The translations under genes and the position numbers were made by a program. Below, piece after piece: positions 1 through 48,246 of a stretch of DNA of 48,246 nucleotides. Location: NCBI GenBank assembly GCA_030038095.1, contig JASHPK010000014.1, positions 1 to 48,246 of the forward strand. The letters run 5' to 3'. A model generated the notes under the pieces. That model was given only the letters and a program-made list of their open reading frames with translations, had not been told where the DNA came from and did no database searches. Each line of letters opens with the position of its first letter. Position 1 is the first letter of the stretch. The stretch is from Thermoplasmata archaeon (GTDB taxonomy: Archaea > Thermoplasmatota > Thermoplasmata > Lutacidiplasmatales > UBA184).

Positions 1-414
1 CGAGAAAGTAGACGCCGTGGTCCCGATCGTGTAGTGGACGGTGAAGTCAAGTTCGATTTCCGTGCTGACGGAGATCCCGACCGTCTCGGAGAACCTCCAT
101 TCGAGCGCCGTGTGACCCGCGGTCCCGGCGTTGATCATCCCTCTCGAGCTCGCGCCCGGGAGGACGGTCGGCGTCCCGACCGCCCCGCTCCAGAGCGTGG
201 GAACCGCAGGGGGAACCGCCCCGTACATCTGTCCGGTCTGCTGCCAGTGAACGAGGAATTCGGCCGAGTCCTGGCTTCCGTTCGCCGTCTCTGTGGATCC
301 GGTGATGTGGAGGCTCACCGCACCCGTGACCGTGGCGATCGAGATCACAAGGGCCGCCGCCCCGACCGCGACGAAGCCGAGCACGGATCGCCGCTGGGAT
401 GAGTGGATCCTCAC
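1..414 (-). CDS. Secreted or membrane-anchored protein, 5' part only
   Basis: The minus-strand frame from a GTG at 414-412 is open to the window edge, giving the first 138 residues; the C-terminus lies outside. A purine-rich GGGAAGG sits about 6 nt before the GTG and supports this start. The N-terminus has basic residues (HSSQRRS) followed by one hydrophobic stretch at about residues 11-32, typical of a signal peptide or membrane anchor. The remainder is rich in Ser, Thr and Gly with beta-prone alternation, as in exported surface proteins. I do not recognise the family. The next upstream gene on this strand (pirin-like) ends 287 nt away, so this gene probably has its own promoter. The intervening stretch holds no convincing gene; GGTTAATC near 509-516 is a weak TATA-like candidate. 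Confidence 0.6.
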   Translation of the reverse strand, partial: MRIHSSQRRSVLGFVAVGAAALVISIATVTGAVSLHITGSTETANGSQDSAEFLVHWQQTGQMYGAVPPAVPTLWSGAVGTPTVLPGASSRGMINAGTAGHTALEWRFSETVGISVSTEIELDFTVHYTIGTTASTFS

Positions 415-701
415 ATGTCGCCTTCCCGCCGGCTCTCTCGAAGGACCCCACCGCCCAGGCAGCTCCGCCGGACGACCTAGTACTACGTCCCGAGGTCGAG
501 ATTAACCTGTCCGTGGACCGGGTCCTCCCCGCTGGGTTCTTTCCCAGTTTCGAAGGTTCAACCGGGCCCGTGAACCGTTTGGAACTTCGGACCTGGGAAG
601 GCGGTCGCACGGGACGACTGCGGCATCAGTTCCGCAGGACCCAGTCACTCCGGAAGGAGGAGGCAGAGGGGCCCCCATCGGACTCTCCGGCGGGATCGCG
701 G

Positions 702-1409
702 TCAATTGGTACGCGGTACCGTGGCGTGGACGACCCGGAAGTCCTCCGATCCCGAGATCGACACGGCGGCGGCATCCTCCACGAGGGCGGCCTCCCCGGT
801 CTCAAGGGGGAAGTTGTCGACTGAACCGCGACCCGCCAGAGCGTAGACCACCGACCGGTGACCCGGACCGACCCGACGGAATGCGGTGCCCTGCGCGTGG
901 AACCGAAGGACCGAAACCTCTAGGCCGACCAGTGACGTCAGGGATGAACCCGGCCCGATCAGACTGGTGACCGAAGTCCCATCCGGCTGGACGTCGGACT
1001 CGGCAGGACGATCGACCCGGACGGTGGCGGTCGCCGGGGCCCCTTCCGGGAGAGCGGCTACGATCGAGAACCAGCGGGCGGTGGCACCGGGACGGGGGTT
1101 GACCGCATGCGCCGTCGACACACCGGCCGCGACATATACCATGGAGCCGGCGACGAGCTCCTCCCCGGGCCCGGTCCCGGCCGAGTGGCGCGCCTCGCCC
1201 TCGATGAGGTAGATCAACACCTCCTGGCGCGAGTGAGCATGCGCGCCGAACCGCTTGCGGGCCGTGGCGATGGTTTCGGCCACACGCTCCAACGGTGGCC
1301 AAGTGGCCATAGGGACCGACGGGATGACCGCGCGGGTCGCGACGTCCTTGGCGTCGACCTCGCCAGAGATGGTCCAACGCCGGGGCGCCGGCCTCGGGAG
1401 TTGCGGCAC
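702..1409 (-). CDS. Pirin-like bicupin protein
   Basis: 235 residues read from GTG at 1409. The N-terminal half contains the pirin-type segment RFGAHAHSRQEVLIYLIEGE (about residues 55-75), in which the two His and the Glu would form the cupin metal site, followed by the GSMVYVAAG turn and a His of the second cupin motif (STAHAV). The C-terminal half is a second, degenerate cupin (FHAQGT..., then VVYALAGRGSV). Pirin-family proteins bind Fe or another metal; some act as quercetin dioxygenases or redox-sensing cofactors, so the substrate here cannot be stated. It is transcribed away from the first thermopsin gene, with about 150 nt between the starts. A CTTAAG at 1435-1440 could be part of its promoter. 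Family assignment is good, function unknown. Confidence 0.75.
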   Translation of the reverse strand: MPQLPRPAPRRWTISGEVDAKDVATRAVIPSVPMATWPPLERVAETIATARKRFGAHAHSRQEVLIYLIEGEARHSAGTGPGEELVAGSMVYVAAGVSTAHAVNPRPGATARWFSIVAALPEGAPATATVRVDRPAESDVQPDGTSVTSLIGPGSSLTSLVGLEVSVLRFHAQGTAFRRVGPGHRSVVYALAGRGSVDNFPLETGEAALVEDAAAVSISGSEDFRVVHATVPRTN

Positions 1410-1527
1410 GACTGGGGCCCACGGTCGGTGGGCACTTAAGTTGACTCAGATCGGCTCGTGCCGCGAGGTCGACCGGGCCCGCGAAGACGGCCATCGCTCC
1501 GCCGAGAGCCCGGGCCCCAAGCAGGTT

Positions 1528-1535
1528 CAAATATG
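1528..1535 (+). promoter_or_regulatory. TATA box of first thermopsin gene
   Basis: CAAATATG is an AT-rich island in GC-rich DNA, centred about 26 nt before the ATG at 1557. This spacing puts the transcription start at or next to the start codon, so the mRNA is probably leaderless; no ribosome binding site is seen. Inferred from spacing only. Confidence 0.5.
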
Positions 1536-1556
1536 GGTGGCTAATCCCGGCCCCTA

Positions 1557-4500
1557 ATGATCGCCCGGTCCCGCGTGTGGATAGCCGTCGTCGTTGCGAC
1601 AATCGCTCTCTCCAGCTCGGTGCTGGGCGCCGCGTTCCTCAACTCGGGATCGCACCCGGCATCCACCAGCTCGCCGATTCAATCCGCCGCTACCGCCGGA
1701 ACGGTGACCGCTGCGGCGAGCGCCCCTGCCTCCACGAGCGTGCACCAGCCGGTCGCGCCGGGCCCGGCCGCCGAAGCGCGGCTGATGTCCGCGTTCAAAG
1801 CCTCGGGCGACAACCCCCGGACCTTCTATCCTCCGAACCTGGTCTACGCGCCGAAGCTCGACGCCCGCGGCGTCATCGTCCACCCATCCTACCCCCAGGC
1901 CCCCGAGCCCGCGGGCCTTGCGGACTACGGCGTGATCAATACGACCGGGACGCCCACGTCGATCACGATCAATACGCAGAGCTACCGGGCCTCGCTCACC
2001 CTGAACTCCTTGTTCCCGTACTACCTCTCCACGGGAATCCCGGAGGGGTTCAGCTCCCAGATGAACGTGGTCGTCAACAACGTGACGATCTTCGGCAACT
2101 CGAGCTACACGTTCTGGCTCCAGGACGTGGCGTTCTACGACGCCTACAGCCATCAGCTCGAGATGGAGAACAACATCTGGAACTTCTCCTACGATTCGGG
2201 TTTCGCCATGCCCCAACAGACCTTCCTCTGGGGCGTGCCGGGGTACACCAACGGGACGGACTATCCGATCGGAACGGAGAACTACTACGCGGCCGGGGGC
2301 GGCGAGTTCAACAGCCTCGCTCCCCCGATCACCATCGTGTTCTACGTCAATGTCACGACGCTCCAGCTCGGCGCCACGAACTACACGGAGGTCGACTTCG
2401 ATTACGACCTCCTGAACGCGACCGGCGTCCAGACCTTCGAGTGGATGTTCGACCGGGTGCTCTTCAACAATACGGGCTTCAGTGGGCCGATCGTCGCTCC
2501 GATGATCCACGTGGACGGGACGAACCTTACCCCGACCGGGTTCATCCCCTACGACGCGGAGATCATGCTCGGCGGGCCCGGCGGCGGCAGCACGGCGACG
2601 TTCCAGGCGCTGAACGCCACGATGACCCTCCAGCACTGGAACTCGACCGCGGGCGCCTACGTCAATGAGCCGTCGGCGTGGAGCTCGGGCTCGGAGACGG
2701 GGGAGACGTCGGTCGGAATCTCCGACTACTACACCGCGAACGGCGTGGCCGTGCTCGGTGCGGGCCCCGAGTTCGTTCAGCCGTTCTGGAACTCGAGCCC
2801 GACCGCGGCGGCCGGGGCCGCCGTCCTTTCGGGTACGATCTCGCCGTCCAACTCGTGGGCGTTCGCGACCGACTCCGGCGCCTACAACATCTCCGAGTCC
2901 GCGTGGGGGGCCCTCCCGTCGAGCGGGAACTACGCGTGGAACCTCACGGCCGGGACCTACACCGTGAAACTGATGGAGAGCGACTACGACGCGGTCACGA
3001 GTTCCGCGCTCGTGCTCACGGCGGGCACGACGACCACCTACTCGGTCTCGCTCACCGAGGACATGACGATGGGCGTCTACACCCCGCTCTACGCGTGGAC
3101 GAACGCCCAGCTCGCGGCGATATCGACCGGCGGGACGGGAACGGAAGCGAACCCGTACATGATCTTCAATAACGAGTACACGAACCTCTCCGGAGAGTTC
3201 GCCGCGATCAACGACTACGGCTATCCGGCCTATCCGGGGATGTCGTTCGCCTACACCACGGCGTACGTGGAGATCTCCGACCCGGCGCCGTTCGCCGTGA
3301 ACTACTGGGGGGCGTTCCTCTACACCGCGACGTACTTCGATACCCCGACGACGAACGACCTACAGACCTGGCTCTTTGACACGTCCCACGTCTCCATCGT
3401 GGGGGGAGTCTACTCCGGCTGGTTCACGGGCGAAGGGGACGGCTTCCCGTACGCCGACCTCACCGTCTGGAACTCGACCGACACGCTCGTGACCGGAGTC
3501 ACCTTCGAAGAGGAGACCCTCGGAATCCTGGCGTACGGCGGGACGGCGAACTCGTTCGTCGGGAACTCGTTCTACCTGGACTTCCTCGCCGGGTACAACA
3601 TCATGTACGCGTTGATCTGCCTTCAGGCGTTCGGTGGATGCGCGCTCCTGGACGACACGGGCATGTTCGTCATGGAAGGTGGCGACTCGATCTGGAACAA
3701 CTACTTCGACACCACCTTCACGGCAGCCGAGTCCGACCTCAACGTGTTCGACGATCTCTACCCGACCGTGCCCGCGGTGTACGAGAACAACTGGAACCTC
3801 ACGGCCCCGATCTCCGCGGGTAGCGTGACGGTCATCAACGGGATCTCGATCACGGGCGCGGTTGGGGGCTTCCCCTATGCGTGCGGCAACTGGTGGTACG
3901 ACTACATCCCGGGCACGACCCCGCTCCCGTACGATGAGGACGTCTACGGATACGAGCTGATCGCGAACGGCGGCGACTACTGCCCCGCCGGCTCTCTCGG
4001 AGCGATCCTCTTCGTCGAGAGCGGTCTCCCGAGCGCCACCCTGTGGTCGGTGACCGCGAACGGCACGACCTACAGCGGCTTCGGTACCAGCCTGATCGCC
4101 ATCGTCCCCACGGGCATGTACGACTACTCGGTCGGGGCCGTGACGGGCTATGCCGCGACCCCCTCGACCGGCACGACCAGCGTCGGCTGGCTCGGCGCGG
4201 TGTCGACGGTCTCGATCTCGTTCAGCTCGACCGCGTCGAAGACGGGGACGCTCTCGGGGACCGTCTCCCCGGCGACCGCCACCGTATTGGTCGACGGCTC
4301 GGCGGTGACGGTGACGGCGGGCGCCTTCTCGAGCACGCTCACCGTCGGCACGCACTCGATCGTGGCGTCGCTTTCGGGGTACTACACCTACTACAACAAC
4401 GTGACCGTAGCGAGCGGAGGAACGACGACCGTCTCGATCACCCTGAACCCGGTGACCCCTCCGATCGGACCGGACGGGACCTTGAGCCTGACCGTCACTC

Positions 4501-5111
4501 CGAACACGGCGACGGTCTGGGTCGACGGGAGCATGGTGACCCTCTCGAGCGGGACGTACTCGGCGTCGGTGACGCCGGGGGTGCACTCGATCGTGGCCTC
4601 GCTCTCGGGGTACTACAGCTACTTCAACAACGTGACCGTGTCGAGCAGTGCGATCTCGAGCATCACGGTGACCCTGAATCCGGTCACGCCGGCGCCCGGG
4701 CCGGACGGCACGCTGAGCATCACCGTCACCACGGCCGGGGCGACCTTGTGGGTCAACGGTGTTCCCGAGACGCTCTCGAGCGGAACGTACAGCGCGAGTT
4801 ACGCTCCGAATACCCCGATCTCGATCGAGGTTAAGGCGGCGAACTACTTCACCTACTACAACAACGTCAGCCTGACGAGCGGGAAGACGACGACCGTCTC
4901 GGTCACGCTGAACCCGGTCACGACGACGACGACCACCACCTCGAGCTCGAGCGGGATCAGCAACACCGGCTGGATCCTCATCGGGATCCTGGCGGCGCTC
5001 GCGGTGATCTTCCTGATCACCACGGCGATCTACATGAGCCGGGCGCGGCGGGGCGGAGGCTCGGGCGACCAGGACACGAGCTCGCCGCCGAGCGGGGGAC
5101 CTCCGAGCTAG
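1557..5111 (+). CDS. Thermopsin-family (peptidase A5) surface protein with PEGA-like repeats
   Basis: 1,184 residues. Order of parts: signal peptide (hydrophobic, about residues 7-25); Ser/Thr/Ala/Pro linker; thermopsin domain at about residues 120-380, with ADYGVINTTG, NNVTIFGNSSYTFWLQDV, MENNIWNFS and IMLGGPGGG as family landmarks; a beta-rich, possibly beta-helical middle region to about residue 830; three PEGA-like repeats (about 897-1122); a Thr/Ser-rich spacer; one membrane helix (about 1138-1160); and a short basic cytoplasmic tail. Thermopsins are acid-active endopeptidases of archaea whose catalytic residues are not well defined. Numerous Asn-X-Ser/Thr sequons fit a glycosylated cell-surface protein. 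The protein is therefore predicted to stand on the outer face of the membrane, anchored at its C-terminus. The next gene downstream is a paralogue of the same design. The start is supported by a TATA box 26 nt upstream. Confidence 0.88.
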   Translation: MIARSRVWIAVVVATIALSSSVLGAAFLNSGSHPASTSSPIQSAATAGTVTAAASAPASTSVHQPVAPGPAAEARLMSAFKASGDNPRTFYPPNLVYAPKLDARGVIVHPSYPQAPEPAGLADYGVINTTGTPTSITINTQSYRASLTLNSLFPYYLSTGIPEGFSSQMNVVVNNVTIFGNSSYTFWLQDVAFYDAYSHQLEMENNIWNFSYDSGFAMPQQTFLWGVPGYTNGTDYPIGTENYYAAGGGEFNSLAPPITIVFYVNVTTLQLGATNYTEVDFDYDLLNATGVQTFEWMFDRVLFNNTGFSGPIVAPMIHVDGTNLTPTGFIPYDAEIMLGGPGGGSTATFQALNATMTLQHWNSTAGAYVNEPSAWSSGSETGETSVGISDYYTANGVAVLGAGPEFVQPFWNSSPTAAAGAAVLSGTISPSNSWAFATDSGAYNISESAWGALPSSGNYAWNLTAGTYTVKLMESDYDAVTSSALVLTAGTTTTYSVSLTEDMTMGVYTPLYAWTNAQLAAISTGGTGTEANPYMIFNNEYTNLSGEFAAINDYGYPAYPGMSFAYTTAYVEISDPAPFAVNYWGAFLYTATYFDTPTTNDLQTWLFDTSHVSIVGGVYSGWFTGEGDGFPYADLTVWNSTDTLVTGVTFEEETLGILAYGGTANSFVGNSFYLDFLAGYNIMYALICLQAFGGCALLDDTGMFVMEGGDSIWNNYFDTTFTAAESDLNVFDDLYPTVPAVYENNWNLTAPISAGSVTVINGISITGAVGGFPYACGNWWYDYIPGTTPLPYDEDVYGYELIANGGDYCPAGSLGAILFVESGLPSATLWSVTANGTTYSGFGTSLIAIVPTGMYDYSVGAVTGYAATPSTGTTSVGWLGAVSTVSISFSSTASKTGTLSGTVSPATATVLVDGSAVTVTAGAFSSTLTVGTHSIVASLSGYYTYYNNVTVASGGTTTVSITLNPVTPPIGPDGTLSLTVTPNTATVWVDGSMVTLSSGTYSASVTPGVHSIVASLSGYYSYFNNVTVSSSAISSITVTLNPVTPAPGPDGTLSITVTTAGATLWVNGVPETLSSGTYSASYAPNTPISIEVKAANYFTYYNNVSLTSGKTTTVSVTLNPVTTTTTTTSSSSGISNTGWILIGILAALAVIFLITTAIYMSRARRGGGSGDQDTSSPPSGGPPS
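4246..4920 (+). repeat. Three in-frame PEGA-like repeats in thermopsin 1
   Basis: Three units of about 75 codons begin at roughly 4246, 4471 and 4705. Each follows the pattern GTLS-(V/I)-T-VDG-S-G-(Y/F)-H-SI-ASLSGYY-YNNVTV-TVTLNPV. Stretches at about 4371-4406 and 4609-4642 are nearly identical at DNA level, indicating internal duplication. PEGA-type domains are small beta-sandwich spacers near the surface layer. Confidence 0.75.
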
Positions 5112-5160
5112 AAGGTCCGCGACCTTACCCAAGGGCCAACCCCTTCCCTTCCTCCTTTTC
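5112..5160 (+). terminator. Probable terminator after thermopsin 1
   Basis: Directly after the stop codon is a perfect 6-bp hairpin (AAGGTC, loop CGC, GACCTT; 5112-5126), then a 5-bp one (AAGGG/CCCTT), then a pyrimidine tract with TTTT near 5156-5159. T-rich tracts end transcription in archaea. The remaining intergenic DNA to 5258 contains a weak TATA-like element (near 5220-5230) for the next gene. Confidence 0.4.
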
Positions 5161-5258
5161 GTGTCTTCCCCGGCGGTATCACGGGGAGGAATGTTCCGAG
5201 ACGCTACCGGACGGTAGGTAGATGTAATACCCCCTAGAGCGAGATTCAGAGGGAGTTC

Positions 5259-8200
5259 ATGTTGTCGCGCGCGGTGTGGCTGGCCCTGGCTCTGGCCGCA
5301 GTCATCGGGGTTTCGGCGGTGGTCGGGGGACTCCTGCCACCCCCTGGGACCGGCGCGCCCCTTCCGGGCGGACGGGCGGCCTCCACGCCTTCGGGCCCCG
5401 GGGGTACGACCTCCTTGGTCCAGCCCGATTCTTCCTCGACGGCCGCACCCGCGGGCGAGGAGGCTCTCCTCGCTCGGGCGACCGAGGCCGGCGCGAACCC
5501 CTACAACATCTTCCTTCCGCGCGCGCTCGCCGCACCGGCTGACTCCGGAGGGGGTTCCGCCCTCGCCCATGTCCGCCCCCCGTACAGCTCCAGCCCGGCC
5601 CCCATGGGGATCGCGGACTACGGACTCCGGAACGCCACGAACGGTAGCGTGGTTCCCTACCGACTGAACACGACCCGCCTCGTCGGCACGGTCGATGAGT
5701 GGGGTCCGGGGATCGTTCCGTTCTACCTCGACTCCGGTGCGCCGGACTCCTACGCGATCCAGCTCGATGCGGTGATCACCAACGTGACGCTCTTTGGCCA
5801 GCCCGGGTACCAGTTTTGGATCCAGGACGTTCTCGAGTACTCGGTCGGCCGGGACCAGCTCACCCTGATCTCGAACGTGTGGAACTTCTCGGCCCTCGGG
5901 GCCGTGGATTCCCCGAACCTTCTCGCGGCCCACGGACCGAACGGCCGCCTCGTCCCCTACGACGTCTACTACTCGAACCTCACGATCCCCAACGTCGAGG
6001 GACCCTTCGATGCCTCGCTCTTCCTCAACAGCAGCGTGAACGCGAGCCGGGACCAGGTGAACTTCTCGGCCGTCGTCTCGGGGCCGTCGGGGACAATCGC
6101 GGAGCCATTCGATTACGTCGTCTTCAACTCGACCGTCAACACCACGGCCCGCTTCTCGAACCCGGCGAGTTTCACCATCGACGGCTTCGAGACCAATCCG
6201 GCCGGGTACACGGACGACTTCGAGCTCGACGTCGGGGGACCGGGCGATGGGCTGCAGACGAACCTTTACCAGGCGGACGCGAACCTCTCGCTCGTCTTCT
6301 GGAACGCGACCGCGAAGGTCTACCGAAACGTCCCCTCCGCGGAGAGCTACGGCGGCGACTCCGGCGAGACCGCCTCGGGAGCGAGCCTCGCCTGGCTCGA
6401 GGAGGCCCACGGGCCGTTCGACGCCAACATCTACGCCGTCATGACGAGCGGCCCGGGCTTCCTTCACGGGCTCTGGAACGCCTCGACGCCGCGGGGCGCG
6501 ACCCCGGTCTCGTTCTCGCTCGATCCGTCCAACGCGTGGGTCTTCGTCCGGTCGAATGCCACCGTCCCGGAGTCGAACTTCTCGGTCGTGGAGAGCGAGT
6601 GGGCCCCGACCGAGCTGAACAACGGAAGCTTCGTGCTGGGTCCGGGGAACTACACCGTGGACGTGCTCGAAAGCGAGTACACGCCCGAGACCCTATTCCT
6701 CGACGTGGGCGGCTCGGCGCTCGCCGTGCCGGTCTCCCTCGACCCCAACGCCTCCGCCGGGATCTACGCGCCCCTCTATGCCTGGAACGACGCGCAGCTC
6801 GCCGCCCTCGCTTCGAGCGGGTCCGGCACGGCCGCGAGCCCCTACGTCCTCCCGAACGTTCAACCCGCCCCGTTCGCCCCGGAGTTCGGAACCCTGAACG
6901 ACTACACCTACCCGGTCTACGCCGGCGTCCTCTTCACGAACACGAACGCGACGGTCGAGCTCCTCGATCCCCCGGCGTTTGCGACCGAGACCCCGTTCCC
7001 GCCGCCCGACACCTGCCCGATCACGCTCGCCTGCCTCCCCGACACGAACGCGCTCCAGTACCAGCTCTACAACACCTCCCACGTCGCGATCGTGGACGCC
7101 ACGAACATCTCGGGGTGGTTCGCGACCGGGGTCGGGACGTTCTCGGCGCTCTACCCGACGCTCGCGCTCGACACGGTGGTCGTGTGGAACTCGACGCACG
7201 ATCTCATCGCGGGGAACCAGTTCGACCTCGCGGCCGCCGGCGGGATCTACCTCTACGGCGGGAGTGGGAACACGATCTGGGGGAACATCTTCCGCCAGGG
7301 AGCGCCGCCCGAAGCCGGGTCGGGCGCGCTCTGGCCGAGCTTCTACGGCGTCGCGGTCCAGGAGATGGAGTCCCACGACCTGATCTACAACGATCTCTTC
7401 GACAACTCGAAGGCCGGGACGACCGCCTGGACCCCGATTCTGAATCCGTACACGCAGACGTACAAGACCTGGACCGACACCTGGAACGTCTCGAGCGCGC
7501 CGGCGGACTCAGTGCGCTACGCGACCGGGTTCCCGACGATCCCGCTTTCGGGGAGCGTGGTCCGGACCTCGACGCAGGGCGGAAGCTACTGGTGGGACTA
7601 CGGCACCAACGCGAATCCTCTGCGCTCCCTCCCGTACAACGCGAGCGGCCACATCGTGGTCGCCGGAGACTACCACCCGCTCGTTCCGGAGCTCTCGGCG
7701 AACTTCACCGAGACGGGCCTTCCCACCGGCACGAACTGGTCGGTCACCCTCAACGGGATGACGGAGTCCTCGACCGGCCCGTCGATCGAGTTCAGCTACC
7801 AGGACGTGCTCGACACCGCGACCTTCGTCGTGGGCTCGGTCGCGGGGTACGTCGCGATCCCGAGCTCGGGGAACCTCACGCTCAACCTGACCTACACGAC
7901 CAACGTCACCGTGCGGTTCGCCCCGGACGTTGGAAATCTCTCGGGCACCGTCTCCCCGAGCGACGCCCTCCTCGCGGTCGACGGCACCTCCGTCTCCCTC
8001 GGTTCGAACGGGTCGTTCGACCTCGCCCTCGCGGCCGGGATCCACCCCATCGTCGCAACCGCGTCGGGGTACTATCCCTACTACGCGAACGTGTCGGTCG
8101 CATTCAACCGGACGACGGAGCTCGCGATCTCGTTGAATCCCATCCATCCGATCGGACCCAACGGGACCCTGGAACTCACGGTGACGCCCGGGAACGCCTC

Positions 8201-9038
8201 GATCTCCGTGAACGGCGTCTCGATCTCGCTGACCAGCGGGAGCTACTCCGCACCCGAGCCGCCCGGAGTCTACGCGATCGAAGGGACCGCCCCCGGCTAC
8301 TACGAGTACTTCAACAACGTGACGGTCGCGAGCAGCGCGACGACCACGCTCCAGATCCTCCTCAATCCGATCTCGCCGATCGGTCCGAACGGCACGATCG
8401 AGCTCTCGGTCTCGCCCGCTTCGGCCGCCGTCTCGGTCGACGGGAAGGCCGTCTCCCTCTCGTCGGGCCACGCGAGCCTGAGCGCGGCGATCGGGTTCCA
8501 CTCGATCGAGGCGACCGCGACCGGCTACTATCCGTACTTCAACAACGTCTCGGTGACGAGCGGCGGGACCACGACCGTCACCATCGCGCTGAACCCGGTG
8601 ACGCCGGTCCCCGGGCCGAATGGGAACCTCTCGGTCGCCATCGGCACGGTGGGGGCGACCCTCTGGATCGACGGATCGCCGGTGACCCTGACGAATGGGG
8701 CGTACTTCGGCACCGCCACGCCCGGGGTTCACTCGATCGAGATCCAGGCCAACGGGTACTTCCCGTACTACAACAACGTGACCGTGGTGAGCGGCCGGAC
8801 GACCTCGCTCGCCGTCACCCTCGACCCGTACGCGGCGCCGACGTCCAGCACGACGGGGATCGGGGAGACCGGCTGGGTGCTCATCGCGGGCCTCGCCGCG
8901 GTGGCGATGATCTTCTTCCTGACCACGATCCTCCTGGCCCGTCGACAAGCGGGGACTGCCCCCAACCCTCCCGCGTCGCCCCCTCCGCCTCCCCCAGCGG
9001 CCCCGCCGCCCGGCGAGCCTCCCGCCGGGTCCTCCTAG
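5259..9038 (+). CDS. Second thermopsin-family surface protein, paralogue
   Basis: 1,259 residues with the same architecture as the preceding gene: signal peptide; thermopsin domain (MGIADYGLRNATN, ITNVTLFGQPGYQFWIQDV, ISNVWNFS, LDVGGPGDG as landmarks, about residues 110-350); beta-rich middle; four PEGA-like repeats (about 892-1192); one membrane helix (about 1205-1227); and a Pro-rich cytoplasmic tail with runs of prolines. Asn-glycosylation sequons are abundant. The likely role is surface-bound acid protease or substrate-binding protein for peptide use. ATG 5259 has GGGAG five nt upstream and a weak AT-rich element about 33 nt upstream. The two paralogues differ clearly in sequence but not in layout, pointing to an old tandem duplication. 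The stop overlaps the stop of the convergent DUF302 gene at the palindrome CTAG. Confidence 0.88.
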   Translation: MLSRAVWLALALAAVIGVSAVVGGLLPPPGTGAPLPGGRAASTPSGPGGTTSLVQPDSSSTAAPAGEEALLARATEAGANPYNIFLPRALAAPADSGGGSALAHVRPPYSSSPAPMGIADYGLRNATNGSVVPYRLNTTRLVGTVDEWGPGIVPFYLDSGAPDSYAIQLDAVITNVTLFGQPGYQFWIQDVLEYSVGRDQLTLISNVWNFSALGAVDSPNLLAAHGPNGRLVPYDVYYSNLTIPNVEGPFDASLFLNSSVNASRDQVNFSAVVSGPSGTIAEPFDYVVFNSTVNTTARFSNPASFTIDGFETNPAGYTDDFELDVGGPGDGLQTNLYQADANLSLVFWNATAKVYRNVPSAESYGGDSGETASGASLAWLEEAHGPFDANIYAVMTSGPGFLHGLWNASTPRGATPVSFSLDPSNAWVFVRSNATVPESNFSVVESEWAPTELNNGSFVLGPGNYTVDVLESEYTPETLFLDVGGSALAVPVSLDPNASAGIYAPLYAWNDAQLAALASSGSGTAASPYVLPNVQPAPFAPEFGTLNDYTYPVYAGVLFTNTNATVELLDPPAFATETPFPPPDTCPITLACLPDTNALQYQLYNTSHVAIVDATNISGWFATGVGTFSALYPTLALDTVVVWNSTHDLIAGNQFDLAAAGGIYLYGGSGNTIWGNIFRQGAPPEAGSGALWPSFYGVAVQEMESHDLIYNDLFDNSKAGTTAWTPILNPYTQTYKTWTDTWNVSSAPADSVRYATGFPTIPLSGSVVRTSTQGGSYWWDYGTNANPLRSLPYNASGHIVVAGDYHPLVPELSANFTETGLPTGTNWSVTLNGMTESSTGPSIEFSYQDVLDTATFVVGSVAGYVAIPSSGNLTLNLTYTTNVTVRFAPDVGNLSGTVSPSDALLAVDGTSVSLGSNGSFDLALAAGIHPIVATASGYYPYYANVSVAFNRTTELAISLNPIHPIGPNGTLELTVTPGNASISVNGVSISLTSGSYSAPEPPGVYAIEGTAPGYYEYFNNVTVASSATTTLQILLNPISPIGPNGTIELSVSPASAAVSVDGKAVSLSSGHASLSAAIGFHSIEATATGYYPYFNNVSVTSGGTTTVTIALNPVTPVPGPNGNLSVAIGTVGATLWIDGSPVTLTNGAYFGTATPGVHSIEIQANGYFPYYNNVTVVSGRTTSLAVTLDPYAAPTSSTTGIGETGWVLIAGLAAVAMIFFLTTILLARRQAGTAPNPPASPPPPPPAAPPPGEPPAGSS
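7932..8833 (+). repeat. Four in-frame PEGA-like repeats in thermopsin 2
   Basis: Four units of about 75 codons, each ending in a NNVTV/NVSV-type strand and an LNP(I/V) linker, with PIGPNG joining the units. One more unit than in the upstream paralogue, so copy number has changed since duplication. Confidence 0.7.
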
Positions 9039-9457
9039 TGGGAACGGCTCGCCGCCTCGAGGGCGATCTGCCCCACCCCGTCCAGCACCCGATCGAGCTC
9101 CGGTGGCAGGGCGTGACGGAGCTCGAGATACGAAGGCTCGTTGTACAGGAGCCAGACCTTCCCCCGGTCGTCCTCCCAGACGGCGATCTTGAGCGGGAGG
9201 TCGAGCGCCGCGGTCGGCCGGGCCTGCAGGATCGGCGTGCCCGCCTTGGGCGAGCCGAAGACCAGGAGGAAGGTCGGGCGGAGGCGCAGGCCCGAGGCTC
9301 GGGCGTCCGCCGAGAAGTCCACTCGGGCGAACACCTTCGCCCCCCGGCGAGCGACGATCGCTTCGAGCCGATCGACGGTCTCCTGGAAGAGGTGCTCGGA
9401 GAGCACCCGGGCGACCCCTTTCGAGTCGACCGGCGGGAGGGGCTTGCGTGCGTGCAT
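9035..9457 (-). CDS. DUF302 domain protein
   Basis: 140 residues from ATG 9457. The sequence HLFQETVDRLEAIVARRG, then VFARVDFSADARASGLRLRP, then FGSPKAGTPILQARPTAALDLPLK matches the DUF302 (TTHA1751-like) fold, a small alpha/beta domain usually found alone or with peroxide and heavy-metal stress genes. An upstream in-frame start at 9712 would add an Arg/Gly-rich stretch that merely shadows the SnoaL-like gene, so I start at 9457. The gene follows the SnoaL-like stop by 2 nt and is presumably cotranscribed. Biochemical function is unknown for the family. Confidence 0.8.
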   Translation of the reverse strand: MHARKPLPPVDSKGVARVLSEHLFQETVDRLEAIVARRGAKVFARVDFSADARASGLRLRPTFLLVFGSPKAGTPILQARPTAALDLPLKIAVWEDDRGKVWLLYNEPSYLELRHALPPELDRVLDGVGQIALEAASRSH

Positions 9458-9459
9458 CG

Positions 9460-9867
9460 TCAGGCGGGCTTCTCCGCGAGGATCCGGCGCACGGGCTCGT
9501 TGTCGGCGTAGACCTGCCAGCGCTCCACGCGGCCCTCCCGCACGACCGCCTTCCAGGCCGCCGGCGTCTTCCACCGACCGCCCGGCGCGAGCGTCCCCTG
9601 CACCAACCGGGTGCCGCTCGCCGAGCCGAACAGACCGACCACGATTCCCGCTTGCATGTGATCCTCGATCGTGATGCGGTAGTCGGGGAAGAGCGCGAAG
9701 TAGCCGGACCACGCCTCCCGAAGATGTTCCCGGCCCCGAACCTCCTGACCCAGCGCGTCGACGAACGTGTGGTCGTCCGAGACGAGCGCGAGCAGGGCGG
9801 GGACGTCGTGGCGATTGATCTCGTTCACGAACCGAAGCGCCGTGCGGACCACGTCCGACTCGGGCAT
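9460..9867 (-). CDS. SnoaL/NTF2-like protein
   Basis: 135 residues from ATG 9867, preceded by GAGAGGG. The pattern ALRFVNEINRHDVPALLAL, DDHTFVDALGQEVRGREHLR, FPDYRITIEDHMQAG and WKAVVREGRVERWQVYADN is the SnoaL-like polyketide-cyclase/NTF2 fold: a cone-shaped barrel with a pocket. Members range from isomerases to dehydratases to purely binding proteins, so no reaction is assigned. It lies 2 nt upstream of the DUF302 gene on the same strand and diverges from the phosphoribosyltransferase gene. An upstream start at 9984 would add an Arg/Pro-rich extension not typical of the family. Confidence 0.8.
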   Translation of the reverse strand: MPESDVVRTALRFVNEINRHDVPALLALVSDDHTFVDALGQEVRGREHLREAWSGYFALFPDYRITIEDHMQAGIVVGLFGSASGTRLVQGTLAPGGRWKTPAAWKAVVREGRVERWQVYADNEPVRRILAEKPA

Positions 9868-10019
9868 CGCCCTCTCGGAGCTCCCCGGCGGGACGGCGAA
9901 GCGTCCCCGGGCTCCTCCGGGGTAGGACGACCTATGATAAGCCACTCTCGTTGGCGCCCCCGGGGGCGGGCGCCGTGCGGTCAAGCCGAGTCGACCGACC
10001 GATTATGCCTCGAGGGGTG

Positions 10020-10718
10020 ATGACGCTCTTCGGCACGATGACGGGCCAGCGCGAGTGGACGGGACCGATCCGGGACCGGGAAGAAGCGGGGCGAATGCTG
10101 GCGGAGCGGCTCCTTGCGTGGCGGGAAGAGCGCCCGGCCGTGATCGCCCTGCCGCGGGGCGGGGTCCCGGTCGCGGCCGTGATCGCTCGTACGCTCGCCG
10201 CTCCGCTGGACATCCTGATCGTCCGAAAGATCGGCGCGCCGGGGAACCCCGAATACGGTCTCGGCGCGATCGCCGAGGACGGCACGATCGTGATGGACGA
10301 GGACCGGGTCCGGGAGGCCGGGTACTCCCGGTCGGACCTCGATCCGATCGTGGAGGAGGAACGGCTCGAGATCGACCGTCGGTCGGCGGTCTATCGCCAC
10401 GGGGAGCCGCCCCTCGATCTGGCCGACCGCACGGTAATCCTGGTCGACGACGGGGTCGCCACGGGAGTCACCGTGCGGACCGCCGCACGGGCGATCCGAG
10501 GGCGCCATCCCCGACGGGTCGTCCTCGCGTTCGGCGTGGCGCCTCGCGAGACCGTGGAGGCGCTGCGGCCGTGGGCGGACGAGCTCGTGGTCCTCCTCGC
10601 GCCGAGCCGATTCTTCGCGGTGGGGGAGTGGTACCAGGACTTCCGCCCCACCGAGGATTGGGAAGTGCGGCGGATCCTTGAGGAGTTTCGCCCCCGGCTC
10701 GCCCGGGGGACCGCGTAG
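10020..10718 (+). CDS. Phosphoribosyltransferase-family protein
   Basis: About 232 residues. Type I PRTase fold: RDREEAGRMLAERL at the N-terminus, ALPRGGVPVAAVIA (pyrophosphate loop region), LDILIVRKIGAPGNPEYGLGAI, and the PRPP-binding motif VILVDDGVATGVT. The group resembles COG1926-type predicted PRTases whose nucleobase or other acceptor is unknown. ATG 10020 has GAGGGG just upstream; ATG 10005 and ATG 10038 are possible alternatives in the same frame. The gene stands alone: the SnoaL-like gene diverges on one side and malic enzyme begins 264 nt downstream. That gap (10719-10981) holds only weakly coding-looking short frames. Confidence 0.8.
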   Translation: MTLFGTMTGQREWTGPIRDREEAGRMLAERLLAWREERPAVIALPRGGVPVAAVIARTLAAPLDILIVRKIGAPGNPEYGLGAIAEDGTIVMDEDRVREAGYSRSDLDPIVEEERLEIDRRSAVYRHGEPPLDLADRTVILVDDGVATGVTVRTAARAIRGRHPRRVVLAFGVAPRETVEALRPWADELVVLLAPSRFFAVGEWYQDFRPTEDWEVRRILEEFRPRLARGTA

Positions 10719-10981
10719 CGGGCACCGCGTCTTCCGGGGGCGCTCAAGCCGGCCTCGGTCCGGGCCCGCGGCTCTCGGTAAACTCCGCTCGACGGACGCT
10801 ACTTGAGCGGCGGGGCGCTCCCTCCGGTCGGTGGAAGGCCGATGTCGGACTCAGCGACCCGGGAATCCGAGAACGTCCCCGAATCGCGAGCTGGCCTGTT
10901 GCGGCACCTCTACCGATTGGACCAGCGGACCCCGGAGGGAACGGTCGAGGGCCGGGTCCCGCGTCCGAAGGGAGAACGAAC

Positions 10982-12691
10982 ATGACGATGGCCGCACCGG
11001 TCGTGGAAGTCCCGCGAAAGATCTCGCATCTGCCGAGCCTCCGGGGCATGGAGCTCCTCGAGTCCCCGCTCCTCAACAAGGGTACCGCGTTCACCGACGC
11101 GGAGCGGAACGCCCTCGGGCTGCACGGGCTCCTGCCCGTGCAGGTCGAGACGATCGAGGAGCAGGTCACGCGGGCGTACGAGGCGTACCGGAGGAAGACC
11201 GAGGACCTCGAGCGCCACATCTACCTGCGCGCGCTCCAGGACACCAACGAGGTACTGTTCTACCGGCTCGTCCTCTCGCACCTCGAGGAGATGATGCCGA
11301 TCGTCTACACGCCGGTGGTCGGGCAGGCGTGCCAGGAGTTCTGCCACATCTACCGCCGGCCCCGCGGACTGTTCATCCCGTACCCGCTGCGCGACGCCAT
11401 CCCGCGCCTCCTCCGCCACCGCCCGAACGAGGAGGTCGACGCGATCGTCGTGACCGACGGGGAGCGGATCCTCGGGATCGGGGATCAGGGGGCCGGGGGC
11501 CTCGGGATCCCGATCGGGAAGCTCTCGCTCTACACGCTGATCGGCGGGATCGCTCCGGAGCGCACCCTCCCGATCATCCTCGACGTCGGTACGAACAACC
11601 CGAAGCTGCTGAACGATCCGGAGTACCTCGGCTGGCACCACGAGCGGATCACCGGCACGGAGTACTACAACTTCGTCGAGCAGTTCGTTCGCGCGGTCGA
11701 GGCGGAGCTGCCGCACGTGCTGCTCCAGTGGGAGGACTTCGCGGTCGTGCACGCGCGCACGATCCTCGACGAGTACCGGGACCGCCTTCTCACGTTCAAC
11801 GACGACATCCAGGGGACCGCCGCCGTGACCCTCGGCGCGATCCTGAGCGCGCTGAACGTCTCGGGAAAGGGGATCGGCGCGCAGACCGTCGTGATCCTCG
11901 GGGCGGGCTCGGCGGGGGTCGGCGTCGCGGACTACCTCAAGGACGCGATGGTCCAGACCGGACTCACCGACGCCCAGGCCCGGGACCGGATCTACCTCGT
12001 CAACACGAAGGGAGTTCTCCACTCCCAGCGGACCGACCTGCGCCCGGAGCAACAGGTCTACGCCCAGCCGTGGGAGAAGGTCGCCGGCTGGGCCGACCCC
12101 ACCACGAAGACCGTCGGCCTCGCCGAGGTCCTCGACCACGTGCCGGCGACCGTGCTGATCGGCCTCTCGACCCTCGGGGGGGCGTTCTCCGAGCCGCTCG
12201 TCCGCGGGATGGCGCGAAAGGTCGAGCGCCCGATCATCTTCCCGCTCTCCAACCCGACCGTGAAGGCGGAGGCGGTGCCCCGCGACCTCCTCGAGTGGAC
12301 GGACGGGATGGCGATCATCGCGACCGGCTCGCCGTTCGCTCCGGTCCCGTTCCGGGGTCGGATGGTCCCGGTTGCGCAGTGCAATAACGTCTACATCTTC
12401 CCGGCGGTCGGTCTCGGTCTCGTCGCGAGCCGCGCCCGACGGGCGACCGACTCGATGCTGTTCGCGGCGGCCCGCGAGCTCGCCCGGCATTCCCCGGCGG
12501 CGCGGGACCCGGAGGAACCGCTCCTGCCCCGGCTCACGGAAGTGCGCAAGGTCGCGGTCGAGATCGCGGTCGCGGTCGGTCAAGAGGCGCAGAACCTGCG
12601 GCTCGCGCCGCGCACCACCCTGGAGGAGCTGCGGCACCGCGTGGTCGCGACGCAGTGGTCTCCGTCGTACCCGGAGTACCAGGTCCGCTGA
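10982..12691 (+). CDS. maeA: NAD(P)-dependent malic enzyme, large type
   Basis: 569 residues, the size of bacterial and eukaryotic large malic enzymes. It oxidatively decarboxylates malate to pyruvate and CO2. Visible motifs: YTPVVGQACQEFCHIYRRPR (with the catalytic Tyr), GIPIGKLSLYT (catalytic Lys), QWEDF and NDDIQGTAAVTLG (metal-binding acidic residues), dinucleotide loop GAGSAGVGVADYL, and PLSNPTVKAE. Start ATG 10982 follows GGGAGAA at suitable spacing. It converges with the half-PPDK gene, so two enzymes of the PEP-pyruvate-malate node are neighbours. Cofactor preference cannot be told safely from sequence alone. Archaeal malic enzymes are more often of the shorter type, so transfer from bacteria is plausible. 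Confidence 0.93.
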   Translation: MTMAAPVVEVPRKISHLPSLRGMELLESPLLNKGTAFTDAERNALGLHGLLPVQVETIEEQVTRAYEAYRRKTEDLERHIYLRALQDTNEVLFYRLVLSHLEEMMPIVYTPVVGQACQEFCHIYRRPRGLFIPYPLRDAIPRLLRHRPNEEVDAIVVTDGERILGIGDQGAGGLGIPIGKLSLYTLIGGIAPERTLPIILDVGTNNPKLLNDPEYLGWHHERITGTEYYNFVEQFVRAVEAELPHVLLQWEDFAVVHARTILDEYRDRLLTFNDDIQGTAAVTLGAILSALNVSGKGIGAQTVVILGAGSAGVGVADYLKDAMVQTGLTDAQARDRIYLVNTKGVLHSQRTDLRPEQQVYAQPWEKVAGWADPTTKTVGLAEVLDHVPATVLIGLSTLGGAFSEPLVRGMARKVERPIIFPLSNPTVKAEAVPRDLLEWTDGMAIIATGSPFAPVPFRGRMVPVAQCNNVYIFPAVGLGLVASRARRATDSMLFAAARELARHSPAARDPEEPLLPRLTEVRKVAVEIAVAVGQEAQNLRLAPRTTLEELRHRVVATQWSPSYPEYQVR

Positions 12692-12696
12692 ACCGA

Positions 12697-12712
12697 CCGT
12701 CCGGAGGACCGG
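12697..12712. terminator. Hairpin between convergent genes
   Basis: CCGTCC, loop GGA, GGACCGG pairs with one bulged base in the 31-nt gap between the malic enzyme and half-PPDK stops. Short, hence weak alone, but similar structures recur at other convergent junctions in the window. Confidence 0.25.
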
Positions 12713-12722
12713 GCCCTCGCCG

Positions 12723-14315
12723 TCAGGCGGGGAGCGCCGTCCGGAGCCGGCGAACGTCCTCGATCAGCTCGGTCGGGGGCCGCCGGACGAAGTGGACCGT
12801 GCCGGCGTAGATCCGTCCCGTAGCCCCGTCCACCGTCACCGGGTCGCCCTCGAGGTACTCGCGACCCGAGGCTCGGAACCGCCGCCCGTCCTCGTCGATC
12901 TCGAGGCCGGGGCAGTGGACGACCACGACCTTGCCCATCTGCCGCGCGATCACGATCGCGTGGGAGGTGCGCGAACCGCGGGGCACGATGGCCCCGACGG
13001 CGACCTGGAGCGCCGGAAGGTCGTCGGCGACGAGGTCGTTCCGCACGAGGATCACCGGGCTCCGCGGGGCCATCTCGAGCGCCTTGGGGGTGGAGAAGGC
13101 CAGCGTCCCGCTCGCGACGCCGATCGAGGCCGCCTCGCCCTCCGCGATCGGGCTCGCGGCCTCCGCCACTTCCGAGATCGAGATCGAATCGAGGTCGATC
13201 CGCTCGAGCCGTCGGGCGGCCTCGGCCCGGTCGATCCATCCGGCGTGCACGAGGTCGAGCGCGATGCGCAGGGCCGCGAGGGGCTCCCGGGCGCCCGCCC
13301 GGGTCTGGAGGAGGTAGAGCCGGCGGTCCTCGATCGTGAACTCGACGTCCTGCATGTCCCGGAAGGCGCGCTCGAGCCGGAGCCCCCCATCGAGGAGCTC
13401 GCGGTGGACCTCGGGGAAGAGGCTCGCGAGGTCGTTCGTCCGGGAGGTGCGGCTCTGCGAGACGACGTCCTCGCCCTGGACCCCCCGCTTGAAGTCGATG
13501 ACCGGACGGTCCTCCCCGGTCCACGGGTTCCGGGTGAACATCACCCCGGCCCCCGAGCCCGGACCGAGGTTCCCGTAGACCATCGCCTGGACGGTCACGG
13601 CCGTGCCTCCGGTGTCATCGAGGCCGTTGGTGAGCCGGAACGCCCGGGCGCGAGGGCTCATCCACGACTCGAGCACGGCGCGCGCGGCGGCCGAAAGCTG
13701 GCCCCGCGCCTCCGAAGGGAACGCGAGCCCCGTGTGCTGCCGAAGGAGCCGTTCGTACTTCTCGGAGAGCTCGCGGAGCGCCCGGAAATCGAGCTCGCCC
13801 TGATCGAGGGCGCCCTCCGACGTCATCTCCGCGCGCACTGCTCCCGAGAACAGCCCGGCCTCGAGGCCCACGACCTCGGCGAAGTTCTCGAGCAGCCGGC
13901 GGTACGAGTCCCACGCGAACCGGGGGTTCCCCCGGCGCAGGATGAGCCCCGAGACCGTCTCCCGGTTCAACCCCACGTTGAGCACGGTGGTCATCATGCC
14001 GGGCATGGACACGGCGGACCCGCTCCGGACGGAGACGAGGAGCGGATTGCGCCGGCCCCCGAACTCTAGGCCGGTGGTCTTCTCCAGGAAGTCGATCCCC
14101 TCCTCGAGGAGACCCGGCAGGTCGTCGGGGAGATGGCGGCCGCGGCGATAGTACTCCCGGCAGACGTCGACGCTGAGGGCGAAGCCGGGCGGCACCGGGA
14201 GTTCGAGGCCCGCCATGCGGGCGAGATTCGCCGCCTTGTTGCCGAACCGGGTCGCCGGGACCTCCGCGCCGAGGCCCCGACGGAAGAGGAGGATCCGCTC
14301 CGGGTCACTCGCCAC
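12723..14315 (-). CDS. Half-length pyruvate phosphate dikinase-like protein (ATP-grasp plus phosphohistidine domain)
   Basis: 530 residues from GTG 14315. Residues 1-350 match the PPDK nucleotide-binding half: FGNKAANLARMAGLELPVPP, SVRSGSAVSMPGMMTTVLN, RFAWDSYRRLLENFAEVVG, VMFTRNPWTGED, EFTIEDRRLYLLQTRAG. Residues about 390-510 form the swivelling domain with the phosphohistidine site RTSHAIVIARQMG. The sequence then stops: the roughly 350-residue PEP/pyruvate TIM barrel of full PPDK (about 880 residues) is absent, and no such barrel is encoded in the window. It should transfer phosphate from ATP to its own His, but the final acceptor is unknown. Phenylphosphate synthase and rifampicin phosphotransferase are known relatives with other acceptors. 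Its start overlaps the 3' end of the PhoU-like gene by 11 nt, implying coupled translation and joint function. Confidence 0.85.
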   Translation of the reverse strand: MASDPERILLFRRGLGAEVPATRFGNKAANLARMAGLELPVPPGFALSVDVCREYYRRGRHLPDDLPGLLEEGIDFLEKTTGLEFGGRRNPLLVSVRSGSAVSMPGMMTTVLNVGLNRETVSGLILRRGNPRFAWDSYRRLLENFAEVVGLEAGLFSGAVRAEMTSEGALDQGELDFRALRELSEKYERLLRQHTGLAFPSEARGQLSAAARAVLESWMSPRARAFRLTNGLDDTGGTAVTVQAMVYGNLGPGSGAGVMFTRNPWTGEDRPVIDFKRGVQGEDVVSQSRTSRTNDLASLFPEVHRELLDGGLRLERAFRDMQDVEFTIEDRRLYLLQTRAGAREPLAALRIALDLVHAGWIDRAEAARRLERIDLDSISISEVAEAASPIAEGEAASIGVASGTLAFSTPKALEMAPRSPVILVRNDLVADDLPALQVAVGAIVPRGSRTSHAIVIARQMGKVVVVHCPGLEIDEDGRRFRASGREYLEGDPVTVDGATGRIYAGTVHFVRRPPTELIEDVRRLRTALPA

Positions 14316-16269
14316 CGGTCCGGAACGCCCCCTGGTTGAGCCGCCCGAAGATGTCGTCCTTCACGGTGAAGGCGGCCCGCTTGAGGTAGTTGGTCGACGA
14401 CTCGATGAACCCCGCGATCTCGAGCGCGAGCGCGGTCTCCTTGAAGTCGGAGCTCTCGTTCCAGATCCCCTCTCGCGCCCCCCGGAGGGCCGCATCGGCG
14501 GCCTCCTCGAGCGTGAAGACCCGATCCACGGAGGCAAGGAATCCCTCCATCTCCTCCTCGCGCGACGCCGGCCCGAGCAAGCCGATCGCCTGGACGGATT
14601 TCAGGAACTCTTCGGCCGACTCCCGGGCGAGCTGGGCGAGCCCCGACAACGTCGCGAGGATCTTCTTGGAACGCACGTGCTCCGCGCCGAGCGTGAGGGA
14701 GAACGCCGCGTCCTCTAGGGCGTCGACGGCGTCGTCCGTGACGCCGACCAGCGCGTGGAACAGGGACGGGGTTCCGCCTCGACGGGTGAGGGAGCGGACG
14801 CTCGCCACGATCTCGTCCGAGGCCTTCTCCCACCGCTTCGCCCGCACCGCGTTGCGGTTCGCGACCTCCGGCCCTTGACCCTCGAGGAGGCCCGAGAGCG
14901 TCTCCTCGACCGACGTCGCAACCTCCACGAGGAACGACGCCTGCTCGGCACACCGGGTGAGCAGGTCCTCGTCGAGCGTGCGGAAGTACCGGAGCAGCTC
15001 CGCCTTGACCTCGTCCCGGAGGAGGATCCGCGACTGGTTCGCGAGGAGCCCGGTGGTCGCGGTGCGCAGGACCCACTCGAAGTACTGCCGCGTCTTCATG
15101 GCGCCGAGGACCGCGCTCAGCCGTTCCCGGTAGTGCACCTGCCCCTTCGGCGCCATGTCGATCGCCTCCGTGATGAGGCCGGCTCCGCCGAGGAGCAGGA
15201 ACGCCCGATGCCCCACCTCTTCGTGGGCCGCCCATCCGAGCACGTCGATCGCCTCGCCGTTCCGCATGAAGGCCCGCAGCTCCTTGCGGGCCCGGTTCCA
15301 GTCGATCAGGAAGACGAGGCGCGACCCGAGGTTCTCGAGCGACTTCTCGAGGTTGGCGCGGTCGAGCGGCTCGCTCCGTCCGATCGTGAGGAAGAACTCC
15401 TCGGCGGCCAGGGCGTCCGACCCCTCATGGGACGCGGTATCCTGCCAGGTCAGGGCGAGATCGGTGAGCAGGGTCTGGAAGAACGCCACGCGCTCGGGGT
15501 GGACATCGGAGTACGTGACCGACAGCGCCGAGTCCTCGACCCGGACGACGAGCACGTGGGCATCCGACTCCCCGATATCGTTCTGGAGGAGGAGGCGGTC
15601 GCCGATCCGCGTCGCGGTCGTGCCGAGGCCGGGATGCTCGAACTTGAGCGGGGCCGTGCGGTTGACCCCGGCCATGAAGGCTCGGACGAGATCGGCGTCC
15701 TCCGGGGCCAGGGAGTAGGTCGTCGCGCCGGCGATCGTTTCGGTCCGCATCTCCGCTTGGACGCGGAGGAGCCCCTGGTGAAGGTCCATCACGAGCCGGT
15801 GGACGCTGTCCGACCCGTCCCGCCCCACCGAGGTCATCGCGTCGATCATCGATCCCAGGATCACGTCGCTCTCGGTGGTCGAGAGCTCCTTACGGAACCG
15901 CGCGAGCCGGTCCGAGAATCCCTTTGCCTCGGGCCATCGGGCGTCGTCGAAGGGACGGATCATCGTCTCGACCGCGGAAAGCACCCGCGCCACGATGTCG
16001 GCGCTGGAGGGCACGGAGTACCGGCCCTCGGCGACCTTGCGAGATCCCGGAACCACGGCGTCGAGGGAGGCCTCCGTCTCGCCGGATTCGCGGCGCTCCT
16101 CCGCGAGGTTGGAAACGGTCGCCTCGGGTCGCTCGGCCTTCACCCGGGCGTTCTGGAGCAGCGCGAGGAGGTACTTCGCACGATCGTTGGCCCGCAGGGC
16201 CTCGTTGACCTCCAGCGGCAGGAGGAGCGTCGTCTCCCCGAGCTCGCGCACGATCGTGGCCTTCTGCAT
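14305..16269 (-). CDS. Large helical protein with PhoU/DUF47-like C-terminus, partner of half-PPDK
   Basis: 654 residues from ATG 16269, soluble, no signal peptide. Residues 1-200 are helical and charged; about 200-265 form a beta-rich segment (GTTATRIGDRLLLQNDIGES then DAHVLVVRVED); about 270-460 are again helical; about 470-640 resemble a PhoU/DUF47 helical bundle (RAKRWEKASDEIVASVRSL, FHALVGVTDDAVDALEDAA). DUF47 and PhoU domains are metal-associated helical bundles that often regulate phosphate transport. Overlap with the half-PPDK start by 11 nt shows an operon. I infer a regulator, or the phosphoryl-acceptor subunit, of that enzyme; neither is proven. A TATA-like GGCTAAACC 30 nt before the ATG suggests a leaderless transcript. 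Confidence 0.7.
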   Translation of the reverse strand: MQKATIVRELGETTLLLPLEVNEALRANDRAKYLLALLQNARVKAERPEATVSNLAEERRESGETEASLDAVVPGSRKVAEGRYSVPSSADIVARVLSAVETMIRPFDDARWPEAKGFSDRLARFRKELSTTESDVILGSMIDAMTSVGRDGSDSVHRLVMDLHQGLLRVQAEMRTETIAGATTYSLAPEDADLVRAFMAGVNRTAPLKFEHPGLGTTATRIGDRLLLQNDIGESDAHVLVVRVEDSALSVTYSDVHPERVAFFQTLLTDLALTWQDTASHEGSDALAAEEFFLTIGRSEPLDRANLEKSLENLGSRLVFLIDWNRARKELRAFMRNGEAIDVLGWAAHEEVGHRAFLLLGGAGLITEAIDMAPKGQVHYRERLSAVLGAMKTRQYFEWVLRTATTGLLANQSRILLRDEVKAELLRYFRTLDEDLLTRCAEQASFLVEVATSVEETLSGLLEGQGPEVANRNAVRAKRWEKASDEIVASVRSLTRRGGTPSLFHALVGVTDDAVDALEDAAFSLTLGAEHVRSKKILATLSGLAQLARESAEEFLKSVQAIGLLGPASREEEMEGFLASVDRVFTLEEAADAALRGAREGIWNESSDFKETALALEIAGFIESSTNYLKRAAFTVKDDIFGRLNQGAFRTGGE

Positions 16270-16294
16270 GCACCCGGTCGAAGCCGGATGACGC

Positions 16295-16303
16295 GGTTTA
16301 GCC
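16295..16303 (-). promoter_or_regulatory. TATA-like box of the PhoU-like/half-PPDK operon
   Basis: On the minus strand GGCTAAACC is centred about 30 nt before ATG 16269, consistent with a leaderless start. The rest of the 177-nt gap up to the CADD-like stop shows no gene. Confidence 0.4.
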
Positions 16304-16446
16304 CTTTCGTCAACCCGATTACCCTACGTACTCTTCGAATGAGCGCGAGCACGAGCGCTTCGAGGGGAGCTCACCCGCCCTCGCGCCGGCCGAAGGATTC
16401 CGGCTCGGTTGGGTGGCCGGCACCGTGGCCGGCTTGGCGCGAGAGG

Positions 16447-17121
16447 CTAGTCCTGCGCGCCGGGGCCGCACGGGAAGGCGTCGAGGAAGGTCCACCACGC
16501 GCCGATGGCCTGCCTCGCGGATCGCAGCGCGACCAACCGCTCGGCCGGCGACCGAGCCAGGGTCGAATCCAGGATCTCGCGTTCCGCGCGCGAATGTTCC
16601 ACGTCGGCTCCCGTGTGGACCCGGAAGAACTCGTGCGCCCGGCGCCCACGGATCCCGTAGTTCTCCGCGAGGCCCCGGGACTTCTCCGCCGCGATCTCCG
16701 GGAAGATCGACTCGTAGGAGTAGAGCGCGGCGAGCCCGCTCGCGGGGCCCCGGGCCGTCAGACGCTCGTACGTCGCCAGCAGATCGCGTGTGGCGCCGAG
16801 GGGCCGTGCCCCCTTCACCGCGCGACGCGACAAGCCGAGGCCCTCGGCGAAATCGAGCCACAGTTCCGGGTGAGTCGGATCCCGGCCCTCTTCGTCCATG
16901 AGGTTCTCGAGGAGGACTCGCCGGTGGGCGGAATCGTGAAGCTTCGCATAGGCGGCCGCGACGTAGCGCGGGAAGTTCGACTCGAACTGGTAGTACTGTC
17001 CCGCGTAGGACCGCAGGGTCTCGAGGGGAAGTTCTCCCCGCGACCACGCGACGTAGAACGGGTGCTTCAGAAGATGGCGCTCACGGAGCAGGGCGTCGAT
17101 CGGCGCAGTGGGCCTGGGCAT
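16447..17121 (-). CDS. CADD-like haem-oxygenase-fold protein (TENA/PqqC superfamily)
   Basis: 224 residues from ATG 17121. The sequence follows the CADD family closely: LLRERHLLKHPFYVAWSRGE, SYAGQYYQFESNFPRYVAA, LLENLMDEEGRDPTHPELW, ALYSYESIFPEIAAEKSRGL, FFRVHTGADVEHS. The Glu and His of MDEE...THPE and the His/Asp/His of VHTGADVEH are the expected di-metal ligands. Chlamydial CADD makes p-aminobenzoate from its own tyrosine in an oxygen-dependent reaction, so a role in folate-type or tetrahydromethanopterin cofactor synthesis is possible. A longer start at 17274 exists, but a strong TATA box 26 nt before ATG 17121 favours the shorter form and a leaderless mRNA. Confidence 0.82.
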   Translation of the reverse strand: MPRPTAPIDALLRERHLLKHPFYVAWSRGELPLETLRSYAGQYYQFESNFPRYVAAAYAKLHDSAHRRVLLENLMDEEGRDPTHPELWLDFAEGLGLSRRAVKGARPLGATRDLLATYERLTARGPASGLAALYSYESIFPEIAAEKSRGLAENYGIRGRRAHEFFRVHTGADVEHSRAEREILDSTLARSPAERLVALRSARQAIGAWWTFLDAFPCGPGAQD

Positions 17122-17142
17122 GGGTTGCCCACGTCCCTTCCC

Positions 17143-17152
17143 AATAATTAAC
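17143..17152 (-). promoter_or_regulatory. TATA box of CADD-like gene
   Basis: Minus strand GTTAATTATT, the most AT-rich island nearby, lies about 26 nt before ATG 17121. The spacing indicates a leaderless transcript and fixes the start. Confidence 0.6.
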
Positions 17153-17261
17153 TTTCGAGTTGCGTGCGTCGCTCGTGAGCGCTTCGAATCCGGGTCGTCC
17201 GACCCCGGGGGGCGCGCCTCGAGGCAAAGCCTCTTGGGGCGCGTCGCCTCGATGACCTCCG

Positions 17262-17909
17262 ATGGTTCCCCCACCAGCGAGTTCCCCGGGCCCGGTCTCC
17301 GCCCCCGATCTGGTCGGCCCGGTCTCGATTCTCCAGTGGCCGACGGCGAAGCGCGGGAGCGGCCGACGAAGGCGGCCCCGCCCGTTCTCGCATGTGCATC
17401 TCGAGGTCGACCTCGAACCGGAGGTGGTGCGGGAGCCGGGCCTCCCCGTCTTCCGCCAGGTCGAGGCGCTGCTCCGCGAGCGCCAGGTGGTGGAGGTGGG
17501 AGGCCTGCTGCGGCTCACCGCCGGGGTCCTTCACGCGCTCTCGGCGTACGGGTTCCGCCGCGTCGACCACTGGGAGGTCGATCCCGGAGGCTGGCTTCCG
17601 CTGCCGGAACCGAGCCATGCGAAGATCGAGGAACCGGTCGGGCACTTCCTCCGGGCGCTCGAGAGCGATCGATGGAAGGGTCTCGCGGCCCGACGCTCGT
17701 TCTCGGTACGGGTGTCGGGCCTTCGGGACCTGAGGGCAGACTTCGTCGCGCGCCGCGTGCATCGCGAACGACGGCACTCGCTCTCGCTCGATGTCTACGG
17801 AACGCTGACTCCCGCGCAGCTGAAGGACCTCGCGGGCGCCCTCCACCATCACCTCCGAGTGCTCCGGATCAAGCTCACGGAGTACTCCCACGCTTCTCCG
17901 GCGCAATGA
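17262..17909 (+). CDS. Hypothetical protein
   Basis: 215 residues. I do not recognise a family. The region from about residue 45 on looks genuinely coding: alternating hydrophobic/charged strands (VHLEVDLEPEVV, GFRRVDHWEVDPGGWLPLP), Arg-rich segments, and a clear helix near the end (TLTPAQLKDLAGALHHHLRV). The first 44 residues are Pro/Arg-rich and may not be translated; GTG 17394 is an in-frame alternative giving 171 residues. No signal peptide or membrane helix. It diverges from the CADD-like gene. Its leader contains an imperfect GC-rich hairpin at about 17208-17242 around an AAA loop. Confidence 0.55.
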   Translation: MVPPPASSPGPVSAPDLVGPVSILQWPTAKRGSGRRRRPRPFSHVHLEVDLEPEVVREPGLPVFRQVEALLRERQVVEVGGLLRLTAGVLHALSAYGFRRVDHWEVDPGGWLPLPEPSHAKIEEPVGHFLRALESDRWKGLAARRSFSVRVSGLRDLRADFVARRVHRERRHSLSLDVYGTLTPAQLKDLAGALHHHLRVLRIKLTEYSHASPAQ

Positions 17910-18029
17910 TCGTCCCCGCGGCCGGGTCGCGGACGCCGTCCGGGGCCCAGAGGAATCGGTTCGAGGACCGTCCGTCCGAGCACCCCGCGGCGCAGACCGG
18001 TTGAGGTGCGGACCCGGCGAACGAGGACC

Positions 18030-18740
18030 ATGTTCGCGCTCTACGTCCCCGCACTGCTCTTTGCCCTCCTCATCACGATCCTCGAGCTCACCGAGGTGGT
18101 CGCGCTCGTCTTCGCGCTCAGCGCGGATGTGGGCACGGTCCGTCACGGGGCCCTCGGAGCGGTCGGAGGGGTCGCGGTCGTCGGGGCCGTCGCCCTCGCC
18201 TTCGGCGCGGCGATCGTCGCCTTCCCGCACCTGTACCTCCTCTGGGCGTCGGCGGTCATACTCGCGGCGTTCGGAGTGTTTCTCTTCCGGAGCACGCTCC
18301 GTAGCTACCGACGCTCAGCGGCCCAGCGCGCCGGGACCGCCTCCGCTCCCGCCGGTCTTCGGGCGGTGCAGTTCGCGGGCGGATTCACGGTCGGTGCCAT
18401 CGAGACCACGGAAGTGGTCGTCGTACTCATCGCGCTCGCGGCCGCGGGGTACGGCTTCTCGGCGTTGATCGGCGCGGTCCTCGGGGGCCTCGCGCTCGTC
18501 GCCGCGACCGCGCTGGTGCACGAACAGATCCGAAGGATCAAGGTACCCTGGTTGAAGCTCGGGGCGACCTCGGTGATCTTCTCCTTCGCCGTGTTCTGGG
18601 CCGGTGAAGCCGCGGGGGTCACCTGGCCCGGCTCGGACCTGGTCCTCATTCCTTTCGCGATCGCGTTCGCGGCGGCGGTCCGAGGATCGATCGGCCTGAT
18701 CCAGCGCCACGATGCGGCGCAGGCCGCTCGCGCTCGCTAG
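18030..18740 (+). CDS. Two-repeat integral membrane protein, possible cation transporter
   Basis: 236 residues from ATG 18030, preceded by GAGG. At least six membrane helices. The two halves look related: each begins with an acidic motif inside a helix, ILELTEVVALVFAL near the N-terminus and GAIETTEVVVVLIAL after the central basic loop. Duplicated Glu-containing helices of this kind are seen in GDT1/UPF0016 and LysE-superfamily exporters, where the acidic pairs bind cations; the canonical ExGD(K/R) motif is absent here, so this is only a resemblance. A GTG at 18006 would lengthen it by 8 residues. It converges with the cyclase gene. Confidence 0.65.
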   Translation: MFALYVPALLFALLITILELTEVVALVFALSADVGTVRHGALGAVGGVAVVGAVALAFGAAIVAFPHLYLLWASAVILAAFGVFLFRSTLRSYRRSAAQRAGTASAPAGLRAVQFAGGFTVGAIETTEVVVVLIALAAAGYGFSALIGAVLGGLALVAATALVHEQIRRIKVPWLKLGATSVIFSFAVFWAGEAAGVTWPGSDLVLIPFAIAFAAAVRGSIGLIQRHDAAQAARAR

Positions 18741-18757
18741 CCCACGGGAAGCGTCCT

Positions 18758-18790
18758 GGGCCGTCCCCTTGAAAGGCCGCGGGACGGTCC
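18758..18790. terminator. Inverted repeat between convergent genes
   Basis: GGGCCGTCCC (18758-18767) and GGGACGGTCC (18781-18790) pair over 10 bp with one mismatch across a 13-nt loop, exactly in the 55-nt gap between the membrane protein and the cyclase stop. Confidence 0.4.
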
Positions 18791-18795
18791 GCCGC

Positions 18796-20721
18796 TCACG
18801 CGAGCTTCATCCGGCGCAGTATCGCCTGGAACCGAGGGTCACGACGCACCACCTCGAGGTCGGCATCGTACCGCCAAAGGCGCGCGGGGAACCGGCTCGC
18901 GCGTACCCCGATCTCCAGGCGATCGAAGCAGCGGTCGAGGTCGCCGAGCATGGCGTAGACCCGCGCGATCTGCGAATCCGGCCGCACGGCGTCCGGGAGC
19001 GACTCGAGGGGGCGGAGCAGCTCCCGAGCGGTCGCTCCGTCCCCCGTGAGGGCCGCGTACAGCGCTCGGCCCGCGATCAGCTCCGGTCGCCCGGGAAGGA
19101 GCTCCGCCAGCCGATCGCAGCACCGGCGGAACTCTTCGTAGTCGTGCTCCACGAAAGCGAGATCCGCCCTCCGGTCGAGATAGAGGAGTCCCTCGCCCTC
19201 CATCGCTCGCAGCCGCTCGAGCCGGTCCCGCGCGGGACCGATCCGGCCCAGCGAGAGCAGCAGCGTGATCTCCTCCGCGAGGACGAGGGAGGAGAGGGGA
19301 TCCAGCTGCTCGGCCAGCTCGAACTCCCGGAGCGCCTCGTCCGGTCGACCGAAATCGGAGAGGAGGTCGCCGTACCACTGGTGGGCCCACGCGTAGCTCG
19401 GGTTGAGCGCGATCGCGCGACGGAACTCGACCTCCGCCTCAGCGAACTGGTCGTCCATCAGCAGCCCGAACGCGAGCGACGTGTGGGCCTCGGCCAGGTT
19501 CGGGTCGAGCTCGAGCGCCCGCCGCGCGTGCTCGCGGCTCTTCGCCCGCCACTCTTCGAGCGGGAGATGGTAGTAGAGCTGGCCCAGGATCCCGTGCACG
19601 TCCGAGAGCCCCGCATGGGCGGCGGCGTTCCGTTCGTCGAGGGCGATCGCCCGCTCGAAGTGGCCGAGGGCGTCCCGCAGCGACGGCTCGGCGACGCCGT
19701 GGAGGTCCGCTCTTCCTCGAAGGTATTCGAGGTACGACTCCGAGCTGGGCGGGGCCCGTCGCTCGAGGCGCGCCTCCTCGCCCGGGACCAGCTGGACCCG
19801 GAGCGCTTCCGCGACGCGCTTCGCCATCTCGGACTGGAGGGCGAACACGTCGTCCAGCTGCCGGTCGTAGGTCTCGGCCCAGGCGTGTTCCTGGGACCTC
19901 GCCTCGATGAGCTGGGCCGTGATCCGCAGACGCGAGCCCGACTTGCGCACGCTTCCCTCGAGGACCCAGCCGACCCCGAGCTCCGCGGCGATCTGGGGGA
20001 TCGGCTTGGGGGAGGCCTTGTACGGCTCCACCGAGGTACGCGCGATCACCCGGAGACCGCCGATCTGAGAGAGCACGGTGATCACCTCCTCGGTCAGCCC
20101 GTCGCTGAAGTAGGCGTCGTGCGGATCCGGGCTGATGTTCGAGAAGGGAAGGACCGCGACGCGGTTGGGCTGGGGGGCACTGGGAGCGGGCGTGGGGGAA
20201 CCGACCTCGCCGACCCGGATCCGGTAGATCTCCACCGGGAGCTGCACCCCCTTGAGCGACCGGGCTTCCAGATGATCCACGGCGAACGGGACCTTGTTCC
20301 GGATCTGATCGTAGACCTGCTGCGAGATCGCGATCCCGCCGGGTTCCGCGGTCGGTTCGACCCGGGCCGCGAGGTTGACCGCGTCGCCGAGGATGTCGCT
20401 GCCCCGCTGCTCGACATCGCCGAGGTGGATCCCGATGCGCAGTTCGAGGCTGGGGTGCCGGGCCACCCGGTTTCGTTCCCGGACCCGTTCCTGGATCGCC
20501 ACGGCGCACTCCGTAGCCTCGAGGGCGCTCGAGAACTCGACGAGGTAGCCGTCCCCGGTCGACTTCACCAGTCGGCCATGATGGGACTCGAGGATGGGTC
20601 GCACGAGCTCGTCCTGCTCCCGGAGCAGCTCGAGGGTCCCCCGCTCGTCGGACTGCGTCCGGGCGGTGTACCCGACCATGTCCGTGAACATGATCGCGGA
20701 CAGTCGTCGGGAGGACGCCAC
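18796..20721 (-). CDS. Class III adenylate/guanylate cyclase with TolB-like and TPR domains
   Basis: 641 residues from GTG 20721. The cyclase domain (about residues 5-170) shows IMFTDMVGYTA (first metal Asp), LVKSTGDGYLVEF (second metal Asp, base-selecting Lys), IGIHLGDV, and ILGDAVNLAARVE (base-contacting Asp, catalytic Asn and Arg); it looks intact and adenylate-type. A TolB-like/FlgO segment follows (RVAVLPFSNISPDPHDAYFS, DGLTEEVITVLSQI), then TPR repeats to the end (e.g. SLRDALGHFERAIALDERNA). This layout is common in soil bacteria and rare in archaea, suggesting transfer. No membrane helix is seen. VASSRRLSAIMFTDM is the usual family N-terminus, and CTATTTCTA lies 28 nt upstream of the GTG. 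Confidence 0.88.
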   Translation of the reverse strand: MASSRRLSAIMFTDMVGYTARTQSDERGTLELLREQDELVRPILESHHGRLVKSTGDGYLVEFSSALEATECAVAIQERVRERNRVARHPSLELRIGIHLGDVEQRGSDILGDAVNLAARVEPTAEPGGIAISQQVYDQIRNKVPFAVDHLEARSLKGVQLPVEIYRIRVGEVGSPTPAPSAPQPNRVAVLPFSNISPDPHDAYFSDGLTEEVITVLSQIGGLRVIARTSVEPYKASPKPIPQIAAELGVGWVLEGSVRKSGSRLRITAQLIEARSQEHAWAETYDRQLDDVFALQSEMAKRVAEALRVQLVPGEEARLERRAPPSSESYLEYLRGRADLHGVAEPSLRDALGHFERAIALDERNAAAHAGLSDVHGILGQLYYHLPLEEWRAKSREHARRALELDPNLAEAHTSLAFGLLMDDQFAEAEVEFRRAIALNPSYAWAHQWYGDLLSDFGRPDEALREFELAEQLDPLSSLVLAEEITLLLSLGRIGPARDRLERLRAMEGEGLLYLDRRADLAFVEHDYEEFRRCCDRLAELLPGRPELIAGRALYAALTGDGATARELLRPLESLPDAVRPDSQIARVYAMLGDLDRCFDRLEIGVRASRFPARLWRYDADLEVVRRDPRFQAILRRMKLA

Positions 20722-20744
20722 GGCCCCGGCGGAAGCGTCCGGCG

Positions 20745-20753
20745 TAGAAATAG
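20745..20753 (-). promoter_or_regulatory. TATA-like box of cyclase gene
   Basis: Minus strand CTATTTCTA centred 28 nt before GTG 20721. It fits the leaderless pattern seen at other genes here. Confidence 0.4.
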
Positions 20754-20817
20754 GGAGCCCAGCGCCCCCGGCGCGGTGTCCCTCCTTGAGGCCGAACGGC
20801 CCTCGATCGGTGGGTCC

Positions 20818-20826
20818 CCTTAAAGA
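20818..20826 (+). promoter_or_regulatory. TATA-like box of zinc-ribbon gene
   Basis: CCTTAAAGA lies about 34 nt before ATG 20857. The start codon also has GGAGGG just upstream, so this mRNA would carry a short leader with a ribosome binding site. Confidence 0.4.
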
Positions 20827-20856
20827 GCGGGCGATGTTCGACGGGCGGGAGGGTCC

Positions 20857-21549
20857 ATGCCGAGATCGTGCCCGGACTGCGGAGCGGCCATCGAACTGGC
20901 CGAACAGCCGACCGTCCTCTTGACGGGTAACTGCTCGAGCTGCGGGAAGGCGGTCACGGTGGTCGCCGGGGCACAGGTAACCCCCGGAACGGCCGGATCT
21001 CCCCCCGGGGGCGAGGAAGGGGGGTCCGAGCGCCCGACGGCTCGGGGTGCCGGCCCGGAATGCCCCCAATGCGGCGGGCCGCTCTCCGTGGAACTGGAGG
21101 GTCGCCGACTCACTCTCAGCTGCGACAGCTGCGACACGACCCTCGAGTTCTCCCAGCGGGGAGCTCCGGACGGCTCCGAGGAGCGCTCGGTCGGCCGAGG
21201 GTTCGACCGCGGTCGGGGAGGCGAGGGTCCCGCCGGCCCTCGAAGGCCGACCTCCCGGCCCTGTCGCCAATGCGGCGCGCCCCTCCGCTTCTTCACGGAC
21301 GAGAACGGGCTGCTCACCGGCGAGTGCGATTCGTGTGGGAACCGGTTCACCCTGCCTCCGAGACGGGAACCCCGCGGGGGCGACCGATTCGACCGCCCCC
21401 CGCCGAAGGGAAGGCCGAGGAAGGAGTTCGGCGGCGCCCGGGGGTACCGCTACGGCGGCGGCGCTCGTCGCACGGACCGACGGCCCTACGCGTCACGCGA
21501 TTCGGACTCGGGCGACGAGCGGCCCCGCCGACGACCGCGTCGCGACTAG
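20857..21549 (+). CDS. Triple zinc-ribbon protein with Arg/Gly-rich tail
   Basis: 230 residues from ATG 20857 with GGAGGG at 20848-20853. Three Cys4 zinc ribbons are visible: CPDCGAA...NCSSCGKA, CPQCGGP...SCDSCDTT and CRQCGAP...ECDSCGNR. A low-complexity Arg/Gly/Asp-rich C-terminus (from about residue 165) contains RG and RRPRRD patches. Such tails commonly bind nucleic acid. The combination suggests an RNA- or DNA-binding protein, but the target is unknown. It diverges from the cyclase gene with about 135 nt between starts. Confidence 0.75.
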   Translation: MPRSCPDCGAAIELAEQPTVLLTGNCSSCGKAVTVVAGAQVTPGTAGSPPGGEEGGSERPTARGAGPECPQCGGPLSVELEGRRLTLSCDSCDTTLEFSQRGAPDGSEERSVGRGFDRGRGGEGPAGPRRPTSRPCRQCGAPLRFFTDENGLLTGECDSCGNRFTLPPRREPRGGDRFDRPPPKGRPRKEFGGARGYRYGGGARRTDRRPYASRDSDSGDERPRRRPRRD

Positions 21550-21576
21550 GGCGGACGCGATCGGACGGCACGGAGC

Positions 21577-21595
21577 CCGTGGGGCTCCCCCACGG
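21577..21595. terminator. Perfect hairpin between convergent genes
   Basis: CCGTGGGG, loop CTC, CCCCACGG: eight perfect base pairs in the 103-nt gap between the zinc-ribbon gene and the acetate transporter gene. No T tract follows on either strand. Confidence 0.5.
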
Positions 21596-21652
21596 ATGGC
21601 GGCCACAGGAAGAGGAAGGGAAGGGGTTGGACGCGGGGAGGTCCCTGCCGAC

Positions 21653-22342
21653 CTAGACCGGCAGAAGCTTCCGGCCGTAGTTCCAGTTCGTCAGGTCCGC
21701 CATCGCGACGTACCAGGCGAGGGCGCCCGTCAGGATGATCTCCCCGCCGACCGCCCAGGACTCGCCGTCCGAGATCGTGGCCCCGCCACCCATCTGGAAG
21801 AACTTGATGACGAGCAGGATGAAGGCGACGAACAGCAGCAGGAAGACCCCCGTGATCCCCCAGCCGTGCTTCGGAGCGTTGATCAGGAACGCGAAGGTGA
21901 ACATCATCCAGACGAACGCGAACCCGGCGACCCCGAAGAACACGGCCGTGCCCTGGCTGAGACCTCCCGCCACGAACGGCTGGTTCAGCATCAGCGTGAA
22001 CGCGATCCAGAAGGAACCGTAGCCGATGAACGCGGAGCCCGCGAACATGTTCCCCTTGCGCAAGGCGATGAGGCCCGCTGCGAACTGAGCCGCGCCACCG
22101 AAGGATATCGCCATCCCGTACACGGTCCAGTTCGAGCTCAGTCCCGACACCACCGGAGAGAGGCCGAACCCGACCCCGTATGGATAGGGCAGGTTGGAGA
22201 GCCCGGCCAACATCGTGGTCAAGGCGAAGCCCATCAACCCCACGGTGGCGGGGCTCGCCCACCACTCGGGCTTCTCCTCCACTCTCGGCGGAGCCTCTTG
22301 CATCCCCTTAGCCGTTTCCATCGTCTCACTGGACGCTGGCAT
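21653..22342 (-). CDS. satP: GPR1/FUN34/YaaH-family acetate transporter
   Basis: 229 residues from ATG 22342. After a hydrophilic N-terminus (to about residue 30) come six membrane helices. Family signs are WWASPATVGLMGFALTTMLA, the SNLPYPYGVG motif, GGAAQFAAGLIALRKGNMFA and GSFWIAFTLML. Members carry acetate and related short acids with protons. Acetyl-CoA synthetase lies about 9 kb downstream, supporting acetate use. A GTG at 22357 would add five residues, but the TATA box is centred 28 nt before ATG 22342, placing the transcription start downstream of the GTG; I therefore choose the ATG. Confidence 0.88.
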   Translation of the reverse strand: MPASSETMETAKGMQEAPPRVEEKPEWWASPATVGLMGFALTTMLAGLSNLPYPYGVGFGLSPVVSGLSSNWTVYGMAISFGGAAQFAAGLIALRKGNMFAGSAFIGYGSFWIAFTLMLNQPFVAGGLSQGTAVFFGVAGFAFVWMMFTFAFLINAPKHGWGITGVFLLLFVAFILLVIKFFQMGGGATISDGESWAVGGEIILTGALAWYVAMADLTNWNYGRKLLPV

Positions 22343-22364
22343 GGTATGGTGGTCCACGGTGTCC

Positions 22365-22375
22365 TAGTAATTAAA
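22365..22375 (-). promoter_or_regulatory. TATA box of acetate transporter gene
   Basis: Minus strand TTTAATTACTA centred about 28 nt before ATG 22342. A strong AT island implying leaderless transcription. Confidence 0.6.
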
Positions 22376-22496
22376 TCTCCTTTTCGTGACGTAAAACCCG
22401 TATTCGTGCGGGGTCCTTCGAAACCCAACGAAGGGCAGGACCCGCGAGGCTACCGGATACTGTTATGGGTCGGGCGGACTCCCCGCACTCGCGACC

Positions 22497-22772
22497 ATGG
22501 AAGACCGTGGGGAGCTCGCCCGGATCGAGTTCGGGAAGACTCGCGTCGTTCTCACCCGCGATCTCTCCGTGATGAATCCGAACCTCGTCCCGGGCTCGAA
22601 GGGGCTGGTCATCGGGAAGCTCGCCAACTACACCCTCAAGGTCGCGTTCCCCCGGGTGACCGTCGGCGTGAACTGGAAGGACTGCGACATCGTCACGGGG
22701 GAGACCGGGATGCCTACCGACGCGGACCAGCCGAAGGTGATTCCGCGTCCCCGGCATATGGGCGAAGAGTAG
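22497..22772 (+). CDS. Small conserved-looking protein, unknown function
   Basis: 91 residues. The pattern is beta-rich: IEFGKTRVVLTRDLSVMNPN, then GSKGLVIGKLANYTLKVAF and VTVGVNWKDCDIVTGE, resembling a compact SH3-like or OB-like barrel, with a polar tail. No zinc site, membrane helix or signal. ATG 22497 is preceded about 32 nt upstream by TGTTATGG, a possible weak TATA element. It stands alone, diverging from the acetate transporter and converging on the HAD gene 17 nt away. Good codon structure, but I cannot name the family. Confidence 0.65.
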   Translation: MEDRGELARIEFGKTRVVLTRDLSVMNPNLVPGSKGLVIGKLANYTLKVAFPRVTVGVNWKDCDIVTGETGMPTDADQPKVIPRPRHMGEE

Positions 22773-22789
22773 CGCCTCCCCACGGAGTT

Positions 22790-23572
22790 TCAAGCTGGAC
22801 GGGGCGGGACGAGTTCTCGGACGATTGTCCCGATCTCGGCGAGGTGCGTCACCTCGCGGTCCGCGGGGGGGATCTTTCGCGCCGAAGAGGCGAAGAGCGA
22901 GCGGTACCGCTCCCCGTACTCTTGGAGCCCGGCGAAGAGGATCCGTCCTCGGTATCCCGCGCGAAGCGCCCCCTCGATGTCCGACCAACCGTCGCCCACG
23001 TGAACGGCCCGATCCGGGGTCGCGTCGATCGCCGAGAGCGCGAGGAGGAAGATCCGGGGATCGGGCTTCGACCAAGGCTGCTCGTCGCTGAACACGTACC
23101 GCTCGATGTACGGATCGAATCCCATCGACCGGAGCGCCGGTCGCAGGAACGCCCCCGGCTCCCCGATGGTGTTCGAGATCACCGCGATCCGGTACCCGTC
23201 CTCTCGGAGGCCCCGGAGCAGCTCGAAAGCCCCTGGGGCCCGCCGGAAATCGAGACGTTCCACCTCGGCCCGAAGCTCCTGGAAGTAGCGCGCCTCATCG
23301 ATCGAGCGACCGGCCGCGTGGGCGGCCCGCTCGATCTGCGCGGCGGGGGTGACCGTCCGGCCGTCCGCGGCCGCCTCCACCGCGTCCGCGTACTCCTGCT
23401 CGAAGATCCGGGCGAGCGCGTCGGGCTCGAGCGCTCGCGCGCCGGCGCGGAGGGTGCCGCGAGCCAGCGACCCGGCGGCGATCCGCACCTGGTTCGCCAT
23501 GTACCGCTCCTCGTCCTCGGGGGTGACGTAGACGAGGGTGTGCCAGAGGTCGAGGGTCACCGCGGCGGACAA
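22790..23572 (-). CDS. HAD-superfamily hydrolase
   Basis: 260 residues from TTG 23572. Motif I is LDLWHTLV, with the nucleophile Asp present but Trp in place of the usual second Asp; motif II is VISNT; Lys is in QPWSKPDP; motif III/IV is VHVGDGWSDIEGALRAG. A helical cap lies between about residues 20 and 110. Without the second Asp of DxD this resembles the haloacid-dehalogenase-like or FDLWGTL subgroup, so phosphatase activity should not be assumed. TATA-like GCTATAC lies about 28 nt before the TTG; GTG 23560 is an in-frame alternative start. It diverges from purT. Confidence 0.82.
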   Translation of the reverse strand: MSAAVTLDLWHTLVYVTPEDEERYMANQVRIAAGSLARGTLRAGARALEPDALARIFEQEYADAVEAAADGRTVTPAAQIERAAHAAGRSIDEARYFQELRAEVERLDFRRAPGAFELLRGLREDGYRIAVISNTIGEPGAFLRPALRSMGFDPYIERYVFSDEQPWSKPDPRIFLLALSAIDATPDRAVHVGDGWSDIEGALRAGYRGRILFAGLQEYGERYRSLFASSARKIPPADREVTHLAEIGTIVRELVPPRPA

Positions 23573-23679
23573 CGGCCGGGGACCTTCGGGGCTCGCGTAT
23601 AGCTCCGTCGCCCCGATCGGGGGTCGGGAGGCGGATCGCGGCCACGACGGTTATGGGAGGGACGACCGTGCGGCCCTCG

Positions 23680-24945
23680 ATGACGGCCTCCCAGACCTCG
23701 GGGGTTCCCTTTCGGGACCGGATCGGGACCCCGCTCGTCGGGAATGCTCCCCGCGTGATGCTCCTCGGGAGCGGGGAGCTGGGTCGCGAGATCGCGATCG
23801 AGGCGATGCGCCTCGGCGCTGAGGTGATCGCGGTGGACCGGTACGCGAACGCCCCCGCGATGCAGGTCGCGCACCGGCATCACGTCCTCGCGATGACGGA
23901 CGCCGCGGCCCTGCGCCAGCTCGTCCATCGCGAGCAGCCGGATGTCCTGGTCCCCGAGATCGAGCAGATCGCGACCGACGAGCTCGTCCGCCTCGAGGAG
24001 GAAGGCTGGACCGTCATCCCCCGAGCCGAAGCGACCCGGACGACGATGGACCGCGAGCGCATCCGCCGGCTGGCGGCGGAGCGGGCGAAGGTGAGGACGA
24101 GCCGGTTCGCCTTCGTCGACGACGTGAACTCGGCCCAGCGCGCCGCCCGCGAGATCGGATTTCCTTGCCTGTTCAAGGCTATGATGTCGAGCTCGGGTCA
24201 CGGGATGACGCTCGTCCGAGACCCGGAGGGGGTCGTCGCCGCGTACGCCGAGGCGAGCGAGCACGGTCGCGTCCCCAGCCCTCGCGTGATGCTCGAAGAG
24301 TTCATCCCGTTCGACCGGGAGGTCACGATGCTGACCCTCCGGCACTACGGACCCCGCGGGGAGGTCGCGACGACCGTCATGGCCCCGGTCGCCCACGCAC
24401 GTCCCGGCACCCTGTACCACGAGAGCTGGCAGCCCGAACCGTTCCCCGAGGAGGTGGAGGCGGCCCTCCGGTCGACCGCGACCGCGGTGACCGACCAGCT
24501 GGGAGGCTGGGGGATCTTCGGCGTGGAGTGCTTCGTGCGGGGCACGACCGTCTACTTCAGCGAGGTCTCTCCCCGGCCGCACGACACGGGGCTCGTGACG
24601 CTGGGCAGTCAGTGGAACAGCGAGTTCGCGCTGCACGCCCGGGCGATCCTCGGCCTGCCCTATTCCGGCCCCGAGCCGACGGTGCCCGCGGCCGCGCACG
24701 TGATCCTCGGTTCGGAGGCGGGCTGGTCGCCCTCCTTCGGGGGCCTGTCGACCGCGCTCGCGGTTCCCGGGGTCCGGGTCTTCCTGTTCGGCAAGCCCGA
24801 GGCCTACCGGGACCGGCGACTCGGGGTGGCCGTGGCGCGTGCCGAATCGACGAGCGTGGCCCGGTCGCTTGCCGAGGCGGCGGCCCACCGGATCGAGGCG
24901 GAGCTGCGGATCGACTCGCCGAAGGCGCCCGGGCCTCACGCATGA
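23680..24945 (+). CDS. purT: Formate-dependent GAR transformylase PurT
   Basis: 421 residues. It converts glycinamide ribonucleotide, formate and ATP to formyl-GAR in purine synthesis. ATP-grasp protein with strong PurT landmarks: RVMLLGSGELGREIAIEAMR, VIAVDRYANAPAMQVAHR, VPEIEQIATDELVRLEEEGW, MMSSSGHGMTLV (His where E. coli has Lys), YHESWQP, GWGIFGVECFV, SEVSPRPHDTGLVTL and RLFGKPE-like VFLFGKPEAYRDRRLGVA. In-frame starts also exist at ATG 23653 and GTG 23668, the latter after GGGAGG. I chose ATG 23680 because a TATA-like GTTATGG lies 27 nt upstream and because homology begins just after it. No other purine genes are nearby. Confidence 0.93.
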   Translation: MTASQTSGVPFRDRIGTPLVGNAPRVMLLGSGELGREIAIEAMRLGAEVIAVDRYANAPAMQVAHRHHVLAMTDAAALRQLVHREQPDVLVPEIEQIATDELVRLEEEGWTVIPRAEATRTTMDRERIRRLAAERAKVRTSRFAFVDDVNSAQRAAREIGFPCLFKAMMSSSGHGMTLVRDPEGVVAAYAEASEHGRVPSPRVMLEEFIPFDREVTMLTLRHYGPRGEVATTVMAPVAHARPGTLYHESWQPEPFPEEVEAALRSTATAVTDQLGGWGIFGVECFVRGTTVYFSEVSPRPHDTGLVTLGSQWNSEFALHARAILGLPYSGPEPTVPAAAHVILGSEAGWSPSFGGLSTALAVPGVRVFLFGKPEAYRDRRLGVAVARAESTSVARSLAEAAAHRIEAELRIDSPKAPGPHA

Positions 24946-25014
24946 CCGACCGAAACGCCCGGTCCGGATACCCGAATCCTCGCGAAACGCCGTCCGTCCC
25001 CGGTTGAGGGAGCG

Positions 25015-25992
25015 ATGGGCTCGGAGCTGCCTCGCCTGCTCGTCGCCTTGCGGAGCCGCCCCGAGATCGCCCCGGCCGTCGCCCGGGCGCTCCCCGGCAT
25101 CCCCTGGCGGTACGTCGCGGACGCTCCTCCCGAGGTTCGAACCGCCGTCGAGGCCCTCCTCGTGGGTTCGCTCGAACGGGAGTTCCCCGATTTCGACGCG
25201 AAGACGACGCCGCGGCTCGCCTTCGTGCAGCGGGTCTACACGGGCCTCGACGGATTTCCCTTCGGGCTCTTTCCCACGACCGTCCGGGTGGCGGGGAACG
25301 TCGGCGCGTTCGCCCCGACGGTCGCCGACCACGCCTTGGCCCTCGCTCTCGCCGCGGCCCGACAGGTCGTCGCCGTGCAGCCGATGGTCGCCGAGGGGCG
25401 ACTGCGTCCGGCGCCCGAGGGTCGTCCCTTCGAGGGGTCGACGGCCCTCATCCTCGGCTACGGGGAGATCGGCCGTGCCATCGCGCGGCGCCTGAGCGGG
25501 TTTGACGTGCAGGTGCTCGGGCTCAACCGGTCCGGTCGGATGGCTCCCGGGGTCGTCGCGATGTACCCGGCGGACCGGCTCGCGGAGGCCCTCGGGGTCG
25601 CGGACCTCGTCTTCGATGTCCGTCCCCTGACCCGGAAGACCCGCGGCTCGATCGGCGCCTCCGAGCTCGCGCGCATGCGCCCGAAGGCGATCTACGTGAA
25701 CGTCGGACGGGCCGCGACGATCGATGAGGCGGCGCTCTTCCGGCATCTCGAGGGCCACCCGGAGTTCCGGGCGGGGCTCGATCCTTGGTGGGTCGAGCGG
25801 TTCCGGGACGGGACGTTCGAGACCCGGTTCCCCTTCGCGAGGCTCCCCAACTTCGTGGGGACTCCGCATTCCGCGGGGTTCTCCCGGGGCACGGAGGACC
25901 GGGCGCTCGCGATGGCCCTCGACAACCTCGCTCGGTATTTCCGCCACGGGAAGCCCCTCTACGTGGCCGATCGGAGCGAGTACGAGGGCTAG
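25015..25992 (+). CDS. D-2-hydroxyacid dehydrogenase family protein
   Basis: 325 residues from ATG 25015 with GAGGGAG just upstream. The Rossmann region has ALILGYGEIGRAIARRL, the Arg-containing FDVRPLTRKTRGSIG, AIYVNVGRAATIDEAAL and FVGTPHSAGFSRG with the catalytic His. The N-terminal substrate domain is short and atypical. The family reduces 2-oxoacids or oxidises D-2-hydroxyacids with NAD(P); the substrate cannot be told. It follows purT by 69 nt on the same strand and could be cotranscribed, though it has its own ribosome binding site. Confidence 0.85.
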   Translation: MGSELPRLLVALRSRPEIAPAVARALPGIPWRYVADAPPEVRTAVEALLVGSLEREFPDFDAKTTPRLAFVQRVYTGLDGFPFGLFPTTVRVAGNVGAFAPTVADHALALALAAARQVVAVQPMVAEGRLRPAPEGRPFEGSTALILGYGEIGRAIARRLSGFDVQVLGLNRSGRMAPGVVAMYPADRLAEALGVADLVFDVRPLTRKTRGSIGASELARMRPKAIYVNVGRAATIDEAALFRHLEGHPEFRAGLDPWWVERFRDGTFETRFPFARLPNFVGTPHSAGFSRGTEDRALAMALDNLARYFRHGKPLYVADRSEYEG

Positions 25993-25994
25993 TG

Positions 25995-26018
25995 CCTCCC
26001 GCGCGAAAGCGCCGGAGG
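25995..26018. terminator. GAAA-tetraloop hairpin between convergent genes
   Basis: CCTCC-C-GCGC, loop GAAA, GCGC-C-GGAGG: nine base pairs with one C-C mismatch closed by a stable GNRA loop, three nt after the dehydrogenase stop and before the coiled-coil gene stop. Confidence 0.5.
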
Positions 26019-26046
26019 GGCCAAGTCGGCGAACCGAGCGAGGCGT

Positions 26047-28776
26047 TCAGCGGATCCGTTCGAGTGCGAACGACCCGATGATCAGCGACCGGTCGGTCGC
26101 CCGGCACTCGACCCACTCGCGGGTCTCGACCTCGCCGAGGCCGCGGACGGAAAGGAAGGTCCGGTCCCGGTCCTGCCGGAACACGATCGCCCCGTCCATC
26201 CGGCCGAGGAGGGTCTCGACCTGGGCCTCGGGGAGGGCGCCGCTCTCGAGCGAGTACATCGCGAGGGCGTTGCGGGGCTTCAGGATCCCAACGACGTTCT
26301 GGAGGAACTGGAAGCTCGAGCGCTCGTCCGCGTGGGCGATCACCGCGGAGAGCCCGAGGAAGCCGACGCGGAAGGCGGGCTTGCCGCTCTCTTCCGCGCT
26401 CTTCGAGGCCTTCACGAGGCTCGACAGGATCCCGGCCCGATCGCCCGATCCCTTGGTCGATAGCCGGTTCGAAGCCGTCGAGGGAGCCCCCCCGGCCGCA
26501 TCGATCCAGGTGACCATCCCCATCTTCTCGTACTCGGCGAACTCCGGGAGGACGACCGCGAGATGTCCCGTCACCTCGTCCGGTGGGCGGGCGCCGGTGA
26601 CGAGGATCGCCGGCTCGCCCCGCTTCAGCCCCTCGGCCAGGAACGCGTAGAGGACGACCTCCTTTCCCACGAAGGCGTCCCCGAGGAGGACCAGGTGGCC
26701 CCGAGGGGGAAGGCCGCCCAGCAACAGGTCATCGAGCCGGGGAGTGCCGGTCGGCAACCGGTCACTCATCCGACGCCCCCCCGGGGTGTGGAGCATGTCG
26801 GACGAGGTCACGTCCCGAACCCCGTCCGAGTCGCTCGCCCGGCGGCCTGCACCGCCGAGCAGGGGGGCGGCGGCGATCCCGACGCTTCCGACTTCGCGCA
26901 CCGAGACCTCCTCCCCGAGGCGGATCCGAGCCTCCGTTTCGGCGATCTCGAGGGCCCGCTCCCGCGCGCGCACGTCCGTCTCGCGGCGGTCGAGCTCGTC
27001 GAGCTGCGCGCGGATCCGGGCCTCGCGGCCCGCCACGGCCCCCTCACGGTCCGTGAGACCCTTCGCGAGGCGCTCGAGATCGGCACCCTTCTGGGCGGAC
27101 TCGACCTCGTGCCGGCCGAACTCGTCGATCCGGCTCTTGTAGTCGTGGGCGGCGGACTCGTACTGGAGCCGCCGGTCGTCCGCGACCTTCAGGCGCTCCT
27201 GGAGATCGGCCTCTCGCTGGGCGAGCGATGCCTCCCGCTGAGCGAGGCTCGCCTCCTTCGAGGCGGAACGCTCCTGCGCGACCTTCGCCTGCTTGAGAAC
27301 CTCCGCGAGCTCCCGGTTCTTCCGCCCAAGAAGGAGGTTCTGCTCGTCGAGCGCGGACTTGAGCTGCTGGAGCTGGGTCTCGCGAGCGGCGAGGCCCGCG
27401 CTGATCATTCCGACCCCCGCCGGGACCTTCGTCGCTCCCTCGCGGGCGGAGATGTCGCCCTCGCGGCGCAACAGCTCGGCGGTCTTCTGGTCGATCTCCT
27501 TCCTTCGGGCCTCGAGCCGGGCCTCGGCCTCCGCGGCGGAGGCCGACCGCTGTTCGAGCTCCTGGCCCCGCTGCGTGAGCTCCACGTCCCGGCGCGTCTG
27601 CTCGCCCTCTCGCTCCACGAGGCGCTGCTCCCGGGTCGAGATCTGGGGAAGGAGACGGCCGACCTCGTGCTCCCGCAGCTCGAGCTCCTTGAGCTTGTCA
27701 TCGATCTGACGGGTCCGGGCGTCCATCTCCGCGATGCGGCCGGCCCAGGTCCGCTCCTTCTCCACGACGGCGTCCGACCGCTTCCGATAGTCCTCCTCGA
27801 GGTCATCGAGCTGCGCCCGGGCCTCCTTCAGCGAATCGAGCTGGCGTCGCGCCGAGAGCTCCGCGGTGTCGACGGCGGCCTCGCGTTTCGCGAGCGCCGA
27901 CTCCTTGTACTGGAGCGCCTCGCCCTGCTGGCGGATCTCGTCCGCGTAGCGGAACATCCGGCTCTGGCTCGAGGTGATCAGCTCGCGCTGGTGGGCCCTC
28001 GTCCCCGAGGAGATGAGGTGAAGGAACGAGCCCGAGCTCTGGTAGAAGATCGCGGATAGGAACAGGCTGATCGCGAGCGCGTCCGACCCCTGGGCCCCTC
28101 CGGGAGGGCGGACGAGCAGGATCCCCGCCGTGGCGACGGGCAGGACCGCGGAGAGCGCGGCGCCCCACTGGCGGAGTCCCCATCCCGACCAGGTCAGGAC
28201 GAGGCCCAGGAGCGCGATGCTCACGGCCGCGAGGGCGAGCGGGTAAAACCATGGAATGAGGGCGAGGGTCGCGAAGGGACCCGCCCCCGCGACCCTCGCG
28301 AAGTAGACCCCCGCCAACAGACCGTTGCCGAGGAGCGCCCCGAACGTGATCGAGAAGTGAGCCTCCCAGGGCCAGAGCTGGTAGGCCTCCCACTTCGAGT
28401 AGAGCGCGACCCCGGCGATCGCCACTCCCGCGGCGATCACGAACAAGAGGTAGAACGTGTCCGAGAACTCGGCCCAGCCGGTCGCACGGTTCGCGACCGC
28501 GGCGCCCGGGGGCTGGAACGCGAGCACGAGGACGCCCGCGAGCGCGAGTCCCGCCGAGACCCCGACCGCGAACAGATGGGCGGATCGGCCGATCTTCAGC
28601 TGGAGGAGGGCGTCATCCTTCGCGTGCTCGAGGTCTTCGGGGGCGGGGACCGTGATCGTCCGACCGGCCGGGGTCGGCGCGGGACCGGTCGGCGGCGCGG
28701 GTCCTGGTGTGGCCGGAGGCGGGGTTCCGCGCCCCGGGAGGGGGGGCGGCGACGCGTCCGGCGGCGAGTTCGCCAT
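26047..28776 (-). CDS. Membrane protein with long coiled coil and degenerate KaiC/RecA-like domain
   Basis: 909 residues from ATG 28776, with GAGAGGG upstream. Parts: Pro-rich N-terminus (1-40); six membrane helices (about 65-255); a very long heptad-rich coiled coil (about 262-630) full of Glu, Arg, Gln and Ala, with internal repeats such as LAQREASLAQREADLQERL; a Ser/Gly linker; and from about residue 669 a KaiC-like domain (LPTGTPRLDDLLLGGLPPRG). Its Walker A position reads GDAFVGKE, with Glu instead of Ser/Thr, and I see no clear Walker B Asp, so ATP hydrolysis is doubtful. Archaeal KaiC-like proteins act in signalling and archaellum control. The gene lies just downstream of a methyltransferase gene (35 nt). 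The longer frame to 29526 only shadows that gene. Confidence 0.78.
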   Translation of the reverse strand: MANSPPDASPPPLPGRGTPPPATPGPAPPTGPAPTPAGRTITVPAPEDLEHAKDDALLQLKIGRSAHLFAVGVSAGLALAGVLVLAFQPPGAAVANRATGWAEFSDTFYLLFVIAAGVAIAGVALYSKWEAYQLWPWEAHFSITFGALLGNGLLAGVYFARVAGAGPFATLALIPWFYPLALAAVSIALLGLVLTWSGWGLRQWGAALSAVLPVATAGILLVRPPGGAQGSDALAISLFLSAIFYQSSGSFLHLISSGTRAHQRELITSSQSRMFRYADEIRQQGEALQYKESALAKREAAVDTAELSARRQLDSLKEARAQLDDLEEDYRKRSDAVVEKERTWAGRIAEMDARTRQIDDKLKELELREHEVGRLLPQISTREQRLVEREGEQTRRDVELTQRGQELEQRSASAAEAEARLEARRKEIDQKTAELLRREGDISAREGATKVPAGVGMISAGLAARETQLQQLKSALDEQNLLLGRKNRELAEVLKQAKVAQERSASKEASLAQREASLAQREADLQERLKVADDRRLQYESAAHDYKSRIDEFGRHEVESAQKGADLERLAKGLTDREGAVAGREARIRAQLDELDRRETDVRARERALEIAETEARIRLGEEVSVREVGSVGIAAAPLLGGAGRRASDSDGVRDVTSSDMLHTPGGRRMSDRLPTGTPRLDDLLLGGLPPRGHLVLLGDAFVGKEVVLYAFLAEGLKRGEPAILVTGARPPDEVTGHLAVVLPEFAEYEKMGMVTWIDAAGGAPSTASNRLSTKGSGDRAGILSSLVKASKSAEESGKPAFRVGFLGLSAVIAHADERSSFQFLQNVVGILKPRNALAMYSLESGALPEAQVETLLGRMDGAIVFRQDRDRTFLSVRGLGEVETREWVECRATDRSLIIGSFALERIR

Positions 28777-28811
28777 CGGAGGACCCTCTCGGATTAGATG
28801 GGGGCCGATTG

Positions 28812-29777
28812 TTACATAATCATGCCGCCGGGGGGGAGGGCGGCCGCGACGAGCACCGCCGCCGCTCGGGGCCATCGTTCGGGGTCCCGTCCGAGCGACT
28901 CCTCGAGCTCCAGGAGCCGGGCCCACGCCTTGGGATCGCCGCGGGCGGCGGCGACCCGCGTCGGGTCCGATCCGAGGGCGGGGGCGACCGAGAGGGTCTC
29001 CTCCACCGCGAAACCCCTCCGAACCAGTTCGGTCGCGAGGTCGCGGGGATCCCAGCGCGCGAACGTTCCCGGCTCCACGCGTCGCGGCGGATCCTCGACG
29101 AATCCTTCGGCGCGGATGCGACGCCCGACCAGCGGGGGGGGTGAACGCAGCAACCGTCCGACGGCGCCCTCGGGCAGCCGCGCGAGGTACCGAGAGTGCT
29201 CGCCCGGTCCGGGGGCAATCTCGATCAGGACCCGTCCGCCGGGGGCCACGAGCGAGAGCGCGGAGGATAGAAGGTCGATGCTCTCCGAACCGGCGAAACC
29301 AAGCGCATTGCCGAGCAGGCCGACCGTCGCAAAGTGGTGCGGCCGTAGGGGGGGACGGACGGCATCGCCTTGCACCCGCTCGATCGGCCACCGGTCGGCG
29401 AGGTTGGCGGGCACCGGCCCTTGGCGCAGCATGGCGGCGGAAAGGTCGAGCGCGACGCACCGGGCGTGCTCGCCGCCGAGCAGCGGGGTGAAGCGGAGAG
29501 GCCCGGACCCGAGGTCCACGGCCCAACCCGTGCCCGTCGCGTGACGGAGGAGGAAGCGCTCACGCAGTTCCCGAAAAAGGTCACGCTGGGGCGTGCCTTC
29601 GTACCGGAGCCACTCTCGCTCCACCCGATATCGGTCGGCGGCCAGGAAGCGGTGGCGCGAAGAGGGCGGCACCGTCTTGTCTGCCTCGCGCGACCTAGGC
29701 CCGGCGGTCCTTCGAGAGGAGCGGAGAGACGCCGACCTCCGTCTCCCCGGGCCCGCCCGCGCCTCCTCCCTCGCCAT
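28812..29777 (-). CDS. SAM-dependent methyltransferase
   Basis: 321 residues from ATG 29777. Class I Rossmann methyltransferase: motif I AVDLGSGPLRFTPLLGG, motif II-like CVALDLSAAMLRQG, then VQGDAVRPPLRPHHF and a GGRVLIEIAPGPGEH post-motif. The C-terminal third is less conserved. The first 35 residues are Arg/Ser-rich and doubtful; GTG 29672 is an in-frame alternative. That start is favoured if the nearby TATA box (29793-29800) serves this strand, because ATG 29777 would then lie before the transcript start. The substrate is unknown. It ends 35 nt before the membrane coiled-coil gene and probably shares its transcript. Confidence 0.8.
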   Translation of the reverse strand: MAREEARAGPGRRRSASLRSSRRTAGPRSREADKTVPPSSRHRFLAADRYRVEREWLRYEGTPQRDLFRELRERFLLRHATGTGWAVDLGSGPLRFTPLLGGEHARCVALDLSAAMLRQGPVPANLADRWPIERVQGDAVRPPLRPHHFATVGLLGNALGFAGSESIDLLSSALSLVAPGGRVLIEIAPGPGEHSRYLARLPEGAVGRLLRSPPPLVGRRIRAEGFVEDPPRRVEPGTFARWDPRDLATELVRRGFAVEETLSVAPALGSDPTRVAAARGDPKAWARLLELEESLGRDPERWPRAAAVLVAAALPPGGMIM

Positions 29778-29792
29778 CGGTTCGAGAGACCC

Positions 29793-29800
29793 CTTTATAT
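29793..29800. promoter_or_regulatory. Bidirectional TATA box
   Basis: CTTTATAT reads as ATATAAAG on the other strand, so it can serve either the methyltransferase (-) or the mini zinc-finger gene (+, ATG 37 nt away). A second AT-rich element, CTTAACC at 29809-29815, lies about 20 nt before the + strand ATG. Confidence 0.5.
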
Positions 29801-29832
29801 CAGCGGCACTTAACCCGACGTAGGTCCTTCAG

Positions 29833-29976
29833 ATGCCGTACTATGAGTGCCCCAAGTGCGGTGGCGGCTACGTGATCGACGTGCCCCCGAGCGCGCGACC
29901 GACCTGCGACCGCGACGGTGCGCGCCTCAAGCGCACCAGCGACGCCTCGTACGAGAGGAACGCTCGCGAGGAATAG
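29833..29976 (+). CDS. 47-residue zinc-finger protein
   Basis: ATG 29833 to TAG 29976. The protein begins MPYYECPKCGGGYVID and continues with PTCDRDGARL, giving three Cys (C6, C9, C25) and nearby Asp/His-free turns: a mini zinc ribbon lacking an obvious fourth Cys. Tiny proteins of this kind are frequent in archaea and often bind nucleic acid or partner proteins. The second half is polar and Arg-rich. Codon use is GC3-rich like its neighbours. The DUF998 gene starts 18 nt downstream, so the two are probably cotranscribed from the TATA region near 29793-29815. Confidence 0.7.
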   Translation: MPYYECPKCGGGYVIDVPPSARPTCDRDGARLKRTSDASYERNAREE

Positions 29977-29994
29977 GCGCGTCCCGCCGATTCG

Positions 29995-30720
29995 ATGAGC
30001 TCCTCGCCGACCGCCGGCACCGAGCGGCTCGGCCCGCTGGTCCATCGGTCGGTCCACCACGGAGCGATCCTGCTCCTGCTCGGGGCGCTCGAGTTCATTG
30101 TCGGGATGATCATCACGCAGATCGGTTACGGGTCGTCGTACAGCCTCACCGGAAACTACATCAGCGACCTCGGGGCCACGAAGTGCGGCGTCTTCCACGG
30201 CGCGACTTCGCTGGTCGGCCACTATGCGTGCTCCCCGTGGCACGACGTCTTCAACGTCTCCATCATCCTACTCGGCATCCTCCTCGTGCTGGGCGCGATC
30301 CTCGTTCGGAGCGCCTTCCCGGCCCGACGCACGCGCACGATCGGGCTCGTGCTGCTCGTGATCTCGGGGTTCGGGGCGATGGGGGTCGGCTTCTCGCCGG
30401 AGAATGTCAACATCGACGTGCATTCGCTCTCCGCCCTCCTCGCCTTCGCCTGCAGCGGGCTCGCCCTGATCGTTCTCGGCGTGGCCATGTTCCGCGACAC
30501 GCGCTGGGACGGGTACCGACTCTACTCGTTCCTCTCGGGGCTGGTCGGATTGGTCGCCCTCGTCCTCTTCGTCGCGAAGGTGTACGGACCGCTCGGGGTC
30601 GGCGGAATGGAGCGGCTCATCGTCGCGCCGGTGCTCCTATGGGCGATCGTGGTCGGCCTCCACCTGGTCCGCATCCCGACGTTCGCCCCGCGGACGATCC
30701 CGAGACCCACGGAGACCTAG
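29995..30720 (+). CDS. DUF998 membrane protein
   Basis: 241 residues, ATG 29995. About six membrane helices. DUF998 signs: the GNYISDLGAT motif after the first helix pair, a conserved HDVFNVSIILLG segment and GVGFSPENVNIDVHSLSA between helices. The function of the family is unknown; the conserved Asp, Glu, His and Asn facing the outer or membrane side suggest a small-molecule or lipid role. Two Cys (KCGVFHG and YACSPW) flank the extracytoplasmic loop and could form a disulfide. It follows the mini zinc-finger gene and converges with acetyl-CoA synthetase. Confidence 0.85.
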   Translation: MSSSPTAGTERLGPLVHRSVHHGAILLLLGALEFIVGMIITQIGYGSSYSLTGNYISDLGATKCGVFHGATSLVGHYACSPWHDVFNVSIILLGILLVLGAILVRSAFPARRTRTIGLVLLVISGFGAMGVGFSPENVNIDVHSLSALLAFACSGLALIVLGVAMFRDTRWDGYRLYSFLSGLVGLVALVLFVAKVYGPLGVGGMERLIVAPVLLWAIVVGLHLVRIPTFAPRTIPRPTET

Positions 30721-30730
30721 TGGGAAGGGT

Positions 30731-30759
30731 GGGCCCTCCCGCCGGCCGGGGAGGGTCCC
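30731..30759. terminator. Hairpin between convergent genes
   Basis: GGGCCCTCCC (30731-30740) pairs with GGGAGGGTCCC (30749-30759) with a single bulged base and an 8-nt loop, between the DUF998 and acs stop codons. Confidence 0.45.
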
Positions 30760-30783
30760 GGGGGTCCGGACGGGCGGCCCGGT

Positions 30784-32760
<1,977 letters not shown>

Positions 32761-32956
32761 GACTCCTTCCTGGACCTCTCCCTTGCAGAGCCCGCGCGGG
32801 CCCGACGGCCCAGGCACCGGACCCTCCGGTACCCGACTTCCAGCCGCGCTCGCGAACCGGGCCTTAAGGTAGGAAGTAGAGGGCCGATTAAAGCGTTCGG
32901 ACCCCGCTCGCTCGACTCCGAGACCCCTTGCGGGCCCTTCGGAGCCCCGTTCGAAC

Positions 32957-32966
32957 CTTTAAAGGC
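32957..32966 (+). promoter_or_regulatory. TATA box of small ORF/tpiA
   Basis: CCTTTAAAGG, a 10-nt palindrome, lies about 37 nt before ATG 32998; GGAG at 32990-32993 could serve as ribosome binding site. The 237-nt region between acs and this gene also contains CCTTAAGG at 32862-32869, a candidate acs promoter. Confidence 0.45.
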
Positions 32967-32997
32967 CCTGTCAGCGTACGGGCCCGTTCGGAGCGTC

Positions 32998-33243
32998 ATG
33001 CCCGGAACCGGTCGGTCGACCGAACGACCCGAGAAGACGGTGCACCTCAGGATCGATCCCAATGACGAATCCACGACCCTCGAAGACGTCCTCTCGCGGA
33101 TCTCCGAGCTCCAGCGGAAGCACCCCGACCGGGAGGTCTTCTTCGACGGCGACGAGTACGCCATCTGCTCCCGACCGAAGCGAGTCCGGGCCGCGACCGT
33201 CCCCGCCCGGGACGGCGTTCGCCACCCCCCTCTTTCTCCTTAA
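32998..33243 (+). CDS. Small protein overlapping tpiA
   Basis: 81 residues. The core TVHLRIDPNDESTTLEDVLS and LQRKHPDREVFFDGDEYAI looks genuine: a strand, a helix (SRISELQRKHP), then strands, as in a small alpha/beta domain. After about residue 60 the protein turns Arg/Pro-rich and runs in an alternative frame over the triosephosphate isomerase N-terminal region, ending at TAA 33241-33243. I do not recognise the family. Either it is a separate gene whose 3' end overlaps tpiA, or it was meant to be read through into tpiA by a +1 shift. Confidence 0.6.
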   Translation: MPGTGRSTERPEKTVHLRIDPNDESTTLEDVLSRISELQRKHPDREVFFDGDEYAICSRPKRVRAATVPARDGVRHPPLSP

Positions 33244-33886
33244 CCTGAAGGCCTACCCGGCGTGCCTCGGCCCGGGCGCCGAGCGGATGAGCCGCCTTCT
33301 CGAGGAGCTGGGCCGCTCGGCCGGCGTCTCGGTCGCGGTGGCCCCCGCCACTCCTGACCTCGCCCACATCGCCCATCTGGTCGAGATACCGGTCCTGGCC
33401 CAGCACGTCGATCCGGTGGAGCCCGGGCCGCGCACCGGGTTCGTCCCCCCCGAGGCGATACGGGCCGCCGGAGCTCGTGGCAGCCTCGTCAACCACTCCG
33501 AGCACCCGCTGCCCCCCAGGGACGCCCAGACGGCGGTCACGCTCCTGGCGTCGCTCGGCCTGGTCTCCGTCGTCTGCGCCGCGGACGTCGTCACGGCCCG
33601 AACGCTCGCGCACACGAAACCGGACCTGCTCGCGATCGAGCCTCCCGAGCTGATCGGCGGGGACCGCGCGGTCTCCACGGCCAAGCCCGAGGTCGTCTCG
33701 GGCACCGTGCTCGCCGTGCGGGAGGTGGCGCCCGACACGGGAGTGCTCTGCGGGGCCGGGGTCCACGATCGCCGGGACGTACGGCGGGCGCTCGAGCTCG
33801 GCAGCGAAGGGGTCCTCGTGGCGAGCGCGGTCACCCGGGCCCCGGATCCGAAGAAGGTCCTCGCCGACCTCCTCTCCGGATTCTGA
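33062..33886 (+). CDS. tpiA: Triosephosphate isomerase, archaeal type; true start unclear
   Basis: Interconverts glyceraldehyde 3-phosphate and dihydroxyacetone phosphate. Homology starts only at PLFLLNLKAYPACLG (Asn and Lys of the active site, near nt 33228) and runs to the end, about 220 residues, the usual short archaeal size. Catalytic His is in VLAQHVDPVEPGPRTG and Glu in LLAIEPPELIGG; phosphate loop residues lie in GAGVHDRRDVRRALELGSEG. Between ATG 33062 and the homologous part there is no in-frame ATG, GTG or TTG. The annotated 55-residue extension is Ser/Thr/Pro-rich and reads as an out-of-frame shadow of the small upstream gene. The real start may be non-canonical or reached by frameshift. 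Confidence 0.85.
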   Translation: MTNPRPSKTSSRGSPSSSGSTPTGRSSSTATSTPSAPDRSESGPRPSPPGTAFATPLFLLNLKAYPACLGPGAERMSRLLEELGRSAGVSVAVAPATPDLAHIAHLVEIPVLAQHVDPVEPGPRTGFVPPEAIRAAGARGSLVNHSEHPLPPRDAQTAVTLLASLGLVSVVCAADVVTARTLAHTKPDLLAIEPPELIGGDRAVSTAKPEVVSGTVLAVREVAPDTGVLCGAGVHDRRDVRRALELGSEGVLVASAVTRAPDPKKVLADLLSGF

Positions 33887-33896
33887 GCCCGGGCTC
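33885..33896. repeat. 12-nt palindrome at tpiA stop
   Basis: GAGCCCGGGCTC is a perfect palindrome overlapping the tpiA stop codon. It could be part of a transcript-end structure or a dyad binding site; the following gap to 33996 holds nothing else recognisable. Confidence 0.3.
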
Positions 33897-33996
33897 GAGC
33901 GAAGGATTCCCGGAGCCGAGCCCTCACAACCATCTTCAAGAACCCGTCCCTCTTCCCCGACCCTGCTTCTTCCCTCGGGAGGGGGCAGGATCGCTC

Positions 33997-35364
33997 GTGC
34001 CGGCTCGGAAGAAGGCGAAGCGTCCCGCCCCGGAACCCGCGCGTCCAAAACGTCGAAGGGCCGCGCGGGGGCGCGCCCGTCCTCGGGTACGTCGTGAGCC
34101 TCATCCGGCGATCCACGACCGTTCGCGACTGGACGAACTGGCCGCCTCCACGGCCGAGCGGCGGCCCCTGCCGAGCGCTCAGCGAGAGGCGGAGCGGGTC
34201 GGCCCTCCGCTACGCATCCTCATGGTGGGTTGGGAGTGGCCCCCCAGCCATACCGGAGGTCTCGGAGTGCACTGCTTCGAGATCTGCAAGGAGCTGACCC
34301 GCCTCGGGCACCAGATCACCTTCCTGACCCCGTTCGCCGGACCGTTCACGCCCGTGGACGGGGTCACCTTCCGCTTTCCGGGGGAGTCTCGGCCGGGCCC
34401 GGGTCCGCAGTACCCGACCGCCTACTGGAGCGGGGGAACCGCGGACAGTCCGTTCTCGGACGCGATCGATGGGTACAACCACTGGATCCGCACGCTCGAC
34501 GGGATCGACGGGGTGGACGTCGTCCACGTCCACGATTGGTTCGGCACGATCGGGGCGTCGGCCGTCGCGACGAAGCTCCGTCGCCCACTCGTCATGACCG
34601 TCCATTCCACCGAATACGACCGATCGCTCGGGCATCCCTGGCAGCACATCCTCGACAAGGAGCTCATCGGGATTCGCGCGGCGACGCGGGTGATCGCGGT
34701 GAGCGCGCACCTGCGCCAGCAGCTGATCGATCGGTACTCGGCCGATCCGAAGAAGGTTCGAGTGATCTACAACGCGGTCCGGCCGAGCGACCGGCTCGCG
34801 TCGATCGGATCGGAGAAGCGGGTCGTCCTGTACGTCGGCCGGCTCGCCGTGATGAAAGGCGTCGACACCTTCCTGCGGGCCGCGGCCCGCGTCGCGCCCA
34901 TCATCCCGGATGCGCTGTTCGTGATCGCCGGCGAGGGCCCGGAGTACGGCCGCTTGGTCGAGCTGTCCGCCGCCCTCGGCATCGGCGACCGGGTGATGTT
35001 CCTCGGCAAGGTGAGCGACGAGGAGCGGGAGATCCTGCTCTCGGGGAGCTCGGTCTTCGTCCTCCCGTCGGTCGTCGAGCCGTTCGGGATCGCGGCCCTC
35101 GAGGCGATGGCGGCCGGTCTTCCGACCATCGTCTCGAAGACGAGCGGCGTCGCGGAGATCTCCTCGGGGATCTTCCGAGTCGACTTCTGGGACGTCGAGG
35201 AGTTCGCGAGCCGGATGGCGGAGCTCCTCGAGTATCCCACTCTGCGGCGCACGATGGGCGAGCAGGGGCGCTGGGAGGCGCTGCGAGAGGGTTGGCCGGA
35301 GCGGGCGCGGGAGACGGTCGCAATCTACGAAGAGGCGATCGAGGCGTACGGCTCCCGCGCATGA
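33997..35364 (+). CDS. GT4 glycosyltransferase, glycogen-synthase-like
   Basis: 455 residues from GTG 33997. After a basic Lys/Arg/Pro-rich N-terminus (1-66) comes a GT-B fold: LRILMVGWEWPPSHTGGLGVH (the GGLG nucleotide-sugar loop), DVVHVHDWFG, MTVHSTEYDRS, then the C-terminal domain RVVLYVGRLAVMKGVDTF and EPFGIAALEAMAAGLP with the E-x7-E pair. This matches archaeal enzymes annotated as glycogen/starch synthase-type alpha-glucan transferases. Its stop overlaps the GH57 start (ATGA), showing an operon with an alpha-glucan hydrolase or branching-type enzyme. Donor (ADP- or UDP-glucose) is unknown. The N-terminal extension may be mis-started, but no better start is evident. Confidence 0.85.
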   Translation: MPARKKAKRPAPEPARPKRRRAARGRARPRVRREPHPAIHDRSRLDELAASTAERRPLPSAQREAERVGPPLRILMVGWEWPPSHTGGLGVHCFEICKELTRLGHQITFLTPFAGPFTPVDGVTFRFPGESRPGPGPQYPTAYWSGGTADSPFSDAIDGYNHWIRTLDGIDGVDVVHVHDWFGTIGASAVATKLRRPLVMTVHSTEYDRSLGHPWQHILDKELIGIRAATRVIAVSAHLRQQLIDRYSADPKKVRVIYNAVRPSDRLASIGSEKRVVLYVGRLAVMKGVDTFLRAAARVAPIIPDALFVIAGEGPEYGRLVELSAALGIGDRVMFLGKVSDEEREILLSGSSVFVLPSVVEPFGIAALEAMAAGLPTIVSKTSGVAEISSGIFRVDFWDVEEFASRMAELLEYPTLRRTMGEQGRWEALREGWPERARETVAIYEEAIEAYGSRA

Positions 35365-36554
35365 AGATCGTCTTCTACCTGCATCTCCACCAACCCTGGA
35401 GGCTCGCGAGGTTCCGGTACCTCGATCTCGGCTCGGGGCGGTCGTACTTCGATCTCGATCGGAACCTCGGGATCTTCCGCGGGATCGCGGAGCGGTGCTA
35501 TCGGCCCGCGATGGACCGGCTCCTCCGCGCCCTCGAGGGCCACCCCGAGTTCCGGGTGAGCCTGTCGATCACCGGGACGTTCGTCGAGCAGGCGCGGCTC
35601 GCCGCCCCGGACGTGATCGAGCGGGTTCGGGCGCTCTACCGGACCGGTCGGGTCGCCCTCGTGGCCGAGACGTTCTACCACTCCCTCGCGTTCCTCCTGC
35701 CTCCGCCCGAGCTCGCCGAGGAGGTGGCCATGCATCGCGAGCTCCTCCGCTCGGAGTTCGGGGCGTCCCCGAAGGTGCTGCGGATGACCGAGCTGGCCTA
35801 CTCCGACGACCTCGCGCGGTTCGCCGAGGCGGAGCGGTTCCAGGGCATGCTGGCCGAGGGTTGGGAGGGGGTCCTCCGCGGTCAGCCCCCGACGTACCGG
35901 TACTGCGCCGCCCCCGCCCCCACCGTGCGCCTCCTGCTCCGCCACTACCCGCTCAGCGACGACGTCGGCTTCCGCTTCTCCTCCACCAGCTGGAGCGAGT
36001 ACCCGCTGACGACGGAGAAGTACGTCCATTGGATCGCGCGCACTCCGGGGGAGCTCGTCGGGCTCTTCATGGACTTCGAGACGTTCGGGGAGCACCACTC
36101 GGCCCGGTCCGGGATCCTCGAGTTCTTGAGCGCCCTGCCCGACGCGGCGCGCCGCGAGCCCGGCCTCGAGTGGGCCTCGGTCGAGGAAGCGATCCAGGGC
36201 GACCCGAGGGCGCCGCTTTCGGTGCCGTACACGATGAGCTGGGCCGACCAGAACCGGGACCTGGGGGCCTGGCTGGGGAACGACCTGCAACGCTCGGCGT
36301 TCGAGGCGGTGAAGAAGGTCGGGGTCGTCGTGCGTCAGGCCGCCGACAGCGCGATCCTCGAAGACTGGCGGAAGCTGCTCACCTCCGACCACTTCTACTA
36401 CATGTACGTGAGCGGGCACGGCGCCGACCAGGGGGTGCACCAGTACTTCTCGAGCTACGACAGCCCCTACGACGCCTACGCGAACTACATGAACGCCCTC
36501 ACCGATCTGCGGCGACGGGCGCTCGAGCGGCTCGGCGTCCCGATCCTGAAGTAG
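35361..36554 (+). CDS. GH57 alpha-amylase-like glycoside hydrolase
   Basis: 397 residues from ATG 35361, overlapping the GT4 stop by 4 nt. GH57 motifs: YLHLHQPWRL at the start, SITGTFVEQ, the nucleophile region MTELAYSDDL (Glu144), the acid region FMDFETFGEHH (Asp238), and the late DHFYYMYVSGHGADQ. GH57 members act on alpha-1,4/1,6-glucans as amylases, 4-alpha-glucanotransferases or branching enzymes; this length and the MTE...MDFETFGEHH pattern resemble the archaeal alpha-amylase group. No signal peptide, so it acts inside the cell, probably on glycogen together with the upstream GT4. Longer frames into the GT4 gene are shadows. Confidence 0.9.
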   Translation: MKIVFYLHLHQPWRLARFRYLDLGSGRSYFDLDRNLGIFRGIAERCYRPAMDRLLRALEGHPEFRVSLSITGTFVEQARLAAPDVIERVRALYRTGRVALVAETFYHSLAFLLPPPELAEEVAMHRELLRSEFGASPKVLRMTELAYSDDLARFAEAERFQGMLAEGWEGVLRGQPPTYRYCAAPAPTVRLLLRHYPLSDDVGFRFSSTSWSEYPLTTEKYVHWIARTPGELVGLFMDFETFGEHHSARSGILEFLSALPDAARREPGLEWASVEEAIQGDPRAPLSVPYTMSWADQNRDLGAWLGNDLQRSAFEAVKKVGVVVRQAADSAILEDWRKLLTSDHFYYMYVSGHGADQGVHQYFSSYDSPYDAYANYMNALTDLRRRALERLGVPILK

Positions 36555-36557
36555 CGG

Positions 36558-36583
36558 CCCGGAGGGGTCCGGGGCCCTCCGGG
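36558..36583. terminator. Perfect 9-bp hairpin between convergent genes
   Basis: CCCGGAGGG (36558-36566) and CCCTCCGGG (36575-36583) pair perfectly across an 8-nt loop, beginning 4 nt after the GH57 stop and before the ammonium transporter stop. Outer bases extend the stem with a G-T and a G-C pair. Confidence 0.55.
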
Positions 36584-36599
36584 TCGCGTCCAGTCCGGT

Positions 36600-37892
36600 C
36601 TACGGCCCGGCCGGCGCCGCGGCGGGGGTCGGATTGCCGACCGCCTCGCCGCCGCTCGGATCGTAGGCCTCCTCGCCGAACTCCGAGACGTCGAGGCCCT
36701 TGTCTTCATCCTCGGGGCTCACGCGGAGCGGCGAGAACACGTTGATGATCTTGAGGAGCACGTAGGTCCCGACGAACGCAAAGGTCGCCACCACGGCGAC
36801 CCCGAGCATCTGGACGAGCTCTTGGTGCGGGTTCCCGAAGAAGAGCCCGTTGGGGCCGGCGGCGTTGATCGCGGTCGACGCGAAGAGGCCGGCCGCGAGC
36901 GTGCCCCACATCCCCCCCGCCCCGTGGCAGGCGAAGACATCGAGCGAATCATCGAGGGTCGTCCGGGCCCGCCAGTTCGCCACGAAGTTGCACATGATCC
37001 CGGCGACGAGGCCAATGACGATGGAGGCGCTGGGACCGACGTAGCCCGCAGCGGGGGTGACCGCCGCGAGGCCGCAGACCGCCCCGACCGCCATGCCCAC
37101 CGCGGAGGGCCGGCCCTTGCGGATCCAGTCGACCAGCATCCAGCTCACGCCGGCCGCGGCCGCGGCGAGGTTCGTCGTCACGAGGGCGTCGACGGCGACT
37201 GCGTTCGCGGCGAGCGCGCTCCCCGCGTTGAACCCGAACCAGCCGAACCACAGCATGGCCGTCCCGAGGATCACGTAGGGAACGTTGTTCGGCCGCTGCT
37301 CGCCCTTCCCGAAGTCCGTGCGTCGTCCGATGACGATCGCGGCGGCCACCGCGGATACGCCGGCCGAGGTGTGCACGACGAGACCCCCGGCGAAGTCGAT
37401 CAGGCCGAGCTGGTGGAGCCATCCGCCGGGGTTCCAGATCCAGGCGGCGATGGGCACGTAGATGAAGGTCGTCCAAGCGACGATGAAGATCAGGAGGGAC
37501 TTCGTGCGGACCCGGCCCGCGAACGCCCCGATGATCAGGGCCGGGGTGATCGCCGCGAACTTGAGCTGGAAGGCGAAGTACAGGAGCTCGGGGATCGTGC
37601 TCGAGTACGACGGGTTCGGAGCGGCCCCCACGTTGAGGAGCGCGATCTTCGAGAAGTTCCCGATGAGGCCGTGGCCGGCGATGTCGAGGGTCGGGGCGAA
37701 CGTCAGGGAGTAGCCCCACAGCGCCCAGACGAGGCTCACCACCGAGAAGATCGCGAGGCACTCCACGATCGTGGAGACGAGGTTCTTGCGTCGGACGAGC
37801 CCTCCGTAAAAGAACCCCAGGGCGGGGGTCATCAGCATCACGAGGGCCGTCGCCGTGATCACCCAGGCGATGTCGCCGCTATCGAGCGCCAT
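36600..37892 (-). CDS. amt: Ammonium transporter Amt
   Basis: 430 residues from ATG 37892 with GAGGAGAGG upstream. Eleven predicted membrane helices. Amt landmarks: WVITATALVMLMTPALGFFY at the N-terminus, VHTSAGVSAVAAAI with the first pore His, WFGWFGFNAGSALAANAVAV, and DVFACHGAGGMWGTLAAGLF with the second pore His. The cytoplasmic tail is extended, acidic and Gly/Pro-rich (DEDKGLDVSEFGEEAYDPS). No glnB/glnK regulator gene is adjacent, unlike many Amt operons. It sits between two alpha-glucan gene groups without an obvious functional link. The upstream region has TATA-like GGGTTTAAG on the minus strand near 38006-38015, implying a leader of roughly 90 nt. Confidence 0.94.
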   Translation of the reverse strand: MALDSGDIAWVITATALVMLMTPALGFFYGGLVRRKNLVSTIVECLAIFSVVSLVWALWGYSLTFAPTLDIAGHGLIGNFSKIALLNVGAAPNPSYSSTIPELLYFAFQLKFAAITPALIIGAFAGRVRTKSLLIFIVAWTTFIYVPIAAWIWNPGGWLHQLGLIDFAGGLVVHTSAGVSAVAAAIVIGRRTDFGKGEQRPNNVPYVILGTAMLWFGWFGFNAGSALAANAVAVDALVTTNLAAAAAGVSWMLVDWIRKGRPSAVGMAVGAVCGLAAVTPAAGYVGPSASIVIGLVAGIMCNFVANWRARTTLDDSLDVFACHGAGGMWGTLAAGLFASTAINAAGPNGLFFGNPHQELVQMLGVAVVATFAFVGTYVLLKIINVFSPLRVSPEDEDKGLDVSEFGEEAYDPSGGEAVGNPTPAAAPAGP

Positions 37893-38190
37893 CTGTTCCT
37901 CTCCTCAACCGGTGCGTGCCGAGGCCGGGGGCGGGCTCGGGCCGGGCGGTAGGAATCGACGGGTCCGCGGCGGCCGAACGCACGAACGGAAGGCGCGACT
38001 GATGCCACTTAAACCCTCCATTCCACGCGATTGACCTCGACTTCGCGCCCTCCGGCGCCGAGGCAATATACCCCGACCCGCTCCCAGCCCGCCCGCGTGC
38101 CGACCGAACCCAATCGTTAAAGATGCGGCCGCTCCCCACCCTCGGGATGCAGGTCCGGGGCCCACGCCGCCGCGGGAGCTGGTCGGGTCG
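37893..38190. promoter_or_regulatory. Divergent promoter region amt / GH15
   Basis: 298 nt without a sizeable gene. It contains TATA-like elements for both directions: minus GTTTAAGTGG near 38006-38015, a CAATATACC at about 38063-38071 usable on either strand, and plus GTTAAAG at 38116-38122. A 15-codon frame (38147-38194) precedes the GH15 start. Confidence 0.4.
38116..38122 (+). promoter_or_regulatory. TATA-like box before GH15
   Basis: GTTAAAG centred 28 nt before ATG 38147, the start of a 15-codon leader frame, and about 72 nt before the GH15 ATG. Confidence 0.4.
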
Positions 38191-38194
38191 ATGA
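38147..38194 (+). other. Possible 15-codon leader ORF of GH15
   Basis: ATG 38147 to TGA 38192-38194 encodes an Arg/Gly-rich 15-mer starting MQVRGPRR. Its stop overlaps the GH15 start codon as ATGA, and its ATG is at leaderless distance from a TATA box. It may couple translation or be chance. Confidence 0.3.
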
Positions 38195-40059
38195 TCACCC
38201 AGCTCACGGGCAACAGCCGGCTCCTCCTCACGGTCAACGAGGACGGGGACTGGGAGGAACTGTTCTATCCGTTCCCCGGGCAGTTCCAGCAGCTGCGCGA
38301 GATGCGACTCGGCGTCTTCGACGTGAACGCCGGCCGCTTCGCCTGGCTGCGTCGGGGCAACGGGTACACGATCCGTCAGAACCCGTACGGCGCGGGTCAC
38401 CTGCCGGAGTCCGAGTGGAACGGTTACGGGCTCCGCCTGACGGTCCGCGATCACGTGCACCCGAATCACGATCTCGTCACTCGCACGCTGCGGCTGCGCG
38501 CCGATTCGCCTCGCCCGATCCGGCTCTTCGCCTACCACGCGTTCCAGATCGCGGAATCGATGTACCAGGACACGGCGTACGTTGAGCCCACCGTCCCCTC
38601 CCTCGTCCACTACAAGCGAGGGTACTTCTTCGAGTTCTTCGCCGAGCCGAAGTTCTCCCGGGCGGTCTGCGGAGAGCACACGCTGAAGGGACTCCGGGGC
38701 ACCTACGTCGACGCGGAGGACGGACGGCTCGAAGGGCGGCCCGTCGCCCATGGCGCCGCCGACAGCGTCATGCAGTGGGACCTTGAGGCGGGCCGGGACC
38801 GCGACACGGAGATTCAACTCTTCATGGCGGCCGGTCGCAGCCTCCCGGCGGTGCATCAGGTCCGAGACTACGTCCGTAACGGTGGTTACGCGCGGTTCGT
38901 GAGGGAGTCCGAGGCGTTCTGGGAGTCGTGGACCCAGCGGCGGCTGCGCCATCCCCCGAAGGACCTGAGCGACCACGCGCGCGAGGTCTATCGCGCGAGC
39001 GTCCTCGTGATGCGGCACGCGACGGGATCGAACGGGGCCATCATCGCGTCGCCCGACACGCGTTCGCTGGTCGCGGCCGGGGACACCTACAACTACTGCT
39101 GGTGGCGCGACGGGGGCTACGTCTCGAAGGCGATGGACGAGGCCGGCCTCTTCGAGAACGCGGCGCGGTTCCTCGAGTTTGCCCGCGCCTGCCAGAACCC
39201 GGATGGGTCGTTCTTCCACCGCCACTTTCCCGACGGAGCCATCGGGAGCACCTGGCACACCCCGCCGTTCCTCCAGATCGATCAGACGGCGACCGTCGTG
39301 GCGGCCGCCTGGCACCACTTCAAGCGCGGCGGAGAGGACCCGGAGATCCTGCTCGAGCAGTGGCCGCTCGTGAAGGGGGCCGCGAACTTCCTCGCGTCGT
39401 TCCGGGATGCCGAGACCGGCCTCCCAGCTCCGAGCTTCGACCTCTGGGAGGAACGGCTCGGCATCCACACCTATTCGACCGCGGCGGTCGCCCACGCGCT
39501 CGAACGCGCGGCCCGCATCGCGAACGAGATCGGTAAGGACCCGACCGCGTGGCGGACGGCCTCGACCGAGATCGCGGCCGCCGCCCTCCGGCACCTGTGG
39601 GACCCCGAGCGTTCCCGCTTCGTCCGGTCGCTCTCCCCTCGCGACGACCGGATCGACGCGTCGGTCCTCTTCGCGCTGAAGCTGGGTCTCCTGCCCTGGG
39701 GGGACCCGCGCACCCGGACGATCGTGGATGCCGTGGAGCACCGACTCTGGTCGCCGAAGGTCGGGGGCCTCGCCCGATACGAGGGAGACGAGTACTACGG
39801 TCACGAGAACCCGTGGGTGATCTGCACCCTCTGGCTCGCCGAGGCCCGTCTGCTGCTCGGCGACCGGAACCGGTGCCGGGAGCTCCTCGAATGGGTCGCC
39901 ACGCACGCGACCTCGACGCGCCTGCTGTCCGAGCAGATCGACTCCGGGACCGCAGAACCCAAGAGCGCGACGCCGTTGACCTGGTCGCACTCGACGTTCG
40001 TCGACGTCGTCCACAAGTATGCCGAGTCGGAGAGGCGAGGCGAAGTCCCGGAGGACTAA
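38191..40059 (+). CDS. GH15 glucoamylase/glucodextranase-like hydrolase
   Basis: 622 residues from ATG 38191. Two-domain archaeal GH15 layout: an N-terminal beta-sandwich (about 1-240; RLLLTVNEDGDWEELFYP) and an (alpha/alpha)6 barrel from about 260. Landmarks: YNYCWWRDGGYVSKAMDEAG, QNPDGSFFHRHFPDG, FDLWEERLGIHTYSTA carrying the general acid (Glu420 or 421), YYGHENPWVICTLWLAE, and GTAEPKSATPLTWSHS with the general base (Glu589). It would release glucose from the non-reducing ends of alpha-glucans. No signal peptide, hence cytoplasmic. It overlaps the following ROK kinase gene by 41 nt, so released glucose can be phosphorylated by the product of the same transcript. Confidence 0.92.
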   Translation: MITQLTGNSRLLLTVNEDGDWEELFYPFPGQFQQLREMRLGVFDVNAGRFAWLRRGNGYTIRQNPYGAGHLPESEWNGYGLRLTVRDHVHPNHDLVTRTLRLRADSPRPIRLFAYHAFQIAESMYQDTAYVEPTVPSLVHYKRGYFFEFFAEPKFSRAVCGEHTLKGLRGTYVDAEDGRLEGRPVAHGAADSVMQWDLEAGRDRDTEIQLFMAAGRSLPAVHQVRDYVRNGGYARFVRESEAFWESWTQRRLRHPPKDLSDHAREVYRASVLVMRHATGSNGAIIASPDTRSLVAAGDTYNYCWWRDGGYVSKAMDEAGLFENAARFLEFARACQNPDGSFFHRHFPDGAIGSTWHTPPFLQIDQTATVVAAAWHHFKRGGEDPEILLEQWPLVKGAANFLASFRDAETGLPAPSFDLWEERLGIHTYSTAAVAHALERAARIANEIGKDPTAWRTASTEIAAAALRHLWDPERSRFVRSLSPRDDRIDASVLFALKLGLLPWGDPRTRTIVDAVEHRLWSPKVGGLARYEGDEYYGHENPWVICTLWLAEARLLLGDRNRCRELLEWVATHATSTRLLSEQIDSGTAEPKSATPLTWSHSTFVDVVHKYAESERRGEVPED

Positions 40060-41044
40060 TCCCTCTGCCTCCGCCCGTTCGAGCGAGCTCGTCCTCGGGA
40101 TCGATCTCGGCGCGACCAAGGTCGTCAGCGCGCTGGTCGCGGCCGACGGCACCGCGGTCTATCACAGCGGTCGCCACCTGCACGCCAACGACGGGCCGGG
40201 AGGGGTGATCGCGACGGTCCTTCAGGCGGCCCGGCGGTGCCTCGACTTCGCCGAGGACCGCCCGCTCGCAATCGGCGTCGCGGTCGCGGCCCAGGTCGAC
40301 CCCCGGACCGGCACCGTGATCCACGCGCCGAACCTCGGCTGGAGGGACGTGGCCCTTGGCCGACGACTCGCGGACGAGCTCGGGGGCGCGGTCCACGTGG
40401 TGAACGACGCCCGGGCGGCCACCTTTGCCGAGTGGAAGCTCGGGACGGGCCGGGGGATCGACGATCTGTTCTATTTGGCCCTCGGCACTGGCATCGGAGG
40501 CTCGGCGGTCTTCAACGGCCGTCTGATCGAGGGAGGCACTCACGCCGCGGGTGAGGTGGGTCATCTGACGATCGTTTCCGGCGGCCGCAAGTGTCACTGT
40601 CCGAACTGGGGCTGCTTCGAGGCGTACGTTGGAGGTTGGGCGATCGCGCAGCGCGCCCGGGAGGCGATCGGGAGCGAGTTTGGGGCGGGGCGAGCGCTGG
40701 TCGAACGGGCCGGCGCGCTCGAGGCGGTCACGGCGGAGACGGTGTTCCGCGCGTATCATGCCGGTGACCCCCTGGCCCGGCGCATCGTCACCGAGACCGA
40801 GCGGTTCTTGACGGACGCCACGGTCGGGATCGTGAACGCGTTCAACCCCTCCATGTTGATCCTGGGCGGTGGCCTGGTCGCGGGAATGCCGGAGTTCGTC
40901 CCGGCGGTCGAAGGAGCCGTGCGCGCCCGTTGCCAACCCCCGGCGTCGGGGGCCCGGGTGGTCTCCGCGCGATTCACCGAGGACGCCGCCATGGTGGGGG
41001 CCGCGGCCCTCGCCCGGGACCGGCTCCGCGGGTCTCGCGAATGA
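40019..41044 (+). CDS. glk: ROK-family glucokinase
   Basis: 341 residues from ATG 40019, overlapping the GH15 gene by 41 nt. ROK signs: LVLGIDLGATKVVSALV (phosphate loop), VVNDARAATFAEWKLG with the catalytic Asp, LGTGIGGSAVFNG, GEVGHLTIVSGG, and the zinc motif CHCPNWGCFEAYVGG with its preceding His. Glucose kinase activity is inferred from family and from its position behind a glucoamylase. The first 22 residues are Arg/Ser-rich and probably non-essential, but no other in-frame start precedes the phosphate loop. Other hexoses or N-acetyl sugars remain possible substrates. Confidence 0.88.
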   Translation: MPSRRGEAKSRRTNPSASARSSELVLGIDLGATKVVSALVAADGTAVYHSGRHLHANDGPGGVIATVLQAARRCLDFAEDRPLAIGVAVAAQVDPRTGTVIHAPNLGWRDVALGRRLADELGGAVHVVNDARAATFAEWKLGTGRGIDDLFYLALGTGIGGSAVFNGRLIEGGTHAAGEVGHLTIVSGGRKCHCPNWGCFEAYVGGWAIAQRAREAIGSEFGAGRALVERAGALEAVTAETVFRAYHAGDPLARRIVTETERFLTDATVGIVNAFNPSMLILGGGLVAGMPEFVPAVEGAVRARCQPPASGARVVSARFTEDAAMVGAAALARDRLRGSRE

Positions 41045-41070
41045 GAAACGGCAGCTGGCCGTCCGGCTCC

Positions 41071-41094
41071 AGCGAGGCCTAGGCCGGGGTCGCT
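41071..41094. terminator. Inverted repeat between convergent genes
   Basis: AGCGA-GGCC-TA-GGCC-GGGG-TCGCT: outer 5-bp and inner 4-bp arms, the stem containing the palindrome GGCCTAGGCC. It spans the SDR stop, 27 nt after the kinase stop. Confidence 0.35.
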
Positions 41095-42032
41095 GACCCC
41101 GCTCCGCGGACCTCGGCGCCGACCGCGTCGGCCGCGCGGGCTTCCGGCAGCTCCGGAACGCCGGCGAGCTCGGCGCAGATCGAGAACAAGCGGCGGGCGC
41201 TGGCCATGTCCCGCGAAGCCGGGGATCCGGGCCTCACTTTGCGGCGGGAGAAGTACTCCCCGCTCACGTTCTCGATCCTCGGGTCCGAGGCGACGAAGAG
41301 GGGCGTGACGGCCCCCCGGCGGACGCTCCGTCCGAACAGGGTGCCGAGAATCGTCATCCCGATAGCGAATCCGCCCCCGTTGTTTTTGGCGAAACCGGAA
41401 TGGACGAACCCGGGATGCACCGCGTTCACCGAAACCCCCGTACCGGCAAGCCGCCGGGCGAACTCGCGGGTGAGGAGCAGGAGCTCGAGCTTCGAACGCC
41501 CGTACGCCTCGAAACCGGCGTACTTCCCGACACTTTGAAGGTCCTCGAAGGGGACCGAGTGACCTCGGTGGGCTTCCGAGGCGATCTGTACCACTCGGGA
41601 CGGGCGGCTCTCGATTAGCCGGGGGGCGAGTCTCGACGTGAGCACGAACGGTGCCAGCACGTTGAGGGCGAACGTGCGCTCCCAGTGATCGGCGGTCTCG
41701 TCCCGACGCGCGAAGTAGCCACCGGCGTTGTTGACCAACACGTGAATCCGAGGGTACCGCTCCAGGCATACTCGGGAGAGGCGCTCCATCTCGGCGTGGA
41801 GCGCAAGATCCGTCACCGGAATCGAGTCGATATCGGGGTTCCCCGAGGTTACGGAGATCTGTCGAGCTACCTCCGCCGCCCGTACCTCGCCGCGTCCGAC
41901 TACGACGGTACGGGCCCCGTTCCGCGCCAATCCGAGGGCGACCTCGCGTCCAATCCCGGAGGTTGCCCCCGTAACGACTGCGATGCGACCCGCCAGAGGG
42001 CCGTTCCGAACCGAAGTTGGGGTCGAGTTCAT
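41079..42032 (-). CDS. Short-chain dehydrogenase/reductase
   Basis: 317 residues from ATG 42032. Classical SDR: cofactor loop VVTGATSGIGREVALGL, structural VLVNNAGGYFARRDE, catalytic Ser in VVQIASEAHRGHS, and YGRSK with the catalytic Tyr and Lys. The overall layout (substrate loop after NAVHPGFVHSGFAK, then FGRSVRRGAVTPLFVASDP) resembles retinol-dehydrogenase-like SDRs acting on lipid or aromatic alcohols and ketones. An Arg after the first strand (VVVGRGE) hints at NADP(H). The gene is monocistronic, diverging from the G1 peptidase gene with a 171-nt region between them that shows nothing but weak AT-rich patches. Confidence 0.88.
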   Translation of the reverse strand: MNSTPTSVRNGPLAGRIAVVTGATSGIGREVALGLARNGARTVVVGRGEVRAAEVARQISVTSGNPDIDSIPVTDLALHAEMERLSRVCLERYPRIHVLVNNAGGYFARRDETADHWERTFALNVLAPFVLTSRLAPRLIESRPSRVVQIASEAHRGHSVPFEDLQSVGKYAGFEAYGRSKLELLLLTREFARRLAGTGVSVNAVHPGFVHSGFAKNNGGGFAIGMTILGTLFGRSVRRGAVTPLFVASDPRIENVSGEYFSRRKVRPGSPASRDMASARRLFSICAELAGVPELPEARAADAVGAEVRGAGSATPA

Positions 42033-42203
42033 CTCACGGAAAGCAACGCCCGCGGATGGGAAGTGGATTTCGGGTTCCCCGGGGGTTCAGGAAGGCTCGC
42101 GAATCTCTGCGCGACCGATCCTCTCGCAACCACCGGCGAAGGTTCTCAAAATCGACTCAATACAGAAACCAAGGTTCAAGAAGCCCTACTCGATGCGGAA
42201 CCC

Positions 42204-43010
42204 ATGCAGACGAGGGCGGGGTGGGTCGTGCTGGCCTCCCTCGCGATAATCGGAACGGCGGTCTTGCCCGGAGTCGGATTCGCGACGGCCACCCTGGCCT
42301 TGGAGGAACACGGACTCTCGGCGAGTCCGATGACCACGTCCTCGACGGCCTCGACGTTGTACTACTCCTCGAATTGGGCGGGGTACTTCGCCGAGACCTC
42401 TGCCTCGACCGTCAAGGACACCGTCACCAAGGTCTCGGGGACGTGGGTCCAGCCTGCCGTGAATTGCGCGAACGGCAAGACGGCCATCATGGCGATGTGG
42501 GTCGGCATCGATGGCGCGACCGACTCGACCGTGGAACAGACCGGCTCGATCGGTCAGTGCGTGAAGGGCGTCGCGAGCTACTACGTCTGGTGGGAACTGT
42601 ACCCGTTGAACGCGGTTCAGCCGATCAAGAAGATCACGCTCGCCGCGGGCGACACGGTCACCGCCTCCGTGACGTGGAAATCCGGCAACAAGTTCACGAT
42701 GACGATCGCGGTCGGTTCCTCGTCGTTCACGAAGACCGGCACCCAGTCGGGCACGGCCCTTCGGGAGAACGCGGAATGCATCGTGGAGCGGCCGAGCGGC
42801 TCGAGTGGGTTCTATAGCCTCGCGAAGTTCACGACCGCTTCGTTCTCGTCGTGCACGGCGACCATCAGCGGGTCATCCGGCGCGATCGGCACGTTCGGCG
42901 TCGTGGGCCAGATTGACATGGAGAACAACGCGGGCACGAAGGTGATCGCGTCGACTGGAACGGTCAACTCGAGCGGGGGATTCACCGTCACGTGGAAGGG
43001 CTACCACTAG
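42204..43010 (+). CDS. Secreted G1-family glutamic peptidase (eqolisin-like)
   Basis: 268 residues from ATG 42204. A signal peptide (about residues 1-30) is followed by a beta-sandwich with the G1 pattern: YYSSNWAGYFAET, VSGTWVQPAVNC, AIMAMWVGIDGATDSTVEQTG with the catalytic Gln (Gln112), ASYYVWWELYP, and LRENAECIVERPSGSSGF with the catalytic Glu (Glu191). The spacing of 79 residues is close to that of known eqolisins. These are acid-active peptidases first known from fungi; archaeal members also occur. Three Cys pairs are possible. Secretion of an acid peptidase matches the two thermopsins of this window. The frame stays open upstream to 41685, but that part shadows the SDR gene. Confidence 0.85.
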   Translation: MQTRAGWVVLASLAIIGTAVLPGVGFATATLALEEHGLSASPMTTSSTASTLYYSSNWAGYFAETSASTVKDTVTKVSGTWVQPAVNCANGKTAIMAMWVGIDGATDSTVEQTGSIGQCVKGVASYYVWWELYPLNAVQPIKKITLAAGDTVTASVTWKSGNKFTMTIAVGSSSFTKTGTQSGTALRENAECIVERPSGSSGFYSLAKFTTASFSSCTATISGSSGAIGTFGVVGQIDMENNAGTKVIASTGTVNSSGGFTVTWKGYH

Positions 43011-43042
43011 GCGACGCTTCCGAACTCTGAACCAAACCTTTC

Positions 43043-43075
43043 GGGCACCGGGCGCTCCTCCGAGGCTCGGTGCCC
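43043..43075. terminator. Perfect 8-bp inverted repeat between convergent genes
   Basis: GGGCACCG (43043-43050) and CGGTGCCC (43068-43075) pair perfectly across a 17-nt loop in the 110-nt gap between the G1 peptidase and comA stops. Confidence 0.45.
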
Positions 43076-43120
43076 CTCGATGGGGTCGTGCTCCGCGGGA
43101 GTCGGGGCCGTGGGGGCCGT

Positions 43121-44122
43121 TTACGTGAGGCGGTACTCGCGCCTCCGAGAGTCGTGGAGCGATATCGATTCGTGGACGAGACCTTGCTGCCGGAGCGATT
43201 CGAGGGCGCTCTGCACCGTCCGACGGGGTAGCCGCGACATGTGCGCGAGCTGAGTCTGGTCGAGCGCCCGGTACGTTTCGAGCAGGAAGTAGAGGAACTT
43301 CGCCGCGGGAGGACCTCGCACATGCCGAGAGGTCCGGATCGTCCCGAAGGTCTCGCCACGCAGTCCAAGACGTTCGGACGCGAGGGGGGCCACCGAGGCC
43401 AGGGCGATGTTCCCGAGATTCACGTCCGCGCCGAGCTCACGTAACAGCTCGACCTGCTGGGTCTCGAGCGGCGCCTCGAAGATGAGCTCCTCCTGGGGAT
43501 GCTCGGAGAGGATCGACCGGACCCAGTCCCACTTGATCTGGCCCTCGCTGTCGTAGATCCCGACCCCCCGGCCGGACTCCCGGCTCTCGACGATCACCTT
43601 CCGGGGCCGGAGCGTGCGCGCGTGCGCGATCTGGTTGATCGTCTCCTTCAGGGAAAGCTGGTGCTGCGTGTCCTTCTTCCCGACCTCGATGAAGTACTCG
43701 AGCCCCCGCTTCGTGGCGAGCGCGGCGAGCTCCTCGATCTGGGCCGTGCTGAGCTCGATGATCCCGCTCGAGATCTCCACGAGGTCGAATCCGAGCTCTC
43801 GAGCCTCGTCCATCAATTGGGGCGCGCGGTTGTGCGTCACCGCGTACTCGAGGAGCGTCCCGCCGGTCGAGACCTCGATCTCGACGTCGTGGTACTGACG
43901 GACCCGGGCCCGCACCGTCTCCCGAGGGAGGAGGAGAGGGAGCCCCCAGCCGACCTTCGCCACGTCCACGTAGGGGGCCGCGTACGCCAGCTCCTCCGGG
44001 TGAAGCCCCTGCAGTCGATCGAGTACGTGAGTCACCCCGGTGCTCCGGGGTCGGGAGACTCTAGGGGATGCCGACGGGAAAAAAGTCGTTTTGGACTTCA
44101 GCGCCGCAGAACTTGCCGTCAT
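43121..44122 (-). CDS. comA: Phosphosulfolactate synthase (ComA) fused to a winged-helix domain
   Basis: About 333 residues from ATG 44122. Residues about 25-250 follow ComA, which adds sulfite to phosphoenolpyruvate to give phosphosulfolactate, the first step of one coenzyme M route: RPRSTGVTHVLDR, YVDVAKVGWGLPLLLP, VSTGGTLLEYAV, LGFDLVEISSGIIEL, EVGKKD, VIVESRESGRGVGIYD and LIFEAPLETQQVELLRELG. After that, about residues 255-333 form a winged helix (FLYFLLETYRALDQTQLAHM, SRLPRRTVQSALESLRQQGL, a wing with HDSRRREYRLT), absent from standard ComA (about 250 residues). GTG 44035 is a later start with GGAG upstream, but it would cut the conserved RPRSTG. APS kinase lies divergently 192 nt away. 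Confidence 0.85.
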   Translation of the reverse strand: MTASSAALKSKTTFFPSASPRVSRPRSTGVTHVLDRLQGLHPEELAYAAPYVDVAKVGWGLPLLLPRETVRARVRQYHDVEIEVSTGGTLLEYAVTHNRAPQLMDEARELGFDLVEISSGIIELSTAQIEELAALATKRGLEYFIEVGKKDTQHQLSLKETINQIAHARTLRPRKVIVESRESGRGVGIYDSEGQIKWDWVRSILSEHPQEELIFEAPLETQQVELLRELGADVNLGNIALASVAPLASERLGLRGETFGTIRTSRHVRGPPAAKFLYFLLETYRALDQTQLAHMSRLPRRTVQSALESLRQQGLVHESISLHDSRRREYRLT

Positions 44123-44135
44123 ATACCACCGCTTC

Positions 44136-44150
44136 CCGCAGGAATTGCGG
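44136..44150. repeat. Small inverted repeat in comA-cysC intergenic region
   Basis: CCGCA, GGAAT, TGCGG: a perfect 5-bp dyad between the divergent comA and cysC starts, 14 nt before ATG 44122. It could be an operator, possibly for the ComA winged helix; too short to be sure. Confidence 0.25.
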
Positions 44151-44314
44151 CATGGACAGCCTTGCGGAGCAGAAAAGCCCGTCGCCCCTCCCGTACGGTC
44201 GCGGCGACTCACAACCCGCGTCCCAAGCGCGGTTTCCGCAGCAGACTGCCCCGAGGCCGCCCCGCGTCGGTAAGCATCATAAGCGCGAACGCGTCGCGCC
44301 CCCGTTCAAGAACG

Positions 44315-44851
44315 ATGTCTCACCACGGGTACTGCCTCTGGTTGACGGGACTTCCGAGCGCCGGAAAGACGACGATCGCCCGCGAGCTGGTCCCTCTGTT
44401 GAAGGCCCGGGGCTGGAACGTCGAGCTCCTCGACGGCGACGAGGTGCGCAAGGGGCTCAGTTCGGACCTCGGATTCGACCGCGCCGCCCGGGAGGCTCAC
44501 GCAGGTCGTGTCACGTACGTCGCGAAGGTCCTCGCGCGCAACGGGGTCATCCCCATCGTCGCGCTGATCTCCCCCTACGCGACCTCTCGGGCCCGGGCGC
44601 GCGCCGAGATCGGCGCGTTCGTCGAGGTCTACGTCACGACTCCGCTCGACGTCTGCGAGCAGCGGGACGTGAAGGGCCTCTACAAGAAGGCCCGCGACGG
44701 AGTCATCAAGGAGATGACGGGGGTCAGCGATCCGTACGAGGTCCCGGACCGCCCCGACATCCGCGTGGACACCGTGAACCGGAGCCCCGCCGAATCCGCC
44801 GCCTTCATCCTCCAGGAGCTCGCGCGGCTCGGCTGGCCGGTCCAGCACTAG
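44315..44851 (+). CDS. cysC: Adenylylsulfate (APS) kinase
   Basis: 178 residues from ATG 44315. Phosphorylates APS to PAPS. Motifs: LWLTGLPSAGKTTIARELV (Walker A), VELLDGDEVRKGLSSDLGF, the lid region VEVYVTTPLDVCEQRDVKGL, YKKARDGVIKEMTGVSDPYE, ending with DIRVDTVNRSPAESAAFIL. Length and motifs are standard for CysC. No ATP sulfurylase is nearby. A longer upstream frame (to 43499) shadows comA and is discarded; CATCATAAG about 35 nt upstream may be its TATA element. It sits with comA and a TauE/SafE exporter, suggesting a sulfur-related island. Confidence 0.92.
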   Translation: MSHHGYCLWLTGLPSAGKTTIARELVPLLKARGWNVELLDGDEVRKGLSSDLGFDRAAREAHAGRVTYVAKVLARNGVIPIVALISPYATSRARARAEIGAFVEVYVTTPLDVCEQRDVKGLYKKARDGVIKEMTGVSDPYEVPDRPDIRVDTVNRSPAESAAFILQELARLGWPVQH

Positions 44852-44941
44852 GGGCCTTCGCCCGCGTTATGGGCCGCTCCCGCCGCGGTCCTCGTCGCTC
44901 CGAGAGTCGCGGTCTAACTCCGGTTCTGCGCTCTCGCCGAG

Positions 44942-44950
44942 CTTTACATA
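44942..44950 (+). promoter_or_regulatory. TATA box of TauE/SafE gene
   Basis: CTTTACATA about 36 nt before ATG 44982, in a 130-nt gap after cysC. Suggests the exporter has its own promoter with a short leader. Confidence 0.45.
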
Positions 44951-44981
44951 GGCGCTCCTTCGTGAGGGCTCCCTCCCTCGG

Positions 44982-45944
44982 ATGATCGATCCGACCGAGA
45001 TCTGGCTCGCCATCCTCGCGTTCGGGGCGGCGCTCATCAACGGGGCCGTGGGCTACGGGTTCTCCTCGACCGTCACCCCGGTCGCGATTCTGTGGTACTC
45101 GAACAAGGTCCTGAACCCCGCCCTCGTCATCGTGGAGGTCGTGGTGAACATCGCGCTGCTCGTCCGGGAGCGTCGGCATGTACGTTCGACCTGGCCGCGC
45201 GCGAAGCCGATCGCCGCCACCCTGCTCCCCGGCGTGATCCTCGGGACGATCGGCCTCGAGTTCCTGGCCGTCAACGATGTGAAGCTGGTCGTCTACATCG
45301 TCTTGCTGCCGCTCGTCGCCCTTCAGCTCTTTGGACTCGTTCGGCCGTTCAAGAACGAAGCCCGTGGCGCGGCCGCGGTCGGACCCGGGATCGGGTTCCT
45401 CTATGCGCTCACGACGATCTCGGGTCCTCCCCTCGCGCTCTTTCTCCGGAACCAAGGGATGTCGAAGCACGAATTCCGGTGTACGATCGCCCAGATCCGA
45501 GTGGCCGAGTCCGGCCTCACCCTCTCCACCTATCTCGTCTTCGACGCGCTCTTCCACGCGAATCTCGTGAGCCTGCCGGCGCTCGGCCTCCTCCCGTTCC
45601 TCTTCGTGCCCGTCCTCATCGGCGTGCCGGTGGGGACCCTGCTCCTCACGCGCGTCTCGCCGGAGTTCTTCCGCCGCTTCGTGATGGCGGTCGACGGGCT
45701 GTTCGTTTCCTACGGCCTCTCTCAGGTGCTCCTGGTCCTGCGCTGGTTGTCGAAGGAGGCCAGCTATGTGCTGCTCGCCGTCCTCTTTTCGGGCATCGCC
45801 GCGCTCGCCTACTACTCCCTCCGGCGCATCGAACGGACCGCGCCCGCGAAGCCTACCCCCGTACCGTCGGTCCCGCCGGGCCGTCCGCTCCCGGCCGACC
45901 CGCCTCCCCCGCCCGACACCGCTCCGGTGTCGGACTCAGGTTGA
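44982..45944 (+). CDS. TauE/SafE (TSUP) family sulfite/anion exporter
   Basis: 320 residues from ATG 44982. Eight or so membrane helices in two related halves, typical of TSUP: AALINGAVGYGFSSTVTPVA at the start of the first half and LYALTTISGPPLALFLRNQG at the start of the second, with a basic central loop. Members export sulfite, sulfolactate or organosulfonates or import related anions. Position behind cysC and near comA makes a sulfur oxyanion or sulfonate the likeliest substrate. The C-terminus is a Pro-rich soluble tail (PVPSVPPGRPLPADPPPPPD), and its last codons form a perfect hairpin in the DNA. Confidence 0.85.
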   Translation: MIDPTEIWLAILAFGAALINGAVGYGFSSTVTPVAILWYSNKVLNPALVIVEVVVNIALLVRERRHVRSTWPRAKPIAATLLPGVILGTIGLEFLAVNDVKLVVYIVLLPLVALQLFGLVRPFKNEARGAAAVGPGIGFLYALTTISGPPLALFLRNQGMSKHEFRCTIAQIRVAESGLTLSTYLVFDALFHANLVSLPALGLLPFLFVPVLIGVPVGTLLLTRVSPEFFRRFVMAVDGLFVSYGLSQVLLVLRWLSKEASYVLLAVLFSGIAALAYYSLRRIERTAPAKPTPVPSVPPGRPLPADPPPPPDTAPVSDSG

Positions 45945-45977
45945 TACGAGCTGGCTCGAGCTCCCCGGGTCCCGGGG
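45913..45977. terminator. Two perfect hairpins between convergent tauE-like and pstB genes
   Basis: CCGACACCG, loop CTC, CGGTGTCGG (45913-45933): nine perfect pairs overlapping the last codons of the exporter gene. Then CCCCGGG, T, CCCGGGG (45963-45977) ends exactly before the pstB stop codon. Neither has a T tract. Confidence 0.5.
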
Positions 45978-46733
45978 TCAGCCGAACCGGCCGGTCACGT
46001 AGTTCTCGGTGAGCTTCTCCCGCGGCGCGTGGAAAATCTTCTCGGTCGAATCGACTTCGACCAGTTTCCCGAGGTAGAAGAACGCGGTGCGGTCGGAGAC
46101 CCGGAGCGCCTGGGCGAGGTTGTGCGTGACGATGACCACCGTGTACTTCGACTGGAGCGCGTGGATCAGCGCCTCGATCTTGTTGGTCGCGATCGGATCG
46201 AGGGCGGAGCAGGGTTCGTCCATCAGGAGGACCTCGGGCTTCACGGCGAGCGCCCGGGCGATGCAGAGTCGCTGCTGCTGCCCACCCGACAGGCTGGTCC
46301 CGGGGGCGTCGACGTTCTCCTCGACCTCCTCCCAGAGCCCCGCGAGCCGGAGGGCTTCGACGACCCCCTCGTCGAGCTCCTCCCGACGATGGACGCCGAG
46401 GAGCTTCAGGCCCGCCGCGACGTTGTCGTAGATCGACATGTTCGGGAACGGGCTCGGCTTCTGGAAGACCATCCCGACCCGGAAGCGAACGCTCACGACG
46501 TCCTTCGTCCCGAGGTCCTCGCCGTCGAGGAGGATCGTTCCCGTGACCCGGGCCCGGGGGAGCTCCTCGTGGAGGCGGTTCAGGCACCGCAGGAAGGTCG
46601 ACTTCCCGCAGCCGGAGGGCCCGATGATGGCGGTGACCGCCCCATCGGGGATGTCGAGCGAGATGTCGTAGAGCGCCTGGCGCCGGCCGTACCAGGCGCT
46701 GATGCCGATCGCCTGCATTTTCGGGCTGGTCAT
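45978..46733 (-). CDS. pstB: Phosphate ABC transporter ATPase PstB
   Basis: 251 residues from ATG 46733. ABC ATPase with [19 protein letters not shown] (Walker A), [19 protein letters not shown] (Q-loop with the PstB-typical KPSPFP), [17 protein letters not shown] (signature), [17 protein letters not shown] (Walker B) and [15 protein letters not shown]. It powers high-affinity phosphate uptake. It starts 4 nt after the stop of the fused permease gene and is its operon partner. No phoU follows; the only PhoU/DUF47-like sequence in the window is in the half-PPDK operon at 14305-16269. Confidence 0.95.
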
Positions 46734-46737
46734 GGCG

Positions 46738-48246
46738 CTAGACGACCTCCGCCGCCTCTTCGCGGGGCGGCACGACGAGCCGAGTCCCGAGGCTGATCGC
46801 GAGCATGATGCCGAGGAGGACCAGGGCCGCTCCCCAGGCGTCCGTTTGAAGATTGAGGTAGGACCCCTCGGCGTTGTTGAAGATGAACGGCGTGATCGCC
46901 GCGGTCTCGGTGTTGAAGCCTTGGAACCAGAAGTTCGAGCTGCCCGCGGTCAGGAAGAGGGTCGCCGTGTCTCCGGCCGCTCGGGAGACCGCGAGCAACA
47001 GGCCGGTGACGACCCCGCTGCGCGCGCAGCCGAGGACGACCCGCAGCGACACCCGGTGCTTCGGGAATCCGAGCGCGAGGGCCGACTCCCTCAACGCCTG
47101 GGGGACCGATTTCAGGGCCTCCTCCGTCGCCCGGATCGCGATCGGGACCATGAGCACGCCGAGCGCCACGCCCCCGGAGAGCGCGCTCAGCGCGGCAAAG
47201 TGGTCGAAGTAGAGGAACAGAGTGAAGACGAACACGCCCAGGATGACCGTCGGCACCCCGGTCATCACGTCCGAGAGGAAGCTCACCGCCCGGGCGAAGC
47301 GGTTCCGGCCATACTCGGCAAGGTAGATCCCCGCCAGCAGTCCGACGGGGACCGCGATCAGGGCGCCGAGGCCGAGCATGATGAGCGTGCCCTGGATCTC
47401 GGGGCCGATTCCGCCGAGGGAGCAGTGCGCGCCATGGACCGGGTTGCACGCGAGAGGCGGTACCGAGGTGTAGAAGGACGGCTGGACGACCGCGACCCCG
47501 CCGTACTGCACCGCCGTGTAGATGACGCTCGCGAACGGCACCACCGCGAGAAACACGCAGAACCCGAAGACGCCGACCAGCGTCCACTGAACGACCCGTC
47601 GTCGCAAAATCCGACCCCGAGCCCTGGCGAGGACCCGTTGCCTCCAGGGCGCCGTCGAGGTGTCCGTCACGGCCGGGACCGCGCCAAACTCCGACACCGC
47701 TCCGACCGAGCCGCCGGGACCGCGAAGTTTACGACGCGCGAAGAAGAGGGTGCGTCGCCGGCGGACCGTACGGTCCGCGTCGCCTCGCCCGTCCAGGCGC
47801 CAGAGAAGGCCCCGGGCGACCGCGTTCACGAGGACCGTGATGACCAGGAGGATGAGGGCGAGCTCGATGATCGAGCTCCGATTGATCCCGGGCTGGGACT
47901 CCGTGAAGTTGTTCACGATGGTGCTCGCGAGGGTGGCCCCGGGCGAGAACAGCGTGCCCGGCAGGATGTAGATGTTGCCGATGACCATCGTGACGGCGAT
48001 CGTTTCCCCCAGCGCCCGGCCCAGTCCGAGAATGATGCCGGCGATGATCCCGCTCCGGGCCGGGGGAAGGACGCCGAGGCGGGTCGCCTCCCAGCGCGTG
48101 GCCCCGAGGCTCATCGCCGACTCCCGGTGGATCCGGGGCACGGCCCGCAGCGACTCCCGGGCGACGGCGGCGATGGTCGGGATGATCATCACCGCGAGCA
48201 CGATCGTCGCGGTGAAGATGTCGGCGCCCGGCGTCAGGGACGAGAA
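46738..48246 (-). CDS. pstCA: Fused phosphate permease PstC-PstA, 5' end outside window
   Basis: At least 502 residues; the frame is open to the right edge, so the N-terminus of PstC is missing. The first part is the end of PstC ([59 protein letters not shown]). A basic linker of about 80 residues follows, with no stop codon, and then a complete PstA ([52 protein letters not shown], ending with [12 protein letters not shown]). Both EAA-type coupling loops that contact PstB are present. Normally these are two genes; here they appear as one polypeptide, unless an internal GTG in the linker starts PstA separately. It is followed 4 nt later by pstB. Confidence 0.88.

Follow-up and report, generated by a model that had tools for sequence, protein, structure and literature searches.

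In the window analysed here, a 48,246-nucleotide stretch of a Thermoplasmata archaeon genome (contig JASHPK010000014.1), two overlapping genes encode a half-length pyruvate, phosphate dikinase (half-PPDK) and a partner protein that ends in a PhoU/DUF47 bundle and represents a new protein family. The two genes form a near-obligate unit found in both Archaea and Bacteria, and the pair is probably a phosphate-transferring enzyme. We lean, with modest confidence, towards a two-component phosphotransferase of the dikinase type, in which the half-PPDK would be the engine and the N-terminal domain of the partner would offer the acceptor site. Both open reading frames, and the 11-nt overlap that a sequence-only reading of this DNA had described, lie exactly at the positions given below.

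12723-14315, minus strand: half-length PPDK gene (530 aa, GTG start) with ATP-grasp and phosphohistidine (swivel) parts and no PEP/pyruvate barrel
13281-14315, minus strand: ATP-grasp part, about residues 1-345, with PPDK ATP-site residues K27, R97, D320, E325, Q337 and R339 kept
12786-13133, minus strand: phosphohistidine swivel domain, about residues 395-510, with PF00391 at 419-500, aligning to 2fm4
12960-12962, minus strand: codon of the catalytic histidine H452, in GSRTSHAIVIAR, conserved across pair-type and full-length PPDKs
14305-16269, minus strand: partner gene (654 aa, ATG start) with an unrecognised N-terminal domain and a PhoU/DUF47 C-terminal bundle
14980-16269, minus strand: N-terminal part of the partner (about residues 1-430), a candidate acceptor/catalytic domain that contains the invariant residues
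14305-14979, minus strand: partner C-terminal PhoU/DUF47 bundle, about residues 430-654, with three (E/D)xxxD motifs (E481-D485, D512-D516 and E588-D592)
14305-14315, minus strand: 11-nt overlap of the two genes (sequence ...ggtggcgagTGAccc), the half-PPDK GTG start lying within the last codons of the partner

The 530-residue protein is a PPDK that ends after the phosphohistidine domain, with its ATP-site residues and catalytic histidine intact. Pfam assigned to it PF01326 (PPDK_N) at 135.7 bits and PF00391 (the mobile/phosphohistidine domain) at 61.4 bits, with no match to the barrel PF02896, in agreement with the earlier description of an ATP-grasp and phosphohistidine half without a barrel. 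Its PDB matches were PPDKs (1kbl/9pzl, E 2.4e-109), and the swivel domain aligned with the phosphoryl-carrier domain of PPDK as solved by NMR (2fm4, E 3.4e-18). The ATP-site residues, which we take to be equivalent to those of C. symbiosum PPDK from the alignment of the PDB matches and what is known of the enzyme, occupy columns that pair-type PPDKs conserve along with the full-length enzymes. Likewise H452, the counterpart of VadK His422 given what is known of the family (PMC13400623), is retained by full-length PPDKs and by at least 97% of the 69 pair-type sequences. The truncated length is itself typical, complete relatives measuring mostly 525-561 aa.

Such a fragment might perform ordinary PPDK activity with a barrel supplied in trans and be tied to the adjacent malic enzyme gene. 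The N-terminal half does match positions 17-508 of the 865-position model TIGR01828 (485 bits, below the cut-off of 843), and the pair adjoins the malic enzyme gene (10982-12691, plus strand). However, no stand-alone PEP/pyruvate barrel gene was found in the roughly 92%-complete assembly of the window's genome, where the only PF02896 barrel belongs to an intact 789-aa PEP synthase. The malic enzyme gene lies on the opposite strand, convergent with the pair, and is thus not in its operon, and no malic enzyme was found near any other pair locus. In addition, a full-length PPDK is encoded in 10 of the 14 pair-bearing genomes checked, so the metabolic role of PPDK does not fall to the half-PPDK. 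The split-enzyme explanation is largely refuted by these results and retains next to no probability, and the link to the PEP-pyruvate node that the sequence-only reading had drawn from the malic enzyme was rejected as unsupported.

The partner proved to be built of two domains. Its sole Pfam match was PF01865 (PhoU_div/DUF47) at residues 440-636, scoring 20.6 bits against a gathering score of 24.4, and the same model was matched by 45 of 58 partner relatives at E <= 0.1 (best E 2.4e-12). A Foldseek search with the AlphaFold2 model of the partner (pLDDT 91.9, pTM 0.78) returned 3l39 (TM 0.84, normalised to the target) and 2olt (TM 0.78-0.82), both covering only residues ~430-654, and the (E/D)xxxD motif positions of this bundle are conserved in 72-74 of 74 relatives. 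The protein had been described as helical with a PhoU/DUF47-like end; the predicted fold and the profile matches of the relatives agree with such an end, but the protein is not helical throughout, residues ~176-300 being modelled as a mixed alpha/beta part. The N-terminal domain of about 430 residues had no Pfam match and no convincing PDB fold match in searches of Pfam, NCBIfam and the PDB and with Foldseek. Within it, H157, H164, H212, H238, H257, D231, D255, R260, D323, N325 and R328 are invariant in 74/74 relatives that share a mean pairwise identity of 46%. Five invariant histidines accompanied by many polar residues fit the expectation for a site of catalysis or metal binding; they could instead serve a structural or regulatory purpose rather than acceptor chemistry. 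In public records, members of the partner family are annotated as no more than 'DUF47 family protein' or 'phosphate transport regulator', while the half-PPDK is labelled simply a PEP/pyruvate-binding protein.

Evidence for a module comes from the distribution of the two genes. When 84,980 species genomes were scanned with a two-row alignment of the partner, 306 relatives emerged, of which 80 were kept and 78 could be evaluated for pairing, while a scan of genome contigs with the single partner sequence found no relatives. A half-PPDK adjoins the partner in 77 of these 78 loci, and pairing was also seen in 12/12 regions from sampled genomes, although a few of these regions had already been counted among the first loci. 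The two genes thus remain neighbours in relatives, and, with no spare barrel gene in the genome, both checks by which the sequence-only reading would have refuted the module came out in its favour. The genes overlap in 32/78 pairs and lie within 30 nt of each other in 65/78. Carriers include Methanomicrobia, Methanosarcina, Nitrososphaeria, Alpha-, Beta- and Gammaproteobacteria, Acidobacteria, Planctomycetes and Gemmatimonadetes. In a tree that included short PPDKs from Rhodococcus, Streptomyces and Skermanella, but not VadK itself, the pair-type half-PPDKs formed a single clade with a support of 100, separate from the full-length PPDKs and from the other short ones, and thus of single origin. 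Divergence of the two proteins is correlated (mirror-tree r = 0.91), none of 999 permutations reaching as high a value. A read-through fusion model of the pair from one relative (L039), with the two genes in frame and the stop codon read through, had a pTM of 0.69 and is suggestive of a physical interface. Pairing and clade support the proposal of a conserved two-gene phosphotransfer module, phosphotransfer itself being predicted.

The same distribution bears on two rival explanations. The pair may be a mobile stress or defence accessory, its PPDK half giving phosphoryl groups for nucleotide or protein modification under stress. Its occurrence is patchy over both domains of life (2/390, 9/197, 3/299 and 1/99 genomes in four phylum samples), plasmid copies exist, and flanking genes vary, with P-type ATPases among the neighbours at 9 loci and mostly lineage-specific neighbours upon long-range clustering of flanking genes. 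However, no mobile or defence gene recurs next to the pair, and the matched divergence of both proteins and their recurring polyphosphate neighbours better fit slow metabolic evolution, which makes this explanation quite improbable. An anti-phage system was rejected, as neither protein matches any PADLOC model. The tight coupling to a PPDK fragment could also be that of a dedicated regulator of PEP/pyruvate enzymes acting in the manner of PDRP/PSRP, with the half-PPDK as a non-catalytic decoy or adaptor. Since every catalytic residue is conserved in the half-PPDK and no match to PDRP (DUF299) was seen in the partner, we give this explanation very little credence.

In the two-component phosphotransferase that we favour, the ATP-grasp part of the half-PPDK would phosphorylate H452 of the swivel domain with ATP. 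PPDK uses Pi as co-substrate, releasing PPi; the half-PPDK would probably release AMP, and PPi too if Pi is a co-substrate. The PEP/pyruvate barrel would have been lost once in this lineage and the acceptor role would have moved to the N-terminal ~430 residues of the partner, whose invariant His, Asp, Arg and Asn residues would form the acceptor site, possibly a metal site. The fused PhoU/DUF47 bundle would act as a sensor or binding site for phosphate or metal, or serve as a tether for the complex. The best lead for the acceptor is a phosphate-containing species (Pi, PPi or polyphosphate), because the pair sits among polyphosphate genes in methanogen-type archaea. Of 29 archaeal loci, 7 have PPK1, CHAD or Ppx genes beside the pair, as do 3 further sampled genomes, and one genome (G489) has the gene order PPK1-Ppx-partner-PPDK on one strand; polyphosphate genes were seen beside the pair in 3/51 bacterial loci. 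PPK1 occurs in 8/9 pair-bearing genomes versus 51/188 genomes of that phylum without the pair (p 3e-4 by Fisher test, uncorrected for genome kinship). No PPK1, PPK2 or CHAD protein was found in the window's own genome, so polyphosphate cannot be a general answer unless the pair works without them.

A bolder version of this lead makes the pair a new class of polyphosphate/pyrophosphate enzyme, in which the PPDK half would exchange ATP with AMP and PPi via H452 and the partner would move the phosphoryl group to or from polyphosphate or phosphate. If true, polyphosphate would be made from ATP, or ATP regenerated from AMP and polyphosphate, by a third route in addition to those of PPK1 and PPK2, in archaea and bacteria. 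We consider this version unlikely.

The polyphosphate neighbours in some archaea also suit a regulatory histidine kinase resembling VadK, a PPDK cut after its His domain that phosphorylates itself and controls the methylcitrate cycle (PMC13400623). Phosphate would then pass to an invariant histidine of the partner or to other enzymes, and the partner, with its PhoU-like C-terminus, would regulate phosphate metabolism as PhoU proteins do, rather than act as an enzyme. Against this stand the separation of the pair-type clade from the sampled short actinobacterial PPDKs, the lack of recurring methylcitrate genes among the neighbours examined and the large, highly conserved extra domain of the partner with its enzyme-like invariant residues. 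We regard such a kinase as a serious but rather doubtful alternative to the two-component phosphotransferase.

Literature searches on DUF47 and dikinases, on PPDK with PhoU and polyphosphate, and on methanogen polyphosphate operons with PPDK returned no description of the pair. PPDK-type engines have already been rewired to other acceptors (aromatic alcohols, rifampin and a regulatory kinase), and the pair would be a further rewiring. It is widespread in both domains of life, including cultivable bacteria such as Methylocella tundrae (WP_322847396/WP_322847397) and Rhodopila globiformis, with a partner family that has no name. The link to methanogen polyphosphate genes makes a specific and cheap assay possible, and phosphate storage and energy metabolism could gain a further enzyme.

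Compared with pyruvate, phosphate dikinase (TIGR01828), the half-PPDK is homologous over its N-terminal ~510 residues, with ~40-44% identity to full-length archaeal PPDKs, but lacks the barrel. The partner shares the PhoU-type bundle and (E/D)xxxD motifs with DUF47/PhoU_div regulators such as BT4638 (3l39), whereas stand-alone DUF47 proteins do not have the preceding ~430-aa domain. Against NF004531, the model used for VadK-type half-PPDK kinases, the half-PPDK scored 409.9 bits, below the cut-off of 456. Like the half-PPDK, VadK (Rv1127c, M. tuberculosis) keeps its active-site residues, and it autophosphorylates its histidine, but no such partner has been described for it (PMC13400623). Rifampin phosphotransferase (RPH) is also a dikinase with a swivel histidine and an exchanged acceptor domain, but is a single chain (PMC4844700); the PPDK half is much closer to PPDK than to RPH, and neither a Pfam match to a RIF-binding or HpeH substrate domain nor an RPH match to the partner model was obtained. 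A parallel in architecture is offered by the small-molecule dikinases HpeHI, CreHI and PpsAB, which consist of two polypeptides, combine ATP-grasp and phosphohistidine swivel chemistry and have an acceptor domain other than the PEP/pyruvate barrel; HpeHI is a two-component dikinase with the same kind of engine (PMC12167813). For the pair, this chemistry is predicted, and its near-obligate pairing is consistent with both proteins being needed for ATP-dependent phosphorylation. In those systems, the ATP-grasp protein stands alone with a PEP-synthase-like motif, the swivel being placed together with the acceptor domain (PMC12167813), whereas the pair described here unites ATP-grasp and swivel in one PPDK-type protein, its second protein being an unrelated domain fused to PhoU.

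Both open reading frames proposed by the sequence-only reading were recovered at its exact positions, with the 11-nt overlap between them:

Window 14305-16269 (-): partner gene, 654-aa product
Window 12723-14315 (-): half-PPDK gene, 530-aa product, catalytic histidine H452

As that reading had held, domain, family and structure-database matches assigned the 530-aa product the ATP-grasp and phosphohistidine domains of PPDK without the PEP/pyruvate barrel. The DUF47/PhoU match of the partner was weak and limited to the C-terminus, but it was confirmed by matches in 45 of 58 relatives (best E 2.4e-12) and by an AlphaFold2 model (mean pLDDT 91.9, pTM 0.78) in which this end resembles PhoU-like structures (3l39, TM 0.84). 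The N-terminal ~430 residues matched no Pfam or NCBIfam family and had no convincing match among solved folds; it is an unrecognised domain. Kinship with YbjN was considered and dropped, the resemblance being weak (probability 0.66) and insufficient for a claim.

The pair could in principle be a split PPDK completed by a separate barrel gene. In the genome of the window (67 contigs, ~92% complete), the one other PPDK-superfamily gene encodes an intact 789-aa PEP synthase, which holds the sole PF02896 barrel, and a complete PPDK is also present in 10 of 14 other partner-bearing genomes. A split PPDK is therefore very unlikely.

Within the phylum, the partner was found in 2 of 390 genomes, that of the window and one of another class; other strong PPDK matches among the 390 were mostly full-length (~860-960 aa). 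When the genome collection was scanned with a two-row alignment as query, 306 partner relatives were recovered outside this phylum, Bacteria included, of which 80 were kept. The conserved neighbourhood that the sequence-only reading had looked to was present: the half-PPDK gene directly follows the partner gene in 77 of the 80 loci, and two of the three others stop at a contig end. The one true exception comes from a draft Rhodospirillales MAG (L100 5992-7953, partner gene without an adjoining half-PPDK); elsewhere in this MAG, PPDK sequence is limited to one full-length copy and a weak fragment. The pair was likewise adjacent in 12/12 regions from sampled genomes, at least three of which repeat loci of the first set, and one betaproteobacterial genome (G394) carries two complete pairs, the second being L196. 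Of 78 pairs, one of them a duplicate locus, 65 have their genes no more than 30 nt apart, and in 32 the genes overlap. RefSeq plasmid records name the partner only "DUF47 family protein" or "phosphate transport regulator" and the half-PPDK only "PEP/pyruvate-binding domain-containing protein". The observation is confirmed, and more strongly than the window alone could show: the pair is near-obligate and spans Archaea and Bacteria.

A tree built from 52 PPDK N-halves separated the pair-type half-PPDKs as a single group, at a branch support of 100, from full-length PPDKs and from short PPDKs found in Rhodococcus, Streptomyces and Skermanella; the position of the window sequence among archaeal pairs was weakly supported. 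Divergence matrices of partner and half-PPDK correlated at r = 0.91 over 65 pairs, with no permutation close. Given this clade and correlation, a single loss of the barrel is the simplest history for the pair-type lineage, and both genes appear to have moved together, between domains of life too. The short PPDKs outside the clade (548-579 aa, no barrel) lie on plasmids in unrelated contexts, namely, P450/ferredoxin, biotin carboxylase and beside pyruvate kinase:

L120 3833-5545: short PPDK
L122 3950-5596: short PPDK
L127 3929-5668: short PPDK
L128 2947-4653: short PPDK

A PPDK of ~845 aa on Methylibium petroleiphilum plasmid RPME01 (L121 3908-6442) sits inside a bacterial microcompartment locus (EutM, EutN and BMC-domain genes), where a PPDK would not usually be expected.

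Residues K27, R97, D320, E325, Q337, R339, T450 and H452 of the half-PPDK are shared with true PPDKs; we take them to be the ATP/phosphate site and catalytic histidine region. In the partner, H157, H164, H212, H238, H257, N230, D231, D255, R260, D323, W324, N325 and R328 were invariant in 74/74 sequences despite a mean identity of 46%, a pattern that suggests a catalytic or metal-binding site rather than mere scaffold. The PhoU bundle retains three (E/D)xxxD motifs (E481-D485, D512-D516 and E588-D592), a known PhoU signature (PMC5686610). A pseudo-complex of relative L039, its two genes in frame and modelled with the stop read through (1193 aa; pLDDT 91.2, pTM 0.69), placed the half-PPDK on 1kbl at 2.4 Å over 530 columns; the model is compatible with a preferred arrangement of the two proteins without deciding it, since inter-domain errors were unreported.

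No third gene was constant beside the pair across loci, and two neighbour themes recurred. Polyphosphate genes (PPK1, CHAD, CYTH-CHAD or Ppx) lay nearby, in differing arrangements, in 7 of 29 archaeal loci (L040, L042, L044, L045, L046, L057 and L071), among them unusual fusions in Methanosarcina (L045 6847-9420, CYTH + Ppx-domain III + CHAD) and Methanoculleus (L046 11693-13648, CHAD + calcineurin-like phosphoesterase); PPK2 occurred near the pair in bacterial loci L111 and L112. PPK1 was present in 8/9 pair-bearing genomes versus 51/188 others of the same phylum (Fisher p = 3e-4, kinship uncorrected). It lay within about 8 kb of the pair in G452, G489 and G591, G489 having the single-strand order PPK1-Ppx-partner-half-PPDK; such proximity for 3/8 PPK1 genes is unlikely by chance (binomial ~6e-5, assuming ~1% per genome, kinship uncorrected). 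Because PPK1, PPK2 and CHAD were all absent when the window's genome was searched, the polyphosphate connection is a lead rather than a conclusion. P-type cation-transport ATPase genes lay near the pair in eight bacterial loci, mostly of Alphaproteobacteria, and on one Nitrososphaeraceae contig (L064, L079, L084, L099, L103, L104, L108, L111 and L113 together), directly downstream in L099, L103, L104 and L108. The link to malic enzyme suggested earlier did not hold, the window's gene being convergent and none lying near any other pair. Two further genes of the window were noted:

Window 16447-17274 (-): haem-oxygenase-like iron-containing redox enzyme (PF14518), ~180 nt upstream of the pair on the same strand, not found near other pairs
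Window 5259-9038 (+): likely cell-surface protein of 1259 aa, secreted-looking, with several similar ~85-residue repeats near its end, a C-terminal transmembrane segment and a proline-rich tail

The most economical reading of the pair would be a two-component dikinase, in which H452 would be phosphorylated by ATP, the swivel domain would carry the phosphoryl group, and the partner N-terminal domain would provide the acceptor site in place of the barrel, with the PhoU bundle as a possible phosphate/metal sensor or tether. No published description of the pair came up in the literature searched. There are two precedents for the dikinase reading: VadK of M. tuberculosis, likewise a half-PPDK, autophosphorylates its histidine in vitro (PMC13400623), and the two-component dikinase HpeHI has an exchanged acceptor domain (PMC12167813). 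The present pair is arranged differently from either. The main rival to this reading is a regulatory kinase like VadK, for which the partner would be the target or a regulator. We rate the pair, as a putative dikinase, an extension of the PPDK-derived dikinase theme.
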